From a bacterium (GTDB lineage Bacteria > Armatimonadota > Fimbriimonadia > Fimbriimonadales > Fimbriimonadaceae), in NCBI GenBank assembly GCA_027483535.1, contig JAIXUN010000002.1, positions 62,001 to 126,000 on the forward strand: a DNA stretch of 64,000 nucleotides, read 5' to 3'. A program made the position numbers and the translations under genes. The notes under the pieces are model-generated. The model saw only the letters and a program-made list of their open reading frames with translations, was not told the DNA's origin and made no database searches. Shown here piece by piece: positions 1 to 64,000 of the stretch (within the stretch, counting starts at the first letter, position 1; each line of letters opens with the position of its first letter).

Positions 1-591
1 GGTCATTTTAGAGAAGAAGTAGTAGGAGATCGCCGCACAAACGAGCCCTAGCGCGAAGACGGCGGAATACGCCTTCTCACCAAAGTTCAGGCGCTTGAGC
101 GCGTCCACAAGCAGACCTCCGGCAAGACCGATCACGGTGCCTACGGCTGCCATCAGCGAGTTGCGCTTGCCGTAGAAGGTTCCGCGAGAGCTTTCCGGAA
201 TGAGCCTGCCCAACCAATCGCCGTAGATCGGGTTCACCAGGTTCACGGCGAGCGCGGCGATACCCACGCAGGCGAGTAAGAAGAAGAGCTTGACGTCCGT
301 CGCAAAAGCGACAAGTGGGGCCAGGGCAAGAGGTATGTGGAGCAACCTCCACAAAAGGCCGCCTCGCCAGATGTAACCCTTGTAGCTCTTAAAACTTCGA
401 CCCAGGACCGATCCCGGGATTTGCGCCAAGCCGGCAATGGCGGGCACGGCCGTAAGAAGACCGAGCCACAGGTCTCCCGCCTTCATTTCTTTGAGAAGGC
501 CCACCAAAAACGAACCCGTGGTGAGAGTGATGAAAGCGGTGGAGAAGGCTCCGTCTAAGTTGGCGACTCTTAGCGTTCGCATGATTTCCAT
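1..591 (-). CDS. MFS-type transporter, N-terminal part (runs off window start)
   Basis: This gene reads leftward off the edge of the window, so only the first ~197 residues are visible. The translation starts MEIMRTLRVANLDGAFST and contains several hydrophobic segments: around the GSFLVGLL stretch, the LWRLLHIPLALAPLVAFA stretch, the FFLLACVGIAALAVNL stretch, a glycine-rich one near AAVGTVIGLAGGLL, and FALGLVCAAISYYFF at the edge. This pattern resembles a major facilitator superfamily permease, but no substrate can be read from it. The ATG at 591 is chosen; a second ATG lies three codons in. The frame stays open upstream to about 790 (residues such as PLLNRRKTAPTFPGVGLYSG), so a longer cytoplasmic N-terminus from a TTG codon is possible. 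MFS assignment is moderately sure. Confidence 0.65.
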   Translation of the reverse strand, partial: MEIMRTLRVANLDGAFSTAFITLTTGSFLVGLLKEMKAGDLWLGLLTAVPAIAGLAQIPGSVLGRSFKSYKGYIWRGGLLWRLLHIPLALAPLVAFATDVKLFFLLACVGIAALAVNLVNPIYGDWLGRLIPESSRGTFYGKRNSLMAAVGTVIGLAGGLLVDALKRLNFGEKAYSAVFALGLVCAAISYYFFSKMT

Positions 592-839
592 GCGACCGGG
601 AGCGGATCGTACGGACGACGTTCCGGCTGTTGAAGAAGGCTGAGTAGGGTCTGAATCCGCCAACTTGGAGTTAAGGTTACCGGAGTACAGACCGACTCCG
701 GGGAAGGTTGGGGCGGTTTTCCGGCGATTCAAAAGAGGATTTCGGAATTGCCTGCCCTGATGAAGATTGGCGCGATCTAACGGAATCTATACAAAAAAGT
801 AGATTTTGAAAATTGCTTAACTACACACTTTTGGGAAGT

Positions 840-1619
840 ATGGTTTTGCACTCTGCTGGAAGGAGAGCCTTCACCCTCATCGAGCTGCTCGTCGTCATTG
901 CGATCATCGCAATTCTGGCGGCGATTCTCTTCCCGGTTTTTGCCCAAGCGAAGACGGCGGCGAAAAAGACTTCCAACCTGAGCAACCTGAAACAACTGAG
1001 TCTGGGAATCCAGATGTACGTCATCGATGGCGAGGCGTATCCGATGATGTCTAGCCCGGTGACGGCGAACCCTCGCACTCGCTGGCCAGACTACGTTTTC
1101 CCTTATGTGAAGTCGGAAGCGATGTTCAACGGCCCGCTCGCCCCAGCAGAGATGGTGTTCACTCGCTTTGCTCACAACCAAGGGATCCTGTACGGCGGTT
1201 ACGGATACAACTATCAGTATCTAGGCAACTCTCGATTCCCGTTCACGTCGTCCGAAAGCGCGATTCCGTTCCCAGCCGAGACGGTAGCCATCGCCGATAC
1301 CCAAGGCGTTCGAAACGATTTGGGTAGGTTATCGGGCGGAGCTTATACCGTTGATCCACCGCTCAGCAGTCAGCGGGGAAGCGGGAACGCGACCGGGTTC
1401 TATGGAGCGGCGGCCGCTTGCGGATCGGGAACGGCAAACACTCCCGGTCAGTTCGGTTGCCGAAGCACCCCGGCGGAATGGGCGACGGGCCGTGTGACCA
1501 TTGCCTGGTGTGACGGTCACGCCACCGCCAAACCTCGCCGAGCGTTGGACGATCGAGACGGCAACGGCGTGCCTGACAACGGTTACTACAACGGCTTCTC
1601 GGACGCCACTATCCGGTAA
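840..1619 (+). CDS. Prepilin-type N-terminal cleavage/methylation protein (pseudopilin-like)
   Basis: This is a 259-residue protein with a class III (type IV pilin) signal: a short basic leader ending GRRA, then [18 protein letters not shown], with the +5 glutamate at residue 15. Cleavage would fall between A10 and F11. The VFAQAK sequence after the hydrophobic helix is typical of Armatimonadota pseudopilins. The C-terminal half has a conserved WCDGHA motif of the H-x-G-DUF type and ends [13 protein letters not shown]. It is likely exported and anchored in the inner membrane or assembled in a type II secretion/pilus-like fibre. The open frame extends up to a TTG at 813, but the ATG at 840 gives a normal leader length and sits behind GGGAAG. 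The cargo or role is unknown. Confidence 0.85.
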
Positions 1620-1660
1620 GGGCCCAATTCGGTAAGCCGCCAAGTGGATGAGGCCCAGAT

Positions 1661-2335
1661 TTAGATCCGGGCCGACATTCCGCGGAACCACGTTTGCGTG
1701 ATCTCCACGTCCGGTCGAATGAGGTTGTGACCCACGGGCAGAATCTCATGCCGAACGCTCGCGCCCGCCTCGCTGAGCATGTGCGCCAGACCCTTCGCGT
1801 TCTCGGCGGGGACGATGGGATCGGCGGCACCCGTCATCATCAGCACCTGCTTCCCGGCAAGATCGGGGAGGGTCGCAGGCTTGAGCGGAATCATGGATCG
1901 CCAGAAAGCGCCGCCTGCCAAAGTTTCGGGTCGAAGCAGCATCATAGCCGCGGCCATGTTGGCTCCGTTGCTATAGCCAAGCGCGTAGACGTGGTTCGGA
2001 TCGAAGCCGTAGAACTCGGAGGAGAGGGTCAGGAACTCGGCCAAGTCATCCGCTTGGCGCCTGATGTCGTCTTCATCGAACACGCCCTCGGCATACCGAC
2101 GGAAGAAGCGCGCCGCGCCGCCTTCGTTTACCTTTCCGAGAGGCGAAATCAGGCTCGCGCCGGGAAGGATCGTCAAGCCGACTTCCAGCAGATCGTGCTC
2201 GCTGCCACCTGTGCCGTGCATCAGCAGCAGCGTGCGCTTCTCCTCCGAATCCGACCCGGTGATGAACCGGTGCTTGAATCCGAACATGTCCTGCGATTCG
2301 AGGGTGTCGTAATGAACGTTCGGCATGTCTGGCAT
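1661..2335 (-). CDS. mhqD: MhqD-like alpha/beta hydrolase (carboxylesterase/phospholipase family)
   Basis: A 224-residue single-domain alpha/beta hydrolase. The oxyanion/HGTGG region is near residue 40, the nucleophile elbow is GYSNG with Ser122, the acid is Asp172 in GAADPIVP, and the histidine is His203 in VGHNL. Size and motifs match the phospholipase/carboxylesterase family that includes Bacillus MhqD. Its start codon overlaps the stop of the ring-cleaving dioxygenase gene upstream (TAATG arrangement), so the two are translationally coupled. In Bacillus the MhqD/MhqO pair protects against quinones and catechols; I infer the same theme here from family and gene order. The exact substrate is unknown. 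Confidence 0.85.
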   Translation of the reverse strand: MPDMPNVHYDTLESQDMFGFKHRFITGSDSEEKRTLLLMHGTGGSEHDLLEVGLTILPGASLISPLGKVNEGGAARFFRRYAEGVFDEDDIRRQADDLAEFLTLSSEFYGFDPNHVYALGYSNGANMAAAMMLLRPETLAGGAFWRSMIPLKPATLPDLAGKQVLMMTGAADPIVPAENAKGLAHMLSEAGASVRHEILPVGHNLIRPDVEITQTWFRGMSARI

Positions 2336-3327
2336 TAGGCGTTCTCCTCCTGTTGAGCGACTCCGGCGAGCCTTCCGCCTTTGGGATAAGGAAGGGTGAG
2401 CGGCTCCAACGTCTTCTCCAGCATAGACCTTCGTGATTCGTACTGGGCAGGGAGTTTGAGCGATTCGCCGAGGGTTTCTCGTGGCTCATCGGCATCGAAG
2501 CCCGGCGCATCGGTGGCGAACTCAAAGAGCACTCCGCCCGGCTCTCGGAAGTAGATGCTGTGGAAGTAGTTTCGGTCCATCACCGGGCTCACTCGGAAAC
2601 CTGCCGCTACCAGCTTGATCTGCCACTCTTGCTGAGAAGCCTCATCGGGATTTCGGAACGCGACGTGGTGAATGGTCCCTGCTGAGCTTCGCATGGGCGG
2701 CATGAGCGGGTCGCGAACGACGTCGACGAACGACTCGCCTGATTGGTACCGGGTTCGGTTGTCTTCCTCGCCGACCTTCTCAAAACCGAGGATTCGTTCC
2801 AGCGCGTCTTCGGTGGTGGTGTACTCGCCGATCGGACCGTGAGCGCCGGGCGCGAGGGTAACCCCGATGATTCGGCGAATCGCCATCGAGGGCTCTAGCG
2901 GAGCCTCGGGCCAGTCCACAACGGGTCGATCCGCAACGGGTTCTTCGGTGAGGTCGATGATCATGCCGTCCGGATCTTTGAATGTGAGCGTTCTCGCTCC
3001 GAACCGGGTGCTCTCCTCCACTCGACCGACTTCGAGTTGCTCCAAGCGAGTCTTCCAGTCGTCGAGCGAACCTTGCGGCACGGAGAACGCCACCGAGTGC
3101 GTCTCGCCCGTGCCGTGCTGACCGGGGAGGATGCGGCCGTAAGGGAAGAACGTGATGATGGTTCCCGGGGAACCGAGCCCGTCTCCGTAGTAGAGGTGGT
3201 ACACGCCGGGGTCGTCGAAGTTGACGGTTTGCTTAACGAGTCGCAGGCCCAGAACGCCGGAATAGAAGTCGACGTTCTTCTGCGGAGTGCTGCTGAGGGC
3301 GGTGACATGGTGGATGCCGTTGATCAT
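2335..3327 (-). CDS. mhqO: MhqO-like ring-cleaving dioxygenase (two VOC domains)
   Basis: A 330-residue protein with two vicinal-oxygen-chelate modules. The first begins GIHHVTALS (His6/His7) and includes FYSGVLGLRLVKQTVNFDD, HGTGETHSVAF near residue 75 and FKDPDGMIIDL. The second has TIHHVAF near residue 217 and a GGVLFEFATDAPGF segment near residue 270, which give the His and Glu metal ligands expected of extradiol-type enzymes. The length and sequence flavour match MhqO/MhqE/MhqA of Bacillus, putative hydroquinone-specific dioxygenases. It is first in a two-gene operon with the MhqD-like hydrolase. A perfect inverted repeat sits in its promoter region, so a quinone-sensing repressor encoded elsewhere probably controls it. 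Confidence 0.88.
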   Translation of the reverse strand: MINGIHHVTALSSTPQKNVDFYSGVLGLRLVKQTVNFDDPGVYHLYYGDGLGSPGTIITFFPYGRILPGQHGTGETHSVAFSVPQGSLDDWKTRLEQLEVGRVEESTRFGARTLTFKDPDGMIIDLTEEPVADRPVVDWPEAPLEPSMAIRRIIGVTLAPGAHGPIGEYTTTEDALERILGFEKVGEEDNRTRYQSGESFVDVVRDPLMPPMRSSAGTIHHVAFRNPDEASQQEWQIKLVAAGFRVSPVMDRNYFHSIYFREPGGVLFEFATDAPGFDADEPRETLGESLKLPAQYESRRSMLEKTLEPLTLPYPKGGRLAGVAQQEENA

Positions 3328-3354
3328 GCTTCTATTAACGCAGACCGCCCGCTG

Positions 3355-3382
3355 TTGTCTTGTATTGGGGGCTACAAGACAA
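3355..3382 (-). promoter_or_regulatory. Perfect 10-8-10 inverted repeat operator before mhqO-mhqD
   Basis: The arms TTGTCTTGTA (3355-3364) and TACAAGACAA (3373-3382) are exact reverse complements, separated by 8 bases. On the minus strand the proximal arm contains AAGACA, followed after 17 bases by TTAATA (ending just before the ATG at 3327). The repeat therefore overlaps a plausible -35 box. This is the layout of a repressor operator. MarR/DUF24 (HxlR-type) regulators control the homologous genes in Bacillus, but no regulator gene is adjacent here. Confidence 0.7.
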
Positions 3383-3440
3383 CCGATTTTGCGAAATGAT
3401 CGTCGGTAGTTTATCGGCTGGGTTAAGGGAAATCTGAGCT

Positions 3441-3446
3441 TATAAT
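3441..3446 (+). promoter_or_regulatory. -10 box giving a leaderless antitoxin start
   Basis: A consensus TATAAT ends six bases before the ATG at 3453, so transcription would begin at or within a base of the start codon. There is no Shine-Dalgarno-like purine run between box and ATG. The -35 region is poor. Confidence 0.5.
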
Positions 3447-3452
3447 GAACCT

Positions 3453-3728
3453 ATGGCGGCGCCGTTCCAAGTTCCCATTCCCGAGGAAATACGCCTCGTT
3501 CTTCTCGAACAAGGTGTTGACGACTCGCGGTTGGCAAAATGGACTCTTGAAGCGATGTTGATCGAGGCGCTGCGGGAGGGCATTATCTCTCGCGGCAAAC
3601 TCGGCGAACTCCTGAACCTGGGTTTCCAAGAGAGAGAGGAGTGGCTCGCCTCGCGCGGGGTCGAGTACGCCTACGATGGTGACGAGTTGCAAGAAGACCT
3701 TGCCATCCTGGCGAGACACACCAAGTGA
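3453..3728 (+). CDS. UPF0175 family antitoxin
   Basis: A 91-residue protein with the core KWTLEAMLIEALREGIISRGKLGELL, characteristic of UPF0175 proteins, which are predicted DNA-binding antitoxins. The segment starting SRGKLGELLNLGF looks like a helix-turn-helix. Its stop codon overlaps the GTG start of the PIN-domain gene that follows, so the two form a toxin-antitoxin operon. A TATAAT box six bases upstream of the ATG suggests a leaderless message. Antitoxin function is inferred from family and arrangement. Confidence 0.85.
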   Translation: MAAPFQVPIPEEIRLVLLEQGVDDSRLAKWTLEAMLIEALREGIISRGKLGELLNLGFQEREEWLASRGVEYAYDGDELQEDLAILARHTK

Positions 3729-4207
3729 AGATCGTTGTCTCCGACACTTCGCCGATCAACTACCTCGTAATTCTCGGATACGCCGACCTGCTCGGAGAAC
3801 TGTTCGAGCAGGTCCTCATTCCTCGTTCCGTTCTTGATGAGCTCTTAGCCGGGGCAACACCATTAATCGTTCGGGAATGGATGCAGAATCCACCCCTCTG
3901 GTTATCGGTGCGAGACGCTGTCATTCCCAATCTTCCGCCAGGGATACATAAGGGAGAGATGGAAGCAATCACGCTTGCGAAGAGCATTCAAGCTCCGCTT
4001 CTGATTGACGATCTCCGAGGGCGGCAATACGGGCGGTCCGAGGGGTTAGAGGTTATTGGAACGGTTGGTCTACTGGCTCAGCTCGGCAGATTAGGACGCG
4101 TCGACTTCGAAGAAACTCTCGATCGGCTGCTGAAAACAAACTTTAGGATTTCAGCCCAAAGTCTGGATCGCATCTTGGAGTCGTACAGGAAGGGTTCAGA
4201 TGCGTAA
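3725..4207 (+). CDS. DUF3368 PIN-domain toxin (putative ribonuclease)
   Basis: A 160-residue PIN-like protein. It begins KIVVSDTSPINYL, with the first conserved acid at Asp7, then IPRSVLDELL near residue 38 and LLIDDLRGRQYGRSEGLEVIGTVG near residue 92, which supplies the later acidic residues of a PIN active site. The DUF3368 family is the usual partner of UPF0175. Translation starts at GTG within the overlap with the antitoxin stop (GTGA). PIN toxins cleave RNA; the target here is unknown. Confidence 0.85.
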   Translation: MKIVVSDTSPINYLVILGYADLLGELFEQVLIPRSVLDELLAGATPLIVREWMQNPPLWLSVRDAVIPNLPPGIHKGEMEAITLAKSIQAPLLIDDLRGRQYGRSEGLEVIGTVGLLAQLGRLGRVDFEETLDRLLKTNFRISAQSLDRILESYRKGSDA

Positions 4208-4242
4208 CCGCATTCCGCCAGGTTTACTCCCCCAAAGAACGT

Positions 4243-4695
4243 TTGGTTCAAAATGAATGTATAGGGCGAAATAAGTTGTATATTGGTACTGTGAAAGAGC
4301 CTTCTCTAAGGATTGAGAGCGTGAGCAAGGAGCACATTTTCTTTCGACTTGTCTTAAGCCTCGCCGTCAGCGTAATCATCGTCCATCTAAGCCTTGTTCC
4401 CCTAAACGTTTTTGGTGTTTGGAGATCGAACTGGCTTCATTTCGGGGGCAATGCAATGGCAAGTGTCATCCTAGCGGTTGGCATCCTCGCCGGGACGTAC
4501 AACGCGAAAACCGCATTTGCCTACTTCTGCGGCCTGCTTCTTCTGTCGCTCGTCGTCTTCGGAAGTGCGACGAGCAACGTGGGCGGGGCCTTTCTCCAAG
4601 AGACGTGGATGGTGTGGGTTTATCTCCTAACGGCGACCTCCCTGAGCATGTTCGTGGTGACCAAACTGTTCCGGCCTAGCAAGAACGCGCAATGA
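4243..4695 (+). CDS. Small membrane protein of unknown function
   Basis: An open frame of up to 150 residues from a TTG; a GTG at 4291 or a GTG at 4321 could be the real start, and no strong ribosome-binding site decides between them. The protein has about four hydrophobic segments: LVLSLAVSVIIVHLSLVPL, ASVILAVGILAG, FAYFCGLLLLSLVVFG and WVYLLTATSLSMFVV, and ends in a short basic tail. I do not recognise the family. Its last codons overlap the ATG of the prepilin gene that follows, so the two are probably co-translated and may act together. Confidence 0.55.
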   Translation: MVQNECIGRNKLYIGTVKEPSLRIESVSKEHIFFRLVLSLAVSVIIVHLSLVPLNVFGVWRSNWLHFGGNAMASVILAVGILAGTYNAKTAFAYFCGLLLLSLVVFGSATSNVGGAFLQETWMVWVYLLTATSLSMFVVTKLFRPSKNAQ

Positions 4696-5285
4696 ACGCC
4701 AAACGCGGATTTAGCTTGGCGGAACTACTCGTCGTCATTTTGATTCTGACGGTGCTGGCGGGAATCCTCTTTCCAGTGATGAGTCGGGCAAAACTTTCTG
4801 CGAAGGAAGGAGCTTCTAAGAGCAACCTCCGGCAGCTTGTCACTGCGGCGAACCTCTATGAGTCGGATCACGGGAGTTATCCGAGATTCGTTTCCGATGA
4901 CTTGTTGAAAGCGAAGGATGCCGCTTGCGATGGAAACGACTATTGGCGAAAATCGTGCAACGACTCTTGGGACGGTCCGCTGGTGGGTTCGTACGGTTAT
5001 CTCGGTCTTGGTGAGGATTTGAATCAGGGAGAGCGATTTCACGTAGTCCCCGAAGGAAGCGAGTATCCGCTGTTCGTTAACATCTGGTACTCGGGTCGTA
5101 AACACAATCCTTTTACCGGTCAGAAGCCAACCCGTAAGGACTCTGAGATCCTCGAAGGACGGTTCCTGTACGCCTTCTCCGATGGACACATTGAGATGAA
5201 GAAAATGATTCCAGTTCGGTCCAGCAACTCCGTGAGAGGCTTTGTATTCGACTGGAGCAACCTCTTTCAGTTAGGCAAAACTTAA
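4692..5285 (+). CDS. Prepilin-type N-terminal cleavage protein, divergent
   Basis: A 197-residue pseudopilin. It begins MNAKRGFSLAELLVVILIL, with cleavage expected after G6 and the +5 glutamate at residue 11, followed by the hydrophobic helix and LFPVMSRAKLSAKEG. The N-terminus departs from the VFAQAK form of the other two copies in this window. SNLRQLVTAANLYESDHGSYP is typical of the post-helix region of type II secretion pseudopilins, and FLYAFSDGHIEMKK near the end is the DGH motif seen in this group. Its ATG overlaps the end of the preceding membrane-protein gene (ATGA), implying coupling. No substrate or function is evident. Confidence 0.82.
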   Translation: MNAKRGFSLAELLVVILILTVLAGILFPVMSRAKLSAKEGASKSNLRQLVTAANLYESDHGSYPRFVSDDLLKAKDAACDGNDYWRKSCNDSWDGPLVGSYGYLGLGEDLNQGERFHVVPEGSEYPLFVNIWYSGRKHNPFTGQKPTRKDSEILEGRFLYAFSDGHIEMKKMIPVRSSNSVRGFVFDWSNLFQLGKT

Positions 5286-5414
5286 CCCCGACCACCAGCG
5301 CTTTCGGTTGCTCGATTGGTGGACGCGGCGAAGTAAGCGAGGACGATAAGGGAGTTTAATGGACCTCGGGCGAAAAAGATCGGATGATTCGCGCTCCCGG
5401 GTCAAAATGAGACC

Positions 5415-6920
5415 ATGGAGCGAAGTTGCCGGGTTGCGCCGATTCCCGGCATCGTGCCCGAACCGGATATGAAGCCATACGATCCCGCTGCGGGCATCAC
5501 CACGCTCTCTCAAGACCTCATTCGTCTTCTTGGCGAAGAGTCGGTGCTGGCCGGACAATCCGCCGAGCGCGCCTACGACTGCGACGCCTACACCGTCGAC
5601 CGCAGCCGACCCGCCGCCGTGGTCCTGCCTAACAACACCGAAGAGGTGGCGAAGGTGGTTCGATACTGCGTCAAGCATTCCATTCCGTTCACCGCTCGGG
5701 GCGCGGGGACCGGACTCAGCGGAGGAGCGTTGCCCGCTCTGGGCGGGGTGGTGATCTCCACCAAGCGACTCACCAAAATCCTAGAGATCGACCTTCCCAA
5801 CCGGCGAATGCTCGCTCAAACCGGCATTGCCAACAAAAAACTTTCCGATGCGGTGAAGCACGCGGGTCTGCACTTTGCCCCCGATCCATCCAGCCAAACC
5901 GTGGCGACCCTGGGCGGGAATATCGCGGAGAACGCGGGTGGTCCGCACACGCTCAAGTACGGCGTGACCTCGAACCACGTGCTTGGGGTCACCATGGTCG
6001 ACCCGCTGGGCGAGATCGTGACCTTCGGGGGCAAACACTTCGGCGGACCGGAGTTCGACTTCGTCGGACTCATCTGTGGGAGCGAAGGGACGCTTGGAAT
6101 TGTCACCGAGGCGTGGATCAAACTCACCCCGCTGCCAAAGGTGGTTCGCACAGCGCTCGCATCGTTCGATACCATTCGAGGGGCGACGGAAACGGTCGCC
6201 GGGATCATCGCCAAAGGCACCATTCCCGCCGCGCTGGAGATGATGGATTCGGGCATCTTGAAGGCGGTGTCGGCGGCGTTCGGTGTGACTTATCCGGTGG
6301 GGACTCAGGCGCTGCTGCTCATTGAATGCGACGGTGACGACGTGGCGACGGTCGAAGCCGAAATGCAGGCGGTGAGAGAGGTTTGCCAAAGCAACAACTG
6401 CCTGGATATCGCGATGGCGGAAACGGAAGCGGATCGCGCCAAGTTGTGGACCGCCCGTAAGAAAGGGGTCGGCGCGATGGGCCGTCTCGCGCCGAGCATC
6501 GTCACTCACGACGGCGTCATTCCAAGGTCGAAACTTCCGGAGATGCTGGACTTTGTGTACCGAGTGGCGGCAGATGCCAAGGTGGGAGTGGCGAACATCT
6601 TCCACGCGGGAGACGGCAACCTTCACCCGTGCTTCTACTTCGACGACCGGGACCCCGAGCAGGTGAAAAATGTGGTGGAAGCGGGCGAGGCGATCATTCG
6701 AAAGTGCCTCGATTTAGGCGGCTCGGTGACAGGTGAGCACGGCGTGGGTGTGGAGAAGATCGACCTGATGCCGCTCATGTTCAGCGAGGCGGACTTGCGG
6801 ATGCAAGGTAAGGCGAAAGCGATCTTCAACGATGGAACGCTCTGCAATCCGTGCAAGATTCTGCCGAACCAAAAGAGCTGCGTGGAGCACAAAATGCGCT
6901 GGCGAGGGATGGCATGGTAG
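5415..6920 (+). CDS. glcD: Glycolate oxidase subunit GlcD (FAD-linked)
   Basis: A 501-residue FAD-dependent 2-hydroxyacid dehydrogenase subunit of the VAO/PCMH fold. The FAD-binding half contains RPAAVVLPNNTEEVAKVV, then PFTARGAGTGLSGGALP near residue 100 and ATLGGNIAENAGGPHTLKYG near residue 165. The C-terminal FAD-oxidase half has NIFHAGDGNLHPCFYFDDR and GGSVTGEHGVGVEK, the conserved signature of GlcD/D-lactate dehydrogenases. With GlcE and GlcF it would oxidise glycolate to glyoxylate, passing electrons to the membrane quinone pool. The start at 5415 is an ATG; an in-frame ATG at 5469 gives a more usual N-terminus. The 3' end overlaps glcE. Confidence 0.93.
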   Translation: MERSCRVAPIPGIVPEPDMKPYDPAAGITTLSQDLIRLLGEESVLAGQSAERAYDCDAYTVDRSRPAAVVLPNNTEEVAKVVRYCVKHSIPFTARGAGTGLSGGALPALGGVVISTKRLTKILEIDLPNRRMLAQTGIANKKLSDAVKHAGLHFAPDPSSQTVATLGGNIAENAGGPHTLKYGVTSNHVLGVTMVDPLGEIVTFGGKHFGGPEFDFVGLICGSEGTLGIVTEAWIKLTPLPKVVRTALASFDTIRGATETVAGIIAKGTIPAALEMMDSGILKAVSAAFGVTYPVGTQALLLIECDGDDVATVEAEMQAVREVCQSNNCLDIAMAETEADRAKLWTARKKGVGAMGRLAPSIVTHDGVIPRSKLPEMLDFVYRVAADAKVGVANIFHAGDGNLHPCFYFDDRDPEQVKNVVEAGEAIIRKCLDLGGSVTGEHGVGVEKIDLMPLMFSEADLRMQGKAKAIFNDGTLCNPCKILPNQKSCVEHKMRWRGMAW

Positions 6921-7747
6921 CCCTGCCAAACACGCTCGAATCCATCGCGAGGTGGGTGGCGGAAACGCCGAAGATCGCGGTTCCTTCCAGCCAAGGTTGG
7001 GGTGCGCCAATCAGCCCACAGGCGGTGGGGGTCGACCTTTCCACTTACTCTGGGATCCTCGATTTCCCGGTGAAGGACCAGATTGTAAAGATGCGCGCAG
7101 GGACCTCTCCCGCCGAACTTCAGCAGGCATTAGCCGCCGAGGGATACTGCCTGCCGACCCTTTTCCCAGATTTGCAGCCGAACCAAGCACCTTTTGAACC
7201 GTTGGCAAGATCGCAAACTTTGGCGGAGGCGGTGGCGTTTGGACTGCCCCATGCTCGCGAGGCGCAAACCGGAAGTTGGCGAGAGTGGCTGATCGGAACG
7301 ACGGTGATCACCGGAGATGGCGAGATCGTGAAGCTGGGTTCTTCGGTCGTGAAAAACGTGGCGGGTTACGACATTCAGCGACTGATGATCGGCTCGCGAA
7401 TGTCGTTAGGGCTGATTGTTGAGGTGACTTTGCGAGTCTTTCCTATCGCCGCATTGCCGAAATCGAGCTTAATCGTGGTGCGAGAAGGCGAGCCGGGAGC
7501 GATTCGGCGAGTGCTGGATTCAGACTTCGAGGCCGAATCGGTAAAGCCTGAGGTCCTCGCGCACGATCGCAATTCGGGAACTGTCTGGCTGGAGTCGGCC
7601 GCAGATCAGGGTCCCAAAGATTCTTGGACCCACCAGAAAGGCACGGGCATTTTTGAAGGCGATCCGGTGGCGAAGTGGATGCATCGAGCGAAGGAGAAGT
7701 TCGATCCTCATGCCAAGTTCAACCCCGGCGTTTGGGGGATTTTCTAG
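6914..7747 (+). CDS. glcE: Glycolate oxidase subunit GlcE
   Basis: A 277-residue FAD-binding subunit, shorter than GlcD because it lacks most of the C-terminal oxidase domain, as is usual for GlcE. Recognisable parts are VKMRAGTSPAELQQALAAEG near residue 60, the region starting GSWREWLIGTTVITGDGEIV and SSVVKNVAGYDIQRLMIGS near residue 150, and a C-terminal FDPHAKFNPGVWG. I choose the ATG at 6914, which overlaps the glcD stop (ATGGTAG) and has GAGGG just upstream; a GTG at 6851 inside glcD would add 21 residues. It lies eight bases before glcF, so glcDEF is one operon. Confidence 0.9.
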   Translation: MVALPNTLESIARWVAETPKIAVPSSQGWGAPISPQAVGVDLSTYSGILDFPVKDQIVKMRAGTSPAELQQALAAEGYCLPTLFPDLQPNQAPFEPLARSQTLAEAVAFGLPHAREAQTGSWREWLIGTTVITGDGEIVKLGSSVVKNVAGYDIQRLMIGSRMSLGLIVEVTLRVFPIAALPKSSLIVVREGEPGAIRRVLDSDFEAESVKPEVLAHDRNSGTVWLESAADQGPKDSWTHQKGTGIFEGDPVAKWMHRAKEKFDPHAKFNPGVWGIF

Positions 7748-7755
7748 AGAAGCCC

Positions 7756-8970
7756 ATGAAAAGAGTCGAAGACTTAACGGCGCAGTGCATTCGGTGCGGC
7801 TTTTGCCTGGAAGATTGTCCGACCTTCACCGAAACGGGGAGCGAATTGGAATCTCCTCGCGGGCGCATTTACTTGGTGCGCAGCGCGGTGGAAGGGAAGC
7901 TGAGATGGCAAGAAGACGTGAAACCGCACCTGGATCGGTGCTTGGGTTGTCGAGCGTGCGAAACGGCTTGTCCGAGCGGCGTTCAGTACGGAGCGATTCT
8001 GGAATTTGCTCGAGACAAGATCGAACAAGAAAAGCCGAGCGCGCTTAAGAAAGGCTTTTTGGCTGGCACCACCTCGCCCACGATTCTTCGAACCCAGCTC
8101 AATCTCGCGAGATTATTGCCCGGCAAGCGGGTCCCCGGACCCCTTTCCAAACTTCTCTCCGGCGAAACCGCCGAAGCGGACCTTCCAACCCTGCCCACCG
8201 CTCTTAAGGGCGACCCCCTCGCGGGCATGGATCAGGCGTCCCTCCCCGCAGTGAAAGGCGAGGTGTATCTGCTCGAAGGGTGCGCGATGCGGGTGCTTTA
8301 TCCCCACGTGCATTGGGCAACTCGTCGGTTGCTACGCCGGATCGGCTACGTGGTCCGCGAAGTTCCGCAGGGGTGCTGCGGTGCGCTGCATGCTCACAAC
8401 GGCTACCTAGACGAAGCCAAAAAGATGGGCAACAGCCTGGTGCAAACGCTCTCTGGCGATCTTCCCATCGTCGTGAACTCGGCAGGATGCGGCAGCACCA
8501 TGAAGGAATACGGTCATCTTTTGGAAACCGAAGCGGGCGCCGAATTTGCCAAGCGGACCTTCGATCTCTCCGAGTTTCTGCTTCAAAACGGTTTGCAGGA
8601 AGAATTGGCAAAGGCAAAGGGTTTGTCGCAGAGGATCACCTATCACGACGCTTGTCACCTGTCGCACGGGCAGAAGATCACCGAGGCTCCTCGAGCGCTT
8701 CTTAAGTCGATCCCGAACGCGGAGTACGTGGAGTTGCCGGAATCTTTGACCTGCTGCGGAAGCGCGGGCATTTACAACGTGGTTCAGCCTAAATTGGCAC
8801 GGCGACTGCTCAATCGAAAGTGGAAGCACGTCGAAAGCACTCAGGCAACGGTGGTGGCGATGGGCAATCCGGGATGTCATGGCTGGATCGCGCAGGCTTC
8901 TCGGGAGACTGGTGGCCGCATCGAAGTGGTTCACACGGCGGAACTGCTGGAGCGGGCTTTTTCCGGCTGA
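7756..8970 (+). CDS. glcF: Glycolate oxidase iron-sulfur subunit GlcF
   Basis: A 404-residue protein with two 4Fe-4S motifs near the N-terminus (Cys11, Cys14, Cys17, Cys21 and Cys62, Cys65, Cys68, Cys72) followed by two cysteine-rich CCG domains: GCAMRVLYPHVHW...GCCGALHAH and YHDACHLSHGQ...LTCCGSAGIYN. This is the GlcF/heterodisulfide-reductase-type electron transfer subunit, membrane-associated in the glycolate oxidase complex. The ATG at 7756 is chosen over the longer open frame (from 7675), since MKRVEDLTAQCIRCG is the standard start and the upstream extension lies inside glcE. Confidence 0.93.
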   Translation: MKRVEDLTAQCIRCGFCLEDCPTFTETGSELESPRGRIYLVRSAVEGKLRWQEDVKPHLDRCLGCRACETACPSGVQYGAILEFARDKIEQEKPSALKKGFLAGTTSPTILRTQLNLARLLPGKRVPGPLSKLLSGETAEADLPTLPTALKGDPLAGMDQASLPAVKGEVYLLEGCAMRVLYPHVHWATRRLLRRIGYVVREVPQGCCGALHAHNGYLDEAKKMGNSLVQTLSGDLPIVVNSAGCGSTMKEYGHLLETEAGAEFAKRTFDLSEFLLQNGLQEELAKAKGLSQRITYHDACHLSHGQKITEAPRALLKSIPNAEYVELPESLTCCGSAGIYNVVQPKLARRLLNRKWKHVESTQATVVAMGNPGCHGWIAQASRETGGRIEVVHTAELLERAFSG

Positions 8971-9027
8971 GTCCAAAAACTTTCGACCGGCAGTCTCAAG
9001 TCCAGACGAACGGACTTAGAATGAGCT

Positions 9028-9402
9028 GTGCCTAAGGTTCTTGCGGTTTTTGTTGCTCTCGTTTCGGTGGTGTTGATCGGTTGCGGACCCGACCCCGTTC
9101 GACCTGATCTATCCAATAACTCCGCTACACCGGCTGGAAACGCGTCTCAGCCTGCTGCAGGCGGTGCGGGTCAACCCGGTCGATCTGCTTCTGCGCCGAT
9201 GCCTGGTGGACCCTCTGGGGGCGGACCTTCTTCTGGAGGAATTGCGCCGATGACTTCCAACGTAGGTCCCATGACCCCGGTATCAGGTGCGGAGAGTGTC
9301 GGCGGTGCGGGAATGGGCGGAATCGGAACCGCAGCCAAGGGCATGGCAAAGGGCGTTGCCAACGGACCGTCGAGCAGTCTGGATCAAGCGGGCGGCGAGT
9401 GA
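9028..9402 (+). CDS. Small glycine-rich putative lipoprotein
   Basis: A 124-residue protein starting at GTG with a lipoprotein signal: basic start, LAVFVALVSVVLIGCG, with lipid attachment at Cys19. The mature part is low-complexity, rich in Gly, Pro, Ala and Ser (for example GGPSGGGPSSGGIAP and GGAGMGGIG). It has no recognised domain. The gene stands alone after glcF, 57 bases downstream. Codon use is ordinary and the lipobox is convincing, but function is unknown. Confidence 0.65.
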   Translation: MPKVLAVFVALVSVVLIGCGPDPVRPDLSNNSATPAGNASQPAAGGAGQPGRSASAPMPGGPSGGGPSSGGIAPMTSNVGPMTPVSGAESVGGAGMGGIGTAAKGMAKGVANGPSSSLDQAGGE

Positions 9403-9546
9403 TGCGAGCGAGTAGGTGTTGGTATCCGGTTACACCCTACTCATCGACCACCCATTCTCGAATATCTAACAATTAATTAGCATCACTGTTAGACTGGTCG
9501 AGTGCTCCTGGCGAGATTGCCTGGAACCACGCCACAGGGGATATCC

Positions 9547-10422
9547 ATGATTCGTTCTTTTACTTTTGGCGCTATTGCGTTTGCCGCCATGCTTGCTCCG
9601 ACTGCTTCCGCTCAGTTTTCCCTTACCGGATCAAACATCGACTCCGGAGGCGATTTTGGTGACCTCGGAAACGGCACCTTCTCAGGGACTTACTCTGGTC
9701 CATCGACTATCTATACGAGCTTCAACGTGACGGGAACCCTGAACTCGGTGAATCCTGCCACCTTCGCCGATGAAGCAGTCTTGGAGTTTGTAAACAACAC
9801 AACTTCCTCTTCGTTTCGGTTTCGACCGGACCTTACGGCTTCCACCTTTTCGTCGATAGCCGTGAACAGAACGGTTGATGCTCTAGCGTGGTTCAACACC
9901 AACGATAGCGCGACTGTAACCGCTTTCGAGTCTTACGATGATGGTGCCGGCGCGGATTCTAACTGGCAATCGATTTCGACGACTTTTAGGGGGAGCCTCA
10001 ACACCACGAGTCTTGGCAACCTTGGTCCGAATGTCACATTCGACACTTTTGGATCGACGATCGTTGATACAGAGATCGCTGTTTACAGCATGAACGGCAC
10101 CCTGATCGGAGCGAATGACGATTCGACTTCGGGGCTCCTGAGTGAACTTGCCTTATCGGGTCTGGCTGCAGGCACTTATCTCGTGGTGGTTGGGGGCTAC
10201 GACACCGGATTCACCGACTTCCTGGCTATCGCAGGTTACGCTGAAGACTCCGAAACAGGTGATGGAGTCCTCAATATCAATGGCGCGCTGGGCGCCTCGT
10301 ATACCATCGGCACTAATGAGCTTGAGGTGTACAGCTTTAATGTTGTTCCGGAACCTGGAACCATGCTTGCTCTCGGCGTAGGGGCAATGGCGCTTCTTCG
10401 CCGTCGATCCAAGAAATCCTGA
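9547..10422 (+). CDS. PEP-CTERM sorting domain protein (secreted)
   Basis: A 291-residue exported protein. It has a classical signal peptide (MIRSFTFGAIAFAAMLAPTA, cleavage near ASA-QF) and ends with VVPEPGTMLALGVGAMALLRRR, the PEP-CTERM signal: PEP motif, hydrophobic helix and arginine cluster processed by an exosortase. The middle is Ser/Thr/Asn-rich, and VDTEIAVYSMNGTLIGANDD resembles pre-peptidase-like beta domains that often precede PEP-CTERM. The ATG at 9547 is chosen for the signal peptide and the upstream AGGGGAT; the frame is open from 9502. Expected location is the cell surface or matrix. Confidence 0.88.
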   Translation: MIRSFTFGAIAFAAMLAPTASAQFSLTGSNIDSGGDFGDLGNGTFSGTYSGPSTIYTSFNVTGTLNSVNPATFADEAVLEFVNNTTSSSFRFRPDLTASTFSSIAVNRTVDALAWFNTNDSATVTAFESYDDGAGADSNWQSISTTFRGSLNTTSLGNLGPNVTFDTFGSTIVDTEIAVYSMNGTLIGANDDSTSGLLSELALSGLAAGTYLVVVGGYDTGFTDFLAIAGYAEDSETGDGVLNINGALGASYTIGTNELEVYSFNVVPEPGTMLALGVGAMALLRRRSKKS

Positions 10423-10681
10423 TATCGAGTCGTTGGGAGAAGGGTGAGGCAACGATAGTTGTCGCATTTGCCTTGTTGCAGCGAGGGTCTACGGCAATAG
10501 AGTCCAAAGAAAATTTATCTAAGAACAATAGGTCCAAAAGCCCGGACAACTTGACCGAACTTGGGAAAAGGACCAAGTCGTCATATACTAAGCAGTAGCG
10601 ACGAACGCCAACCGGGATAAGTTCCCTGAAAAAACCTGGCGTAGGTCTTTTGCCCGACACGATCTCTTGGAACGGTATCCC

Positions 10682-11494
10682 ATGGTTAAGCACTCACTCT
10701 GGTTGGTTTCGCTGGCGTCTATCATGCTGGCATCCTCGGCGGCAAGGGCCGTTCAAGCGGGTGATGAGTTCGGCTCGGTGCTCGGTGCGAATCAGGCGCT
10801 TGCGGACGCCATGAAGAGCAAAGCGCCCGCCCAAGGCTCTTCAGCGCTTCGGGAACTGGAAGAGAACTTTCGGGACTACGTTCAAGATCACTGCGATTTC
10901 GTGAGCGAGAAGCATCCGGTAGGGCATCGCACGGTTGAGATTCCGCGAGTCTCTAGCCGGGGATTCTGGTTCCATTCCGTGCTCGATACCACCGCTTTTG
11001 CTGGACCCGGTGCGTTGATGCCCGGGAACAACGCCGCGGGCCGATACGCTCTGTCCGGTTCGGTGAACTGGTCCAATCTGGATCGAGTCGAACTCCGGCC
11101 GAAGTCGGTGACCAAATCCAATCCGCAGGTGGCGTTTGTTATGAAGGAGTGCGTTGCCCTTCACTGGACCTTCTCCACCACCAACCCAACAACCATGCCG
11201 CGCATCGGCTACGGTTTCTCCGAGGAGGCCGGTTTGAGCGAGATGGCTTTTGAGATGGCGTCGATGGTTATCGCTCGCCTCTCGGGCGAACATCCTGCCT
11301 TCGGAACTCAGCCTTTGAACAAGCCGACCGTTGTGTTCGAATGCGAAGACGAGATCGAAGATCGAGTGGTGATCGTGCCTTTTGAAACGGCAAGCGAGGC
11401 CCGGCGATTCACGAAGTTGCTCACTTCGCTCATGAAGTCGTACGGCTACTCCGTGCCTGTTCGAGAAGTCCAAGCGCTTGCCGACCACGATTGA
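10682..11494 (+). CDS. Exported protein of unknown function
   Basis: A 270-residue protein with a signal peptide (VKHSLWLVSLASIMLASSAARAVQA). The mature part has no family I recognise. A NPQVAFVMKECVALHWTFST stretch and a C-terminal VVIVPFETASEARRFTKLL are the best-structured parts. The frame is open from a TTG at 10667 but the ATG at 10682 gives the proper signal peptide. A strong terminator follows 50 bases downstream, so it forms a single-gene unit. Confidence 0.7.
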   Translation: MVKHSLWLVSLASIMLASSAARAVQAGDEFGSVLGANQALADAMKSKAPAQGSSALRELEENFRDYVQDHCDFVSEKHPVGHRTVEIPRVSSRGFWFHSVLDTTAFAGPGALMPGNNAAGRYALSGSVNWSNLDRVELRPKSVTKSNPQVAFVMKECVALHWTFSTTNPTTMPRIGYGFSEEAGLSEMAFEMASMVIARLSGEHPAFGTQPLNKPTVVFECEDEIEDRVVIVPFETASEARRFTKLLTSLMKSYGYSVPVREVQALADHD

Positions 11495-11543
11495 CGATCA
11501 CGCCTTAGGGATTGGCTAGTTATCGCCTCGATCTTTCAGAAAG

Positions 11544-11567
11544 CCCGACGATCTGTCGGGTTTTTTT
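11544..11567 (+). terminator. Rho-independent terminator
   Basis: Perfect 6-bp stem CCCGAC/GTCGGG with a 5-base loop (GATCT), followed by seven T residues. It lies 50 bases after the stop of the exported protein gene. Confidence 0.85.
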
Positions 11568-11625
11568 ACGACTCGCCACTTTCTCGTTTGGAAAAACCGG
11601 CAACATGTTGTATCTTTCCTCTGTT

Positions 11626-11663
11626 GATTATCGGATTAATCAGATATGATTAAAGCGATAATC
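11626..11663 (+). promoter_or_regulatory. Candidate operator: nested inverted repeats before lipoprotein-lacI-prepilin operon
   Basis: Outer arms GATTATCG (11626-11633) and CGATAATC (11656-11663) are exact inverse complements. Inside are the palindrome GATTAATC (11634-11641) and a further GATTAA. The block lies about 50 bases upstream of the first gene of an operon that includes a LacI-family regulator. It shares ATCGGATTA with the palindrome before the GH20 gene at 62413. Operator function is inferred. Confidence 0.4.
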
Positions 11664-11715
11664 CTCGCGATCTGGACATTCGCCCCGATCGCAAGGCAAT
11701 GAAGAGAGAAACTCG

Positions 11716-11949
11716 ATGAAGAGAATTTGCGCACTGATTCTTGCGGCACTGGTGGCATCCATTGGTCTCGTCGGCTGCGGCGACAGCAACCCTACCAACG
11801 AGCCCAGTCAAGCTGATATCGATAAGGCCGTCGAAAACAAATTTAAGGCGGTCGATAACGACCCCAATCTCACTCCCGAGCAGAAGGAGGAGATGAAGAA
11901 GCACATGTCCGGCGGAAGCCCTCGCACCCGAGACGGCGCTCCTCAGTAA
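11716..11949 (+). CDS. Small lipoprotein
   Basis: A 77-residue protein with a lipoprotein signal (MKRICALILAALVASIGLVG, lipid attachment at Cys21) and a mature part that is charged and helical: QADIDKAVENKFKAVDNDP, then LTPEQKEEMKKHMSGG, ending in a basic tail. No family is recognised. It is the first gene of a cluster with a LacI regulator 33 bases downstream and a prepilin overlapping the regulator. Confidence 0.7.
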   Translation: MKRICALILAALVASIGLVGCGDSNPTNEPSQADIDKAVENKFKAVDNDPNLTPEQKEEMKKHMSGGSPRTRDGAPQ

Positions 11950-11982
11950 TTCCCCAACTTTCCAAAAGTAGGAAACTGGATC

Positions 11983-13005
11983 ATGTCCGCCACTATTCGT
12001 GATATCGCCAAAGTCGCCGGAGTAAGCGTTGCTTCCGTGTCGAAGGTGCTTCACGGTGGTGGCGGAACCATCCGGGTCAGCGCCGAGAAAGCGGAGTACA
12101 TCAAGTCGATCGCTCGGGAGATGCAGTACGTGCCGAACGTTGTTGCAAGAACCCTCCGAAGCGGTCGATCCAACACCATCGGCCTGGTCTTCGAACAGTT
12201 CGGTTCGATCTCAGCGGGACCGCTCTATTACGTCTACTTGCTCGATGCGATCGCGTCTGTTTTGTTTGAGAAGCATTATCGGTTGACGATCTTGCCGGAG
12301 ATCGATTCCGATAAGCCGGAGAGCCTGAGCGATGGCCGCCTCGATGGACTGATCTGGTGCAAGCTGGATCGCAACGGCGGCATTCTCAACCTCATTGAAC
12401 GGGGGAGTCTGCCGGTGGTCGCTCTTAACTCATCAACGCTTGGTTCAGATACGCGCCTGATGAATTTTCACTGCGACAACGAGGGAGGCATTCGATTGAT
12501 CATGGACCACTTGGTGGGGCTTGGTCACAAGAAGATTCTCTTCGTGATGGAGACGGGTGAAGTTTCGACTCCGGACGCGGTGGTTCGTCGTGACGCCTTC
12601 TACAAGATCGCCAAAGAAAAAGGACTGCACTTGGGCGAAGAAGACGTTGTTCAGTGGTCGCACTCAACCACAGAGTTTCCTGTCTGGTGGGCAAAACAAA
12701 CGGGCCATACCGCGATAGTCGCCTGGAACGAGGCCGTTGCGGGAAGCATTCTGGAGGTTGCACAACGAGCGGGAGTTTCTGTGCCGACCGACCTTTCTGT
12801 GGTGGGATTTGATAGCACCGCCTATTGCGAAACCACCACTCCACGCCTTACCGCCGCATGCCAGCCCATCCGGGAAATGGCAATCGCAGCGGCAACTACT
12901 CTTGTCGATCTGGTGGAGGGACGGGCTCCGACCCACCTTCGCCGAGTCTTTCCGTGCACGCTTGACGTTCGCGGGTCCACCTCAGAGCCGAGGAAGCAAT
13001 CATGA
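11983..13005 (+). CDS. LacI family transcriptional regulator
   Basis: A 340-residue regulator. The N-terminal helix-turn-helix and hinge are clear: TIRDIAKVAGVSVASVSKVLHG, then YVPNVVARTLRSGRSNTIGLV leading into the periplasmic-binding-protein-like sensor domain (from about residue 65). Near residue 265 PTDLSVVGFDSTAYCETTTPRLT is the usual C-terminal LacI signature. Such proteins repress sugar-use genes and respond to a sugar ligand. The stop codon overlaps the ATG of the prepilin gene (ATGA), and a GH5 enzyme follows. Likely targets are its own operon and local glycoside hydrolases. Confidence 0.92.
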   Translation: MSATIRDIAKVAGVSVASVSKVLHGGGGTIRVSAEKAEYIKSIAREMQYVPNVVARTLRSGRSNTIGLVFEQFGSISAGPLYYVYLLDAIASVLFEKHYRLTILPEIDSDKPESLSDGRLDGLIWCKLDRNGGILNLIERGSLPVVALNSSTLGSDTRLMNFHCDNEGGIRLIMDHLVGLGHKKILFVMETGEVSTPDAVVRRDAFYKIAKEKGLHLGEEDVVQWSHSTTEFPVWWAKQTGHTAIVAWNEAVAGSILEVAQRAGVSVPTDLSVVGFDSTAYCETTTPRLTAACQPIREMAIAAATTLVDLVEGRAPTHLRRVFPCTLDVRGSTSEPRKQS

Positions 13006-13913
13006 AAAACAATCGAGCCTTTACGCTTATTGAACTTCTCGTCGTTATCGCGATCATCGCGATTTTAGCCGCCATCCTCTTCCCAGTTTTCGCTCAGGCA
13101 AAGGAAGCCGCGAAGAAGACCCAATCGCTCAGCAACATCAAGAACCTGGGCACCTCCATCAACATCTACCTTTCGGACTCGGACGATACGTTCCCGCAGT
13201 CGGAAACGGGTGAGGGTGTGACGGAATTCACCTGGGCAAGTGCCATCTTCCCGTACGTCAAGAACGGTGACAACGCCGTTTTCGGCGGATCGGCCCTCGG
13301 TCGATCGTTCGCGAACAGCGGTATCTTCCGCAGCCCGGGCAACCCGAGGCAGCAAGTGAACCAAGGCAACAGCGAAGGTTCGTTCTCGTACGGCGTTCAC
13401 CGTTCGATCTTTGTTGCCAACTATAGCCACCAAGGACCGCAAAACGGCGCTCCAAACCCGGGCGTCAACGCTTCCGCTATCGATCTGGTTGCCGACAAGG
13501 TGATGATGATGGAGAAGGGAACCAACGCAACCGGCGCAGGCTGGAACTATCCTTGGTTCCACGACTGGCAAAACATGTGGGTGGGTCCGATTCTGGGAAC
13601 GGCAGGAGACCCCAACACGATCCTCCGCGACGGTGTTGACGTCTACACCCCGGGAACGGCGGTTTACGATCCTCGATTCGACACCGACTGTGGTTCTGCT
13701 TCGAGCGGAGCTTGGGAGTGCGCGGCACACGCTCGCTACCGATTCAGCCGAGGCGCGCCGATGGTCTTCGTAGATGGACACGCAAAGTCCATTCAACGCG
13801 GCGCGATCAAGTGGTTCCAAAACATCTGGATCGACCGACGGAACATCAACCGCTGGAACTGGTACTACGACTACATGAACGGCGGCGGCTGGGGCTTCCC
13901 AGGCATCCGATAA
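13002..13913 (+). CDS. Prepilin-type N-terminal cleavage/methylation protein (pseudopilin-like)
   Basis: A 303-residue protein with the canonical Armatimonadota N-terminus: [15 protein letters not shown], +5 Glu at residue 11, hydrophobic helix, [43 protein letters not shown] follows the helix, as in DUF1559-related proteins, and FVDGHAKSIQRGAIKW is the late DGH motif. Translation starts in the ATGA overlap with lacI, so the two products are coupled. Prepilin peptidase would process it after A6. A large hairpin immediately after the stop separates it from the GH5 gene. Confidence 0.9.
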   Translation: MKNNRAFTLIELLVVIAIIAILAAILFPVFAQAKEAAKKTQSLSNIKNLGTSINIYLSDSDDTFPQSETGEGVTEFTWASAIFPYVKNGDNAVFGGSALGRSFANSGIFRSPGNPRQQVNQGNSEGSFSYGVHRSIFVANYSHQGPQNGAPNPGVNASAIDLVADKVMMMEKGTNATGAGWNYPWFHDWQNMWVGPILGTAGDPNTILRDGVDVYTPGTAVYDPRFDTDCGSASSGAWECAAHARYRFSRGAPMVFVDGHAKSIQRGAIKWFQNIWIDRRNINRWNWYYDYMNGGGWGFPGIR

Positions 13914-13922
13914 GTTCCAAAC

Positions 13923-13999
13923 GGCTCCTCGCCTACCTGCCCCATCTTGACGATTCGGTTCCGTCTGGAAGGGTGGGTGGGGCGAGGAGCCCTTTCTTT
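13923..13999 (+). terminator. Long hairpin between prepilin and GH5 gene (terminator or attenuator)
   Basis: Arms GGCTCCTCGCC (13923-13933) and GGCGAGGAGCC (13981-13991) match exactly, with further partial pairing inside the 47-base loop (CTGCCCC against GGGTGGG). A pyrimidine run CTTTCTTTCTC follows. The GH5 start codon is only 25 bases further on, so the hairpin may either end the prepilin message or attenuate read-through. Confidence 0.6.
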
Positions 14000-14016
14000 C
14001 TCAACCCAAAGTATCC

Positions 14017-15861
14017 ATGATCGCAATCAGTTTGACTCTCGCCATCGCCGCTTCTGTAGCGCCTTCGATGCCCCCCACCCCTGCGCAGAAGGCCACCCTT
14101 CCCACGCTTCGAATGCGCGGAATCGATATGGTCGATCCGTCTGGAAAGAAGGTTGTGCTGAAGGGCGCAAACCTTGGCAACTGGCACGTCATCGAGTTTT
14201 GGATGCTCTGCCTTGCCGGGGAAAAAGGGGTGCCTGGCGATCAATTCCGGTTGGAAGAACTGCTCACCAACCGTTTTGGCGAAGCCGAGAAGGATCGGCT
14301 CATGGAGATCTATCGCTCGAGCTGGATCACCGAGCGAGACTTCAAGAATCTTCAGCAATACAAGTTCAATTTGCTTCGACTTCCGACCAACTATCGCCTG
14401 ATGGAAGACGATCGGAAACCCTTCCAACTCAAGCCGAATGCCTTCAAGTGGATCGACCGAGCGGTGGATTTGGCGGAGAAGCACGGCATGTACGTGATTC
14501 TGGACATGCACGGCGCGCAAGGTGGTCAGAGTCCTTATGACCACACCGGACACTCGGATCAGAACAAGCTGAAGGACTCTCCGGAAGCGCAAAAGAGACT
14601 CGCCTGGCTATGGGGAGAGCTTGCCAAGCGCTACCGAAACCGTTCCGCCGTGGTCGCTTACGACGTTTTTAATGAGCCGTACGGGACTCCGAAGCCGATT
14701 CAAGTTTCCGTCTTTGAGATGGCGTATCGGGAGATTCGCAAGCACGATCAAGAGAAACTGATCTTCGCTCACGGGAACTACGACGACTTCTCTCACTACG
14801 GCGACCCGAAAGAGAAGGGTTGGAAGAATGTCGGCTTCCAGATGCACTACTATCCCGGCCTGTTCGGGAACGGATCTCCGAATTTGAAGACCCACCTGAA
14901 GCACCTCGCCAGTTTGGAAGGGGTCGCCGAGCGGGTGAAGAAGCTGAACGTGCCGTTCTTGGTGGGCGAAATGAACGTGGTGTTCGACCTGGCAGGTGGC
15001 GCAGACATGATGCGCGCAACCTACGATCTCCACGAAAAGTTTGGTTGGATGACCACCATGTGGTCGTACAAGGCGCTGTCGAAAGAGGGCGGGTTTGGCA
15101 TTGCCAGTTGGGGCGCGGTGACCAACGTGGAGCCTGCCAAGATGATCAATTTTGAAACCGCTTCGAAGAGTGAGGTCGAGGGGTATTTCCGGTCGTTCGC
15201 TACTCAGAAGTTGGCGATCAAGGAGCCTTTGCGAAACGCTCTGGCGGATCCCGGCTACAAAGTGAAGCCGTTTGAACTTCCGCCGATGCGCAAGACGGCT
15301 CCGCAAGAGTCGTTGGCGGGTTGGAATTCCACCGATATCGGCGGGGCTTTGAAGGGCGGATTGAAGAACAACCCGGATGGCTCGTTCGCTTTGTTTGGCG
15401 GCGGCTCCGACATTTGGAGTAGCCGAGACGAGTTCCGATTCCTTCACCAAACGCTGGATGGGGACGGCTCGATCGAGGTGACCATCAACTCGGTGGAAGC
15501 GGTCGACGGTTATACGAAGGCGGGCATCATGCTTCGAGGTGGTCTCGGCGACAACGATCCGTTCCTGATGGTTTCGGTCTTCCCATCGGGTGAGGCTCAG
15601 GTGGCAAAGCGGGAGTCGAAAGGCGGCGAAGCGAGCGGTGCGGAAACACGGCAACTCTCCTTCCCGGGTCTTCGCTTGAAGATCGAGCGTCGGGCAGGGT
15701 CGTTGGTGGTTTCTACCGCGAAACCGGGCGCAGGTTGGGAGCAGCTTTCGACGATGAAGGATTTTCTGCCCTCGAAGGTAGAGGTCGGCGCGGTGGCGCT
15801 GAGCCATAGTCCGGTGGAATTGGTGGAGATCGTTTATCGCGACCTGAAGTTGTCGAAGTAA
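14017..15861 (+). CDS. Glycoside hydrolase family 5 enzyme with C-terminal beta-sandwich module
   Basis: A 614-residue secreted enzyme. A signal peptide (ISLTLAIAASVAPSM) leads into a GH5 cellulase-type TIM barrel: MRGIDMVDPSGKKVVLKGAN near 33-52, the NLLRLPTNY strand near 118, YVILDMHGAQGG near 159, acid/base Glu220 in VFNEPYG and nucleophile Glu318 in LVGEMNVVFD. The C-terminal part (from about 430) has GSIEVTINSVEAVDGYTKAG and resembles DUF1349/concanavalin-like modules. Likely substrate is a beta-linked plant polysaccharide. It follows a LacI-prepilin pair. Family is certain, substrate is not. Confidence 0.9.
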   Translation: MIAISLTLAIAASVAPSMPPTPAQKATLPTLRMRGIDMVDPSGKKVVLKGANLGNWHVIEFWMLCLAGEKGVPGDQFRLEELLTNRFGEAEKDRLMEIYRSSWITERDFKNLQQYKFNLLRLPTNYRLMEDDRKPFQLKPNAFKWIDRAVDLAEKHGMYVILDMHGAQGGQSPYDHTGHSDQNKLKDSPEAQKRLAWLWGELAKRYRNRSAVVAYDVFNEPYGTPKPIQVSVFEMAYREIRKHDQEKLIFAHGNYDDFSHYGDPKEKGWKNVGFQMHYYPGLFGNGSPNLKTHLKHLASLEGVAERVKKLNVPFLVGEMNVVFDLAGGADMMRATYDLHEKFGWMTTMWSYKALSKEGGFGIASWGAVTNVEPAKMINFETASKSEVEGYFRSFATQKLAIKEPLRNALADPGYKVKPFELPPMRKTAPQESLAGWNSTDIGGALKGGLKNNPDGSFALFGGGSDIWSSRDEFRFLHQTLDGDGSIEVTINSVEAVDGYTKAGIMLRGGLGDNDPFLMVSVFPSGEAQVAKRESKGGEASGAETRQLSFPGLRLKIERRAGSLVVSTAKPGAGWEQLSTMKDFLPSKVEVGAVALSHSPVELVEIVYRDLKLSK

Positions 15862-15875
15862 GGGGTTTTTCCCTC

Positions 15876-15970
15876 ATTTGAACCTTCTCTCCGAGAGGGT
15901 TCAAATTCACTACTTCCCGGAGTGCTCACTCGCCCCTTCAATCACCGACATCGGGCGTTTGGCGAGTGAG
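15876..15970. terminator. Two hairpins between convergent genes (bidirectional terminators)
   Basis: Hairpin one has arms ATTTGAACC (15876-15884) and GGTTCAAAT (15898-15906). Hairpin two has arms CTCACTCGCC (15925-15934) and GGCGAGTGAG (15961-15970). They lie between GH5 (plus) and pepF (minus). Neither has a strong T-run, so termination is likely but not certain. Confidence 0.55.
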
Positions 15971-15983
15971 ACCTTTCAACTAA

Positions 15984-17813
15984 TCAGCCCTTGCTTGCCG
16001 CGTAAAGCGACTCAAACGTGCCGATAAACCGTTCGATCACCTTAAAGCCACCCTGCCAGAAAGCCTCGTCTCGAAGGTTCACGCCGACAAGCTCCATCAG
16101 CTCGTCCGGCGACTTCGAACCGCCCAACCGAAGCATTTCGATGTACTTATCGACGAACTCCGGACCCTGTTCCTTCGCCATCTCGTACAGCGACAACACG
16201 ACCAACTCGCCGAACGAATACGCATAGACGTAGAACGGCGAGCCAGTGAAGTGACCCACGTAGCTCCACCATCGACGGTGCTGATCGCCCATCTCCACCG
16301 AATCGCCGAACATGGACTGGATTTCGCCGTGCCAGAGTTCGCCAAACCGCTCGCCGTCCAGCTCGCCCTCTTCCTTGCGAGCGCGGTGAATCGACTGCTC
16401 GAATCGGTACATGGCGGCTTGTCGGAAGACGGTGGCAAAAATGCCCTCGATCTTATCGGCGTAGAGCGCCAGTTTGTCTTGCTCGTTCGCCGAAGCGACC
16501 AGCTTCTCGAACACGAGCATCTCACCGAAGGTCGATGCGAGTTCGGCAAGCGGAAGCGTGCCGTGGAAGTTGAAGTAAGACTGCGCTCGGCTGAGCGAGG
16601 CGTGTACGCCATGACCAAGCTCGTGAGCCAGCGTCATCACGTCGTCCATTTTGTTGAGGTACGACTGCAGGATCACCGGGTGGGTGTCGGGAGTGTTGTA
16701 GCTGCAGAAAGCACCGCCCGTTTTGCCCTTTCGAGGCTCAGCGTCGATCCACTCTTTGTCGAAGAACTCCTTCGCCCGATCCGCCATCTCGGCGCTGAAT
16801 CCGCCGAACGCTTCCAGAACGATCTTCTGACCCTCTTCCCAACTCACTTCCTCTTCGGTGTCGAACAGAGGCGCGTAGCGGTCGATGTGGGTGAGCTTCT
16901 CGAGTCCCAGAATCTCTCGCTTGACGTGGTAGTACCGAGCGACGAGGCCGTAGTTCTCGCCGCAGAGTCGCATCACCAAATCCACCGTTTCGCGGTCGAG
17001 TTCGTTGCCAAGGTGCCGAGCCTGCTCGGGATACTCGTATCCGCGCAGACGATCGTCGACCGCCTTGTCTTGAATGAGGTTGTTGAAGATGAACACGAGC
17101 ACTCGCTCCAGACTCTCCAGTCCTTGGCTGAGCGAATCGGCGGCGGCTTGGCGAGTCTCCCTTGAAGCGTCTCGGAGCAGATTCAAAACTTCTTGCTGAG
17201 AAAGCTCTTCGGTTGCTCCGGTTTGCGGGTTCTTGAACTCGAAAACGTGGTTCGAGAGCACCTCGTCGAACAAACGATTCCATGCTCGGCTACCCGTGTT
17301 GGCAAGCTCTTCCATGAGAATCTCTTCTTTCTCAGAGAGTCGGTAGCTGCGAAACTTGCGCGCCATGCCGATGTAGTGCGTGTAGTTGGCAAGCGCGGGA
17401 TCGTTCACCAGCGGGTTCAGAACGTCATCCGCAACGCCCTGAAGCTCAAGCTCATGGAACATCAGCTTCACGTTCACTTCCGTATACCGCTCCATCTGCT
17501 TTTGCATGAACGCGCCGATCTTGGCATCGCTCGCATCGGCGGCGAACAGCAACTGGCCAAAGGTGACGGGCTTGGCGATGAGCACGCAAAGGTCTTCAAT
17601 CTCCTTGAGCGAATCGGCAAGGAGCTGAGCGGAAAGGTCGGGGCTGTTGATCTTCCCTCGATACTTGGCGGCAAACGCTTCCGCTTGTTGATTGATGGTT
17701 TGCCAGGAGGCGTCCACCGCAGGGTCGTCGATGCCGGCAAACAAAGACGATAGGTTCCATCGCGCCTTGGGTGGCTCTAGCGTGGATTTCTCTTGAGTGG
17801 ACTCGTTGCTCAT
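15984..17813 (-). CDS. pepF: Oligoendopeptidase F (M3 family metallopeptidase)
   Basis: A 609-residue cytosolic zinc peptidase matching the normal PepF length. The M3 zinc motif HELGHGVHASLS is near residue 390, with the glutamate ligand in the following helix (LAELASTFGEMLVFEKL). The N-terminal helical region has TYPICAL PepF features such as KARWNLSSLFAG and FLEAKPVTFGQLLF-like segments. The C-terminus has SYVGHFTGSPFYVYAYSFGEL, a strongly conserved substrate-channel region. It would cleave short oligopeptides in the cytoplasm. It faces the GH5 gene tail to tail. Confidence 0.95.
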   Translation of the reverse strand: MSNESTQEKSTLEPPKARWNLSSLFAGIDDPAVDASWQTINQQAEAFAAKYRGKINSPDLSAQLLADSLKEIEDLCVLIAKPVTFGQLLFAADASDAKIGAFMQKQMERYTEVNVKLMFHELELQGVADDVLNPLVNDPALANYTHYIGMARKFRSYRLSEKEEILMEELANTGSRAWNRLFDEVLSNHVFEFKNPQTGATEELSQQEVLNLLRDASRETRQAAADSLSQGLESLERVLVFIFNNLIQDKAVDDRLRGYEYPEQARHLGNELDRETVDLVMRLCGENYGLVARYYHVKREILGLEKLTHIDRYAPLFDTEEEVSWEEGQKIVLEAFGGFSAEMADRAKEFFDKEWIDAEPRKGKTGGAFCSYNTPDTHPVILQSYLNKMDDVMTLAHELGHGVHASLSRAQSYFNFHGTLPLAELASTFGEMLVFEKLVASANEQDKLALYADKIEGIFATVFRQAAMYRFEQSIHRARKEEGELDGERFGELWHGEIQSMFGDSVEMGDQHRRWWSYVGHFTGSPFYVYAYSFGELVVLSLYEMAKEQGPEFVDKYIEMLRLGGSKSPDELMELVGVNLRDEAFWQGGFKVIERFIGTFESLYAASKG

Positions 17814-18540
17814 GGCTCCCTTGATTGTGTCACCAAGGGTTGAAGCTCATTGCGCCGATTTTGAGGATGTCGCCACAAAAGAGCAAGGACCCGATTCGGC
17901 AAGATGGGAAAATCATCAGCCTCTTGGCGGTCCTCCCGAAGGTTTGTTTTCTTACTCGTTTTGCTGGGCGCATTTCTGTAATTCTGAATGCCCGGATTCA
18001 GGGGAGCTGTGGCACGCGGGATTCTGTGGTTATCTAGCCTTGTCCCGAGCAACTGGTTGGTCCTCCGGACCTCAAAATACGGGATAAAAATCGGAATCAG
18101 AGCCCTCGCCCCTCTGGGGGAGAGGGTGGCCGAAGGCCGGGTGAGGGGTCCGCGAAGCGAGTCCGATAGCATCTGGCCGGTCCTCCGGACCTCAAAACAC
18201 GGGATAAAGATCGGAATCAGAGCCCTCTCCCCCGGAGGGGCGAGGATCCGAAAGACCACTTCGCGGACCCCTAACAGCGCCCTTCGGACCTCCCTCTCTC
18301 GAGCCTGTCTCTAGAATCAGAAAGTGCCGAGGGTCGTACTTTGGATATCGCAACTCCTCTCCGGAAGGTCCGGAGGACCGTCCAGATTGTTAGCCCAGAC
18401 CGATAGGTCTGGGTAGTTGACCCATAGAATTTAAAGGTCCGGAGGACCGACCAGATACTCCGGACGCCTTGCCAACAAGGGAGCAAAGTCTCTTGCCACG
18501 GCCGAGCCGCTTATTGGGGAAAACCCGACTAATCCTCTTC
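17814..18540. repeat. Gene-free 727 bases with direct and inverted repeats
   Basis: No gene is seen here. Two direct repeat units begin at 18059 and 18179 with GGTCCTCCGGACCTCAAAA and run about 50 bases; they are exactly 120 bases apart. The inverse, GGTCCGGAGGACC, occurs at 18367 and 18436, bracketing an 8-bp hairpin (CCCAGACC/GGTCTGGG, 18394-18413). A copy of the GAGGGG-rich palindromic module lies at 18102-18151 and a degenerate one at 18222-18270. The same GGACC-GACCAGA signature recurs near 35265 and 57522. Confidence 0.7.
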
Positions 18541-19569
18541 TCAGACGTTGCGGCCGACAAACGGCGACAACCGTCGCAGTTCGTCCATCAACTTGCTGAA
18601 GACTTCCGTCGTGAGCGCCTGCGAACCATCGCTGAGTGCTTCCTTCGGATTCGGGTGCATCTCCACCATCACACCGTCCGCCCCGGCGACCATCGCCGCG
18701 AGCGCCATCGGAGTGACGTACTTCGCCACGCCCGTTCCGTGAGACGGATCGACGATGACGGGAAGGTGCGAGGCTTCTTTCAAAACGGGCACCGCAGAAA
18801 GATCGAGCGTGTTTCGCGTGTAAGCCCGGTCGAACGCGATGATTCCGCGCTCGCAGAGCATCACGTTCGGGTTGCCCGCGTTCAGCACGTACTCAGCGGC
18901 GAGTAGGAACTCGTCGATGGTGGCGGAAGGTCCGCGCTTCAAGAAAACGGGCTTGCCGCTCTTGCCCGCTTCAATAAGGAGCGGGAAGTTCTGCATCGAC
19001 CGCGCGCCGATCTGCAGAATGTCGGTGTACTCGGCAACGGTGGTGACCATGTCGCCGCTCATCACCTCGGTGATCGTGAGCAAGCCGGTTTCATCCGCGA
19101 CCTGCTTCATGATCTTGAGCCCTTCTAGGGCCAGACCTTGGAACGAATATGGCGAGGTGCGGGGCTTAAACGCGCCACCGCGAAGGATTTTGGCGCCGCT
19201 GGCCTTGATTGCCTGGGCCGAAGCGAGGAACTGCTCGTAGCTCTCCACCGAACAAGGACCGCCCATCACCGCGAACTCATCGCCGCCGATCTTGTAGCCC
19301 TTGACGTCGATGACCATGTTCGATTTGTGATACTCGCGGCTGGCCAACTTATACGGATGCGAGGTTTGGGTGACCTTGCTGACACCCTCCATCGCGGAAA
19401 TGCGCACTTCCATGTCGGTGCGCATTTCGTTGCTCAAACTTGCCGGAATCCCAATCGCCACACGACCTTCACCAGGCAGCACCAGCGGCTCATATCCGTT
19501 GTCTCGGATGAGCTGAGCCACGTTTTGCACCTGTTCGTCGGTCGCGCCGACTTGCATCACAATAATCAT
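18541..19569 (-). CDS. aroF: 3-deoxy-7-phosphoheptulonate synthase (DAHP synthase, AroF/type I-beta)
   Basis: A 342-residue enzyme for the first step of the shikimate pathway, joining phosphoenolpyruvate and erythrose 4-phosphate. An N-terminal ferredoxin-like regulatory domain (IIVMQVGATDEQVQNVAQ, residues 1-70) is followed by the TIM barrel: EFAVMGGPCSVESYEQ near 96, GGAFKPRTSPYSFQG near 131, LLKRGPSATIDEFL-type loop near 213 and VIVDPSHGTGV near 271. The size and N-terminal domain match the type seen in Thermotoga. Its ATG overlaps the stop of the helicase gene. Confidence 0.95.
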   Translation of the reverse strand: MIIVMQVGATDEQVQNVAQLIRDNGYEPLVLPGEGRVAIGIPASLSNEMRTDMEVRISAMEGVSKVTQTSHPYKLASREYHKSNMVIDVKGYKIGGDEFAVMGGPCSVESYEQFLASAQAIKASGAKILRGGAFKPRTSPYSFQGLALEGLKIMKQVADETGLLTITEVMSGDMVTTVAEYTDILQIGARSMQNFPLLIEAGKSGKPVFLKRGPSATIDEFLLAAEYVLNAGNPNVMLCERGIIAFDRAYTRNTLDLSAVPVLKEASHLPVIVDPSHGTGVAKYVTPMALAAMVAGADGVMVEMHPNPKEALSDGSQALTTEVFSKLMDELRRLSPFVGRNV

Positions 19570-21815
19570 GCGAGCCCTAGGTTACCGGTCAGATTCGCTC
19601 GTACGCGCTGAATCAACAACCGGGTTGCAAGTTTCCGCAAAGCCTCGTTGTTGACCTCGCAGCCGAAGACAAACAGGCAACTGGGGCAGCCCGATTCGCA
19701 CGGGCAATTGCGCAGACGTTCTTCACCCGCTCTCAAAATCGACTCCAGTCGTTCGAACGCTTTTTCGCTGAGCCCCACCCCTCCGGGAGTGCGATCGAAG
19801 AGGAAAATTGCGGGGGCCATGGTGTCGAAAAAGGTGGCGAACCACGCCGTTCCAAGGTCGTTGCGATCACACCCCAAGAAGAGTGGCGCCAGCGAGCCCA
19901 GCATGTGCTCCACCCCGTGAATCGCGCCAATCTGCTCGTCCATGTCGTCTTCTTCGCGCAATTCGGGCAGGTCAAGTCGAATGCCGACCGTGTCGAACGT
20001 TTGAGGCGGCAACTCTAAATCCTCGACGCTGAGAATCGACTCTCCATCAAAAGACTTTCTCCGGAAGCCGATCACGGTGTCGGTGACGCGTACGGACGCC
20101 AGGTGAGCCGCATAAGGACCGCCGTCGATCGACTTCATTGGCAGTCCGGGTTCGACCAAAGACTGCACCATCGGCTGCGTGTAGAAGTTCCCTTCGAACG
20201 GCACCAGGTGCGCTTCCTTTCGTTCCAGATCGAGTGCAGTGACCAGGAAAGGGTCGCCTCGGTGCAGATACACAGCGCCTTGGTGAGCGTTCATCAACGC
20301 TCGACCAAACTCCATGACGCCCAGGTCTTCGCCGCCTACCAAGAGCCGAACCAGGTCGGTCCCACTCCCCCGAATGCTGACCGAAAGGCTGGGTGGCTCG
20401 AAGCTGGGATAGAAGAACATTCCGGAGCGAAAAGCGAGTTTGCCTTCTCGGTCCAGCTTCTCCGCCACGTCCAGCGCGCCATCGCCAAACCGGGGAAGTT
20501 CGCTGGGCGAAAGGGGGCGCTCATGAGCCGCGCATAGCAGTTGGGGACCCAGGATATTCGGGTTTTCGGGGTCCACCGAGACGGCTTCGTTTCGACCCTC
20601 GAGCACCGTTTGGGGGTTGTCGGCAAGGTACTGCTCAAGTGGGTTATCGCCAGGGATGAAGAGCGCCATGCCGTCTCTTGTGCCCCGCCCCGCTCGACCC
20701 GCTTGCTGCCAAAACGCCGAAATCGAACCGGGATAGCCATTGATGACCACCGCATCCAAAGAGCCGATATCGACCCCGAGTTCCAGGGCGTTGGTCGCGC
20801 TGAGTCCCAGAATGTCGCCTCGGTGAACCGCCTGTTCAATGGCTCGCCGTTCGGTGGGGGTGTATCCAGCCCGGTAGCTTTCGACCATGGGTCGCAACGC
20901 GGGATCCAGCCTTTGGCGAACGTATTTGAGCACCAGTTCGGTGCCCACTCGGCTGCGATTGAAGGTGAGCGTTCGAACCCCGGCTTCCACCAACGTTCCC
21001 ATCGCTTCTGACGCCGTGATGTTGCCGCTCAGCCGATTGATATCGTCGATCAGCGGCGGATTCATGAAGATCACCGACCGCTTGCCTTTCGGTGATCCGT
21101 CGTCATCGATGAGCGTGGATTTTCTCCCCGTGATCCGTTCGGTCAGTTCTAAAGGATTTCCGATAGTGGCGCTGCAGCAGACAATCTGCGGGCGAGCGTG
21201 GTGCCATTCGGCAATGCGCAACAGGCGACGAATCACGTTCCCCACATGCGATCCGAACACCCCTCGATAGGCGTGAACCTCGTCGATCACGATGAGTCGC
21301 AGGGCTTTGAAAAACTTGCTCCATAGATCGTTGGTGGGCAAAATTCCCACGTGCAGCATGTCTGGATTGGTCACCACCACGTGCGCCATCTTGCGAATGG
21401 AGGAGCGTTGGATGGCGGGGGTGTCGCCGTCGTAGGTCGCCACGCGCAGGTCCAATTCGCCCCCAAGGATCGCCAGTTTTGCCGCTTGGTCCTGAGCCAA
21501 AGCTTTGGTTGGGAAGATGTAGAGAGCCCGCGCGAGAGGTTCGGTCGCGGCGAGTTCTAGCGTGGGAAGCACGTAGGAGAGGCTTTTTCCGCTGTTGGTT
21601 CCGGTGACGACGGTGAGGTCCTTCCCCTCTCGAAAACGATCGAGCGCCTGGGCCTGGTGGGTGTAAATTTGGTCGAACCCGGACTTCTTAAGGGCCGCTT
21701 CCACCCTATGGTGAAACGGCTTAGAAGGGGATTGGTAGCGAGCCTCCCTCGGCGGAATCTCTTCGGCGTAGACGATGTTGTCGTCTAATCGCCCGTAAGA
21801 GACTTGCTCGGCCAC
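19566..21815 (-). CDS. mrfA: DEAD/DEAH-box helicase with DUF1998 (MrfA/YprA-like)
   Basis: A 749-residue superfamily 2 helicase. Walker A is TGTNSGKS at residues 71-78, motif II is VIDEVHAYRG near residue 180, motif III is CSATIGNP near 214, and motif VI is QQAGRAGRG near 370. The C-terminal DUF1998 domain carries a cysteine cluster (CPCESGCPSCLFVFGC, near 705-720). This architecture matches Bacillus MrfA/YprA, a repair helicase for mitomycin-type damage. The start is GTG. It overlaps the DAHP synthase gene by four bases. Repair role is inferred from the family. Confidence 0.88.
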   Translation of the reverse strand: MAEQVSYGRLDDNIVYAEEIPPREARYQSPSKPFHHRVEAALKKSGFDQIYTHQAQALDRFREGKDLTVVTGTNSGKSLSYVLPTLELAATEPLARALYIFPTKALAQDQAAKLAILGGELDLRVATYDGDTPAIQRSSIRKMAHVVVTNPDMLHVGILPTNDLWSKFFKALRLIVIDEVHAYRGVFGSHVGNVIRRLLRIAEWHHARPQIVCCSATIGNPLELTERITGRKSTLIDDDGSPKGKRSVIFMNPPLIDDINRLSGNITASEAMGTLVEAGVRTLTFNRSRVGTELVLKYVRQRLDPALRPMVESYRAGYTPTERRAIEQAVHRGDILGLSATNALELGVDIGSLDAVVINGYPGSISAFWQQAGRAGRGTRDGMALFIPGDNPLEQYLADNPQTVLEGRNEAVSVDPENPNILGPQLLCAAHERPLSPSELPRFGDGALDVAEKLDREGKLAFRSGMFFYPSFEPPSLSVSIRGSGTDLVRLLVGGEDLGVMEFGRALMNAHQGAVYLHRGDPFLVTALDLERKEAHLVPFEGNFYTQPMVQSLVEPGLPMKSIDGGPYAAHLASVRVTDTVIGFRRKSFDGESILSVEDLELPPQTFDTVGIRLDLPELREEDDMDEQIGAIHGVEHMLGSLAPLFLGCDRNDLGTAWFATFFDTMAPAIFLFDRTPGGVGLSEKAFERLESILRAGEERLRNCPCESGCPSCLFVFGCEVNNEALRKLATRLLIQRVRANLTGNLGLA

Positions 21816-21818
21816 GGA

Positions 21819-23153
21819 TCAGACTCCGCCGCGGAGATCGTCTTCCGGTTTCGTCGTTGGCTCCGAGCTTAAGGAAGGTCCGAAGTCGGGTTCACCGTTC
21901 GGGTCGTCCATTGCCGAATCGGTGGGTTCTGCAGAGGAGTCCTCGTCTTCAATGCCGGAGTCGCCGTTCAATCGGCGAGCTTCCTCCCAACGGGGGTCGG
22001 GACCGTAGATGTACTTCACCGGATCCCAGTCGTCGGAGTGGGCGGCCATGTAGTCGGCGTAAGCCGCGTCGGGGCTCGGGACTTCGCTCGTGTTGATCGG
22101 GGCGTCGTACCCTTCCGGGATGTGCGCGGGGCGCTCGACGGTGCTTTCGGGCTCGACCGAATCGGTGCTTACGAAGTCACCATGAGCAACCGCCATGTCC
22201 TCTTCGAGCTGACCGTGGGCGATGAGGGCTCCGGTCGAAACTGGATTGATCAGCGAAGACTCTTCAACGATTGCCCCGCCTGCAATCGGCTTGGTGTAGT
22301 CGATTTCCGGTTCGGACTTTGCAGCCTCTTCCTCGGTATCGCCAAACCTGAAGTCGGCTTTCTTCTTCTTCCGTTGGGTGAACTTCACCGCATACACGCT
22401 GATCATGAACAACATGCACAGCGGAATCGCCATCATCAGCATTGAAGGCGGATCGGCCGAGGGCGTGATCGCTGCTGCGGCAATGAAGATAACGGTCACG
22501 GCGTGGCGCCAATACTTTACAAGCGTGTCCGCGGAGAGAAGGTTCAACGCACCAAGTCCCCAAACCACGAGCGGAAGTTGGAAGCCGATGCCGAACGCGG
22601 TCATCATCTTCAACACGAAGTAGGTCATGGACCCCGCTTCTTGAAGCAGTTGTACGTTCGGCCACGCCGCCAATTGCTGGGCAAACCATTCGAATGCTTG
22701 CGGGAGAACTAGGTAAGCGAACCCCGCCCCAATGATGAACAGAACCGCCGACAAAGGTGCCAGACGTCGGAACGGCTTTTGCTCTTCCGGTTTCAAGCCC
22801 GGAGCGATGAATGCCCAGAGCTGAAAAACGATGTAGGGGATGGCCATCGTCGCGCCGATCGTGATGGAGAGCTTCAGTTGAACCGTGAATGCGTTGGCAA
22901 AGCCGGTGAAAATTTCTTCGTACTTTTGTCCACGAGCAGCTAGGACAGGCTCAATCGACTTCCGCGCGATGCTCCGAATCTGCTCGTTTACGGGCGTGAA
23001 CAGGAACCAGCCTGCGACCGAGCCAATAATCAGAGCGACAAGCGAACGAATGATCCGCGTTCGCAGCTCTTCCAAATGCCCGATCAGAGACAGCCGAAAC
23101 TGATCCGGATCGTATTCCGAAGTGTTCCAGGGGAGTTTCGGCATTACAGGCAT
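21819..23153 (-). CDS. tatC: TatC, twin-arginine translocase core subunit, with long acidic C-terminal extension
   Basis: A 444-residue protein. Residues 1 to about 265 are a standard six-helix TatC: LIGHLEELRTRIIRSLVAL at the N-terminus, YIVFQLWAFIAPGLKPEE, FLVLPQAFEWFAQ-type loop, FGIGFQLPLVVWGLGALNL and ITPSADPPSMLMMAIPLCMLF. The remaining ~175 residues are unusual: a KKKK stretch and then a low-complexity Asp/Glu/Pro/Ser-rich tail with no membrane segment. TatC recognises folded proteins with twin-arginine signals. Only TatC is here; TatA is not in the window. A Tat-type lipoprotein is encoded two genes upstream. Confidence 0.93.
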   Translation of the reverse strand: MPVMPKLPWNTSEYDPDQFRLSLIGHLEELRTRIIRSLVALIIGSVAGWFLFTPVNEQIRSIARKSIEPVLAARGQKYEEIFTGFANAFTVQLKLSITIGATMAIPYIVFQLWAFIAPGLKPEEQKPFRRLAPLSAVLFIIGAGFAYLVLPQAFEWFAQQLAAWPNVQLLQEAGSMTYFVLKMMTAFGIGFQLPLVVWGLGALNLLSADTLVKYWRHAVTVIFIAAAAITPSADPPSMLMMAIPLCMLFMISVYAVKFTQRKKKKADFRFGDTEEEAAKSEPEIDYTKPIAGGAIVEESSLINPVSTGALIAHGQLEEDMAVAHGDFVSTDSVEPESTVERPAHIPEGYDAPINTSEVPSPDAAYADYMAAHSDDWDPVKYIYGPDPRWEEARRLNGDSGIEDEDSSAEPTDSAMDDPNGEPDFGPSLSSEPTTKPEDDLRGGV

Positions 23154-23232
23154 TGGCGTGATTTTACTTGCGACAAAGCAACCGACGGTCCCGGAATCGA
23201 CCTATTGACCCGATTGGGACCCGATTGGGGCC

Positions 23233-25029
23233 TTATTCAGCGACCTTTAGAACGCTGAGGAAGGCTTCTTGAGGCAGTTCGATGCTTCCGATCTGCTTCA
23301 TTCGCTTCTTACCTTCCTTCTGCTTCTCCAAAAGCTTTCGCTTACGGGTGATGTCACCACCGTAACACTTAGCAATAACGTTCTTTCGGAACGGTTTGAT
23401 CGTGTCTGCGGCGATAACCTTCGCTCCGATGGCGGCCTGGACTCGAACCTCGTACTGCTGGCGAGGAACAACCTTTCGAAGCTGTTCGACCATTCCGCGA
23501 CCTCGCTGGTAAGAGAAGGATCGGTGAACGATGAACGAGAGCGCGTCTACGATGTCGCCGTTGAGCAGGATGTCGAGCTTCACCAAGTCCGACTGCATGT
23601 AGTCGTCCAGTTCGTAGTCGAACGACGCGTAGCCTCGGGTGTTGGATTTGAGCTTGTCAAAGAAGTCGAGAAGGATTTCACCCAGCGGCAGTTGGTAGTA
23701 CAAGATCACTCGCTGCGGGGTCGGATACTCGGTCTTCAGATAGGTGCCTCGCCGCTCTTGGCAAAGCGTCATGACCGCTCCCACGAATTCATTCGGCACC
23801 ATGATCGTTGCCTTAACGGTGGGTTCTTTGATCAGGGCGATATCGTTGGCGTCGGGGAATTCGCTTGGGTTGGAAATGTGTTCGGCAACGCCGTTTTTCA
23901 GTTCCACCAGGTAGTCCACGCTCGGAGCGGTGAGAATGAGGTCGAGACCGAACTCTCGCTCCAATCGCTCGCGGGCGATTTCCATGTGGAGCAGTCCCAA
24001 GAATCCGCATCGGAAGCCGAACCCGAGTGCGGCGGATGTTTCCGGTTCGTACTGCAAGGAAGCGTCGTTCAGCTTGAGCTTTTGGATCGCGTCGCGGAGT
24101 TCTTCGTACTGGTCGCCATCGCTGGGATAGAGGCCGCAGAAGACCATGCTGAGCGCTTTCCGGTAACCGGGCAACCCTTGGGTGGCGGGGTTTTCAGACT
24201 CTGTGACCGTGTCGCCGACCTGCGCATCGCCAATGGTCTTGATCGCCGCCGTGATGTAACCCACCTGACCTGCGGTGAGACCATCGTTGAGGGCCAGACC
24301 CGGTTGGAAGTGACCCGTCGAGTCCACGACGAACTCGGCGCCCGTCGCCATCATCTTGATCTTGTCGCCCTTCTTAACCGCGCCGTCTTTCACTCGAACG
24401 TAGGCAACCGCGCCCTGGTAGGCGTCGAAGTGAGAGTCGTAAATGAGGGCTCGGAGGGGAGCTTTCTCGTCGCCTGCCGGAGCCGGAATGCGCTGGACGA
24501 TCGCTTCGAGAATGTCCTCGATACCAATGCCCGCCTTTGCGGAGCAGGGGATCGCATCGGTCGCATCGATCGCAACTGCCGACTCGATTTCTTCCCGTGC
24601 CCGGTCGACATCCGCGTGAGGGAGGTCGATCTTGTTGATGACGGGAACGATTTCCAGGTTCTGGTTCATCGCCATGGAAGCGTTGGCGATGGTTTGTGCC
24701 TCAACACCCTGGCTGGCGTCTACGACGAGCAACGCACCTTCGCACGCCGCGAGAGCTCGCGAGACTTCGTAGGTGAAGTCGACGTGCCCGGGTGTGTCGA
24801 TGAGGTTGAGCTCGTACGTGTTTCCGTCCTTCGCCGGGTAGAGCAAGCGAACCGCCGCCATTTTGATGGTGATGCCGCGCTCTCGTTCCAGGTCCATCGA
24901 GTCCAGCATCTGCTCTTGCGCCGTCCCGCGAATAGCGCCGCAGTGCTCGATCAGACGGTCTGCCAAGGTGGATTTGCCGTGATCGATGTGGGCGATGATG
25001 CAGAAATTGCGAATGAGCGAGCGGTCCAT
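23233..25029 (-). CDS. lepA: Elongation factor 4 (LepA), ribosome back-translocase GTPase
   Basis: A 598-residue translational GTPase, right for LepA. G1 is AHIDHGKST near residue 13, G2/G3 are [13 protein letters not shown] and IDTPGHVDF, and G4 is NKIDLPHAD. The C-terminal LepA-specific domain carries [28 protein letters not shown] and [25 protein letters not shown], which are near-invariant in EF4. I choose the ATG at 25029 because [20 protein letters not shown] is the usual start; the frame also opens at a GTG at 25062. Cytosolic. Confidence 0.96.
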
Positions 25030-25088
25030 GGACTTGATAGGATTTTGAAGGATCGACGGCACAGATTGCCCAAAACCAAACGAATAGC

Positions 25089-25115
25089 CACTCGGTTCTA
25101 CGATCAGACCGAGTG
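25089..25115 (-). terminator. Hairpin between Tat-type lipoprotein gene and lepA
   Basis: Arms CACTCGGT (25089-25096) and ACCGAGTG (25108-25115) with an 11-base loop. It lies downstream of the lipoprotein gene on the minus strand. The T-rich tail is weak, so it may be a poor terminator or a 5' structure of lepA. Confidence 0.45.
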
Positions 25116-25150
25116 ACTAATTTTCAAAGAATATTGAAAGTTTACCAGAC

Positions 25151-27376
25151 TTAACGTTGGCCCAAGTCCGGGAGGGGCGGGGTGTCGATTTCGGTTTGTA
25201 TCCAGGAAGCAGTTATCTTTCCGGTGCGACCAAAGCGGTTGTATCCGGTGGTGTCGTAAGAACCGCCACCCGCTATTAAGTCAAAGGACCTCTGATCGAA
25301 CCCTAAAGGCGCGGTGGGTGCGCCCGGGATTCCCCACTCTGGTTTGTTCGCGAGTGATACAGCGACGTTGGATTCGGTTGTTGTGGTGTTGCCATTCGTA
25401 GTGACCCTGCGAGTCTCTTTGAATCCAACGCTGTCGAGAATCCCCAAAACGAGCGTTCCGCGAAGACTCCTCAAATCGACACTTGTCGCAAAGGAGATGC
25501 TTTGCGAAGTTGAAGAGTTTCTTGCCGAAATCAAACCATTCCCGCTCCAAGTCAACTCGGTGGTGGTGTTCCCTACGGTCTGACTGGCACTTCCTGACGC
25601 CGTCCAGTTCACGCGTGCATCCAGCGCGTTCGTCATTAGCACGGTCGACCACATGTCGAGCGGGTCCTCGTTCAGCTTCAAACGGTAACCCTGCATCATG
25701 CCCCGGAAAGTAACTTCTACCGTTGCATCGATAGTGAGCGTCCCTGCCGTGGTGAGCACCACTCGAAAAGTAGCCCGGTACGCGGTGAGCGGAACAGCAT
25801 TGCTCCACAAATTGCCCGCCTTCACCTGCACGTAACCGCCCCCGTTGAAACCGGAGAGATCCGCTTTACCCAAAATGGTGTCCCAGTCAGTGGTCCTCAG
25901 GTCCGTTCCCGAGATCCGACCGTCGGCCGTTTCAAGCAAGCCCGACAGTAGTGGCACGCTGCCCGAAATCCAAACTTTCTTATTGAACTCGCTAGGTCCC
26001 AGTTGCCCCTGGATGCTGATTTCCTCTCGGAGCTCATCCACGGTGATGTACTCAATGGCAGGACGCATTTGGTTGACGAGTTCTGCATTGCGGGGAGCAT
26101 TGACGAAGAACGACGCCTCTCCACCGAACAAGTCCTCTCCGGAAAGAAATCCTTCCGAGTAAAGATAATCGACCGCCTCCCGCAGCCCGGCGTTCCGTAA
26201 CGGCGGCTCGTCGGCGATAGTTGTGACCGACCCTTCTCGCCAGTCTGTCCCCAGGAACAAGTGCATGAGATCTTTGCCTACGGCAAGCTGCCTTCGAACG
26301 GGCAGCGTTCGCTCCCACGCCATGAAGGTGTTCACTCCGCGAGTCGTGAATACGTCCTCCCATAACACGGTGAAGGAAGCATTTAGGAAGACGATGGATT
26401 CGGATGGGAAGGTCCAGTTATAGTGGTCCACCCAGAACTCCGTGAAGCCGTAACGATTTCCCCAGCCGATATCCGAAGAACCACCCGGACCCATGAATGG
26501 GCAGGACAGAATCACTAGACGACGAGCGTCAAGATCTGCCTTGAGGGCGTCGTCCATCCTGTTGGCGGTGACAACGGGGGTAGATGAAGCCAGAACCGAA
26601 AGCGGCTTCGATTCCATTGGGATGTACGCTCCGTATCCCGTGTAATAGAAAACGCCGTCGCCAGAGACGTCCTTTAGGTTTTGAATTTCTAACGGGTCTT
26701 CAGTGAAGGCATCCGTGACTTCGCTCATTCCAACAACGGTGGATCCTAGCTCTTTAACCGTCTTGGCCAATTCAAACATTTGCTGTGCCTGAAAGATAGG
26801 GTCCGTGACGTGGGGGTAGTCCAACGTTGCGGGCATCTGAGCGTAAAGGTTGAGCTGGCGCCACTGGGGTTCGGCAATCAGCATCTTGTATTCCGAATCG
26901 CGACCACGAACCTTCGGCTGCTTCTTTGGCTTGGGTTTGCTTTCTTGACTTCTACCCGTCACCGGCCCGAAGTCGACATTGTTGAGCACCGCGTAGAGGA
27001 CGCCATCGGTATAAATGCCCCAAACCGTTCCCGAAGCCGCGTGCGAGCCCACCTGCGTGAAAATCTTCTGGCTCCGCATGTAGTTGAGCATTTGGGTGGC
27101 GTTGAACCGAGAACCTGTGCCCGCGAGTTCCTTGGCTTTCGCTTCGATTCCAGTTATAGAGGCCACCCGCTCGGCTTCGGATACGGCTCGACCGGGAGTT
27201 CCGCCGCCATCCGATCCGCCGGTGCTTCCACCACCGCCGCCGCCACCGGTAGTGCTATCCCCGCCCCCCGATCCGCCGCAACCAATGACCGAACCTAAGG
27301 TCGAAACAATTAGTCCTTGACCTGCAAGCGAAAGAAGCTTTCTACGGTTGATCAAAGAACTACTGGAATCATTCAT
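25151..27376 (-). CDS. Large putative Tat-exported lipoprotein of unknown function
   Basis: A 741-residue protein. The N-terminus has the pattern INRRKLLSLAGQGLIVST, a twin-arginine-like motif, followed by VIGC, a lipobox with lipid attachment near Cys33. A Gly/Ser/Thr-rich linker follows, then a region with the low-complexity KPKPKKQPK block near 145. The body has no recognised domain. A stretch from about 235 to 330 (SEVTDAFTEDPLEIQNLKDV...VILSCPFMGPGG) and a beta-rich C-terminal half suggest an extracellular substrate-binding or structural role. Its closeness to tatC two genes away is suggestive only. Confidence 0.7.
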   Translation of the reverse strand: MNDSSSSLINRRKLLSLAGQGLIVSTLGSVIGCGGSGGGDSTTGGGGGGGSTGGSDGGGTPGRAVSEAERVASITGIEAKAKELAGTGSRFNATQMLNYMRSQKIFTQVGSHAASGTVWGIYTDGVLYAVLNNVDFGPVTGRSQESKPKPKKQPKVRGRDSEYKMLIAEPQWRQLNLYAQMPATLDYPHVTDPIFQAQQMFELAKTVKELGSTVVGMSEVTDAFTEDPLEIQNLKDVSGDGVFYYTGYGAYIPMESKPLSVLASSTPVVTANRMDDALKADLDARRLVILSCPFMGPGGSSDIGWGNRYGFTEFWVDHYNWTFPSESIVFLNASFTVLWEDVFTTRGVNTFMAWERTLPVRRQLAVGKDLMHLFLGTDWREGSVTTIADEPPLRNAGLREAVDYLYSEGFLSGEDLFGGEASFFVNAPRNAELVNQMRPAIEYITVDELREEISIQGQLGPSEFNKKVWISGSVPLLSGLLETADGRISGTDLRTTDWDTILGKADLSGFNGGGYVQVKAGNLWSNAVPLTAYRATFRVVLTTAGTLTIDATVEVTFRGMMQGYRLKLNEDPLDMWSTVLMTNALDARVNWTASGSASQTVGNTTTELTWSGNGLISARNSSTSQSISFATSVDLRSLRGTLVLGILDSVGFKETRRVTTNGNTTTTESNVAVSLANKPEWGIPGAPTAPLGFDQRSFDLIAGGGSYDTTGYNRFGRTGKITASWIQTEIDTPPLPDLGQR

Positions 27377-27467
27377 GCGCTAAGGCTAGCACCCACCCCC
27401 AATCGCTGCAAAGGCTAAACGTGCCGAACTTTGCCCACGCTCGCGGAAAGGTCTACAATGTCGCGCA

Positions 27468-28748
27468 ATGATTAACGCGCGCGTAGTTGGCCTTTGGCTG
27501 ATGATGCTCTTCCAGTACGCCATTTGGGGCGGTTGGGTCGTCGTCGCCGGGAAGTACATGAGCGACCCGAAACCGATGGGGCTGGACTTCGACGGCGGTC
27601 AGCAGGGGTGGATATTCATGCTCCTGCCGCTCGCCACGATCCTCATTCCTATGCTCACGGGCCAGTTCGCGGATCGGTTTTTCAACAGCGAAAAGTTGAT
27701 GGGCGTCTTACACTTGCTCAGCGGCGCCTGCTTGTGGAAGCTGTCCACCACCACCGATTTTCAGCAGTTCCTTTTTTGGATGCTGCTTCACAGCGTGTTC
27801 TATGCTCCCACGCTTGCTCTTTCGAACTCCATCACCTTCGCCAACCTTTCTGATGGCGAAAGGCAGTTCGGGGTGGTGCGAGTCGCGGGCACCATCGGAT
27901 GGATTCTTGCGGGTCTTGCGCTGACTTTCTGGCGGACCAATGCAGCCGCGCCCGTGGTCGGCGATTTGTTCTTGCTCTCCGCCGGTTTCAGTCTGGTTCT
28001 GGGCGTCATCTGCTTCTTCCTGCCGAAAACGCCCCCCGACTCGCAGGGCGATCCGCTTGCGTTCCGACAAGCTTTCAGCCTCTTCAAGAACCGAGACTTC
28101 CTGATCTTCATGCTCATCTCGTTTGTGGTTGGCACCGAGCTTGAGTTCTATTACATCCACACCAGCACCTTTTTGGGCACGCCGAAGGCACTGGGCGGTC
28201 AGGCAATTTCCGGAGCGCGGATGGGTGCGGTGATGTCTATTGGTCAGTGGGCGGAGATCGTGGTGATGCTGCTTCTGCCGCTCTTCATCAAGAAGTTTGG
28301 GATTCGCAAGCTGCTGGTGATCGGCGCGATCGCGTGGCCGATTCGGTACGCCATTTTCGCGTTCTTGCCGACCTCGCCGCTGGTGGTGCCTTCACTGGCC
28401 CTGCACGGCTTCTGCTATGTGTTCTTCTTTGTGGTCGGGTTCATTTACGTGGACAAGGTCGCTCCGCACGCCATTCGAGCCTCGGCTCAGGCGTTGTACG
28501 CGCTGGTGGTTCTGGGTCTTGGTCGAGCCATTGGGTCGTTGGTGGCGGGCTACGTTCAAGGCTTTTACACGGAGCGGCTGCCGGGCATCATGACGGTTGA
28601 GGGGATCGAGATCAGTTCCAAGGTCGATTGGACCAAGGTGTTCATGGTGCCGACCGTGCTCACCGTTGCGTGCGCGGTGTTCTTCCCGCTGCTGTTCCGA
28701 GGGTCGAACGACAAGGACGCGTCATTGCCGTCGGGCGCGACTCACTAA
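27468..28748 (+). CDS. MFS permease, NupG/XapB-like (nucleoside or sugar:H+ symporter family)
   Basis: A 426-residue protein with about twelve membrane helices. It begins MLFQYAIWGGWVVVAGKYMS, and the GERQFGVVRVAGTIGWILAGL segment near residue 128 is characteristic of the nucleoside:H+ symporter (NHS) subfamily containing NupG and XapB. Conserved elements such as ELEFYYIHTSTFLG near 225 support this. In Bacteroidetes and relatives such permeases are often linked with glycosidases and may carry sugars; here it precedes GH42 and GH31 genes, so a sugar substrate is possible. Family is clear, substrate is not. Confidence 0.8.
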   Translation: MINARVVGLWLMMLFQYAIWGGWVVVAGKYMSDPKPMGLDFDGGQQGWIFMLLPLATILIPMLTGQFADRFFNSEKLMGVLHLLSGACLWKLSTTTDFQQFLFWMLLHSVFYAPTLALSNSITFANLSDGERQFGVVRVAGTIGWILAGLALTFWRTNAAAPVVGDLFLLSAGFSLVLGVICFFLPKTPPDSQGDPLAFRQAFSLFKNRDFLIFMLISFVVGTELEFYYIHTSTFLGTPKALGGQAISGARMGAVMSIGQWAEIVVMLLLPLFIKKFGIRKLLVIGAIAWPIRYAIFAFLPTSPLVVPSLALHGFCYVFFFVVGFIYVDKVAPHAIRASAQALYALVVLGLGRAIGSLVAGYVQGFYTERLPGIMTVEGIEISSKVDWTKVFMVPTVLTVACAVFFPLLFRGSNDKDASLPSGATH

Positions 28749-28790
28749 GGTTGTCGCCACCGTCCCTTCTTCCGCCGCTGACGGTCCGGT

Positions 28791-28848
28791 GCCCTCGCCT
28801 CTCTGGGGGAGAGGGCAGCCCCGATTCATCGGGGCGGGTGAGGGGTCC
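28791..28848 (+). repeat. GAGGGG palindromic module (type A), inverted
   Basis: GCCCTCGCCTCTCTGGGGGA at the start and GGGTGAGGGGTCC at the end bracket a CCCCGATTCATCGGGG hairpin. It is a copy of the dispersed type A module. Confidence 0.7.
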
Positions 28849-28988
28849 GGTTTCGTTCAATGAGGTTGTAAGAACCACGATCTTTCCGCGGCTCTGGCAT
28901 TCCGGTTCTTAATGGAAGTTGAAGACCCGGAGTGAAGCTCCTCGGCAGCGATGATTGTCGTTCCTTCAAAGCGGGAGGTCGCTTTCCC

Positions 28989-29040
28989 GGACCCCTCACC
29001 CGCCCCTCACGGGGCACCCTCTCCCCCAGAGGGGCGAGGG
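28989..29040 (+). repeat. GAGGGG palindromic module (type A), direct
   Basis: GGACCCCTCACCCGCCCCTC followed by GGGGCACCCTCTCCCCCAGA and GGGGCGAGGG. It faces the copy at 28791-28848, so the two are inverted with about 140 bases between them. They lie in the 423-base gap before the GH42 gene. Confidence 0.7.
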
Positions 29041-29171
29041 TTTATGGGGACCAAAACCTCCCCGCGCGATTCGCCTTCCGAGAACGTGCTCGCCACCGAT
29101 CCGGTTCGCCCCCCGTTCCCAATCCAACGAAAAACACGCTTCCCCAAAACCTCGCGATATATCGACATATC

Positions 29172-31229
29172 ATGGGCGTTGGGAAGATGTATCCTATCGC
29201 GCAGAGCGTGAGCAAAATGCAAGAACCGACCTGGCCGATCTTCCCCTACGGTGGCGATTACAACCCCGACCAGTGGCCCCGAGAGGTGTGGGCAGACGAT
29301 CTTCGCCTGATGAAAAAGGCGAACGTGACCATTGCCACTTTGCCCGTTTTCGGATGGGTGGCGGTGAACCCAGAAGAGGACGTTTACACCTTCGAATGGC
29401 TCGACGACATTCTGGGTCGACTCGAATCCGAAGGGATTCGATGGTGCCTTGCAACCGCCACGGGTTCGGTTCCGGCGTGGATGACGCACAAGTATTCGGA
29501 CGTGCTGGCAACCGATTCCAACGGAGTGCGTCGCAAGCACGGCGGACGCCACACCTTCTGTCCGCACTCGCCCAACTTCCGAAGGCTTTCCGTGAACCTG
29601 GCTCGCAAAATGGCCGAGCGATACGGTCACCGAGAAGGGCTGTTGGTTTGGCACATCAGCAACGAGTACGGTCCGTACTGCTACTGCGACCTCTGCGCGG
29701 AGGCATTTCGAACCTGGCTCAAGGCTCGATACGGCTCTTTAGAGGAACTGAATCGCTGCTGGTACACCGCTTTCTGGAGTCACACCTACACCGACTGGGA
29801 GCAGGTCGAGCCGCCGTACACGAACGGCGAGCAGTGCTGCCAAGCGCTTAAGATCGACTACTCGCGCTTCATGTCCGAGTCGGTTCTCGAGTGCTACAAG
29901 CTCGAGAAAGAGGTCCTTCGAGAGATCACGCCGGAGATCCCGATCACCACGAACATGATGTGGGACTACCGCCCTTACGACTACCATCGGTGGGCGAAAG
30001 AGGTCGATTTTGTGAGTTGGGACGCCTACCCTCAGTACACCACCGACCCGGCCGACACCGCCTACATGCACACCCAAATGCGTGGGCTCAAAGAAGGTCA
30101 GCCGTTCTGGTTGATGGAGCAAAGCCCCTCGCAAACCAACTGGACGGCGTACAGTCGTCTCAAGCCGCCGGGGCTGTTGCGGTCGATTTCTTTCCAAGCC
30201 GTCGCCCATGGAGCGGACGCGGTGATGTACTTCCAGTGGCGACGCGGGCGCGGTGGTTTCGAGAAACTCCACGGCGCGTTTGTGGAGCATGGAGGCGACG
30301 AGAACAATCGAGTCTTCGAGGAAACGGCAAAAATCGGGTCTGAACTTGCACAAATCGGAACGCGATTGCAGGGGGCAAGAGTGCCTGCCAAAGTTGCGAT
30401 TTTGATGGACTGGGAGAACTGGTGGGGCATTTCGGTGAGCAGCGGCCCGAGTCGCGACATCGACTATCCGGGTGTGATCAAACGGTTTTACAAGGCGTTC
30501 CACAACCTCGGCATTCAGGTGGAGATCGTCAACCCAAGCGCCGATCTGAGTCGGTTTGAATGGGTGGTGGCTCCGATGCTGATGATGCTTCGAGAGAACG
30601 ATGCGGAGTCGGTGAAGTCGTTTGTCGCGAACGGCGGCACGTTGCTGACCACCGCCTACAGCGCCTTTACGGATGAGACCGATCTGGTCTTCTTGAACGG
30701 CGCCCCCGGACCCTGGGCAGAGATGCTCGGCATTTGGGTGGAAGAGACCGATGCGATTCCACCGGACGATCTGAACGGCATGATCTGGAAGGGCTCGAAA
30801 CCGATGGATGCCACGATCCTCGCCGAGCGCATTCACCTTCGCGGTGCGCGAGCCCTTGGACACTACACGAAGAACTTCTTTGCGGGCGAACCTGCGGCTA
30901 CGGTCAACGAGTTCGGGCAGGGCAAGGCGTACTACCTGGCTACTTTCCCGAAAGCGGAAGACCTTACCGGGATCATTGCCGACCTTGCCAAAGAACTCGG
31001 CATCGCGTCTCCGCTCGCGGGCGGGGTTCGACCCCCGGCAGGCGTGGAAGTCACCGAGCGGGTGAAGGCAGATGGCGAACGCCACCTGTACCTGGTTCAC
31101 CACGGCAAAACTCCGGCGAGCGTGCCTTTGCCAGAGGGATCGCATCGCGACCTTTTGAGCGGAGAGGTAATTGAAGGAAACCTTCCGATGGCTCAATACG
31201 ACGTTCGGATTCTAGTGAAGGAAGGATAA
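29172..31229 (+). CDS. Glycoside hydrolase family 42 beta-galactosidase
   Basis: A 685-residue enzyme. The A-domain TIM barrel begins IFPYGGDYNPDQWPREVW near residue 23. The acid/base is Glu165 in HISNEYG, the nucleophile is Glu316 in LMEQSPSQTNW, and Cys130, Cys170, Cys172 and Cys175 form the zinc-binding cluster typical of GH42. A B-domain (class-I-glutaminase-like, from about 400) and a small C-terminal domain follow, with HLYLVHHGKTPASVPLP near the end. It removes beta-galactosyl units from oligosaccharides in the cytoplasm (no signal peptide). The ATG at 29172 is chosen because the longer frame upstream covers a repeat. Confidence 0.93.
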   Translation: MGVGKMYPIAQSVSKMQEPTWPIFPYGGDYNPDQWPREVWADDLRLMKKANVTIATLPVFGWVAVNPEEDVYTFEWLDDILGRLESEGIRWCLATATGSVPAWMTHKYSDVLATDSNGVRRKHGGRHTFCPHSPNFRRLSVNLARKMAERYGHREGLLVWHISNEYGPYCYCDLCAEAFRTWLKARYGSLEELNRCWYTAFWSHTYTDWEQVEPPYTNGEQCCQALKIDYSRFMSESVLECYKLEKEVLREITPEIPITTNMMWDYRPYDYHRWAKEVDFVSWDAYPQYTTDPADTAYMHTQMRGLKEGQPFWLMEQSPSQTNWTAYSRLKPPGLLRSISFQAVAHGADAVMYFQWRRGRGGFEKLHGAFVEHGGDENNRVFEETAKIGSELAQIGTRLQGARVPAKVAILMDWENWWGISVSSGPSRDIDYPGVIKRFYKAFHNLGIQVEIVNPSADLSRFEWVVAPMLMMLRENDAESVKSFVANGGTLLTTAYSAFTDETDLVFLNGAPGPWAEMLGIWVEETDAIPPDDLNGMIWKGSKPMDATILAERIHLRGARALGHYTKNFFAGEPAATVNEFGQGKAYYLATFPKAEDLTGIIADLAKELGIASPLAGGVRPPAGVEVTERVKADGERHLYLVHHGKTPASVPLPEGSHRDLLSGEVIEGNLPMAQYDVRILVKEG

Positions 31230-31239
31230 GGAGTAGACG

Positions 31240-33309
31240 ATGAAGTTCACCGATGGAAACTGGATGCACCTGCCCGGTGTGAGTGCTCACTACGCTTCGG
31301 AAGCGCACTTGGCGTCTGATCAGGGCGGTCGGCTGCGAATTCTGGCGCCCTGCCACCCCATTCGGCATCGCGGCGACACGCTGAGCGGTCCGCTTCTTAC
31401 CGTCGATCTCTCCTCGCCTTTGCCCGATGTGATTCGGGTGAAGGTGACTCACTTTGAGGGCGCGCTGGATAACGGTCCGCACTTTGAGGTGAGCGAGGCC
31501 CCTGGCGAGACCACCTGCGAATTCTTGGAGAGCGAGTATCGATTCACTTCTGGCAAGGTGACGGCGGTGGTTTCCAAGTCGGGCGGATTCTCGATCGACT
31601 TTGTTGCAGATGGCAAAACGTTCGCGAAGTCGCCCAACAAGGGAACGTCGTACATGAGCGTTGCCGGAGACCAGGCGTACTCGGTTTCTCAGGTGAGTTT
31701 GGGCGTTGGGGAACTGGTTTACGGTCTTGGCGAGCGCTTCACCGCCTTCGTGAAGAACGGTCAGACGGTGGAGATTTGGAATCGCGACGGCGGGACCTGC
31801 TCGGACCAAGCGTACAAGAACGTGCCGTTCTACATGACCAATCGCGGGTACGGCGTGTTCGTCAACCACCCCGGCGCGGTCTCGTTTGAGATCGCCAGCG
31901 AGCGCACGGATCGGGTGCAGTTTTCGGTTCCCGGCGAGAGTGTGGAGTACTGGGTGATCTATGGTCCCACGCCCAAAGAGGTGTTGAGCAAGCTCACCGC
32001 TCTCACGGGTCGACCCTCGTTGCCGCCCAAGTGGTCGTTCGGACTGTGGCTCTCCACGTCGTTCACGACCAATTACGACGAAGAGACGGTGAACTCGTTC
32101 ATTCAGGGCATGGCCGATCGCGACCTGCCGCTCTCCGTTTTCCACTACGACTGCTTCTGGATGCGCGGCCTGCATTGGTGCGACTTCGAGTGGGATCCGG
32201 CGGTGTTCCCCGATCCTGAAGGAATGCTGCAACGGCTTCACGAGAGAGGGTTGAAAGTGTGCGTTTGGATCAATCCGTACATTGCCCAGGCCTCTCAGCT
32301 CTTCGCCGAGGCGAAGGCGAATGGCTATCTGGTGAAGCGTCCGGATGGGTCGGTTTGGCAGTGGGATCTGTGGCAACCCGGCATGGGCATTGTCGACTTC
32401 ACCAATCCCGCTGCGAAAAAGTGGTTCCAAGACAAGCTCGCTCGGATCATTGATATGGGCGTCGACGCGCTGAAGACCGACTTCGGCGAGCGGATTCCGA
32501 CCGACGTGGTTTGGTTCGACGGCTCCGACCCCGAGCGGATGCACAACTTCTACTCTCAGGCCTATAACGAGGCGGTTTGGGAGATTTTGGAAGCCAAGAA
32601 GGGCAAGGGAGAAGCGGTTTTGTTCGCTCGATCCGCGACGGCGGGTGGTCAGAAGTATCCGGTGCACTGGGGTGGCGATTGCTGGTCGACCTTCGAGGCG
32701 ATGGCGGAGAGTTTGCGGGGCGGGTTGTCGCTGGGCTTGTGCGGATTCGGCTACTGGAGTCACGATATCGGCGGCTTTGAAGGGCTCCCCCCGGCGGAGT
32801 TGTACAAGCGCTGGGTTGCGTTTGGGCTGCTCTCGTCGCACAGTCGATTGCACGGCAGCACCAGCTATCGGGTGCCGTGGGCGTATGACGACGAAGCGGT
32901 GGACGTGCTGCGCTTCTTCACCAAACTCAAGCATCGCCTGATGCCGTATCTGTGGGAAAAGGCCCTGGAAGCAGCGGAGACGGGTGTGCCGATGATGCGA
33001 TCGATGCATGTTGAGTTCCCGTCCGACCCGGCTTGCGACACGCTCGATCGGCAGTACATGCTTGGCGACAAGTTGCTGGTCGCTCCGGTGTTTTCGTTCG
33101 ACGGGTCGGTGACGTATTACGTGCCGGAAGGGACGTGGACGCACCTGATCTCTCGGGAGACGGTGACGGGTCCGAAGTGGGTGACGGAGACGCACTCGGC
33201 GCTTTCCATGCCGATTTTGGTCCGCCCGGGGTCGGAGCTGAGGCTGGGGACGCGGGACGATCGGCCGGATTACGACTACGAGTCGGAGTCGGTGGTCGAG
33301 CGGTTTTAG
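31240..33309 (+). CDS. yicI: Glycoside hydrolase family 31 alpha-xylosidase (YicI-like)
   Basis: A 689-residue enzyme close to YicI in length and motifs. GELVYGLGERFTAF near 157 belongs to the N-terminal beta-sandwich. The (beta/alpha)8 domain has LSVFHYDCFWMRGLHW near 298, nucleophile Asp414 in LKTDFGER and acid/base Asp480 in HWGGDCWS. PTDVVWFDGSDPERMHNFY is typical of the alpha-xylosidase branch. It would remove alpha-1,6-xylosyl residues, for instance from xyloglucan oligosaccharides. It starts 10 bases after the GH42 stop, and GGATAAGGAG lies just before its ATG, so both form one operon. No signal peptide. Confidence 0.93.
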   Translation: MKFTDGNWMHLPGVSAHYASEAHLASDQGGRLRILAPCHPIRHRGDTLSGPLLTVDLSSPLPDVIRVKVTHFEGALDNGPHFEVSEAPGETTCEFLESEYRFTSGKVTAVVSKSGGFSIDFVADGKTFAKSPNKGTSYMSVAGDQAYSVSQVSLGVGELVYGLGERFTAFVKNGQTVEIWNRDGGTCSDQAYKNVPFYMTNRGYGVFVNHPGAVSFEIASERTDRVQFSVPGESVEYWVIYGPTPKEVLSKLTALTGRPSLPPKWSFGLWLSTSFTTNYDEETVNSFIQGMADRDLPLSVFHYDCFWMRGLHWCDFEWDPAVFPDPEGMLQRLHERGLKVCVWINPYIAQASQLFAEAKANGYLVKRPDGSVWQWDLWQPGMGIVDFTNPAAKKWFQDKLARIIDMGVDALKTDFGERIPTDVVWFDGSDPERMHNFYSQAYNEAVWEILEAKKGKGEAVLFARSATAGGQKYPVHWGGDCWSTFEAMAESLRGGLSLGLCGFGYWSHDIGGFEGLPPAELYKRWVAFGLLSSHSRLHGSTSYRVPWAYDDEAVDVLRFFTKLKHRLMPYLWEKALEAAETGVPMMRSMHVEFPSDPACDTLDRQYMLGDKLLVAPVFSFDGSVTYYVPEGTWTHLISRETVTGPKWVTETHSALSMPILVRPGSELRLGTRDDRPDYDYESESVVERF

Positions 33310-33653
33310 GTGGATTGCGGAGAAGGGTTTCAGTTCGGGTCTGCTCTGCACTGAGTCCGCGTAGAACGGACACTTCGGCAACGCTGCGGCGTTCGTCGCG
33401 CAAGTCGCCTCGCTCCGCTTGTCGGTGCGGGGCAATCTTTTTGCTGGACCTCTAAGGCCTCTTTCTTTCTCGAACCTGGGAACTGAATGTTCCTTTCAAC
33501 TGTTTTAAAATCAACCTTTACCTATATTACGAAGCTGTTGCATGGAAGTGGGTGTGCTTTGTACGCAAACTTCGGACTCATCGTCCTCCTTTCCTTGAAG
33601 GTGCGTTCTGTGAAGCAAGCCAATGGGCTAAGATCCAATCTTTATGGAAAGGC
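33310..33653. other. 344-base gap between GH31 and AT-rich orphan gene
   Basis: No gene seen. The first part is GC-rich with a short palindromic stretch (CGCTGCGGCG) near 33390; the second half, from about 33480, is markedly AT-richer and merges into the upstream region of the next gene. A frame open from a GTG at 33552 may add residues to that gene. Confidence 0.4.
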
Positions 33654-34649
33654 ATGAAGAAAGGGGCGCCTAATGCAAGAAGGAGAGGGCTAAAAAGGTC
33701 GCAAAAAGTAGTAAGGAGCTTCACCCAAGATATGCGGAAAATCGAAAAGGTTGTGCTCGTTATCATGGGGTTGCTCGCCCTGCTGCCGCACTTGATTCTT
33801 GTCACTTCCGCTTCAGTCGCCTTCATCCCAGTGATGGGGTGCTTTTCTGGGATATTGCTCATCCAATTCTATCTGAGCCCCAAGATTGAAGAAGAACCTG
33901 CAGATATGAGGTGGTTTCTGCGGTCGCTGCAATTGATACTTGTAGGAGTGATTATTGGTGGGAAAGAATTGCTTATGGAGTATGCTCCGGAAACAGTACT
34001 AGATTCTTTCACACCCCTTACAACTCTTCACCCTACCTTTGCATTTCTCTGGTTCAAAGGGCAAGTGAAATACGCAAAATCGATAACGTTATGCTTGTGC
34101 CTACCAGCGATAACTCGATTCTTTGGAAAATTTACCATTTACGAAGCGTTCCAGCTTTGGGTGCCAGCTGTTGCTGTCTTGTTTGTTGGATGGATATCAC
34201 ATTCTCGACCCCTGAAAGCTCTTGACAGATATGAGAGAGATTTCGGGAATCGTATTATGTTTACTTTGCTAGTGGCACTCACGCTGGTATTTGGGCGATT
34301 TAATGAATCTTTGCCTTACCTGGTTGGAATCTCTTGCCTTCTTATTCAAAGACTAGCAGACGGAAAAGTGGAAACCAGTGTCCTGGCTACAGCCGCGAGT
34401 GCTTATTGGCTGATGGGTCTAGCGTCAATATTCAACGAACCATCCTATCTTGATAAGTTTCACATCTGGTCTCCATTAGACCTCTTGCCTTGGGTTGGAT
34501 TTGTACTGATAACCGTTATGTGCATCCTCTATAACGATCCGAAGACACGCTGGTTGCGGACGAGGAGTAAATTCCAGCTGTATGCAATGATTCTCGGTAT
34601 TTATTTTCTTTGCACTCCAATGTTCATTTTTGGGGAATTCATCGACTAG
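33654..34649 (+). CDS. Multi-pass membrane protein of unknown function, AT-rich
   Basis: About 331 residues from the ATG at 33654 (behind GGAAAGG); the frame opens at a GTG at 33552 and a later ATG at 33732 is also possible. A basic N-terminus precedes roughly eight hydrophobic segments: VVLVIMGLLALLPHLILVTS, FIPVMGCFSGILLIQFYL, and further ones through residue ~330, ending LYAMILGIYFLCTPMFIFG. No family is recognised. Base composition is lower in GC than the flanking genes, which suggests acquisition from another source. It is bordered on the right by a repeat field. Confidence 0.6.
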   Translation: MKKGAPNARRRGLKRSQKVVRSFTQDMRKIEKVVLVIMGLLALLPHLILVTSASVAFIPVMGCFSGILLIQFYLSPKIEEEPADMRWFLRSLQLILVGVIIGGKELLMEYAPETVLDSFTPLTTLHPTFAFLWFKGQVKYAKSITLCLCLPAITRFFGKFTIYEAFQLWVPAVAVLFVGWISHSRPLKALDRYERDFGNRIMFTLLVALTLVFGRFNESLPYLVGISCLLIQRLADGKVETSVLATAASAYWLMGLASIFNEPSYLDKFHIWSPLDLLPWVGFVLITVMCILYNDPKTRWLRTRSKFQLYAMILGIYFLCTPMFIFGEFID

Positions 34650-34863
34650 TGCCGCTCCACAAAATCAAAAGCGTAGTTCAGATAATGAAGATGATCTATG
34701 TATCAAGACATATCTGCGCATGATGCTCATTTCCGCGATGTGAGGGTAGGAACAAGAAGTCGCACGGACCATCGGTCGGGTCCTTCCCGCTATTTCCCGA
34801 CAATCAGCACAAGTTGAGACAGGTCTTGGCTAACAATCGGGTGAGCTCCTCTTAAAGACCTTC

Positions 34864-35043
34864 TTGTCGCGGCTCCGCCGCTTTTACGGAACCACCCCGC
34901 CCCGTTGGGGCACCCCTCCCAGGAGGGGAATTTTAGGGAACGCCGTCCAAGAACGTCTCTCTATCGTTAGTTATCCGGACCCCTCACCCGGTCCTTCGGA
35001 CCACCCTCTCCCCCGGAGGGGCGAGGGTTCTCGCGATTGAAAA
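34864..35043 (+). repeat. 178-base composite repeat, copy 1
   Basis: Starts TTGTCGCGGCTCCGCCGCTT, continues through type B and a non-palindromic linker (GGGAACGCC..CCAAGAACGTC, then CTATCGTTA) and ends with type A and GATTGAAAA. Nearly the same sequence recurs at 35911 with a constant offset of 1047 bases. Confidence 0.8.
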
Positions 35044-35910
35044 CTTTTCGATGGAAGGTCCGAATCAAATTCCCCTCTATGGAGGGGTGGCGCGGAGCGC
35101 CGGGGTGGTCGGCATTTTCGACTGCTTCCCGATTACCTTCAAGACGGACAATGTGTTCATGGACAAGGTCGGTAGTTTTCATGCGTTGGAACCCGGAACC
35201 ACCCCGCCCCTCTCGGGGCACCCCTCCATAGAGGGGAATATAGTGGGGCCTTTCCTTACCAGGGGCCCGGAGGACTGACCAGAAACTTTGTATTTGCGAG
35301 AGGGACACGCTCTTGCCAGGGCTCCGCCCTTCTGGTTTTTAACGGATTCTGAAACCCAGGGTTGAAACCCTGGGCTGCGATGCTTGTCGCGGCTCCGCCG
35401 CTTTCGGAGTGGAGTGGGATCCCCATTAAATTCCCCTCCATGGAGGGGTGGCCTGAAAGGCCGGGGTGGTCTCCGGGATTTCGGTTTTAGTTACCAATGA
35501 GCCGGGATCAGACATGGAAGTTTCTCGCCTGAAGAACGCAGGCCGAGACTGGAATCGCCGACCACCCCGCCCCGTTGGGGCACCCCTCCCAGGAGGGGAA
35601 TTTTGGACCCCTCACCCGGCCTTCGGCCACCCTCTCCCCCAGAGGGGCGAGGGTTCTCGCGATTGCAAAAACTTTCGGGGAAGGTCCTGGCAAAAGGGGC
35701 GGAGCCCCGGCAATCATCGCAGCCTAGGGCAACGCCCTAGGTTTGGGTGCCGTCCAGAAAATTCCCCCTCGCCCATCCGTTTTCGGAGCGGAGAGGGGGC
35801 CAGGGGGTGAGGGGTGGTCTCCCTTTACCGCTGTTCTATTGCCAGGGCTCCGCCCTTCTGGCTTCGGAGAAGAACCTCTTACCCAGGGTTGAAACCCTGG
35901 GCTGCGATGC

Positions 35911-36090
35911 TTGTCGCGGCTCCGCCGCTTTTCCGGAACCACCCCGCCCCTGTCGGGGCACCCCTCCCAGGAGGGGAATTTAAGGGAACGCCTTCCAAGA
36001 ACGTCCTCCTATCGTTAACTATCCGGACCCCTCACCCGGCCTTCGGCCACCCTGTCCCCCAGAGGGGCGAGGGTTCTCACGATTGAAAAA
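35911..36090 (+). repeat. 178-base composite repeat, copy 2
   Basis: The same modules in the same order as the copy at 34864, including the linker with CCAAGAACGTC and CTATCGTTA. Differences are scattered substitutions, several of them inside stems (GGTCCTTCGGACC against GGCCTTCGGCC), where pairing is preserved. Confidence 0.8.
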
Positions 36091-36221
36091 ATGTCCTTTA
36101 TGGGGTCCCACCACAACTCATCTCGATACAAGGTCACCCAGAAGCAGCGGACCCGTCATGAGCAACGAAGCCCAGGGTATTCCCCACCAGGCAATTCACC
36201 TGGCTATCTGATCTACCGACC

Positions 36222-37322
36222 TTAGGGAGCCGACTTATCAGGCGGGACCGTTTTCTTATCGTCCACCTTCTTCTCGTCAGACTTCTTGTCCTCGACAGGC
36301 TTGGCGTCTTTCTCCCGCGACACACCCGTAGGCGTTGTCGACGACGGTTGGAAGAGCACCAGCAACTCTCCCGGCTCCCAACCTCGACCCTCGACCGCAG
36401 CCGGGGCCCAGGGCCGATACCGAACCGTGCCGTTCTTCATGAACTCCACAAACCCCAACGACCCCTTGCCGACCGAAGCGACAAACGGACCCTTGCCTTC
36501 CAACCGAGAGCCGCTCGCAAGCGGCGAGGCTTCAAACGAGACGTAAGCGCGGACCTTTCCGTGCCGAATCAACTCGGCGCCAAACCGTTTGGCGGTGGCG
36601 TCTCCAAATACGGATTCGTTGTGTTTCTCGGTCGTTTCCTCCGGAGAGGCCTCTTCTTTTGCCTTGGGAAACGCTCGGCGACCAATGACGAAAACGTCTT
36701 TAACGCCCTCTTTCTCCGCCTTGTCCAACTGGGCGATCATCCATCGCAAGGGGACCTGCAAGTTCTCGGCGGCTTCGGTGTCGGTGTTCACCACCAAGAA
36801 CCGCTCGCCTTCAAACGTAAAGGCGACCGTACGCGTGGCGTGGCTCTCCTTAAGGCCGTCGAGGTTCGGCTTTTCGGTAGAAGGTCCGCCCGAATACGCC
36901 TTGGTGCGATTGAGTTTGCCGAGGATCGTGTTCCAGTCGGCGAGTTTTTCGCTTCCGGAGGGCACGGGTAAGAACTCGAACGGGAGGTCTCGGGCGATCG
37001 GCGCGAGTTTGGTGGCGATCTCTGGGGTGAGACCCATCACGAAGAACCGCTTCGGAACGCTCTCCATTCGCTTCAATCGGGCGACCCACGGCTCCACTTC
37101 CTTCACATCGGTGGGGGCATGAATCAGGCCGACGCTGCCTTTTAGCTCGTTCGGGGCGGCAAGGGCGTTTTTGGAGTCACCGGGAATAGGGGCGCCAGGC
37201 TGAGAGGTTCCGCGATTGTAGGGGGTCGATCCGTCAGTAGGATTCGTTCCTCCGCAACCGGCGATGAGCGCAAGTGCCATTCCGCCTGCAAGGTGTTTGG
37301 AACCCGTTGCGAGTCCTTTCAT
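36222..37322 (-). CDS. Lipoprotein with degenerate metallophosphoesterase-like domain
   Basis: A 366-residue protein from the ATG at 37322 (the frame also opens at a TTG at 37346). A lipoprotein signal, AGGMALALIAGC, gives Cys at about residue 23. A disordered linker follows. From about residue 60 the order of elements (IHAPTDVKEVEPWVARLKRM...RTVAFTFEGERFLVVNTDTEAAENLQVPLRWMIAQLDKAEKEGVKDVFVIGRRAFP) resembles a calcineurin-like phosphoesterase, but the usual D-x-H, GD and GHxP metal ligands are absent, so it is probably inactive or structural. The C-terminus is a long Lys/Asp-rich tail. The fold is an inference. Confidence 0.6.
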   Translation of the reverse strand: MKGLATGSKHLAGGMALALIAGCGGTNPTDGSTPYNRGTSQPGAPIPGDSKNALAAPNELKGSVGLIHAPTDVKEVEPWVARLKRMESVPKRFFVMGLTPEIATKLAPIARDLPFEFLPVPSGSEKLADWNTILGKLNRTKAYSGGPSTEKPNLDGLKESHATRTVAFTFEGERFLVVNTDTEAAENLQVPLRWMIAQLDKAEKEGVKDVFVIGRRAFPKAKEEASPEETTEKHNESVFGDATAKRFGAELIRHGKVRAYVSFEASPLASGSRLEGKGPFVASVGKGSLGFVEFMKNGTVRYRPWAPAAVEGRGWEPGELLVLFQPSSTTPTGVSREKDAKPVEDKKSDEKKVDDKKTVPPDKSAP

Positions 37323-37424
37323 GCGTTTCAAAATCTTCGATTCCAAACTAGTGCCCCCTCTACATTATTGTCCGAAGGGGGCGGCTCGTTACGGTGGGAT
37401 GCGGAGATTGCGGGTTGACGGACG

Positions 37425-38366
37425 CTACTGAGGTAGAAGCTCTTCCGGGTGCTCTTGTAGGTAGGTCAGCAACACGCGACGCTTTTCCGTTCCCCGAGAC
37501 CCCGGTTTGGGTGGCGGAAGCAGACCGGGCAAGTTTCTTTGGACTCGGTCGTAAACACTTTGCCAGCGCTTCTTCACCGCTTCGTGACTCACTCCCAACC
37601 GATCGGCAATTTCAAGATCGGTGAGCCCAAACACAGCCTCGCTGAGAATGGCGACTTGAGCATCGTTGAAGCCAAGGATGGGAATGGGCGAACAGAACAA
37701 CCGAATCAAGAAGAAATTCCCGCTGGCGTAGGCCATCTCCTTGTCGAGTTCGATGAGATAGACCTTTTCCGAGTCGGATAGGGACTCGTTGAACTTGTTG
37801 TACGAGTTCACGATCCTCATCCCAGCCTTCACCGAGGCCTGCAAAACTTCTGAGGATCGTAGCTCGTGGATCAGCCGACGAATGCGATAGCCAGCGAACC
37901 GATCGGCAAATCGGTTCACCAACTGCGACTGCAAGTAAACGGGATCGAGTTCATTGTTCGTCGCGTCGTATTCGTAGGTCATCACCACGACGTTCAAAAG
38001 ACTCTCGCGGTTCAGGCGCGCCATCTCCTCGTCTATGGGGAAGGGTCGCATGCCTTCTCGGGCCATCGCTAAGAGGTTGCGGGTGATCCCAGGGGTTGGG
38101 GTCTGAATGATCTGATCGATTGCCATGCTGTTGACAAATGCCCAGCACATCAAGGCAATCACCTCCGTCTCGTGAGGGCGGCTGGGATCTCGTGAAATGG
38201 TTTCCAGCGCAATCCCAACAACGGGTGCGTGTTCGAAGAAGAAGGCGTATTCTTTGCGATACTCGGCTTCTTGAGAAGGCGTGAGCGGCCTTCGCGTTTT
38301 TACTAAACGAATGTACGAATCGCAATCTTCTGCTGTGATCAAGCGACTTCGAAACCTTGTGTACAA
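37425..38366 (-). CDS. Transcription regulator with C-terminal LuxR-type HTH
   Basis: A 313-residue protein. Near residue 235, LGFNDAQVAILSEAVFGLTDLEIADRLGVSHEAVKKRWQSVYDRVQ (read in parts) is a LuxR-type four-helix DNA-binding module. The N-terminal 220 residues are helical and unrecognised; a conserved-looking ALMCWAFVNSMAIDQIIQTP lies near residue 73. It starts at TTG at 38366, with AGGAGA nine bases upstream in support. It probably binds DNA in response to a signal sensed by the N-terminal domain; ligand and targets are unknown. Confidence 0.7.
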   Translation of the reverse strand: MYTRFRSRLITAEDCDSYIRLVKTRRPLTPSQEAEYRKEYAFFFEHAPVVGIALETISRDPSRPHETEVIALMCWAFVNSMAIDQIIQTPTPGITRNLLAMAREGMRPFPIDEEMARLNRESLLNVVVMTYEYDATNNELDPVYLQSQLVNRFADRFAGYRIRRLIHELRSSEVLQASVKAGMRIVNSYNKFNESLSDSEKVYLIELDKEMAYASGNFFLIRLFCSPIPILGFNDAQVAILSEAVFGLTDLEIADRLGVSHEAVKKRWQSVYDRVQRNLPGLLPPPKPGSRGTEKRRVLLTYLQEHPEELLPQ

Positions 38367-38488
38367 CTCTGGAGATCTCCTCTGACCTTCGCTTCCAGTT
38401 TCCCCCTCTAGGCTGCCCTTGTGGGGCGTAAATTAGCGTTGATGCAAAGTTTACGAAAAAAGGGAGTAATATTTTCGAAGGGTTACCC

Positions 38489-38494
38489 TATAAT
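38489..38494 (+). promoter_or_regulatory. TATAAT -10 box before a candidate RNA
   Basis: An exact TATAAT overlaps the imperfect palindrome AGGGTTACCCT (38480-38490). The region 17 bases upstream (GTAATA) is a weak -35. No plus-strand gene follows for more than 4 kb. Confidence 0.45.
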
Positions 38495-38500
38495 CATAAA

Positions 38501-38645
38501 CGCTGTATTGCAGAGAAAGTCCTGATATTGTGGATTTCAAAAAGCAATTCTTGACGATAGATTGCAATTACAGACTCGTTAGGCGTTCATTTGAAGCGCA
38601 AAAGACGAACGGCATCTCTAGATCGGCTTCACCCTAAGTGCGCCG
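38501..38645 (+). ncRNA. Candidate small RNA with its own promoter and terminator
   Basis: In the 319-base gap between two minus-strand genes, a TATAAT box at 38489 is followed after about 130 bases by a terminator-like hairpin AGATCGGC...GCCGATCT with TCTTTT (38619-38648). The stretch between has no open reading frame of note. CTGTATTGCAG near 38503 can pair with TGCAATTACAG near 38563, giving a second stem. Nothing plus-strand lies upstream that the terminator could serve. I infer an RNA of ~145 nucleotides; no known family is recognised. Confidence 0.4.
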
Positions 38646-38685
38646 ATCTTCTTTTCGCCCGCTCTTTATGAATGCACTCCGCCGG

Positions 38686-39609
38686 TTAGGGGTTGGCCTT
38701 TGAAAGGAGCGCTCTCACCGAATCAACGTCGCGGTGCATCTGCTCGACCAGGGCATCCAAGCTCGCGAAGTTTTGCTCCTCTCGAACGAAGTCGGTGAGC
38801 TTCAGCACAATGTGCTCTCCGTACAGGGAGTCGCCGGGGTAGTCCAACAAAAAGGCTTCAATGGAACGGGGTCCTCCGCCGACTGCGGGTCGAGTCCCTA
38901 TCGCGAGCGCGGCCTTGAAGCAGCCGCGGGAGCATTCGAAAGTGGCTGCGTAAACACCGTCCGTCGGGAGTACTTGATCCATAGACCGGGCGATGTTGGC
39001 GGTGGGGAAGCCAAGGGTGCGACCCAGCTTTTGACCGCCCACTACAAACCCGTGAAGCTCGAAGGGTCGGCCCAGGTATCGCCCCGCCAGAGCGACTTCG
39101 CCACGTTGAACGGAGGCTCGCACCAGACTGGAACTCACTCGATCCTCTCCAACCAGGAAGGGTTCCACAACATTGGTGGCAATGCGTTCGGCAAGCCATT
39201 CGGTGGTGCCTTCTCGACCGTTGCCAAGGGCAAAGTCGTGGCCAATCACCAGTTCACCCGCTCGTAGCTTGGATCGGAGGATCTGCTCCAAAAAGTCCTC
39301 GGCAGACATTCGGCTCAGCCAGGCGTTGAAGGGTAGGACAACCACCAGCCCAACCCCCAGTTTTTCGAACTCTTTGAGGTTGACGGAGAGCGGAGCCACG
39401 GCCTGGGGAGCTTTGCCGGGATTCAAGACCTTAGCCGGGTGACGATCGAACGTGAGAACGATCAACGGCAGTTCCTTCTCTTTGGCCACCTTTGCCGCAG
39501 TTTGGATGACCGCCCGATGGCCTAAATGGACGCCATCAAAGGTGCCTATGCAAATCACCGCTTGGGGCCATTCGGCTTGAAGAAGTTCAACGCCAAAGTG
39601 AATCTGCAT
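38686..39609 (-). CDS. ribF: Bifunctional riboflavin kinase / FAD synthetase
   Basis: A 307-residue enzyme making FMN then FAD. The N-terminal FAD synthetase domain has the nucleotidyltransferase motif IGTFDGVHLGH at residues 21-31, then IVLTFDRHP and VIGHDFALGNGREG. The C-terminal flavokinase domain has RTLGFPTANIARS near 193, the PTDGVYAATFE strand and LLDYPGDSLYG. Length and domain order are standard. It is the most downstream gene of the csrA-TM-ribF group on the minus strand. Confidence 0.95.
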   Translation of the reverse strand: MQIHFGVELLQAEWPQAVICIGTFDGVHLGHRAVIQTAAKVAKEKELPLIVLTFDRHPAKVLNPGKAPQAVAPLSVNLKEFEKLGVGLVVVLPFNAWLSRMSAEDFLEQILRSKLRAGELVIGHDFALGNGREGTTEWLAERIATNVVEPFLVGEDRVSSSLVRASVQRGEVALAGRYLGRPFELHGFVVGGQKLGRTLGFPTANIARSMDQVLPTDGVYAATFECSRGCFKAALAIGTRPAVGGGPRSIEAFLLDYPGDSLYGEHIVLKLTDFVREEQNFASLDALVEQMHRDVDSVRALLSKANP

Positions 39610-39621
39610 GAGTCGTAAAGT

Positions 39622-40152
39622 TTACCGAGCGGCCGAAGTGCTCGCGGCAAGATTGGAGATTGCGACCCGGATCGTGAGTGCCACTATCTGGATTCCCAAA
39701 ACCGGAAGTGTGCCCCAAACGCTCGACCACACCAGGGCGGTTTGAGCCTGCGCAGGACGGACAATGATCTGGCTCGAATCTGTTCCGTACAGGTTGGCGA
39801 GCGTGACGCAAAACACAAACCACAAGAAGGGGAGGGTGAAGTTGAGCGGAGCTTTCCACCGATTGAAGGGGATGAGTTGAGGCGAAAGAGTCGAGCAAAG
39901 GACAACCAAAAATGCGGACGCCATGGGGAATGCGGCGAGCAGCAATACGCCGCGAAGGTCCAGCCCGGCTGGCGTTTTTAAGCCTAGGTTGGGAAGAGTG
40001 GCGACGGCGAAAATGAGCGCGATCAGAACACAACTGAAGCTCCCATCGATGGCAAGGCTCAATCGCGTGAACCAAGTGGACTGAGGTTCTTGAGCGGAAG
40101 GTTCGGAATGCCCCTCGATTCCGGAAATTGGATCGGTGAAGGTATCGCTCAT
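39622..40152 (-). CDS. Integral membrane protein of unknown function
   Basis: A 176-residue protein between csrA and ribF. A hydrophilic N-terminal 35 residues precede four hydrophobic segments: SFSCVLIALIFAVATLP, VLLLAAFPMASAFLVVLCS, LNFTLPFLWFVFCVTLANL and WGTLPVLGIQIVALTIRVA. No family is recognised. It starts 30 bases downstream of the csrA stop and ends 12 bases before the ribF ATG, so it is part of the same transcript. A role in motility or metabolism cannot be decided from sequence. Confidence 0.65.
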   Translation of the reverse strand: MSDTFTDPISGIEGHSEPSAQEPQSTWFTRLSLAIDGSFSCVLIALIFAVATLPNLGLKTPAGLDLRGVLLLAAFPMASAFLVVLCSTLSPQLIPFNRWKAPLNFTLPFLWFVFCVTLANLYGTDSSQIIVRPAQAQTALVWSSVWGTLPVLGIQIVALTIRVAISNLAASTSAAR

Positions 40153-40182
40153 CGACTCCCTGTCAGACGCCGAAAATCGGGC

Positions 40183-40392
40183 TCAAAGTTCCGGGAGATC
40201 TTCCGGATTGACCTGAGCGGCGCCGACGTTTTCTTGAACGATCTGCTCCCAGATTTCTTTTCGATGGACAGCGACGTTCTTGGGCGCCTTGATGCCAATG
40301 CGGACCTGCTCACCACGCACCTCGAGGACGACAATCTCAATGTCGTCTCCGATTACGATGCTTTGGCTGATTTTTCGTGTAAGAACAAGCAT
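40183..40392 (-). CDS. csrA: Carbon storage regulator CsrA
   Basis: A 69-residue RNA-binding protein. [20 protein letters not shown] and [22 protein letters not shown] are the classical CsrA sequence, including the conserved N-terminal LTRK and the central IGIxAP. It binds GGA motifs in mRNA leaders and blocks translation, including flagellin in organisms with FliW. Its own ATG is preceded by AAGGAAGG, so a GGA motif overlaps the ribosome-binding site and autoregulation is plausible. It lies next to fliW and flgL, a typical flagellar arrangement. Confidence 0.97.
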
Positions 40393-40520
40393 GTCCGCCT
40401 TCCTTGGCTTTGTTGTATTGTACGCCGATTGCGTGGTTTAAGTCCGCGTAGTGGGATAGCCCCAGGGAACCTTGCGAACTTCCCGCTCAGCGGCACTGCA
40501 TGAAGTCAGGGATGGCAACG

Positions 40521-40555
40521 GCAAGAGTTTAGGGTTATTCGTCCAAAACTCTTGC
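40521..40555 (-). promoter_or_regulatory. Hairpin with GGA in its loop between fliW and csrA
   Basis: Arms GCAAGAGTTT (40521-40530) and AAACTCTTGC (40546-40555) pair exactly. Read on the minus strand, the loop is TGGACGAATAACCCT (15 bases), which contains GGA, the core that CsrA binds in hairpin loops. The element is in the 204-base gap between the fliW stop and csrA. It has no T-run on either side. Confidence 0.45.
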
Positions 40556-40596
40556 TCAATGTTATGCCATCAAAGAGTTAAGCGCAAGTTTTTTAC

Positions 40597-41052
40597 TTAC
40601 GCGGCAACGGGTTCGGCCGCTTCTACAGCCGGGAAGACGCGGTGCTTCACGCTGTAGTTCGGATCTTCAAGAATCAATTGTCGCGCCTTTTGGGTGTTGC
40701 CGTTCACAACAATCGGGCCCGCCAAATTGAGCGTCATGTCCTTCGGTCGACCCTTGGGGATGTTCGCGGTAACGAATATGACCGTCGGGGTCTCCTCGGT
40801 GAGTCCCAGGGATTCCGCCTGCGATTTCGAGACCGTGGGGGAATACTCGGGGATGAGGTGCTCCGGGATCGCTACCAGAAACGCCAGCGAGGGATCGTCG
40901 ATGCATTGCAGCCATCGAAACGCGCTGTCGTCTTTGGTGCAAAGCACCACGAATTGGTGGGCGTGCGGGAAGCCAACCAGGCCCTCCGCAAAGTCGATGA
41001 TGTCTTCTTGATTGAATGTGATTGATCCGAATCGAGTGCCTTCTAGGTTCAT
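40597..41052 (-). CDS. fliW: Flagellar assembly factor FliW
   Basis: A 151-residue protein of typical FliW size. GLVGFPHAHQFVVLCTKDD, FRWLQCIDDPSLAFLVAIP and LTLNLAGPIVVNGNTQKARQ (read in parts) are conserved FliW elements. FliW sequesters CsrA and binds flagellin, so it releases flagellin translation when flagellin is scarce. The gene lies 8 bases after flgL and 204 bases before csrA. That CsrA and FliW are neighbours supports an intact CsrA-FliW-flagellin switch. Confidence 0.96.
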   Translation of the reverse strand: MNLEGTRFGSITFNQEDIIDFAEGLVGFPHAHQFVVLCTKDDSAFRWLQCIDDPSLAFLVAIPEHLIPEYSPTVSKSQAESLGLTEETPTVIFVTANIPKGRPKDMTLNLAGPIVVNGNTQKARQLILEDPNYSVKHRVFPAVEAAEPVAA

Positions 41053-41060
41053 ACCGTTTC

Positions 41061-41942
41061 CTATCGCATGAATTCCAAGAGACTGAGCCGAAATCCTTGG
41101 CTGGTCACTTGAAGGGCGGCTTGGTAAGCCGATTCGGCGCTCTTAAGTTCCGTGATCGCCTGAGTGATGTCGACGTCTTCGATATCCGAAGCGTCGCTGG
41201 TCAGTTCGTCCACTCGACGCCCGTGCGTCGCTGCGATCTGATCCAATTGGCGGAGTCTTCCTCCGACCATGCCCCGAGCCACGTTCACGTTCTTGATTTC
41301 CTGTTGGATTTCATTCACGTGCAGATCGCTTAAGGCAGAGACGTTGCCTCCCTCTAGAGAGAGACGAATACGATCGAGAGTATTGTAAAGATCGGTAAAG
41401 ATGGGGTCGCCCGGAAGGTTCGCCGCCACGGTCTCATCGGGGCTGACTTCTAGGAGCACAGGAGCGTTGTCGCCATTGTAGGTAATGCCGTTGCTGCCGA
41501 GCGTGATGGCGGGTCGATCGGTTTGTTGCCCGCTGAAAATGTAGCTTCCCGTCGCGTTGCGTGTATTAGAAATCTGCAGAAGTCGCTTCTGAATCGAGTC
41601 GATCTCCGAGGCCATTGCCGAGCGTTGCTCTTGTCCCACGGAGGTGTTTGCGCCTTGCAAAACCAAGGTGTACGCTCGCGAAGACAGGGTGGAGACCTCG
41701 GTGAGTGAGGACTCGGTGAGCTGAAGGTTGTTTTTGCCTCGGTTGATGTTGGTGGTGTACTGCTCCAACGCCGCCTTCATCGACTTGATATCGACGACGG
41801 CGCGCATTCCACCGGGATCGTCGCTCGGCTTCTCAATGCGCTTCCCCGAACTGATCTGCGACATCAGGTCGAAATACTTTCGCTGCGAGACCTCGATGTC
41901 CCGTTGGAAGGTGGCGTATTGGTTTGAAGTTCCGATTCGCAT
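41061..41942 (-). CDS. flgL: Flagellar hook-associated protein 3 (FlgL)
   Basis: A 293-residue flagellin-family protein. The N-terminal helix (MRIGTSNQYATFQRDIEVSQ, SQISSGKRIEKPSDDPGGMRAV) and the C-terminal helix (TQAITELKSAESAYQAALQ, LSLLEFMR) are the coiled ends shared by flagellins and HAPs. FlgL links hook to filament. It heads the transcript flgL-fliW-csrA. Its own upstream region (41943-42058) contains a GC-rich CCCCGG/CCGGGG hairpin. Length is normal for a short FlgL. Confidence 0.95.
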   Translation of the reverse strand: MRIGTSNQYATFQRDIEVSQRKYFDLMSQISSGKRIEKPSDDPGGMRAVVDIKSMKAALEQYTTNINRGKNNLQLTESSLTEVSTLSSRAYTLVLQGANTSVGQEQRSAMASEIDSIQKRLLQISNTRNATGSYIFSGQQTDRPAITLGSNGITYNGDNAPVLLEVSPDETVAANLPGDPIFTDLYNTLDRIRLSLEGGNVSALSDLHVNEIQQEIKNVNVARGMVGGRLRQLDQIAATHGRRVDELTSDASDIEDVDITQAITELKSAESAYQAALQVTSQGFRLSLLEFMR

Positions 41943-42058
41943 ATCGACCCATCGTTGTTATCGGATGGAGCGAGTCGGGTTTTTAGAGGAAATCCCCGGG
42001 TTTTTACCGGGGGCGATCCAAGCCGAGGATTTCCGAGTTTCGTTGCAACTAAGTTGAG

Positions 42059-42934
42059 TTATTTCTTGGAGCCAAGGACGCCGATATCGCCGAGCCAGTC
42101 GGCCAATCGGGTCGGCCAGGTCTTCACCGCTTGCAGGTTGCTTCGATTGCCCATGTTGAATCCGTGACCGCCTCCGCTGAGCAGGTGGAACTCCAGCGGT
42201 CTCTTGGCGGCGCGATGCTTCGCCACCAGGTCGAGGCACACATTGGCGGAGCCGTCATCCGAAGAGACGAGGATAAAGCTGGGAGTCTTCGAGGCGGGGA
42301 GTTCTTTGGGGATTCCAACGGGACCGGGGTAAATCCAGGCTAGGAAATCGGGCAGAGAGCTTTCTTGATCCACCGGATCGGTGGCGGACGGGTTGGCGCC
42401 CGAACCGGTGAAGGCGACCGCGGAAACCACTTCGCCGCCCGCAGAGAACCCGAGCATGCCGACTCGGTTCTTGTCGACGCCAAATGTCGCCGCCTGGGCG
42501 CGAACCAACCTCACCGCCCGACCCCCGTCGGCAAGACAGGTGGCCTCGACCTCTAGTCCGGAATCCTTGTCCCGAGCGAGCCGATACTTCAGCACAAACG
42601 CGGTGACGCCTAAGGTGTTCAAGTAGAGCGCGGCCTTGGTGCCCTCTTCGCCCACTACCAACTCTCGGTGACCTCCGCCGGGGGCGATGATGACGGCCGA
42701 CCCGTTTGGCTTTTCCGGCTTGTAGACGGTGATCGTGGGATAGTAAATGTGACCAATCGACCAGGGATTCGGCTTCGTTTCGGGCTCGTCTTTGCGATGC
42801 TCGCTCCCGGGGGCGCCGTTCTTCCAGAGGGGAATCACGGGGGGCGTGTCTTGAGTGAGAGGACCCAGATTCGAGGGTTGATTGAGCGGAGTCGCGAAGA
42901 TGAAAGCGGTTAGAATCGCTGCGCCAGAGACCAT
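42059..42934 (-). CDS. Alpha/beta hydrolase, esterase/acetylesterase type (COG0657-like)
   Basis: A 291-residue exported hydrolase from the ATG at 42934: the longer frame to 43036 adds a Cys/Arg-rich stretch that overlaps the regulator gene. A signal peptide is MVSGAAILTAFIFATPL. The oxyanion motif is APGGGHRELV, the nucleophile is Ser in MLGFSAGGEV, the acid is in VSSDDGSANV and the histidine is in SGGGHGFNMG. The sequence IPLWKNGAPGSEH and YYPTITVYKPEKPNG match secreted acetyl-xylan-type esterases. It probably deacetylates polysaccharides or their fragments. The XRE-cupin gene is 64 bases upstream. Confidence 0.85.
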   Translation of the reverse strand: MVSGAAILTAFIFATPLNQPSNLGPLTQDTPPVIPLWKNGAPGSEHRKDEPETKPNPWSIGHIYYPTITVYKPEKPNGSAVIIAPGGGHRELVVGEEGTKAALYLNTLGVTAFVLKYRLARDKDSGLEVEATCLADGGRAVRLVRAQAATFGVDKNRVGMLGFSAGGEVVSAVAFTGSGANPSATDPVDQESSLPDFLAWIYPGPVGIPKELPASKTPSFILVSSDDGSANVCLDLVAKHRAAKRPLEFHLLSGGGHGFNMGNRSNLQAVKTWPTRLADWLGDIGVLGSKK

Positions 42935-42998
42935 GCGCTCACGATAACACCCCTCGGGTCTGACTGCAAACCTTGCAATCGGGCACAAGCAAGTGCGG

Positions 42999-43682
42999 TC
43001 AGAGCGGCCATTCGGTTGGGAACGGGTCGAACACAATGCTCAGAATTTGGGCCGGGCGATCCCCGATCGGCTCGTACCAGTGGCGCTCGGAAGCGAAAAA
43101 GAGAGCAGATTCTCTGGGACCCAGGTCCATGCGGTTGCGATCGAAACAGACCGCGATTTCGCCTTCCAACACGAAAACGAACTCTTCGCCTAAGTGAGCT
43201 CGAGGCTTTGTCGGCTCGGTGACAACCACCAGGTTTGGGTTGAACTTTCCAGAGTGAAATCGGCTGAGCAGGATACAAAAGGGAATCACCCCCCGCTGCG
43301 AATCGACATGAATCTGATCGGGAAGAGGGCTCGAGTTAGCAAGGTCGATAAAGTGGTTCATGTCGAACCAAAGATCGTTCTCCCGCTTGTGGACGGCAAT
43401 GATAGAGGACTCGCTTTGGTCTTCAACGAGGTCGCGAATTTTGAACTGAAGAGCTCGTGCAATCCGTTTCAGGCTTGCGATCTGGATGCCTTGGCCTTTC
43501 TCCACACGAATGAGTGTGTTCTTGCTCACCTCGGCTTGCTGGCTAACGTCGCTCAGAGAGAGCCCGAGGTTGGTCCGTCGCCTCCGGATGCGCTGACCGA
43601 TGCCCTCGAAGCCCGCCAGTTCGACCGCTTCTTTCAAGGAGATGGGTTGCGTCGAAGAGACCTCTCCATCCTCCTTTGACAT
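42999..43682 (-). CDS. XRE family regulator with cupin domain
   Basis: A 227-residue regulator. The N-terminal HTH is GIGQRIRRRRTNLGLSLSDVSQQAEVSKNTLIRVE (residues 27-61). The C-terminal cupin barrel contains RAHLGEEFVFVLEGEIAVCFD near residue 162 and ERHWYEPIGDRPAQILSIVFDPF at the end. Such proteins sense small molecules (often amino acids, polyamines or sugars) and regulate nearby genes. It reads toward the esterase gene, so the two may be one transcript. The ATG is preceded by TAGGGGATGTC on the minus strand, a plausible ribosome-binding site. Confidence 0.9.
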   Translation of the reverse strand: MSKEDGEVSSTQPISLKEAVELAGFEGIGQRIRRRRTNLGLSLSDVSQQAEVSKNTLIRVEKGQGIQIASLKRIARALQFKIRDLVEDQSESSIIAVHKRENDLWFDMNHFIDLANSSPLPDQIHVDSQRGVIPFCILLSRFHSGKFNPNLVVVTEPTKPRAHLGEEFVFVLEGEIAVCFDRNRMDLGPRESALFFASERHWYEPIGDRPAQILSIVFDPFPTEWPL

Positions 43683-43854
43683 CCCCTAAATTTTACCAGT
43701 GCCTTGAAAATTGCACCCGGTTCAACTTTGATTTCAGGAAGGCCATTTAGCGGCATCGAGGCCGTTTTTGAACCTAGAAATGCCCTCTTCCTTTCTGGAA
43801 TAACCACTCCGTTCGCAATTTCCAGAGAAGGAAATGCGACCCAATGGAAGGGAA

Positions 43855-44913
43855 ATGGTTACAAGTTACTTAGCACTCGCAGCGATGCTCTCTCCGGTGA
43901 TGGCATCGGATTTGGATAAGGGAGCTGAAATCAAGGTCATGCGCGTCATCGACGGCAAACTCTATGTCGGCGGAACGTTTGAGCGAGCCAATCGCAAACT
44001 CGTGAACAACGTCGCAGTCTGGGACGGCACGGCATGGAAGGGTCTCGGCAAAGGCGTCGACGGAAAGGTTTACGACATCTGCGCTGTTGGAACAAAGATT
44101 TATGTTTGCGGCGATTTTTCCTATGTGAACAAGAGCAGCGAGTCGGAAGGAACCCCAGCGAACCGTATTGCATGCTGGGACGGAACGAAGTGGTCCAAGA
44201 TCGCGGATCGACCCGTGGACCGGGAGATTTACGCCCTGGCGACGGACGGCAAGAACCTTTACCTCGGTGGCAACTTCACCAAGATCAACGACGCTACCGA
44301 GACCCGGTCCATCGCCAAGTACGATGGCACAAAGATCACCCCGCTGGGCGGCAAGTTCGATCGAGGAATCATGTCGCTTCTTTGGACGGGCGGCAAACTC
44401 TACGCGGGCGGCATCTTCGTCTCGAACGGTGACGACGAGATCAAGCACATGGCGGTTTGGGATGGCAAAGAGTGGTCGGAAGTCGGCAACGGTGGCCTTT
44501 CCGGAACCGTTCACTCCCTTTCCACCGACGGCAAGAACATCTTTGCGGCTGGAGACTTCGGAGTTGGCGGAAGCTCTGGAATCGCGCAGTTCGATGGCTC
44601 CAAATGGACCAACGTATTGAAAACGGGCGGTCCGACCCAGTGGGTTCACTGGCAAGATGGCAAGCTCTATGCAGCGGGCGATTTCTCCACGGCAAATGGG
44701 AAGAACAGCTACAACGTCGCGATCTGGGATGGCAAATCCTTGGTCACGTTGGATGAAGTGATGTACTCGCATCACACCGCCCTTATGCCGTTCGGTGACT
44801 CGGTGGTGATCGGTGGCCGATACGGCGATGTTCAAGCCGATGGCCTGGGCGGAGTGCTCAAGTGGGACGGTAAGTCCAAAGCCATCGACAAGCTCGACGT
44901 CCTGTCGAAATAG
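43855..44913 (+). CDS. Exported protein with WDG-repeat beta-propeller-like body
   Basis: A 352-residue protein. A signal peptide (MVTSYLALAAMLSPVMAS) is followed by about six repeats of roughly 50 residues with the pattern ...VWDGTAWKGLG...GKVYDICAVGTKIYVCGDF...: WDG/KW then a L-x-x-G/YxGG strand (for example IACWDGTKWSKIA, KNLYLGGNFTKIN, MAVWDGKEWSEVG, KLYAAGDFSTANG). This is the style of Kelch-like or delta-60-type propellers. ATG 43855 is chosen because GGAAGGGAA precedes it; another ATG at 43834 would add seven residues. Function is unknown; a binding role is inferred. Confidence 0.75.
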   Translation: MVTSYLALAAMLSPVMASDLDKGAEIKVMRVIDGKLYVGGTFERANRKLVNNVAVWDGTAWKGLGKGVDGKVYDICAVGTKIYVCGDFSYVNKSSESEGTPANRIACWDGTKWSKIADRPVDREIYALATDGKNLYLGGNFTKINDATETRSIAKYDGTKITPLGGKFDRGIMSLLWTGGKLYAGGIFVSNGDDEIKHMAVWDGKEWSEVGNGGLSGTVHSLSTDGKNIFAAGDFGVGGSSGIAQFDGSKWTNVLKTGGPTQWVHWQDGKLYAAGDFSTANGKNSYNVAIWDGKSLVTLDEVMYSHHTALMPFGDSVVIGGRYGDVQADGLGGVLKWDGKSKAIDKLDVLSK

Positions 44914-44936
44914 TCTTCTACCCATCTGTTAGCATT

Positions 44937-44967
44937 GGCCCCGTCAAGGTAGATGGGGCCCTTTTTT
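44937..44967 (+). terminator. Rho-independent terminator
   Basis: Stem GGCCCC (44937-44942) / GGGGCC (44955-44960) with a 12-base loop, followed by CTTTTTT. It ends the propeller gene's message. Confidence 0.85.
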
Positions 44968-44977
44968 GGAAGGAGAG

Positions 44978-45011
44978 CCCCTTTGGTGTTGAACCAGAGG
45001 GGTCTTTTTTT
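44978..45011 (+). terminator. Second terminator hairpin directly before GH43 start
   Basis: Stem CCCCTTTGGT (44978-44987) / ACCAGAGGGG (44993-45002), with mismatches at one position, followed by TCTTTTTTTT. Its T-run ends nine bases before the ATG of the GH43 gene at 45020, so the gene's leader overlaps it. Confidence 0.7.
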
Positions 45012-45019
45012 GCTGTAGG

Positions 45020-46588
45020 ATGAGAGAGGTGGTTTTAACTTTCTTGAGCTTGGCGGCGGTGGTTCTGGCGGCGATTGGGGTCGATTCTGAGACGGGTACG
45101 GCGCAAGCCTCCGCGAAGAATCCCATTCTTTGGGCAGACGTTCCCGATCTGAGTTTTCTCCGAGTAGGGGACGACTACTACATGTCTAGCACCACCATGC
45201 ACATGGTGCCGGGGTTACCGATCATGCACTCCAAGAACCTAGTCGATTGGGAGTTGGTTTCCTACGCCCACGGTTCGCTGGATTCAGGAGACGCCCTCAG
45301 TCTCAACAACGGCAAGAACGCCTATGGACAGGGCTCGTGGGCGAGCAGCCTGAGGTTTCACAACGGTCGGTATTACGTTTCCACGTTCTCTGGGACCACG
45401 AACAAGACCTACATCTTCAGCACCGACGACCCCAAGAAAGGGGAATGGAAAACCCAGTCGTTCACGCCCTCTCTGCACGATAGCAGCCTGTGGTTTGAAG
45501 ACGGTCGGGTCTTCATGATCTTCGGTGCGGGGCAAATTCGCCTGGTCGAACTGAAGAAGGACCTCTCCGGTGTCGACTCGGCGGGCGAAAATCGGGTGAT
45601 CATTGAAAACGCCTCGGCGGCCGCACCCGGCGAAGTTGGCTTAAGGGCGGAGGGCTCGCAGCTCTTCAAAGTTGGCGACACCTACTATCTCTTTCATATC
45701 ACCTGGCCCAAAGGGGGCATGAGAACCCAACTGGTGCACCGATCGAAATCGTTGTTCGGTCCTTGGGAAGGAAGGGTGTTCGTGCAGGATCGAGGGATCG
45801 CGCAGGGCGGCATCATCGATACGCCGGATGGGAAGTGGTACACGTACCTCTTCGGCGATCGTGGGGCGGTTGGGCGCATTCCTTATCTGGCTCCGGTGGA
45901 ATGGAAGGACGGCTGGCCCGTGGTTGCCGGCGACGGCAAATTCCCCGAATCCCTTCCGATCGCCAATAGTGGCAAAGGGGTTTCTAGCCTCGTGGCGAGT
46001 GATGAGTTCGATCGGAGGTCGGGTGAGCCGGAACTCGGCCGAGCCTGGCAGTGGAATCACAACCCGGTTCGCTCGCTCTGGAGTCTTTCCGAGAAACCCG
46101 GCTTTCTGCGACTTAAGACGGATCGGGTGGACGCCACCCTTGAGCAGGCTCGGAACACGCTCACGCAGCGCACGTTCGGACCGGAGAGCACTGCCGAAAC
46201 GCACCTCGATTTCGGATCGCTGAAAGTAGGCGATGTCGCGGGTCTTTGCCTGCTGCAACGGCGATACGGCTTCGTTGGCGTTCAGCGTCGGGAAGATGGC
46301 TTCTACGCGGTGATGGTTTCGAACGGCGACCTGTCGCCGAAGATCCTCGCCGAGCAGAAGATCGAGGGGTCAAAGATTTGGCTTCAAGCGAAGGGGAACT
46401 TTGCGGGTCAGAAAGATCGCGGGACCTTCGCGTTTCACCTTGGGGACGGGAAGTGGCAACCGTTCGGCGGGGAACTCGCGATGCGATACGACCTGCCGCA
46501 CTTCATGGGCTATCGGTTTGGGCTGTTCCTGTTTTCCACCAAAGAACCCGGTGGCACGGTCGATTTCGACTACTACCGGGTTCGGTGA
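45020..46588 (+). CDS. Glycoside hydrolase family 43 enzyme (arabinofuranosidase/xylosidase type)
   Basis: A 522-residue exported enzyme. A signal peptide (VVLTFLSLAAVVLAAIGVDS) leads into the five-bladed propeller: ILWADVPDLSFLRVGDDYYM near 37, which carries the general base Asp, ASSLRFHNGRYYVSTFSG near 112, and RAEGSQLFKVGDTYYLFHITW near 218, with the acid Glu. The C-terminal module (from about 330, ESTAETHLDFGSLKVGDVAGLCLLQ in parts) is the GH43 C2 beta-sandwich. It should hydrolyse arabino- or xylo-oligosaccharide linkages outside the cytoplasm. The start behind a terminator hairpin suggests attenuation. Family is sure, substrate is not. Confidence 0.9.
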   Translation: MREVVLTFLSLAAVVLAAIGVDSETGTAQASAKNPILWADVPDLSFLRVGDDYYMSSTTMHMVPGLPIMHSKNLVDWELVSYAHGSLDSGDALSLNNGKNAYGQGSWASSLRFHNGRYYVSTFSGTTNKTYIFSTDDPKKGEWKTQSFTPSLHDSSLWFEDGRVFMIFGAGQIRLVELKKDLSGVDSAGENRVIIENASAAAPGEVGLRAEGSQLFKVGDTYYLFHITWPKGGMRTQLVHRSKSLFGPWEGRVFVQDRGIAQGGIIDTPDGKWYTYLFGDRGAVGRIPYLAPVEWKDGWPVVAGDGKFPESLPIANSGKGVSSLVASDEFDRRSGEPELGRAWQWNHNPVRSLWSLSEKPGFLRLKTDRVDATLEQARNTLTQRTFGPESTAETHLDFGSLKVGDVAGLCLLQRRYGFVGVQRREDGFYAVMVSNGDLSPKILAEQKIEGSKIWLQAKGNFAGQKDRGTFAFHLGDGKWQPFGGELAMRYDLPHFMGYRFGLFLFSTKEPGGTVDFDYYRVR

Positions 46589-46599
46589 TCTCGCAAGGG

Positions 46600-49500
46600 C
46601 TACTTTTCGACAAGCGTGGCGTAAGAGCCGTCCTTCGTAAACACCTGAAAGCGTTGCTTGAACTCTTTCAGGTGCGCCTGAGCCGCTCGATAGCCTGTCG
46701 GTGGAATTTTGCCCACCAGGATCATCGGATTGGAGCCGCCTCGCTCGATCATGAGCACGGTTCCGGTGGCGGAGACGGTGCCTTTAAGAGTGGCTTCCTT
46801 ACCCATGCCGGACATCTTGGCTGACATCTGACCAGAATCGTCACACGTGAACTCGATAGCAAGAATCGGTGACGCGGGGGGCGGATTCTTGGCGACCGTA
46901 TGAGCGTCGATCTCTAAGTTGCCCGACCATTTGAAACTGCCTGCAAAGTCCTTGACCGATGCAGGCTTGCCGTACATCAGTCGATCGTAAGCGATGCAGA
47001 AGCAGTCTTCGAAGATGATCGAGGTGAGGTTGTCGGCATCCTTCAAATCCTTCTCTTTGCCGAGTCCATAGAAGTAGGTTTGGAGCGTTCGAAGGGTGAG
47101 CGCGTGGACAGAGTGGAATCGGTAATCCGAGTCGGACATCTTGTTCACCAAATCCAGGTAGCCCGCTTGGTCGCCGAGTCGAATCCTGATGTGCCCCCGA
47201 ATCTGGATGAGGACCTCTTCTTCCTCTTCCTTTGCCAACGCGGTGAGCCCCGCCTTTGCATTCGTCTGATTTCCCTCGACTGCGGCGATGTAGGCCAGGG
47301 TTGCCTTTTTCACCTTTTCCAGGTCTTCCCGCAGGGTCTGAGATAAGAGCATCAGAATCGTCTTCGCCTTCGAAATCTCGCCGGAAAACGCGAGGTTTAC
47401 GGCGAGTCCAAGCCCGGCTTCTCGACTCTCGTCGTTGTTCGGGAGTTTGGCGTAGATCTGCCCGGCAAGGTTCAGATCGCCGTAATCGTTGATAAGGTCG
47501 AAGACTTCGCGCGTGAGTTCGGCGGACGCCTTTCCGCTCAAGATCAGCGGGACCACCCGATCGGCGGCGACCAACGCTCCGAACCCGAATCGACGCGAGG
47601 CGCGCGAGAGGAGGTTCACGACTCGCCAGACATCCGGGTCCTCCCGATTGGTGTCGATCTCCTGAATGAGATCGCTCAGCATGGCCCCGGTTAGCTTTTG
47701 ATAGGGTCCCTCACCAATGGTGCCCTTGATCTCCACTCGTCGGAGCACGCGATAGATGGACCTGTAAGCCTGAGATTTGAACTGCCGATCCCCCGGGGCG
47801 TACTTCTCAATTTCCGGCCCGAACTGGAATGGGAAGGTGAACTTGTTTCCTTGCTCGCAGATCCATTGCGCCAGAAGGCCGCGCCAAGTGCCGGAAAACT
47901 TGTCTTTGACCTTCTTTTTGACCTCTTCCAGGTATTTGGGCGCGTCTGGTCCGGCTTTCTCCACCGCGTTCAAGATTTGGTCGGCGGTAGTAGCCGAGTC
48001 GATCATGTCCTGCACAGGGGCATCAGCGGCGGATTCGCCGTTCTGCTCCAGGTCCAAAATTCCTTGCCAAAACGCCTTCTGGTTCGTCTTGGTCGCCCCG
48101 ATTTGGGCGATGCGAATCCGCTGCTCTCGCTTGCCGTATCGAACCAGGATTTCGTAGAACTGCCGGAGAAAATCGTTGTAAGGGGGCTGCTCGAGGGTGG
48201 CGACCTTACTCTCAAAGATTTTCATTCCCGCGACAACGGCGTCGGTCGCATCTCCGCCTTTGCCCTCGTAAAAGAGGCGATAGGCTTTGAAGTAGTAACC
48301 GGCTCGGCTGGTCGGTCCAAACTCGGATTCGAAGCGCTTGCACGCCTCCACCATTTGGGCGTCGCTGGATTCTTGACCGAATCGGCGGATGTACAAGATG
48401 TTTTGCGCCGTCGGGACAGACCTTTCGACCTCGTAAATCCGTTCGGCGGCCTTTAATCTTTCTTGATAAGTCCGGGTCTCGCGTGGGTCAAGAATGATGG
48501 CCCACGCCGAAGAAACATCGCCGGGATAGGTTTTGATGAGGCGGTTGCAAAGCTGATCGCAAAGGTCCACTTGCCCAAGCGAGTTGGCGCTCGACGCATA
48601 GGCAAGGAGCTCTTTGGGCCCGAGCGCTCCAAGGGAATCTAGGGTTCGGAACACCTTGATCGCGATCTCATGAATGTCTTGGGTGTGAACAAACATTCCG
48701 AAGAGCCCCAGAAGGGTTCGTAGCACGTCTTCGTTGCTCACGCTGTCGCCGAGCGACTTCTTGAACTTGTCGAGATCGAACTGATCTTTCTGAAGAAGGG
48801 TTGCCTCAAAAGCGGTGAGGAGCAGCGACTCGGTTGGTCGGAGATCGATAACGACGTCGGTGGACTTCTTCGACCAAACGTCGGGAGATTGCTTATCGGC
48901 GCCGTAATCGCGCTCGGTGTAGGCGGCGACTCGACCCGCGACTTTCCGACCGACCACCGAACCCAAAAGTAGACCGCTAGTCGCGTCGTAGTTCTCTTTC
49001 TCGTCCAGGGATCGAACCAAAAAGTGGGTGAACACGCCTTTGCCGAGCGCCTGATACTCGTAAGACCTCCCTCCAGGTGCGCAGCCGAGCATGACCGCCA
49101 AGTTGGTTCGCTCTCCCAGGGTCTTCAGCTCGTTGCCGAACTTGCTCCCGGTGCCCGATCGGCAAGCGTCGGCGATGATGAGGACGTTTTTCAGCCCCGC
49201 TTTTGCGAACCTATCGATGATGGTTCGAACGGGCAGTCCTACCTTTTCGACCGTGGAAAGGGTCGCATCGGCCGGGCAGAGGAAGTCTCCTTTGGGAGTA
49301 GCGATCCCATGACCGCTGAAGTAGAAAACGAACAGGTCTCCCTTGCTCAACCCAGGATCCTTGAGGAGTAAATCGAGTTGCTTATTGACCTCTTCGATGG
49401 TCGGCGGGCGCTTTTCCAGGCCCGGAATACCTGGGCCTGCTTCAAGCGGATCTTTGCGATCGGAAAGCAGTTTCACCTTCTTCGGGTCGAAGTCCAGTCC

Positions 49501-49707
49501 GGAAATCAGTTTCTCTGCAACCGCTTCGGCGTCTCCGGCCGCGTAGGTGAGTTTGCCGAGCGACGTGTAGTCGCTGACTCCGATGCAGAGTGCGAACTTG
49601 CCCTTTTTCACGCCCGTGAGGCGCATCTCGTTGATGAACGCTCCCTGGGCAAGAGAGAGGCAGGCGAGGGCTAAGAAAGCCAGCGAAAGAAGGAGTCGGT
49701 TTTTCAC
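46600..49707 (-). CDS. Exported caspase-like (C14) protein with long helical-repeat region
   Basis: About 1035 residues from the GTG at 49707 (the frame is open to a TTG at 49776). A signal peptide (NRLLLSLAFLALACLSLAQ) precedes a caspase/orthocaspase domain: FALCIGVSDYTSLGKLTYA, then VFYFSGHGIATPKGDFL with His133, and VLIIADACRSGTGS with Cys182, matching the catalytic dyad spacing. Residues ~300-950 are helix-rich, TPR-like (QDIHEIAIKVFRTLDSLG, and KAAERIYEVERSVPTAQN). The C-terminus (after 940) is beta-rich. Bacterial caspase-like proteins cleave after Arg/Lys or Asp. Substrate and trigger are unknown. Confidence 0.85.
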   Translation of the reverse strand: MKNRLLLSLAFLALACLSLAQGAFINEMRLTGVKKGKFALCIGVSDYTSLGKLTYAAGDAEAVAEKLISGLDFDPKKVKLLSDRKDPLEAGPGIPGLEKRPPTIEEVNKQLDLLLKDPGLSKGDLFVFYFSGHGIATPKGDFLCPADATLSTVEKVGLPVRTIIDRFAKAGLKNVLIIADACRSGTGSKFGNELKTLGERTNLAVMLGCAPGGRSYEYQALGKGVFTHFLVRSLDEKENYDATSGLLLGSVVGRKVAGRVAAYTERDYGADKQSPDVWSKKSTDVVIDLRPTESLLLTAFEATLLQKDQFDLDKFKKSLGDSVSNEDVLRTLLGLFGMFVHTQDIHEIAIKVFRTLDSLGALGPKELLAYASSANSLGQVDLCDQLCNRLIKTYPGDVSSAWAIILDPRETRTYQERLKAAERIYEVERSVPTAQNILYIRRFGQESSDAQMVEACKRFESEFGPTSRAGYYFKAYRLFYEGKGGDATDAVVAGMKIFESKVATLEQPPYNDFLRQFYEILVRYGKREQRIRIAQIGATKTNQKAFWQGILDLEQNGESAADAPVQDMIDSATTADQILNAVEKAGPDAPKYLEEVKKKVKDKFSGTWRGLLAQWICEQGNKFTFPFQFGPEIEKYAPGDRQFKSQAYRSIYRVLRRVEIKGTIGEGPYQKLTGAMLSDLIQEIDTNREDPDVWRVVNLLSRASRRFGFGALVAADRVVPLILSGKASAELTREVFDLINDYGDLNLAGQIYAKLPNNDESREAGLGLAVNLAFSGEISKAKTILMLLSQTLREDLEKVKKATLAYIAAVEGNQTNAKAGLTALAKEEEEEVLIQIRGHIRIRLGDQAGYLDLVNKMSDSDYRFHSVHALTLRTLQTYFYGLGKEKDLKDADNLTSIIFEDCFCIAYDRLMYGKPASVKDFAGSFKWSGNLEIDAHTVAKNPPPASPILAIEFTCDDSGQMSAKMSGMGKEATLKGTVSATGTVLMIERGGSNPMILVGKIPPTGYRAAQAHLKEFKQRFQVFTKDGSYATLVEK

Positions 49708-49816
49708 AGAAGTTTCGGGAGTTCGACTATGAAGACCCTTGTTAAGATGTTCGGTCGGTTCAGGCGTTTCAGTCAATGAATAGATTCATTTGCCTAAAAA
49801 ATCTTGCCAGGGAATC

Positions 49817-49835
49817 CGGCAATTTGCCGTACAAT
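49817..49835 (+). promoter_or_regulatory. Palindromic operator and -10 box of the DUF1778/GNAT operon
   Basis: CGGCAA-T-TTGCCG (49817-49829) is an exact odd palindrome directly followed by TACAAT (49830-49835). The -10 box ends six bases before the ATG at 49842, so the message would be leaderless. A palindrome touching the -10 box suits autorepression by a ribbon-helix-helix antitoxin. Confidence 0.6.
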
Positions 49836-49841
49836 TAAGGA

Positions 49842-50108
49842 ATGGCGACCCCAAGTCCAAGAGTCGAATTCCGGATGGACCCTCATCTCAAGAAAGAGGT
49901 AGAGGAAGCGGCGGCATTATTGGGCACAACCTTCACCGCCTTCGCAACCCAGGCGCTTGTGGAACGGGCTCGCGAAGTGCGGCTCACCCATTCGGTGACG
50001 ACCTTGGCAGGTGACGCCGCAAGCGAGTTCGCAAAACTGGTGATTGATCCGCCCGAACCCTCTGAATCGCTGCGCACCACGCTTGCCACACGGAAGATCG
50101 AGGTCTGA
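49842..50108 (+). CDS. DUF1778 ribbon-helix-helix antitoxin (TacA-like)
   Basis: An 88-residue protein. PRVEFRMDPHLKKEVEEAAALLGTTFTAFATQALVERA is the DUF1778 RHH domain: a short beta strand with basic residues, then two helices. The C-terminal extension (TLAGDAASEFAKLVIDPPEPS) is the part that normally wraps around the acetyltransferase toxin. It is separated by five bases from the GNAT gene. In Salmonella the TacA/TacT pair works the same way. The promoter and palindromic operator are just upstream. Confidence 0.9.
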   Translation: MATPSPRVEFRMDPHLKKEVEEAAALLGTTFTAFATQALVERAREVRLTHSVTTLAGDAASEFAKLVIDPPEPSESLRTTLATRKIEV

Positions 50109-50113
50109 AAGCC

Positions 50114-50617
50114 GTGCCCGAGGTTGTCATTGAGACCCTTCAAAATGGGCATGATCGGAGCGCGTTTGATTGCAGGAATGACGATCTCAACCGCTACCTG
50201 AAACAGTTGGCGGGGCAGCATCAACGCAAAGGATTCGCGCAGGTGTACGTCGCGATTCGTGTGGGAGACCCGGCCGTGCTTGGTTTTGCGACTCTTTCGA
50301 TGGGCAATGTTGCGTTAGAGGACTTGCCAGAAGACTTGCGGTCGAAACTCCCTCGTCACCCGGTTCCGGTAACCCACGTTGGACGTCTTGCCGTGGATGT
50401 TTCGGTCCAAGGTAAGGGCATCGGATCGCTACTTCTGGCGCACTGTGCAAGCGTCACCGTGAAGGCGGCGGATTCGATTGGTGTTTACGCAATGGAGATC
50501 GCCGCCAAAGATGATGTCGCCTATGCGTACTATCTCCGGCGGGGTTTCCTTCCGTTGAGTCGGCAGAAAAACACCCTGTACGTCCCAGTGCAAACCCTCA
50601 AGAAGGCTCTTAGCTGA
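50114..50617 (+). CDS. GNAT family toxin (TacT-like acetyltransferase)
   Basis: A 167-residue N-acetyltransferase starting at GTG. NRYLKQLAGQHQRKGFAQVYV near residue 27 and GRLAVDVSVQGKGIGSLLLAHC near 91 (the acetyl-CoA motif Q/R-x-x-G-x-G) are diagnostic, followed by AYAYYLRRGFLPL. TacT-type toxins acetylate the amino group of charged tRNA and stop translation. It is paired with the DUF1778 antitoxin in front of it. The acetyl-CoA motif looks intact, so it is probably active. Confidence 0.9.
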   Translation: MPEVVIETLQNGHDRSAFDCRNDDLNRYLKQLAGQHQRKGFAQVYVAIRVGDPAVLGFATLSMGNVALEDLPEDLRSKLPRHPVPVTHVGRLAVDVSVQGKGIGSLLLAHCASVTVKAADSIGVYAMEIAAKDDVAYAYYLRRGFLPLSRQKNTLYVPVQTLKKALS

Positions 50618-50625
50618 CCCTGAAA

Positions 50626-50660
50626 CAAAAAAGGAGTCCTGTGGGCTTCCACAAGACTCC
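50626..50660 (-). terminator. Terminator of the M48 peptidase gene
   Basis: Stem GGAGTCCTGTGG (50633-50644) / CCACAAGACTCC (50649-50660), one wobble pair, loop of four. On the minus strand it is followed by TTTTTTG. It ends the M48 peptidase transcript between convergent genes. Confidence 0.8.
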
Positions 50661-50679
50661 ATTTGAAGAGTGGCGAGAC

Positions 50680-52521
50680 TTAGAAAGACTTGGTCTTTGC
50701 CGCCGGGGTGACGGTGACGCCAATGATAACGTCTCCCTTCACGCAGACACCCATGTTGAGCGCCTCGAAGTAGATCCACTCTTCCATGGTTCCGCACTTT
50801 ACGAAGCTGCGCTTTTGACCCTTGGAGAGATCGAGGTACTCGTTGAAATCCTTGGTGGTCATTCCCACCAGAATCTTGAACGGCTGCACGCTCGGGTCTC
50901 GGGGAGTGATCTGTACGTACGAACCCGACTTGTAGCTGGTCAATCGAAGCGCTTCCGAGGAGGCGATATCTTCGCTACCGAACTCTTCGCAAAGAGCCGT
51001 GACCTGTCCTGCTTGCCACACCAGTTCGAAGAGTCCCTTGTACTCCGGATCGAAGAGGATCTTGCGCTCGGGTCGACCCAGATCGGTCACCAGTTCTTCG
51101 CCCGTTTGGAAGAGGTTGTACTGCTTACCGTCGACAAACAGGCTCATCGCCTTGGTGAGGTAGGCGGGTTTCGGCGTCATGGGTCTGGGCTTGAGGCTGA
51201 ACTTGGTGCACAACTTGTTGTAGTTGGTCTTCACCAGTTCGTACTTAGACCCGTCGGAAGGCGAGTTGTTGAGGTAGGTGATCAGCACCGCTTCAATGAG
51301 CGTCGCATCTTTCTTGAACTTGTCGGTCGGTTCGACCGTACCCACGTTCTGAGCAAGCGCGGCGTTGTAGAGCTTGGAGGCCCTTTGCGCGTCGATCATC
51401 TTCATCGCCGCTTCCACCGAGTTGCCTTGCAACTGCAGACCGATGCCGATGTTATTGGCGATCGTCAGCTTGTCGGCCTCGCTGATGGTGGATCCCGCCG
51501 CCTTTTGAAGCGTGGCAATACCGTCTGAGATGCTTTGCGGGTTGTGGTCCGGCTCCAAGATTTGGGCAAGACCGGTGAGCGCCTGCATCTTCGCGCTGTC
51601 CTTCATTAGGTTTTGGGCCCGGGTGATTCGGATAAGCGCTTCTCGATAGTTGGCTCGATCCTTTTCTTCGACCACCAACAATCGCGATGCCTTGCTATCC
51701 ATTCTCATGAACGGACCGAAATCGGGTCGCATCGTTCCTTCCTTCCAGGTCATCGGAAGGTTCTCGTAGTAGTCGACCAGCGCGGCCAGAGCGGAGTTGT
51801 AAGCGGCTTCCACCAGCTTCGGCTCCATCTCGAGCGCCTTATCGAACGCCTTCATCGCGCTGCGGAAGGTTCGGCAGTCGATGAGCGCCTCGCCGACTTC
51901 AAACGCCATGGTGGACTTCATGACGCGGGGATCATCGGCTACTTGCGCGGCACGACGATTCGCATCGGCGTGATCGCCCAACAGCTTAGCGGCGGCGGGA
52001 TACTCCTTATCCAATTCGCCGAGCATCATCAACATGTCGTACATGTCTTTCTTGGGATAGCCCGCTCGAACCAGGGCAGAGGCGCCCACCACGTCGGCTT
52101 CGTACTCGAGTTGCCGGGTGAAGAGAAGGTCGACGTCTTGGACCTTCATGCTCTTGAAAACGTGACCCTTGGCAAGGTGAGCAAGCTCGTGAGCGACGAC
52201 CGCGCGGATGAGCCGCAGATCTTCTTTGGCCATCTTCACCAATCCGGTGAAAACGACCATCTTGCCTTGAACCTTATCGGTCCGACCTTCGATCTTGACC
52301 GCAGTGGCGTAGGCGTTGACCTCGTTCTTTTCCACCACTTCGCATTGGATCGGATACTCGACCCACTTGTGTTGCGGAAGGTGCACCGAAAGCTCGGTGA
52401 CCATCTTCTCGAGATCGGCCTTGGTGAACGCCGCGTTGGAAAACGCCGCAGTTGCACACGCGAGAAGAACGGCGAGAGCCTTTGTCGCCCGGATCCCCCT
52501 ACTCATCATTGAAATTGTCAT
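50680..52521 (-). CDS. Exported M48 family metallopeptidase with TPR-like region
   Basis: A 613-residue exported protein. A signal peptide (TKALAVLLACATAAFSNAAF) precedes an M48 domain: VVAHELAHLAKGH with zinc ligands His111 and His115, catalytic Glu112, and the third ligand Glu139 in LEYEAD. Residues ~200-420 are TPR-like (EVGEALIDCRTFRSAMKAFDKALEMEPKLVEAAYNSALA, in parts). The C-terminal part from ~470 is unrecognised. BepA/Oma1-like M48 peptidases degrade misfolded envelope proteins. A similar exported, helical-repeat architecture is seen in the caspase-like protein two genes away. Confidence 0.85.
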   Translation of the reverse strand: MTISMMSRGIRATKALAVLLACATAAFSNAAFTKADLEKMVTELSVHLPQHKWVEYPIQCEVVEKNEVNAYATAVKIEGRTDKVQGKMVVFTGLVKMAKEDLRLIRAVVAHELAHLAKGHVFKSMKVQDVDLLFTRQLEYEADVVGASALVRAGYPKKDMYDMLMMLGELDKEYPAAAKLLGDHADANRRAAQVADDPRVMKSTMAFEVGEALIDCRTFRSAMKAFDKALEMEPKLVEAAYNSALAALVDYYENLPMTWKEGTMRPDFGPFMRMDSKASRLLVVEEKDRANYREALIRITRAQNLMKDSAKMQALTGLAQILEPDHNPQSISDGIATLQKAAGSTISEADKLTIANNIGIGLQLQGNSVEAAMKMIDAQRASKLYNAALAQNVGTVEPTDKFKKDATLIEAVLITYLNNSPSDGSKYELVKTNYNKLCTKFSLKPRPMTPKPAYLTKAMSLFVDGKQYNLFQTGEELVTDLGRPERKILFDPEYKGLFELVWQAGQVTALCEEFGSEDIASSEALRLTSYKSGSYVQITPRDPSVQPFKILVGMTTKDFNEYLDLSKGQKRSFVKCGTMEEWIYFEALNMGVCVKGDVIIGVTVTPAAKTKSF

Positions 52522-52729
52522 ATTTGTTTTCGAACCCTTTTATGTCTCGGACGATTGAAACCTTGTTAAGAGATTTCGCCGAATGCTTCGTTCATCAAAC
52601 GTTTCGATGTCGATCTCGTTACGCAAACGCGGTTTTTCCAAGTAATCCGGCTATCTCAACCGGGGTGATCCACGGGCAAACTCCGTTTTTTGCCCGGCAT
52701 GGTCATAATAGACTCTTAGGAGAAACTTC

Positions 52730-53101
52730 ATGGCGAACCACCATCACCACGACGATCACGAGGCCTTTGATTTTGTCAACTCAGTTCCCGAAGAGACCCG
52801 CATGAAGGAAGCTTCTTCGACGGGCTCGGTGGCAAAGTTTGCCGGTTTTGCACTGGTCGGAGTGCTCCTTGCCTCTTTGGCTTACGGAATTGCCAAGCCC
52901 ACCCCGCTGCCGGAGATCAAGCACCACGCGGGTGGTCATGAGGAAGGTCACGCTGCAGGTGGAGATCATGCAAGTGGAGATCATGCGGGCGGCGATCATG
53001 CGGCAGGCGGAGATCATGCGGGTGAGGATCACAAGGAAGGCGAGTCTCACGGGAAGCCAGACCCTAACATGCCTGTCCCAACACCCACCAGCCCGATGTA
53101 A
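52730..53101 (+). CDS. Histidine-rich single-pass membrane protein
   Basis: A 123-residue protein with one hydrophobic segment (VAKFAGFALVGVLLASLAYGIA, about residues 34-55). Histidines are concentrated at both ends: MANHHHHDDHE at the N-terminus and a tail with repeats of GDHA (about residues 70-100). The tail is encoded by tandem GGAGATCATGCx units. The composition suggests binding of metal ions, perhaps nickel, zinc or copper, on the periplasmic side. CTTAGGAGAAACTTC supplies a good ribosome-binding site. A terminator follows. No family is recognised. Confidence 0.7.
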   Translation: MANHHHHDDHEAFDFVNSVPEETRMKEASSTGSVAKFAGFALVGVLLASLAYGIAKPTPLPEIKHHAGGHEEGHAAGGDHASGDHAGGDHAAGGDHAGEDHKEGESHGKPDPNMPVPTPTSPM

Positions 53102-53129
53102 TTCAGGCTCTATTTCGCATTAAGTGTGA

Positions 53130-53168
53130 TGAGTCCCTTCCGGATTCCGGAAGGGACTCATTTTCTTT
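53130..53168 (+). terminator. Rho-independent terminator
   Basis: Stem GAGTCCCTTCCGG (53131-53143) / CCGGAAGGGACTC (53147-53159), exact 13-bp arms, loop of three, then TTTTCTTTC. It follows the His-rich protein gene. Confidence 0.9.
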
Positions 53169-53191
53169 CGATAAAGCCGATAAAATGGGGC

Positions 53192-54898
53192 ATGCCCATT
53201 GGTCGGTTTCTCCTGTGCCTTCACTCGCACATGCCTTATGTGCTTAGTCACGGGAAGAGTCCGCACGGGACCGACTGGCTGCACGAAGCGGCGGTGGAGT
53301 GCTACCTCCCGCTGCTCGACGCGCTGGATCGACTGGAGGCAGAGGGCATCAAGCCTCGTTGGACCATCAACGTCACCCCCATCCTTGCTGAGCAGCTTGC
53401 CGACCCCACTTTCTGCGACGAGTTTGAGGAGTACTGCAAAGACAAAATCGAATCCGCCAAGTTCGACATGCAGGGCTTTCGAGCCAAGAACGAAATGTGG
53501 ATGGAAGGGCTTTCCATCTTCTGGATCAAACGGTTCGAGAAGGCGCTGGACGACTTCCGCAACAAGTGGGATCGAAACATTGTTCAGGGCTTTCGACACT
53601 TTCAAGACATAGGCGCAATCGAGATCATCACCTGTGGAGCCACCCACGGATACCAACCGCTGTTGGGTACGGACGAATCCTGTCGGGCTCAGGTGAAGCT
53701 GGCGACCCAAAACTACGAAAAGCACTTTGGCAAAAAGCCGCGCGGTATTTGGCTTCCGGAATGCGCTTACCGACCCCGGTACGACTGGAAATCACCCGTT
53801 GCCGATAACGAGGTGGCCTGGCAACGAATGGGCACCGAAGAGATTCTAAAGGACAACGGAATCGAATTCTTCTTCGTGGACTCCCACATGATTCGCGGAG
53901 GAGCCCCGCTGGGCACCTACGGCGCGAAGTTTCCTCAGCTAGCCGAGATGTTTGCTCGGAGCAGCAAGTACTTCACTCCGCCCGCCGAGTTTCGCAGCGA
54001 GTACGAGCACTACATGCTGCCCAACGGCGTCACCTGCTTTGCCAGAGACCCTCAGACCACGGTGAAAGTGTGGTCGGGCGAAGTGGGCTATCCCGGCGAC
54101 CCCGCCTATTTGGAGTTCCACAAGCAGCTCTACCCGGGTCGACACCGGTACTGGCGCATCAGCGAGAACAAGGCTGACCTGGGTGCGAAGCAGCCGTACG
54201 ATCCGTACAAGGCTTTCGAATCCATTGTCAATCACGCCAAAGACCTGGTGGACGTTCTGAAAGAAACCTTGGCGCACTATAAGGGCATGGCCAACCGAAC
54301 CGGGACCCTGGTGGCGATGTACGACACCGAGCTTTTTGGTCACTGGTGGTTCGAAGGTCCGGAGTTTCTGTACCAACTGGCGCGTAACTTCCACTTAGAT
54401 GGCGAGATCGAGATGGTCTCGGGCGGAGACGTGCTAGATACCGACCCGGCGCAGCACGTGATCACCCTTCCCGAAGGATCATGGGGAGAAGGTGGCTACC
54501 ACTTTATTTGGCTGAACGAAGACAACGCCTGGACCTGGAAACGGCTTTACGAGATTCAGCGCAAGTTGCGGCAGATGGCTCGGGAGTACGCCAACGGTCC
54601 GGCGGACCGAATTGTGAAACAAGCCGCTCGAGAGATGCTGCTCGCAGAGGCTTCCGACTGGCAGTTCCTCATTAGCACCTGGGCGGCAAGAGACTATTCT
54701 GAGATTCGATTTGCCGATCACTGCGATCGCTTCGAGCGGCTGGCTGGAATCGCAGATCGAGTGCACGGGGGCGGATCGCTCACGGCGGAAGAGGCGATCT
54801 TCCTTGCCGAGTGCGAGGACAAGGACAGTCCGTTCCAAGAGCTCGATTTGAGCCTTTGGTCGGACGACCCTTTGTGGGCGGAATCCGCAAAATCCTGA
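53192..54898 (+). CDS. Glycoside hydrolase family 57, 1,4-alpha-glucan branching enzyme type
   Basis: A 568-residue enzyme with the AmyC/TK1436-like architecture. The N-terminal motif is LCLHSHMPYV (residues 8-17), the nucleophile is Glu190 in GIWLPECAYRP, and the acid is Asp378 in AMYDTELFGHWWFEGPE. The C-terminal DUF1957 helical region has SDWQFLISTWAARDYSEIRF. It would introduce alpha-1,6 branches into glycogen in the cytoplasm. ATG 53192 is chosen; the frame opens at 53126 in the terminator hairpin of the previous gene. A CIRCE element lies 11 bases after its stop. Confidence 0.92.
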   Translation: MPIGRFLLCLHSHMPYVLSHGKSPHGTDWLHEAAVECYLPLLDALDRLEAEGIKPRWTINVTPILAEQLADPTFCDEFEEYCKDKIESAKFDMQGFRAKNEMWMEGLSIFWIKRFEKALDDFRNKWDRNIVQGFRHFQDIGAIEIITCGATHGYQPLLGTDESCRAQVKLATQNYEKHFGKKPRGIWLPECAYRPRYDWKSPVADNEVAWQRMGTEEILKDNGIEFFFVDSHMIRGGAPLGTYGAKFPQLAEMFARSSKYFTPPAEFRSEYEHYMLPNGVTCFARDPQTTVKVWSGEVGYPGDPAYLEFHKQLYPGRHRYWRISENKADLGAKQPYDPYKAFESIVNHAKDLVDVLKETLAHYKGMANRTGTLVAMYDTELFGHWWFEGPEFLYQLARNFHLDGEIEMVSGGDVLDTDPAQHVITLPEGSWGEGGYHFIWLNEDNAWTWKRLYEIQRKLRQMAREYANGPADRIVKQAAREMLLAEASDWQFLISTWAARDYSEIRFADHCDRFERLAGIADRVHGGGSLTAEEAIFLAECEDKDSPFQELDLSLWSDDPLWAESAKS

Positions 54899-54908
54899 TC
54901 CGATTTCA

Positions 54909-54935
54909 TTAGCACTCGTTTTTGTCAAGTGCTAA
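54909..54935 (+). promoter_or_regulatory. CIRCE element (HrcA operator)
   Basis: TTAGCACTC (54909-54917), nine bases, AAGTGCTAA (54927-54935). The CIRCE consensus is TTAGCACTC-N9-GAGTGCTAA; this site matches 17 of 18 positions. TTGTCA within the element followed after 15 bases by TATTAA (54943-54948) is a possible promoter, so HrcA binding would block it. The element lies 104 bases before the next gene. Confidence 0.9.
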
Positions 54936-54982
54936 TGCCTAGTATTAATACGGGTTTATCGGACGTTTCGGCTGAAAAACCC

Positions 54983-55011
54983 TTGACGAACGACCCATAA
55001 GGCTCTTAAAA
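54983..55011 (+). promoter_or_regulatory. Second promoter candidate downstream of CIRCE
   Basis: TTGACG (54983-54988), 17 bases, TTAAAA (55006-55011). It would start transcription about 20 bases before AAAGGAG and the ATG at 55040, and would allow CIRCE-independent expression. Confidence 0.4.
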
Positions 55012-55039
55012 CCGTTTCTCTCATCAAAGGAGAATCGCC

Positions 55040-55609
55040 ATGAGCCAAGAACATTCCTCATCATTCGGTCATGATCCGATCCCCTCCGCGGGGTCGCCGA
55101 ACTTCAGTATCGGAGAGTCTTCGGTGCGAGCGTTCTTTCGAGACACGCTTCACGATGCGCTGACGGGCCAGATTGGTCTGAAGCAGATCGATGCCGCCGA
55201 GACGTACCTTTCCGACCTGCTGGTTCGGTTTCTGCACACCGACGCTCAGTTCGCCATTCGGAATGCGGAGGGTCAGCGCGTGCGGACGGTTGCGGAGATG
55301 CTGGTGGAAGGTGACGTTCGGTTTGCGGCAAAATCCTTCAAGCGGGAGCGAGAGGTTCACCGCCACATCGGCGACCTGATGCTCTTTTGGACGGGCGTGT
55401 TCCCAAAGGGCATCAAGGGAGTTGCTGAACCCGGCGATACGCTGATCGATCCGGTGGAGCGGGGTCGGGTGAGCTACGATATCGCGGCGAGCTTCGATCA
55501 TCCGCCTTACGACGCGGAGGCTCCGGTGTTGCGGCTGCTCAGTGACAACTTTGAGGCGTATCGGTACGGACTGCACTTGGTCGGGAAGCAGATGGGCTTG
55601 GCGAGCTAG
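55040..55609 (+). CDS. Unrecognised cytosolic protein under a CIRCE element
   Basis: A 189-residue protein with no signal peptide or membrane segment. I do not recognise the family. It contains FSIGESSVRAFFRDTLHDAL, a helical stretch to about residue 70 (KQIDAAETYLSDLLVRFLHTD), VRTVAEMLVEGDVRFAAKSFKREREVHRHIGDLMLFWTG near 95 and a C-terminal YDIAASFDHPPYDAEAPVLRLL. AAAGGAGAATCGCC before the ATG is a strong ribosome-binding site. The CIRCE site upstream predicts HrcA-controlled heat-shock expression, so it may be a stress or protein-quality factor; that is an inference from regulation alone. Confidence 0.75.
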   Translation: MSQEHSSSFGHDPIPSAGSPNFSIGESSVRAFFRDTLHDALTGQIGLKQIDAAETYLSDLLVRFLHTDAQFAIRNAEGQRVRTVAEMLVEGDVRFAAKSFKREREVHRHIGDLMLFWTGVFPKGIKGVAEPGDTLIDPVERGRVSYDIAASFDHPPYDAEAPVLRLLSDNFEAYRYGLHLVGKQMGLAS

Positions 55610-55631
55610 ATCATCGGTAGAAAGAGCAAGG

Positions 55632-55856
55632 ATGATCGACCCTAACATCGAATGGCCTCTCCATGTGTCTGACCGATTGGATCCGGATCATCACTACATA
55701 GCGCCTGACGTCAAAGAACTGGGTTACTACGTGGAGTTCTGGAACTCTCCGTTAGAAGTAGATAGCGATTCTTGGGAGATAGTTGACGCAAAGGGCAGGC
55801 GAGTTGTGGGATTTATTGAGCGCCTAGAAGTAAGGTCCCTTTATCTGGATGAGTAA
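55632..55856 (+). CDS. Small acidic orphan protein
   Basis: A 74-residue protein starting at ATG 55632 (GAGCAAGG upstream). The sequence is acidic with WPLHVSDRLDPDHHYIAP and a C-terminal RVVGFIERLEVRSLYLDE. No hydrophobic segment or known domain. It follows the CIRCE-controlled gene by 22 bases and might be in the same transcript. It could be an immunity-like protein but no toxin is nearby. Confidence 0.4.
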   Translation: MIDPNIEWPLHVSDRLDPDHHYIAPDVKELGYYVEFWNSPLEVDSDSWEIVDAKGRRVVGFIERLEVRSLYLDE

Positions 55857-55949
55857 CTACGGGCCACGTTTCAAGACTACTGCGCAGGCAATCGGATGAA
55901 TGATGTCGATGACTGAGGGCTACGCTTTGTACAGAAGAAGGTCTAAACA

Positions 55950-56507
55950 GTGATAGCCCCCAAGCGCCTTGGCGAAGCCCTGAACCTTTGGAGTATCTCT
56001 AGACTCCCTCAGGCGGAGCATTCGCCGAGTACGGGCGAGATCGCTTTGGCGCATGGATGTGCGTTCGAGGTGTCCGAACTGGCGCTCCAAGCGATCAGCA
56101 TTCTAGAAGATCTGCGAGCAATTCAATCTTGGAGAGACGTGTTCTGCTCACATGTAGGCACCTTAGCGATGTACGGCACCGAAGAAACTCTTGCCCAGTT
56201 GAAGATGCTGGAATCGAGAGTTCCGCCTGAAGAAGTCTCACTGAGATTCCGGACTCTGGAGGCCCTAATGTGGTTTGATGAAGAACGGTCAAAGGCGCTT
56301 GTAAAGATGTTGTCGTTGCCTCTGCCCAAGCATCTCATGAAAGTCCGCGATTATCATCTAGAGGCTTACTTAGAAGAACCACCCACTTTTCCTGTAGACC
56401 CAGACGAGCGAAGGCATCTTGTGACACGACTTCTGGAATCGCGAATAGAGTTCTCTACGAAAAAGGCGGGACGCGCCATCACCCAGTGGTTAACAAGTCG
56501 AGAATAA
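55950..56507 (+). CDS. Orphan protein of unknown function
   Basis: A 185-residue protein starting at GTG. It is largely helical (SELALQAISILEDLRAI, EETLAQLKMLESR, RSKALVKMLSLPL), with a repeat-like charged character and no signal peptide. The family is not recognised. It belongs to a run of small genes with somewhat AT-richer composition between GH57 and the aldo/keto reductase. Confidence 0.5.
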   Translation: MIAPKRLGEALNLWSISRLPQAEHSPSTGEIALAHGCAFEVSELALQAISILEDLRAIQSWRDVFCSHVGTLAMYGTEETLAQLKMLESRVPPEEVSLRFRTLEALMWFDEERSKALVKMLSLPLPKHLMKVRDYHLEAYLEEPPTFPVDPDERRHLVTRLLESRIEFSTKKAGRAITQWLTSRE

Positions 56508-56646
56508 CTTCGTGCATACACCGTCTAAGACTCGTTAGTGTGTATCGAGATGCTATTTCTGTATAATCGATTTACCGGAGTGAAAACGATCCTTTGGAAT
56601 CTTCATAACAGATTTCGTCACGATCGCCGGTTGAGGTTCTGATCCA

Positions 56647-56856
56647 ATGTCGTCATTTGCACTTTTCGGTATCTATTCCATTGTCGCGGGAGTGCTACTG
56701 ATGCTCGTTCTTCTTAACTTTCGGATCGTCGATATCCGCAAAGAGTTGGGTTTGAAGCCGAAGGATGTCAAGCTGGACGTTGCGGCAACCGTTCTTGCAG
56801 TCATCTTTGTGGGAGTTGGATTTATCCTGATCGGCAGCTCTATGAGCCCCCGGTAG
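56647..56856 (+). CDS. Small two-helix membrane protein
   Basis: A 69-residue protein with two hydrophobic segments, FALFGIYSIVAGVLLMLVLL and AATVLAVIFVGVGFILIGS, joined by a short basic region (FRIVDIRKELGLKPKD). No family is recognised. Its ATG follows a weak purine run (GGTTGAGGTTCTG). Confidence 0.5.
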   Translation: MSSFALFGIYSIVAGVLLMLVLLNFRIVDIRKELGLKPKDVKLDVAATVLAVIFVGVGFILIGSSMSPR

Positions 56857-56957
56857 CCGAAAATTGGATGCCGAGTTAGCTCATGAACAGGTCTGTACCT
56901 CCGGGTATAAACTAGCTGCGAATAGGGCAGGGGAAAAGTGATAGCTGGAGGATTGGA

Positions 56958-57236
56958 TTGGCGTCTCAACTGATCTATTCCAGCCTGTTTTTAGGAGTGC
57001 AGGGCATAGCCCTATTCCTAATGCTCCGTGCAAACCGCGCCACAAAGTTTCAGATCGCGTTGCGGTGGATGCAAGGAGTGAGCTGCGCTGGCTGGCTCCT
57101 CGTCCACCTTTTGATGGTTCGAGACTCATCTCTTACCGATTGGTTGACTGCGAACTTGATCGGCTCGCTCTTCTCGATCCTCTTGTTGGGGTTGTTCTGG
57201 CTGCTAAACGATCAGGGATCAACCACTCAAAAGTAG
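56958..57236 (+). CDS. Small membrane protein
   Basis: A 92-residue protein starting at TTG behind GCTGGAGGATTGGA, a good ribosome-binding site. It has three hydrophobic segments (IYSSLFLGVQGIALFLMLR, GVSCAGWLLVHLLMV, LIGSLFSILLLGLFWLL). No family is recognised. It ends close to a copy of the dispersed repeat. Confidence 0.45.
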   Translation: MASQLIYSSLFLGVQGIALFLMLRANRATKFQIALRWMQGVSCAGWLLVHLLMVRDSSLTDWLTANLIGSLFSILLLGLFWLLNDQGSTTQK

Positions 57237-57709
57237 GCGGATTGTTTCCAAGATTTTTTCGGGCGGGCCGGGGATCTATTGCTCGTCCCTCGAGTTCAAA
57301 TTAACAATTACTGCGGGTCAAGCCCGGAACCACCCCGGTCTTTCAGACCACCCCTCCATAGAGGGGAATTGGATCGGAACCTTGTTACAAACTCCGCAAA
57401 GCGGCGGAGCCGCGACAATCATCGCAGCCCAGGGTTTTAACCCTGGGTTGTGGCATCCATTTGGAACCGGAACGGCGGAGCCGTGGCAATCAGGGAAATC
57501 GGTTAAGAACGGAGTTTCGAGTATCTGGTCGGTCCCCCCGACCTCACCCGAATGAGAAAACTACCAAATCTGGCGGATTGGTGCAGGCACAGAAGGCGTT
57601 TCCCGAGAATCGGGAACGGGGGCAAAGTTCATAAACACCGATGCATCCCTCGGCGAACTATCGCCGTAACAAAGTTTGAATCGTCGAACAAAAGAGAGGA
57701 AGGAGATCC
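57237..57709. repeat. 473-base gene-free gap with repeat modules
   Basis: No gene is seen. A type B module (ACCACCCCGGTCTTTCAGAC..CACCCCTCCATAGAGGGGAATT) is near 57328-57370. An inverted type C module (AAGCGGCGGAGCCGCGACAA, CCCAGGGTTTTAACCCTGGG) is near 57400-57455. GGTCGGTCCCCCCGACC near 57525 is a variant of the GGTCCTCCGGACC repeat at 18059. Confidence 0.6.
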
Positions 57710-58096
57710 ATGTGGCCACTGTATCCATTGTTTCCGTATTCTCTTCCCGGCTTGGTCGGCGGGCCCCAGTGGATCTCGATTTCGATTGTCTCGTGGTTCT
57801 CCTTAGCTGGGTCTCTTGAGCTCTGGTCTCGATCAAAGCGACGCTTTCGGGATGTTTCTCTCCCACTGCTTTTTCAAGTGTTTGTGACGTCGATATTTCT
57901 TCCCGCGCACGTTGTTAGTTTATCGATAATTTGCTTCATCATCGCGGTTTGGATGTTGTTGTTCTCTTTGAAGCGTGATAGACCCTCTTTGCGCTTGTCA
58001 CAAAAGATCTCTGCCTTAACGTTCATGACTGTGTATCAGGTTGTGCTTTTAGCCGCAATTTGCCTTGTCGGCTACTTAATGGTCGGTGTTTCCTAG
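57710..58096 (+). CDS. Small membrane protein
   Basis: A 128-residue protein behind GGAAGGAGATCC, a strong ribosome-binding site. Four hydrophobic segments are visible (FPYSLPGLVGG, ISIVSWFSLAG, LLFQVFVTSIFLPAHVVSL, ISALTFMTVYQVVLLAAICLVGYL). No family is recognised. It is followed 38 bases later by another membrane gene in the same direction, so the two may form an operon. Confidence 0.5.
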   Translation: MWPLYPLFPYSLPGLVGGPQWISISIVSWFSLAGSLELWSRSKRRFRDVSLPLLFQVFVTSIFLPAHVVSLSIICFIIAVWMLLFSLKRDRPSLRLSQKISALTFMTVYQVVLLAAICLVGYLMVGVS

Positions 58097-58134
58097 CTTT
58101 CTTTCACCCAAGATTTCATCCGACTTAGATCTAT

Positions 58135-58548
58135 ATGATTGAATTTGCATTGAATCATATCGTTCATTGGGACCCTTCGGTTCAGGCACTATTCACCACC
58201 TACGCCTTGATACCACTCTTCGTAGTGATACGGCATATTTGGGTGTTGGCACGCGGAGAGTCTGTGCCCAATTACGCTGTCACTTTGGCGTTTGGAAGTT
58301 CCATCCATCTAGTTCCACCACCTAGCTCGTATGCTCTCCCTCTTTTAGTCGCCGGAATGATATGTGGGCTCATCTGCCCGCCTTTGGCGCTAATGACTTT
58401 GTTTTACGAGAAGGAAGATGACCCCGGCGATCGTCAGTCTCAGAGAGCCAAGCGGAGGAGGATCTTGAGTGCGGCCATCTTGATCCTCCCCCTCGCCATA
58501 GGAATCGTTCTCCGAATCGCTTTTCCGGGTGTTAGTTCCTTGGACTAG
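58135..58548 (+). CDS. Small membrane protein
   Basis: A 137-residue protein with about four hydrophobic segments (VQALFTTYALIPLFVVIRHIW, YALPLLVAGMICGLICPPLALMTLF, ILSAAILILPLAIGIVLRIAF) and a polar, charged KEDDPGDRQSQRAKRRR loop. No family is recognised. It follows the 57710 gene closely. Its start is an ATG with no clear purine run upstream. Confidence 0.45.
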   Translation: MIEFALNHIVHWDPSVQALFTTYALIPLFVVIRHIWVLARGESVPNYAVTLAFGSSIHLVPPPSSYALPLLVAGMICGLICPPLALMTLFYEKEDDPGDRQSQRAKRRRILSAAILILPLAIGIVLRIAFPGVSSLD

Positions 58549-58563
58549 GGCGAAAGCGTCGTC

Positions 58564-59553
58564 TTAGTAGTTCCCACGAATAGCAGAGTGCGCCTTCTCC
58601 TGGTACACCTTGCCCCACGCGGCGTGAAGATCCGCAGAAAGCGGCGCAAGCGACGACGCACCCATGTTGCCCACCACCTGCGAGGTCTTGCTGGCACCGG
58701 GAATGATGACGCTCACCGCGCTATCGTCCAGAATCCAGCGCAGGGTGGCATCCGCAAGCGACAGGCCCTCCGCAAGGTGGGTCTTCAACTCTTCGGCAAG
58801 CTCGATCGCCAGTTCAAAGCCGAGCCCGTTGAAGGTCTCGCCGACGTGGAACGCTTCGCCGTTGCGATTAAAATTGCGGTGATCGTTGGTGGCGAATTGG
58901 GTGGATGCGGTCATTTTGCCCGTGAGCGCCCCGCTAGCAAACGGGATTCGAACAATGATATTTACGCCCATCTGTTCGGCGCGGCGGAACAGAACGTCGG
59001 CGGGCTTTTGTCTCAGCGGGTTGAAGATGACTTGCAACGCCCCGAGCCCGGGTTGGGTGAGGCAGAGCAGACCCTCTTCCACGGATTCGATACTGGCACC
59101 CCAACCGCGAATGACGCCTTCTTGCTGAAGCTCGCGGAGCGATTCGAACACCCCGCCTGCGACCAGTTCCGAAGTGGGTACGCAGTGGAGCTGGACGAGG
59201 TCGATTTGCTCTCTTTGTAGCCGATCTCGCCCCGCCTTCACGTGGCCTTTCAAGACTTCTGGTTTGAAGTTATCTGGCCAGCCGGGGTCGCCAAATCGGC
59301 CGACCTTGGTCGCCACATAAGCGTCCATCGGGTTGGCCTTTAGAAAGTTGCCCAATCGAGTCTCGCTAAGGCCCCCGCCGTAGACATCGGCGGTGTCGAA
59401 GAAGTTAACGCCCTGTTCGGCGGCGGTTTGCAGAATGGACAGCGCGAGGGCGTCGTCGATATCGCCCCAGCAATCGGCGCCAAGCTGCCAGCATCCCAGA
59501 CCAATTCGGTTGACGGTGGCTCCGGTGGAGGTGGTGAAAACGTTCCCGCTCAT
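58564..59553 (-). CDS. Aldo/keto reductase
   Basis: A 329-residue (beta/alpha)8 oxidoreductase. NRIGLGCWQLGADCWG, the active-site region NFFDTADVYGGGLSETRLG (Asp and Tyr), ATKVGR (catalytic Lys), and ALQVIFNPLRQK are typical of the AKR superfamily. The His of the catalytic tetrad is probably in LVQLHCVPTSEL. Such enzymes reduce aldehydes or sugars with NADPH. No operon partner is visible. The C-terminus is close to the small membrane genes. Confidence 0.92.
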   Translation of the reverse strand: MSGNVFTTSTGATVNRIGLGCWQLGADCWGDIDDALALSILQTAAEQGVNFFDTADVYGGGLSETRLGNFLKANPMDAYVATKVGRFGDPGWPDNFKPEVLKGHVKAGRDRLQREQIDLVQLHCVPTSELVAGGVFESLRELQQEGVIRGWGASIESVEEGLLCLTQPGLGALQVIFNPLRQKPADVLFRRAEQMGVNIIVRIPFASGALTGKMTASTQFATNDHRNFNRNGEAFHVGETFNGLGFELAIELAEELKTHLAEGLSLADATLRWILDDSAVSVIIPGASKTSQVVGNMGASSLAPLSADLHAAWGKVYQEKAHSAIRGNY

Positions 59554-59660
59554 ACGGAAGGGTTTACCTTCTTCCTGGCTGTGAACGGTCCGTCCGGTGA
59601 GTAACCGAAGGGCTTGTCCGGCAGAGAGTTGTCGTATTATTAGATCGGGGCCAAGATGCG

Positions 59661-59888
59661 ATGAAACCCAGGCAAAAACTCGAAGTGGAGCTTGATGGAG
59701 AGCTCCTTAAACGTGCCAACGCCCTGGCAGAAGTCAAGGGCGTGACGCTTGATAGCGTGATGGAAGTTGCTTTGCGCGAATACGTCGAGATTTTCTCTGA
59801 AGGACCCTTGGATGAGGAGTTTATGCGCTCCTACCGGGAAATCGTTTCTCGCTTTGATACGGTTTTTGAACGACTTGCCAAGTCCTGA
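59661..59888 (+). CDS. Small ribbon-helix-helix-like protein (orphan antitoxin type)
   Basis: A 75-residue protein. KLEVELDGELLKRANALAEVKGVTLDSVMEVALREYVE has the pattern of an RHH DNA-binding domain: short beta strand and two helices. The tail (FSEGPLDEEFMRSYREIVSRF) would bind a partner. No toxin gene sits downstream on the plus strand; 59922-60221 is on the minus strand. It is probably an orphan antitoxin or small regulator. Confidence 0.5.
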   Translation: MKPRQKLEVELDGELLKRANALAEVKGVTLDSVMEVALREYVEIFSEGPLDEEFMRSYREIVSRFDTVFERLAKS

Positions 59889-59921
59889 CCCAACGAGCCA
59901 ACACCGCGATGCTCTGAGCAT

Positions 59922-60221
59922 TCAGTTAAGAATGCTCAGAGTGGCTTGCTGAATCGATCCCCCGTTCCAGACGCCCTTGACGTCGACCCGCTTGTTGGCT
60001 TCCAGCCGCATGGCCTCTCGCAACGAGTTCGCCGCGACCCGAACGTCGCACGTCACAATCCGACCATCGAACTCGAAAGCGCCCATTAGAACGGGTCGAC
60101 CCTTGGTGTTCACAATCTGACGAACGACCATTCGAACGTACGCTTCGCCAGAAACAGGCAAGCTACCGGTGGAGGTTGCTCCAGCCAAAATTCCAGTTTG
60201 AGTGTTTGCGATTTGATTCAT
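59922..60221 (-). CDS. Small protein, possibly OB-fold (SSB-like)
   Basis: A 99-residue protein from the ATG at 60221 (the frame opens to 60278). The first 25 residues are Gly/Thr-rich. The remainder (EAYVRMVVRQIVNTKGRPVLMGAFEFDGRI, VRVAANSLREAMRLEANKRVDVKGVW, in parts) shows alternating strands with a strand-rich pattern reminiscent of an OB fold, as in single-stranded DNA binding proteins. It is only suggestive. No Trp/Phe stacking pattern is clear. Confidence 0.4.
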   Translation of the reverse strand: MNQIANTQTGILAGATSTGSLPVSGEAYVRMVVRQIVNTKGRPVLMGAFEFDGRIVTCDVRVAANSLREAMRLEANKRVDVKGVWNGGSIQQATLSILN

Positions 60222-60435
60222 CTTTTGCCTCTTGCGTTGGGTTTTTGTTGTCCCGTTGCTTGCCAATAGATGTACCAACGAAAGAAGGGGGCTGCGTTTC
60301 AGTAGATCACCCCGGGGCTGTGAGAATGGTCACAAAGACCCAACCGGTGGGGTTGCGTGGGGCAAAACAACGATGCCGCGGAACAATTGCTTGTTCCACG
60401 GCACCTAAGCGAAAGCTCTATCGAAGGGACTGACC

Positions 60436-62400
60436 TTACGAGACCTTCATGATCGAGATCTCGCCGTTGGAATCGCTGCCGCCATCGGCGCGGACCTTCG
60501 CCCGCAGGGTCGCCTTGATGCCCGGATCGACTCGGTTGAGCGTGACCGTCCAAACGTTGTCCACGTTCGCCGAGCCCGTGCGGCCGTAATGAGAATCTTG
60601 CTCCACCACCTCGCCGTTGAACAGAATCTCGATTCCATCGATGTCCAGCCGGTATGCCCCGCCCGTGTATTGGAACCGAATCTCGTACGTGCCCGGACCC
60701 TTGATGGCGCCCGTGATGTCCCAGGTTTTGACTTGATAGTCGTTGGAGACATCCTTAGGGGACCATTTCGCAACCACCGATGCCGCCCCGGTTGTTTCGG
60801 GGTCTAGCTTGCGATAGTTCACGCCCAAGGCATCGAATCGACCCACGTGAACGCCGAGCCGTTGCACAAAGTTGCTGAAATCCTTACCCGCCTTTGGCGA
60901 CCACAGAATCTCGGCGGCGGCGCAGGCTCTTGGGAAAGCCATGTACTCGGCTTTCTCCGGAGTAGCGATGTACTCCGTCCAAATCTGATACTGACCTCCA
61001 AGAATATGATGCTGCTTTTCGGCCGCAAGCTTCGCCGGGATGATGTCGTAGTCGTACACCTTACGCAGAGGGAGGTATCCGCCAATGGCAAGCGGTTCTT
61101 TCTCTTTAGGCCCTTGGTAGAAATCGAAATAGAAGGCGTTGGTAGATGCCATCACTACGTCATGACCCTCTTCCGCCGCCTTGATTCCACCCGCCTCGCC
61201 GCGCCAACTCATGACGGTGGCGCCGGGAGCGAGTCCGCCCTCCAAAATCTCATCCCAACCGATCAAGCGTCGACCCTTCTTTTCCAAGAAGGTATCCATT
61301 TGCTTGATGAACCAGCTTTGAAGCTCTTCTTCGTCATGAAGTCCTAGGGCGCGCATCTTTGTCTGAGCCTTCTCAGACTGTTTCCACTGCGTTTTGGGGC
61401 ATTCGTCTCCACCAATGTGAATGAACTTGCTGGGGAAGAGTGCCATCACCTCGATAAGAACGTCTTGCAGGAACTTGATGGTGGAATCTTCGACGTTGAA
61501 GACCTCTTCAATAACGCCCCACTTGGTGGCGACCCCAACTTGCTTGCCCGTGTTTCCAAGTTCGGGATAGGCGGCAATGGCGGCCTGAGCGTGACCCGGC
61601 ATTTCGATCTCTGGCACTACGTTGATGTGCCGCTCGGCGGCGTACTTTACGATCTCCTTCACCTCTTCTTGGGTATAGAAGCCCCCGTAGGGTTTGCCGT
61701 CCCACTTCTGATCGTTGTAGTGGCCCAGCATGGTCTCTTTCCGCCAGGCGCCTACCGAGGTGAGCTTGGGATACTTCTTGATCTCGATCCGCCAGCCTTG
61801 ATCTTCCGTGAGGTGCCAGTGGAAGGAGTTCATTTTGTGAAGGGCAAGAGTGTCTAGATACTTCTTGATCCACTCCACGGGCATGATGTGCCGACCGACA
61901 TCTAGGTGCGCGCCACGCCAACCGAATCGCGGGACGTCTTCAATCCAAACGCACGGAACCTTGAGCGCCTCTTTGGAGAGCGACTTGCCAAAGGTCCAGG
62001 TCGGCATGAGTTGCCTAAGGGTTTGGACTCCATAGAACGCACCGGGCGTGTCCGTGGAAACAATCCTTATCCCATCGGAAGTTACGGCCAGTCGGTATCC
62101 CTCTTTGCCAAGGTGCTTCAGGCTGGGGTCGATGGAGAGGGTGATGCTGTTTTTGCCCGCCTCCTTCCCGGCCGGAAGGGAGAGTCCGGTGCTGGGGGAG
62201 AGGTAGCCACGAAGCTGATCGGCCACTTTGCTCAGCTTGCCGTTGGCGACAATCACGGTGTTTTGGTCGACCGTGAAGGTGCCTTCTTGCTCGATCAAGG
62301 TTTTGGGTCGGGGTACAAGGCCCAGTTCGGGAGGGTTGGTGGGGGCGGCGTTCAGCTCGCTTCCCAAGGCGACGCTGGCTAGGGCGATGATTCCGATCAC
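60436..62400 (-). CDS. Glycoside hydrolase family 20 beta-N-acetylhexosaminidase
   Basis: A 654-residue secreted enzyme starting at GTG. A signal peptide (IGIIALASVALGSELNA) is followed by the GH20b domain (PELGLVPRPKTLIEQEGTF), then the TIM barrel: FGWRGAHLDVGRHIMPVEWI near 159, FHWHLTEDQGWRIEI near 193, and the catalytic pair Asp332-Glu333 in FIHIGGDECPK. A C-terminal beta module from ~550 may bind sugar. It removes terminal GlcNAc or GalNAc from chitin or glycans. A palindrome 13 bases before the start could be an operator. Divergently transcribed from AraC. Confidence 0.95.
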   Translation of the reverse strand: MIGIIALASVALGSELNAAPTNPPELGLVPRPKTLIEQEGTFTVDQNTVIVANGKLSKVADQLRGYLSPSTGLSLPAGKEAGKNSITLSIDPSLKHLGKEGYRLAVTSDGIRIVSTDTPGAFYGVQTLRQLMPTWTFGKSLSKEALKVPCVWIEDVPRFGWRGAHLDVGRHIMPVEWIKKYLDTLALHKMNSFHWHLTEDQGWRIEIKKYPKLTSVGAWRKETMLGHYNDQKWDGKPYGGFYTQEEVKEIVKYAAERHINVVPEIEMPGHAQAAIAAYPELGNTGKQVGVATKWGVIEEVFNVEDSTIKFLQDVLIEVMALFPSKFIHIGGDECPKTQWKQSEKAQTKMRALGLHDEEELQSWFIKQMDTFLEKKGRRLIGWDEILEGGLAPGATVMSWRGEAGGIKAAEEGHDVVMASTNAFYFDFYQGPKEKEPLAIGGYLPLRKVYDYDIIPAKLAAEKQHHILGGQYQIWTEYIATPEKAEYMAFPRACAAAEILWSPKAGKDFSNFVQRLGVHVGRFDALGVNYRKLDPETTGAASVVAKWSPKDVSNDYQVKTWDITGAIKGPGTYEIRFQYTGGAYRLDIDGIEILFNGEVVEQDSHYGRTGSANVDNVWTVTLNRVDPGIKATLRAKVRADGGSDSNGEISIMKVS

Positions 62401-62412
62401 GGTGGTGTTATT

Positions 62413-62425
62413 CTAATCGGATTAG
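62413..62425 (-). promoter_or_regulatory. Palindromic operator before GH20
   Basis: CTAATC-G-GATTAG is an exact odd palindrome 13 bases upstream of the GTG. On the minus strand TAGAAT follows from its last three bases, a plausible -10 box. ATCGGATTA is shared with the nested repeats at 11626-11663. The site lies between GH20 and the divergent AraC gene. Confidence 0.5.
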
Positions 62426-62530
62426 GCAAGACTTGCACGGGCATCAGCCCCTTGGCGGACGTAACGAACACGCATTACATGCAACGGTTCAGCGCCTTCT
62501 TCGGTACAACCGCATGTCCCCGGGGATACC

Positions 62531-63286
62531 ATGGATGTTCACCCGATGAAAAACCAGACGGCTTGGTTGTTCGATTCCTTTCGGGTTTCGTTGCATTCGC
62601 TCCATCGCGGAGATCGGCACGTTCGCGAGAGGTGTCCGCACTGGCAGCACTGGTTTTTGTTTTCCGGCGAGTGGGGGCTGAATCACGAAGGCGCGCGGAG
62701 CGTTGTTCGCCCTGGCGATCCGGTGGTGCATGCTCCTGTCCGACCCTGCGTGCGATCCGTCGAGCAGGATGGATTTGCACTTAGCCTTCAACTCCTCAAT
62801 GTGGATTTGCAGGTTCAAGAACCGACCGACGAGGTGCGGTGGCAGGCTAGCCGAACCCTTTGGCATTTGGCTTTCGAACTGCGCTCGCAACCTGTTCCCG
62901 ATCCTTCGAGGATTGAATCGGCGGTGTGGCATTACACCGCCTCCCTGGCAACCGCTTCTCGCCCCGCCGCCGATTGGGCGAGGCAAGCCAAAGACCTCGT
63001 CTCCGATCTAGATACCGACCTCTCGATAGAGGCAATTGCGAACGCGGTGGGAATTTCGCCCAATCACCTTTGTGCTGGGTTCAAAAAGAGCTTTGGGGTT
63101 TCCATAGGTCGATTTCGCAGACGGCTGCGAGTGGAGCGGGCTCTTTCCGCGCTGAACGGACCGGAACCCGCCTGGCTTGTGGCGGGATTCTTTGACCCAA
63201 GTCACCTTCGCCGAGCGGTTCGTGAAGAACTTGGTCTCTCCACTGCGGAGTGTCGAGAGCTGTTAGGTGTCTCGGCAGATTCGTAA
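62531..63286 (+). CDS. AraC family transcriptional regulator
   Basis: A 251-residue regulator. The N-terminal half looks like a cupin (RDHVRERCPHWQHWFLFSG in parts, with VVRPGDPVVHAP near residue 60). The C-terminal AraC-type double HTH has TDLSIEAIANAVGISPNHLCAGFKKSFGVSIGRFRRRLRVERA near residue 160 and GFFDPSHLRRAVREELGLS near 220. It is divergent from GH20, so it may activate that gene in response to an amino sugar. Start at ATG 62531; an in-frame ATG at 62546 is also possible. Confidence 0.9.
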   Translation: MDVHPMKNQTAWLFDSFRVSLHSLHRGDRHVRERCPHWQHWFLFSGEWGLNHEGARSVVRPGDPVVHAPVRPCVRSVEQDGFALSLQLLNVDLQVQEPTDEVRWQASRTLWHLAFELRSQPVPDPSRIESAVWHYTASLATASRPAADWARQAKDLVSDLDTDLSIEAIANAVGISPNHLCAGFKKSFGVSIGRFRRRLRVERALSALNGPEPAWLVAGFFDPSHLRRAVREELGLSTAECRELLGVSADS

Positions 63287-63316
63287 TCTCGTACCCCCGG
63301 TTCGCCCCGGTCTGCA

Positions 63317-63841
63317 GTGAAGAATGAGCGTATGGTTGCGCTTCTGGTCGCCTCGCCGTTTTTCGGAATTCAAACTCTTTCGCCCATTGCCAAGCTCCCA
63401 TCTGGGGCCGTGCCTAGCCTTGTGACAAAGGTTTCTAATGGGGAAGAATCCGTCGAGATCAAAAAGACGATCGAGGCGTTTGTGCAAGCCACGATTAGGT
63501 TCGATGTGGAGTCTCTGCGGAAGCTCACACACCCCGATTTCGTGGAGATTTCTCCTTTGGGTGAGGTGGATCCTCGCGACAAGTTTTTAGGGTTTTACGA
63601 TGTGCCGCCGGAGAAGCGGAAGTCCCCGGTGACCGGATTCGAGATTCAAGACCTGCAAAGGCGGTCGCTTCGTAAGGATGTGGTGATCGCGCACTATCGC
63701 CAGGTGATGATGATCGGCTCGGCCGAAGCGGGGCGTAAGTTCCAGATCCAAGTCACCACGGTGTTGTCGTTGGAATCCGGTCGATGGGTGTTTTGTAGCA
63801 ACACGTTTACGCCCATCCAGAGAAAACCCGCGTCGGTTTAA
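63317..63841 (+). CDS. NTF2-like (DUF4440/SnoaL-type) exported protein
   Basis: A 174-residue protein starting at GTG, with a hydrophobic N-terminus (MVALLVASPFFGIQTLS). IKKTIEAFVQATIRFDVESLRKLTHPDFVEISPLGEVDPRDKF and HYRQVMMIGSAEAGRKFQIQVTTVLSLESGRWVFCSNTFTPI (in parts) are the alpha+beta fold of the NTF2-like superfamily. These proteins bind small molecules or act as isomerases. No partner is visible. It is the last gene in the window. Confidence 0.75.
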   Translation: MKNERMVALLVASPFFGIQTLSPIAKLPSGAVPSLVTKVSNGEESVEIKKTIEAFVQATIRFDVESLRKLTHPDFVEISPLGEVDPRDKFLGFYDVPPEKRKSPVTGFEIQDLQRRSLRKDVVIAHYRQVMMIGSAEAGRKFQIQVTTVLSLESGRWVFCSNTFTPIQRKPASV

Positions 63842-63961
63842 GGTCGAGAGTAGCTCTTTATAACGAACTCGGCGGTCGTCACGACGTAGCGGCGTCCGGA
63901 TTCTCGGGAGCGGCAAGCAGCGCAGCCCATGGTTTCGATCCGAAGAAATGTTCCTTTAGGT

Positions 63962-64000
63962 CCCTCGCCCCTCCGGGGGAGAGGGTGGCCCAGAGAGCCG
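63962..64000 (+). repeat. GAGGGG palindromic module (type A), cut by window end
   Basis: CCCTCGCCCCTCCGGGGGAG at 63962-63981 and AGAGGGTGGCC just after it match the type A module. The rest lies outside the window. Confidence 0.65.

Follow-up and report, generated by a model that had tools for sequence, protein, structure and literature searches.

The best reading of the data is that the gene for an uncharacterised 189-aa protein is a lineage-specific target predicted to be under HrcA control in this Fimbriimonadaceae genome. By every available sequence test, the element preceding this gene is a real CIRCE, the operator of HrcA. We consider it likely that HrcA represses the gene through this element and that the repression is relieved, together with that of groESL, under folding stress.

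The CIRCE element and its surroundings

The features around the element are collected in Table 1, with positions given in the window, i.e. the whole 64-kb stretch of DNA that was analysed. The element reads TTAGCACTC-GTTTTTGTC-AAGTGCTAA, that is TTAGCACTC-N9-AAGTGCTAA, and the canonical consensus is TTAGCACTC-N9-GAGTGCTAA, through which HrcA controls groESL and dnaK operons (PMC3842655). The sole mismatch among the 18 positions is the first base of the right arm, an A for the consensus G. Nothing else in the window comes within three mismatches of the consensus; dinucleotide shuffles give an expectation of 0.01. For the whole genome (3.77 Mb, 56% GC), approximately 0.002 matches (0.0022) with at most one mismatch are expected by chance, and approximately one with at most three. 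The original prediction, which had recognised a CIRCE with 17 of 18 consensus positions, is borne out by these figures.

Table 1. Features of the window around the CIRCE element
Feature	Position	Strand	Basis or remark
GH57/BE_C branching-enzyme gene (upstream context)	53126..54898	+	ORF list and family match
CIRCE element (HrcA operator)	54909..54935	.	17/18 consensus positions
Weak promoter-like stretch TTGTCA-15-TATTAA (uncertain)	54922..54948	+	Read from sequence; overlaps the CIRCE right arm
Ribosome-binding site AAAGGAGA	55026..55033	+	Read from sequence; 6 bp before ATG
Gene for 189-aa uncharacterised all-helical protein, proposed HrcA target	55040..55609	+	Next ORF after the element
74-aa ORF, possibly co-transcribed	55632..55856	+	22 bp downstream of the 189-aa gene

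The element begins 10 bp past the stop codon of the GH57/BE_C gene and its RNA forms a stable hairpin, as might be expected if it were a chance palindrome, or a terminator hairpin of that gene, merely resembling CIRCE. The hairpin is indeed more stable than those of shuffled sequences (z -3.8), and better-than-shuffle folding is true of any palindrome like CIRCE. However, there is no T-run after the hairpin, the terminator scan made no call there, a match this good is hardly expected even once in several hundred such genomes, and all other CIRCE sites of the genome are located at groESL; we regard this explanation as highly improbable. Rfam and PADLOC gave no match.

The GH57/BE_C gene lies on the same strand and ends before the element, which therefore cannot be its operator, as had been argued when the site was first noticed. 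Downstream of the element there is no gene other than the 189-aa one, whose well-formed start (ATG) lies 104 bp from the element end, and the upstream gene points towards the element. The promoter-like stretch of Table 1 was not called by the promoter scan, and no strong or clear promoter was recognised around the CIRCE site. No relative of the 74-aa ORF was seen in the homologue loci.

HrcA and its predicted regulon

The genome contains one hrcA gene (PF01628, E 1.4e-38, C1:1743577-1744254) and four CIRCE sites with three or fewer mismatches, of which the element described here is the best. The other three comprise a tandem pair before groESL-1 and one site before groESL-2, and the element is closer to the consensus than these functional groESL sites of the same genome. 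The arrangement parallels the canonical CIRCE-HrcA system in operator sequence and spacing, in the presence of HrcA, in the co-directional gene downstream and in the CIRCE sites carried by both groESL operons. It differs in two respects: the gene behind the element is not a known chaperone, and within the 3.7 kb seen around hrcA no CIRCE is recognisable, even with five mismatches allowed.

HrcA is an active repressor as long as GroELS is available and releases its targets when folding stress sets in (PMC3842655). We propose that HrcA, active while free GroEL is available, would bind the element and keep the 189-aa gene from being transcribed. Once GroEL is taken up by misfolded proteins, in heat or other folding stress, HrcA would lose its activity, and the 189-aa gene would then be induced together with the two groESL operons. 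The operator, its rarity, the groESL company, the hrcA gene and the position of the element are observed, and the binding, repression and induction are modelled on the known HrcA mechanism. Cells would thus probably produce the 189-aa protein when protein folding goes wrong.

HrcA is present in 82 of the 85 genomes of the taxonomic family, and 77 of the 85 carry at least one CIRCE site with three or fewer mismatches. Fifteen further sites were inspected in these relatives; those at or upstream of groES/groEL are clear, while several with three mismatches fall inside coding sequence and look like chance matches. A reversed-pattern control also yielded three-mismatch matches in many genomes, often one or two in each, so lone sites of this quality are not trustworthy by themselves. 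The one-mismatch site in front of the 189-aa gene is of a different order. The core of the predicted regulon in the genomes examined is the two groESL operons, to which the 189-aa gene is a clear extra candidate target in at least one lineage.

Targets of HrcA and CIRCE outside groESL and dnaK are known from Lactobacillus. One is hsp16 of L. acidophilus (PMC3179173); in L. plantarum, the predicted HrcA regulon includes genes of unknown function such as lp_1880, and an hrcA mutant was examined (PMC3842655). In these cases, as in ours, CIRCE precedes a gene that is not groESL, dnaK or hrcA, and in one of them the gene is of unknown function, but they concern another phylum and other protein families. 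The literature searched contained no description of CIRCE or HrcA in Armatimonadota.

Two further observations were made on CIRCE sites of the taxonomic family. At the groESL-2 sites (e.g. G000:C1:1871929-1871955), the nine-base spacer is conserved near its end, reading GGTA followed by A or C, which suggests a -10 box inside the operator. In G012, a genome of the same genus without the 189-aa gene, a two-mismatch CIRCE (L251:1647-1673; G012:C16:83646) lies approximately 100 bp before the gene of a 220-aa protein; this protein matches no Pfam family, and its only homologues, in two other genomes, are weak (26-28%). This gene is possibly another lineage-specific target of HrcA.

Distribution of the site among homologues

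Homologues of the 189-aa gene occur in 70 of the 85 genomes of the taxonomic family, and the 700 bp upstream of each (n=70) was searched for CIRCE. The site precedes three of them, in this genome (one mismatch), G009 (two mismatches) and G015 (three mismatches); the best match before each of the other 67 has at least six mismatches, which is background. With up to three mismatches allowed, chance would give only about 0.008 sites in 300 bp upstream of the 70 homologues taken together, so coincidence is an unlikely reason for the recurrence. The original prediction had staked itself on the site turning up before homologues in related species, and G009 and G015 provide such cases. Among 80 loci from GTDB genomes, CIRCE was found only in L160 and L158, the records of these same two organisms.

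G009 and G015 are closely related MAGs of the same genus and therefore count as one lineage. They group together in rpoB, with this genome placed elsewhere in the genus, which implies that the site was either gained twice or lost repeatedly. The protein tree is weakly resolved and does not join G009 and G015 to this genome; the closest relatives in that tree (G016, G018 and G023) possess the gene but no CIRCE in front of it. A common origin for the three homologues with CIRCE was considered and rejected, being contradicted by rpoB and unsupported by the weakly resolved protein tree. An ancient HrcA regulon that includes the 189-aa gene was likewise rejected, because 67 of the 70 homologues are without CIRCE and none was found at the homologue loci examined outside the taxonomic family.

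Since so few relatives share the site, the link of the 189-aa gene to this switch appears recent and local. The proposal of an HrcA regulon member in Armatimonadota thus stands for this genome, given the near-consensus site, the encoded HrcA and the other sites at groESL, but does not extend to the phylum, as the 67 homologues without CIRCE in the taxonomic family itself show. We propose that a few Fimbriimonadaceae lineages have brought the protein family under the GroEL-HrcA circuit and that the family as a whole lies outside HrcA control. The case also shows that CIRCE sites away from chaperone genes may be confined to particular lineages, so that one site in one genome does not indicate a phylum-wide regulon.

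At 53 of the 70 homologue loci, the 189-aa gene is divergent from an unnamed gene for a zinc-ribbon membrane protein; at a smaller set of loci, SprT-like and NnrD-like genes follow. The divergent partner (e.g. L160:2930-3793) is a conserved protein; it contains a membrane helix, carries a motif like ICDKYxTRKWFSI at the C-terminus and often has a zinc ribbon at the N-terminus. G009 and G015 keep the divergent order. In both, CIRCE lies between the two genes, separated from the divergent start by 57 bp and from the homologue by 141 bp, with the best forward promoter downstream of CIRCE. Because the site is situated between two divergent genes and nearer the other one, these two genomes do not single out the controlled gene. 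The distances, the forward promoter and the prevalence of the divergent pair would all suit a model in which the zinc-ribbon membrane protein gene is, or was, the real target and the 189-aa gene a bystander. In this genome, however, the pair is split; the partner resides on another contig without CIRCE, and the 189-aa gene alone lies downstream of the element, so that only this gene can be the target here. We consider the bystander model very unlikely.

The same rearrangement bears on another alternative, in which the element is a true HrcA-binding site with no effect on the 189-aa gene, the latter being transcribed from a downstream promoter or by read-through from GH57 and the site being neutral or left over from an earlier arrangement. 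In its favour, gene order around the gene is rearranged here, with the usual partner on another contig, no clear promoter overlaps CIRCE and most homologues do without it. But the element has stayed closer to the consensus than the functional groESL sites of this genome, which is unexpected for a decaying relic, and a second lineage has CIRCE in the same place. This alternative is unlikely, and repression of the 189-aa gene by HrcA is the explanation we prefer.

The protein family and its possible role

The 189-aa protein had been described as belonging to no known family. This holds for the curated libraries, as the protein and 58 relatives (59 members) gave no significant or convincing Pfam or NCBIfam match, but not in the sense of an orphan, since the family is broad and conserved. 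Besides the 70 genomes mentioned above, homologues are present in 124 of the 291 genomes of the phylum. A search of genome contigs with the single protein found no relative, and a profile search of GTDB genomes returned 192 loci, including those from Nitrospira and Methylomirabilota. The members share the core S-F-E-R-E-R-x-V-H-[RK]-H-[IV]-G-D-x-x-L-F-W-S-G-x-x-P, followed later by S-Y-x-x-x-S-x-F.

AlphaFold2 gave a confident all-helical model (mean pLDDT 88, pTM 0.82), and the conserved protein is probably cytosolic. No PDB chain matched the family by sequence. The best Foldseek hit against solved structures had an E of 2.0, and the best VIA-align hit (Z 5.5, rmsd 7.2 over 95 residues) is within the chance range for helical proteins. 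As the protein is helical, the lack of a clear fold match says little either way. Weak hits to helical proteins of the TPR-like and 14-3-3 kinds were given no weight.

The neighbourhoods and the phyla involved suggested a functional tie to the UBact-proteasome. In this genome, L246:281-1212 (contig C3, approximately 9443-10374) encodes UBact (PF20513, E 5e-22) and a proteasome beta subunit (PF00227), immediately upstream of the gene for the zinc-ribbon membrane protein, the usual divergent partner; in G065, the 189-aa homologue itself is beside a UBact-proteasome operon. Despite this adjacency, the 189-aa gene and the Pup/UBact ligase family do not come and go together: the ligase family is retained in each of the 15 genomes of the taxonomic family that lack the gene, and G059 and G060 have the gene but no ligase. 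The tie was therefore set aside. The original suggestion of a chaperone or protease partner is not supported; no family, fold or stable neighbour points to one, and beyond the groESL company nothing speaks for such a role.

Co-regulation with GroEL, as predicted here, would be the first handle on a conserved, unannotated family spanning three phyla. A more far-reaching and doubtful idea makes the family a GroEL-linked proteostasis factor that has so far gone unrecognised and whose gene joined the HrcA regulon on two or more independent occasions in Fimbriimonadaceae. If this were true, its function in Armatimonadota, Nitrospira and Methylomirabilota could be approached via the heat-shock circuit.

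Outside the taxonomic family, the neighbours of the homologues vary by clade. At Nitrospira loci (e.g. L191 and L205), whose genes were named by reading the sequence alone, a MurJ-like gene and a further gene lie upstream of the homologue and an isoaspartyl-peptidase-like gene lies downstream.
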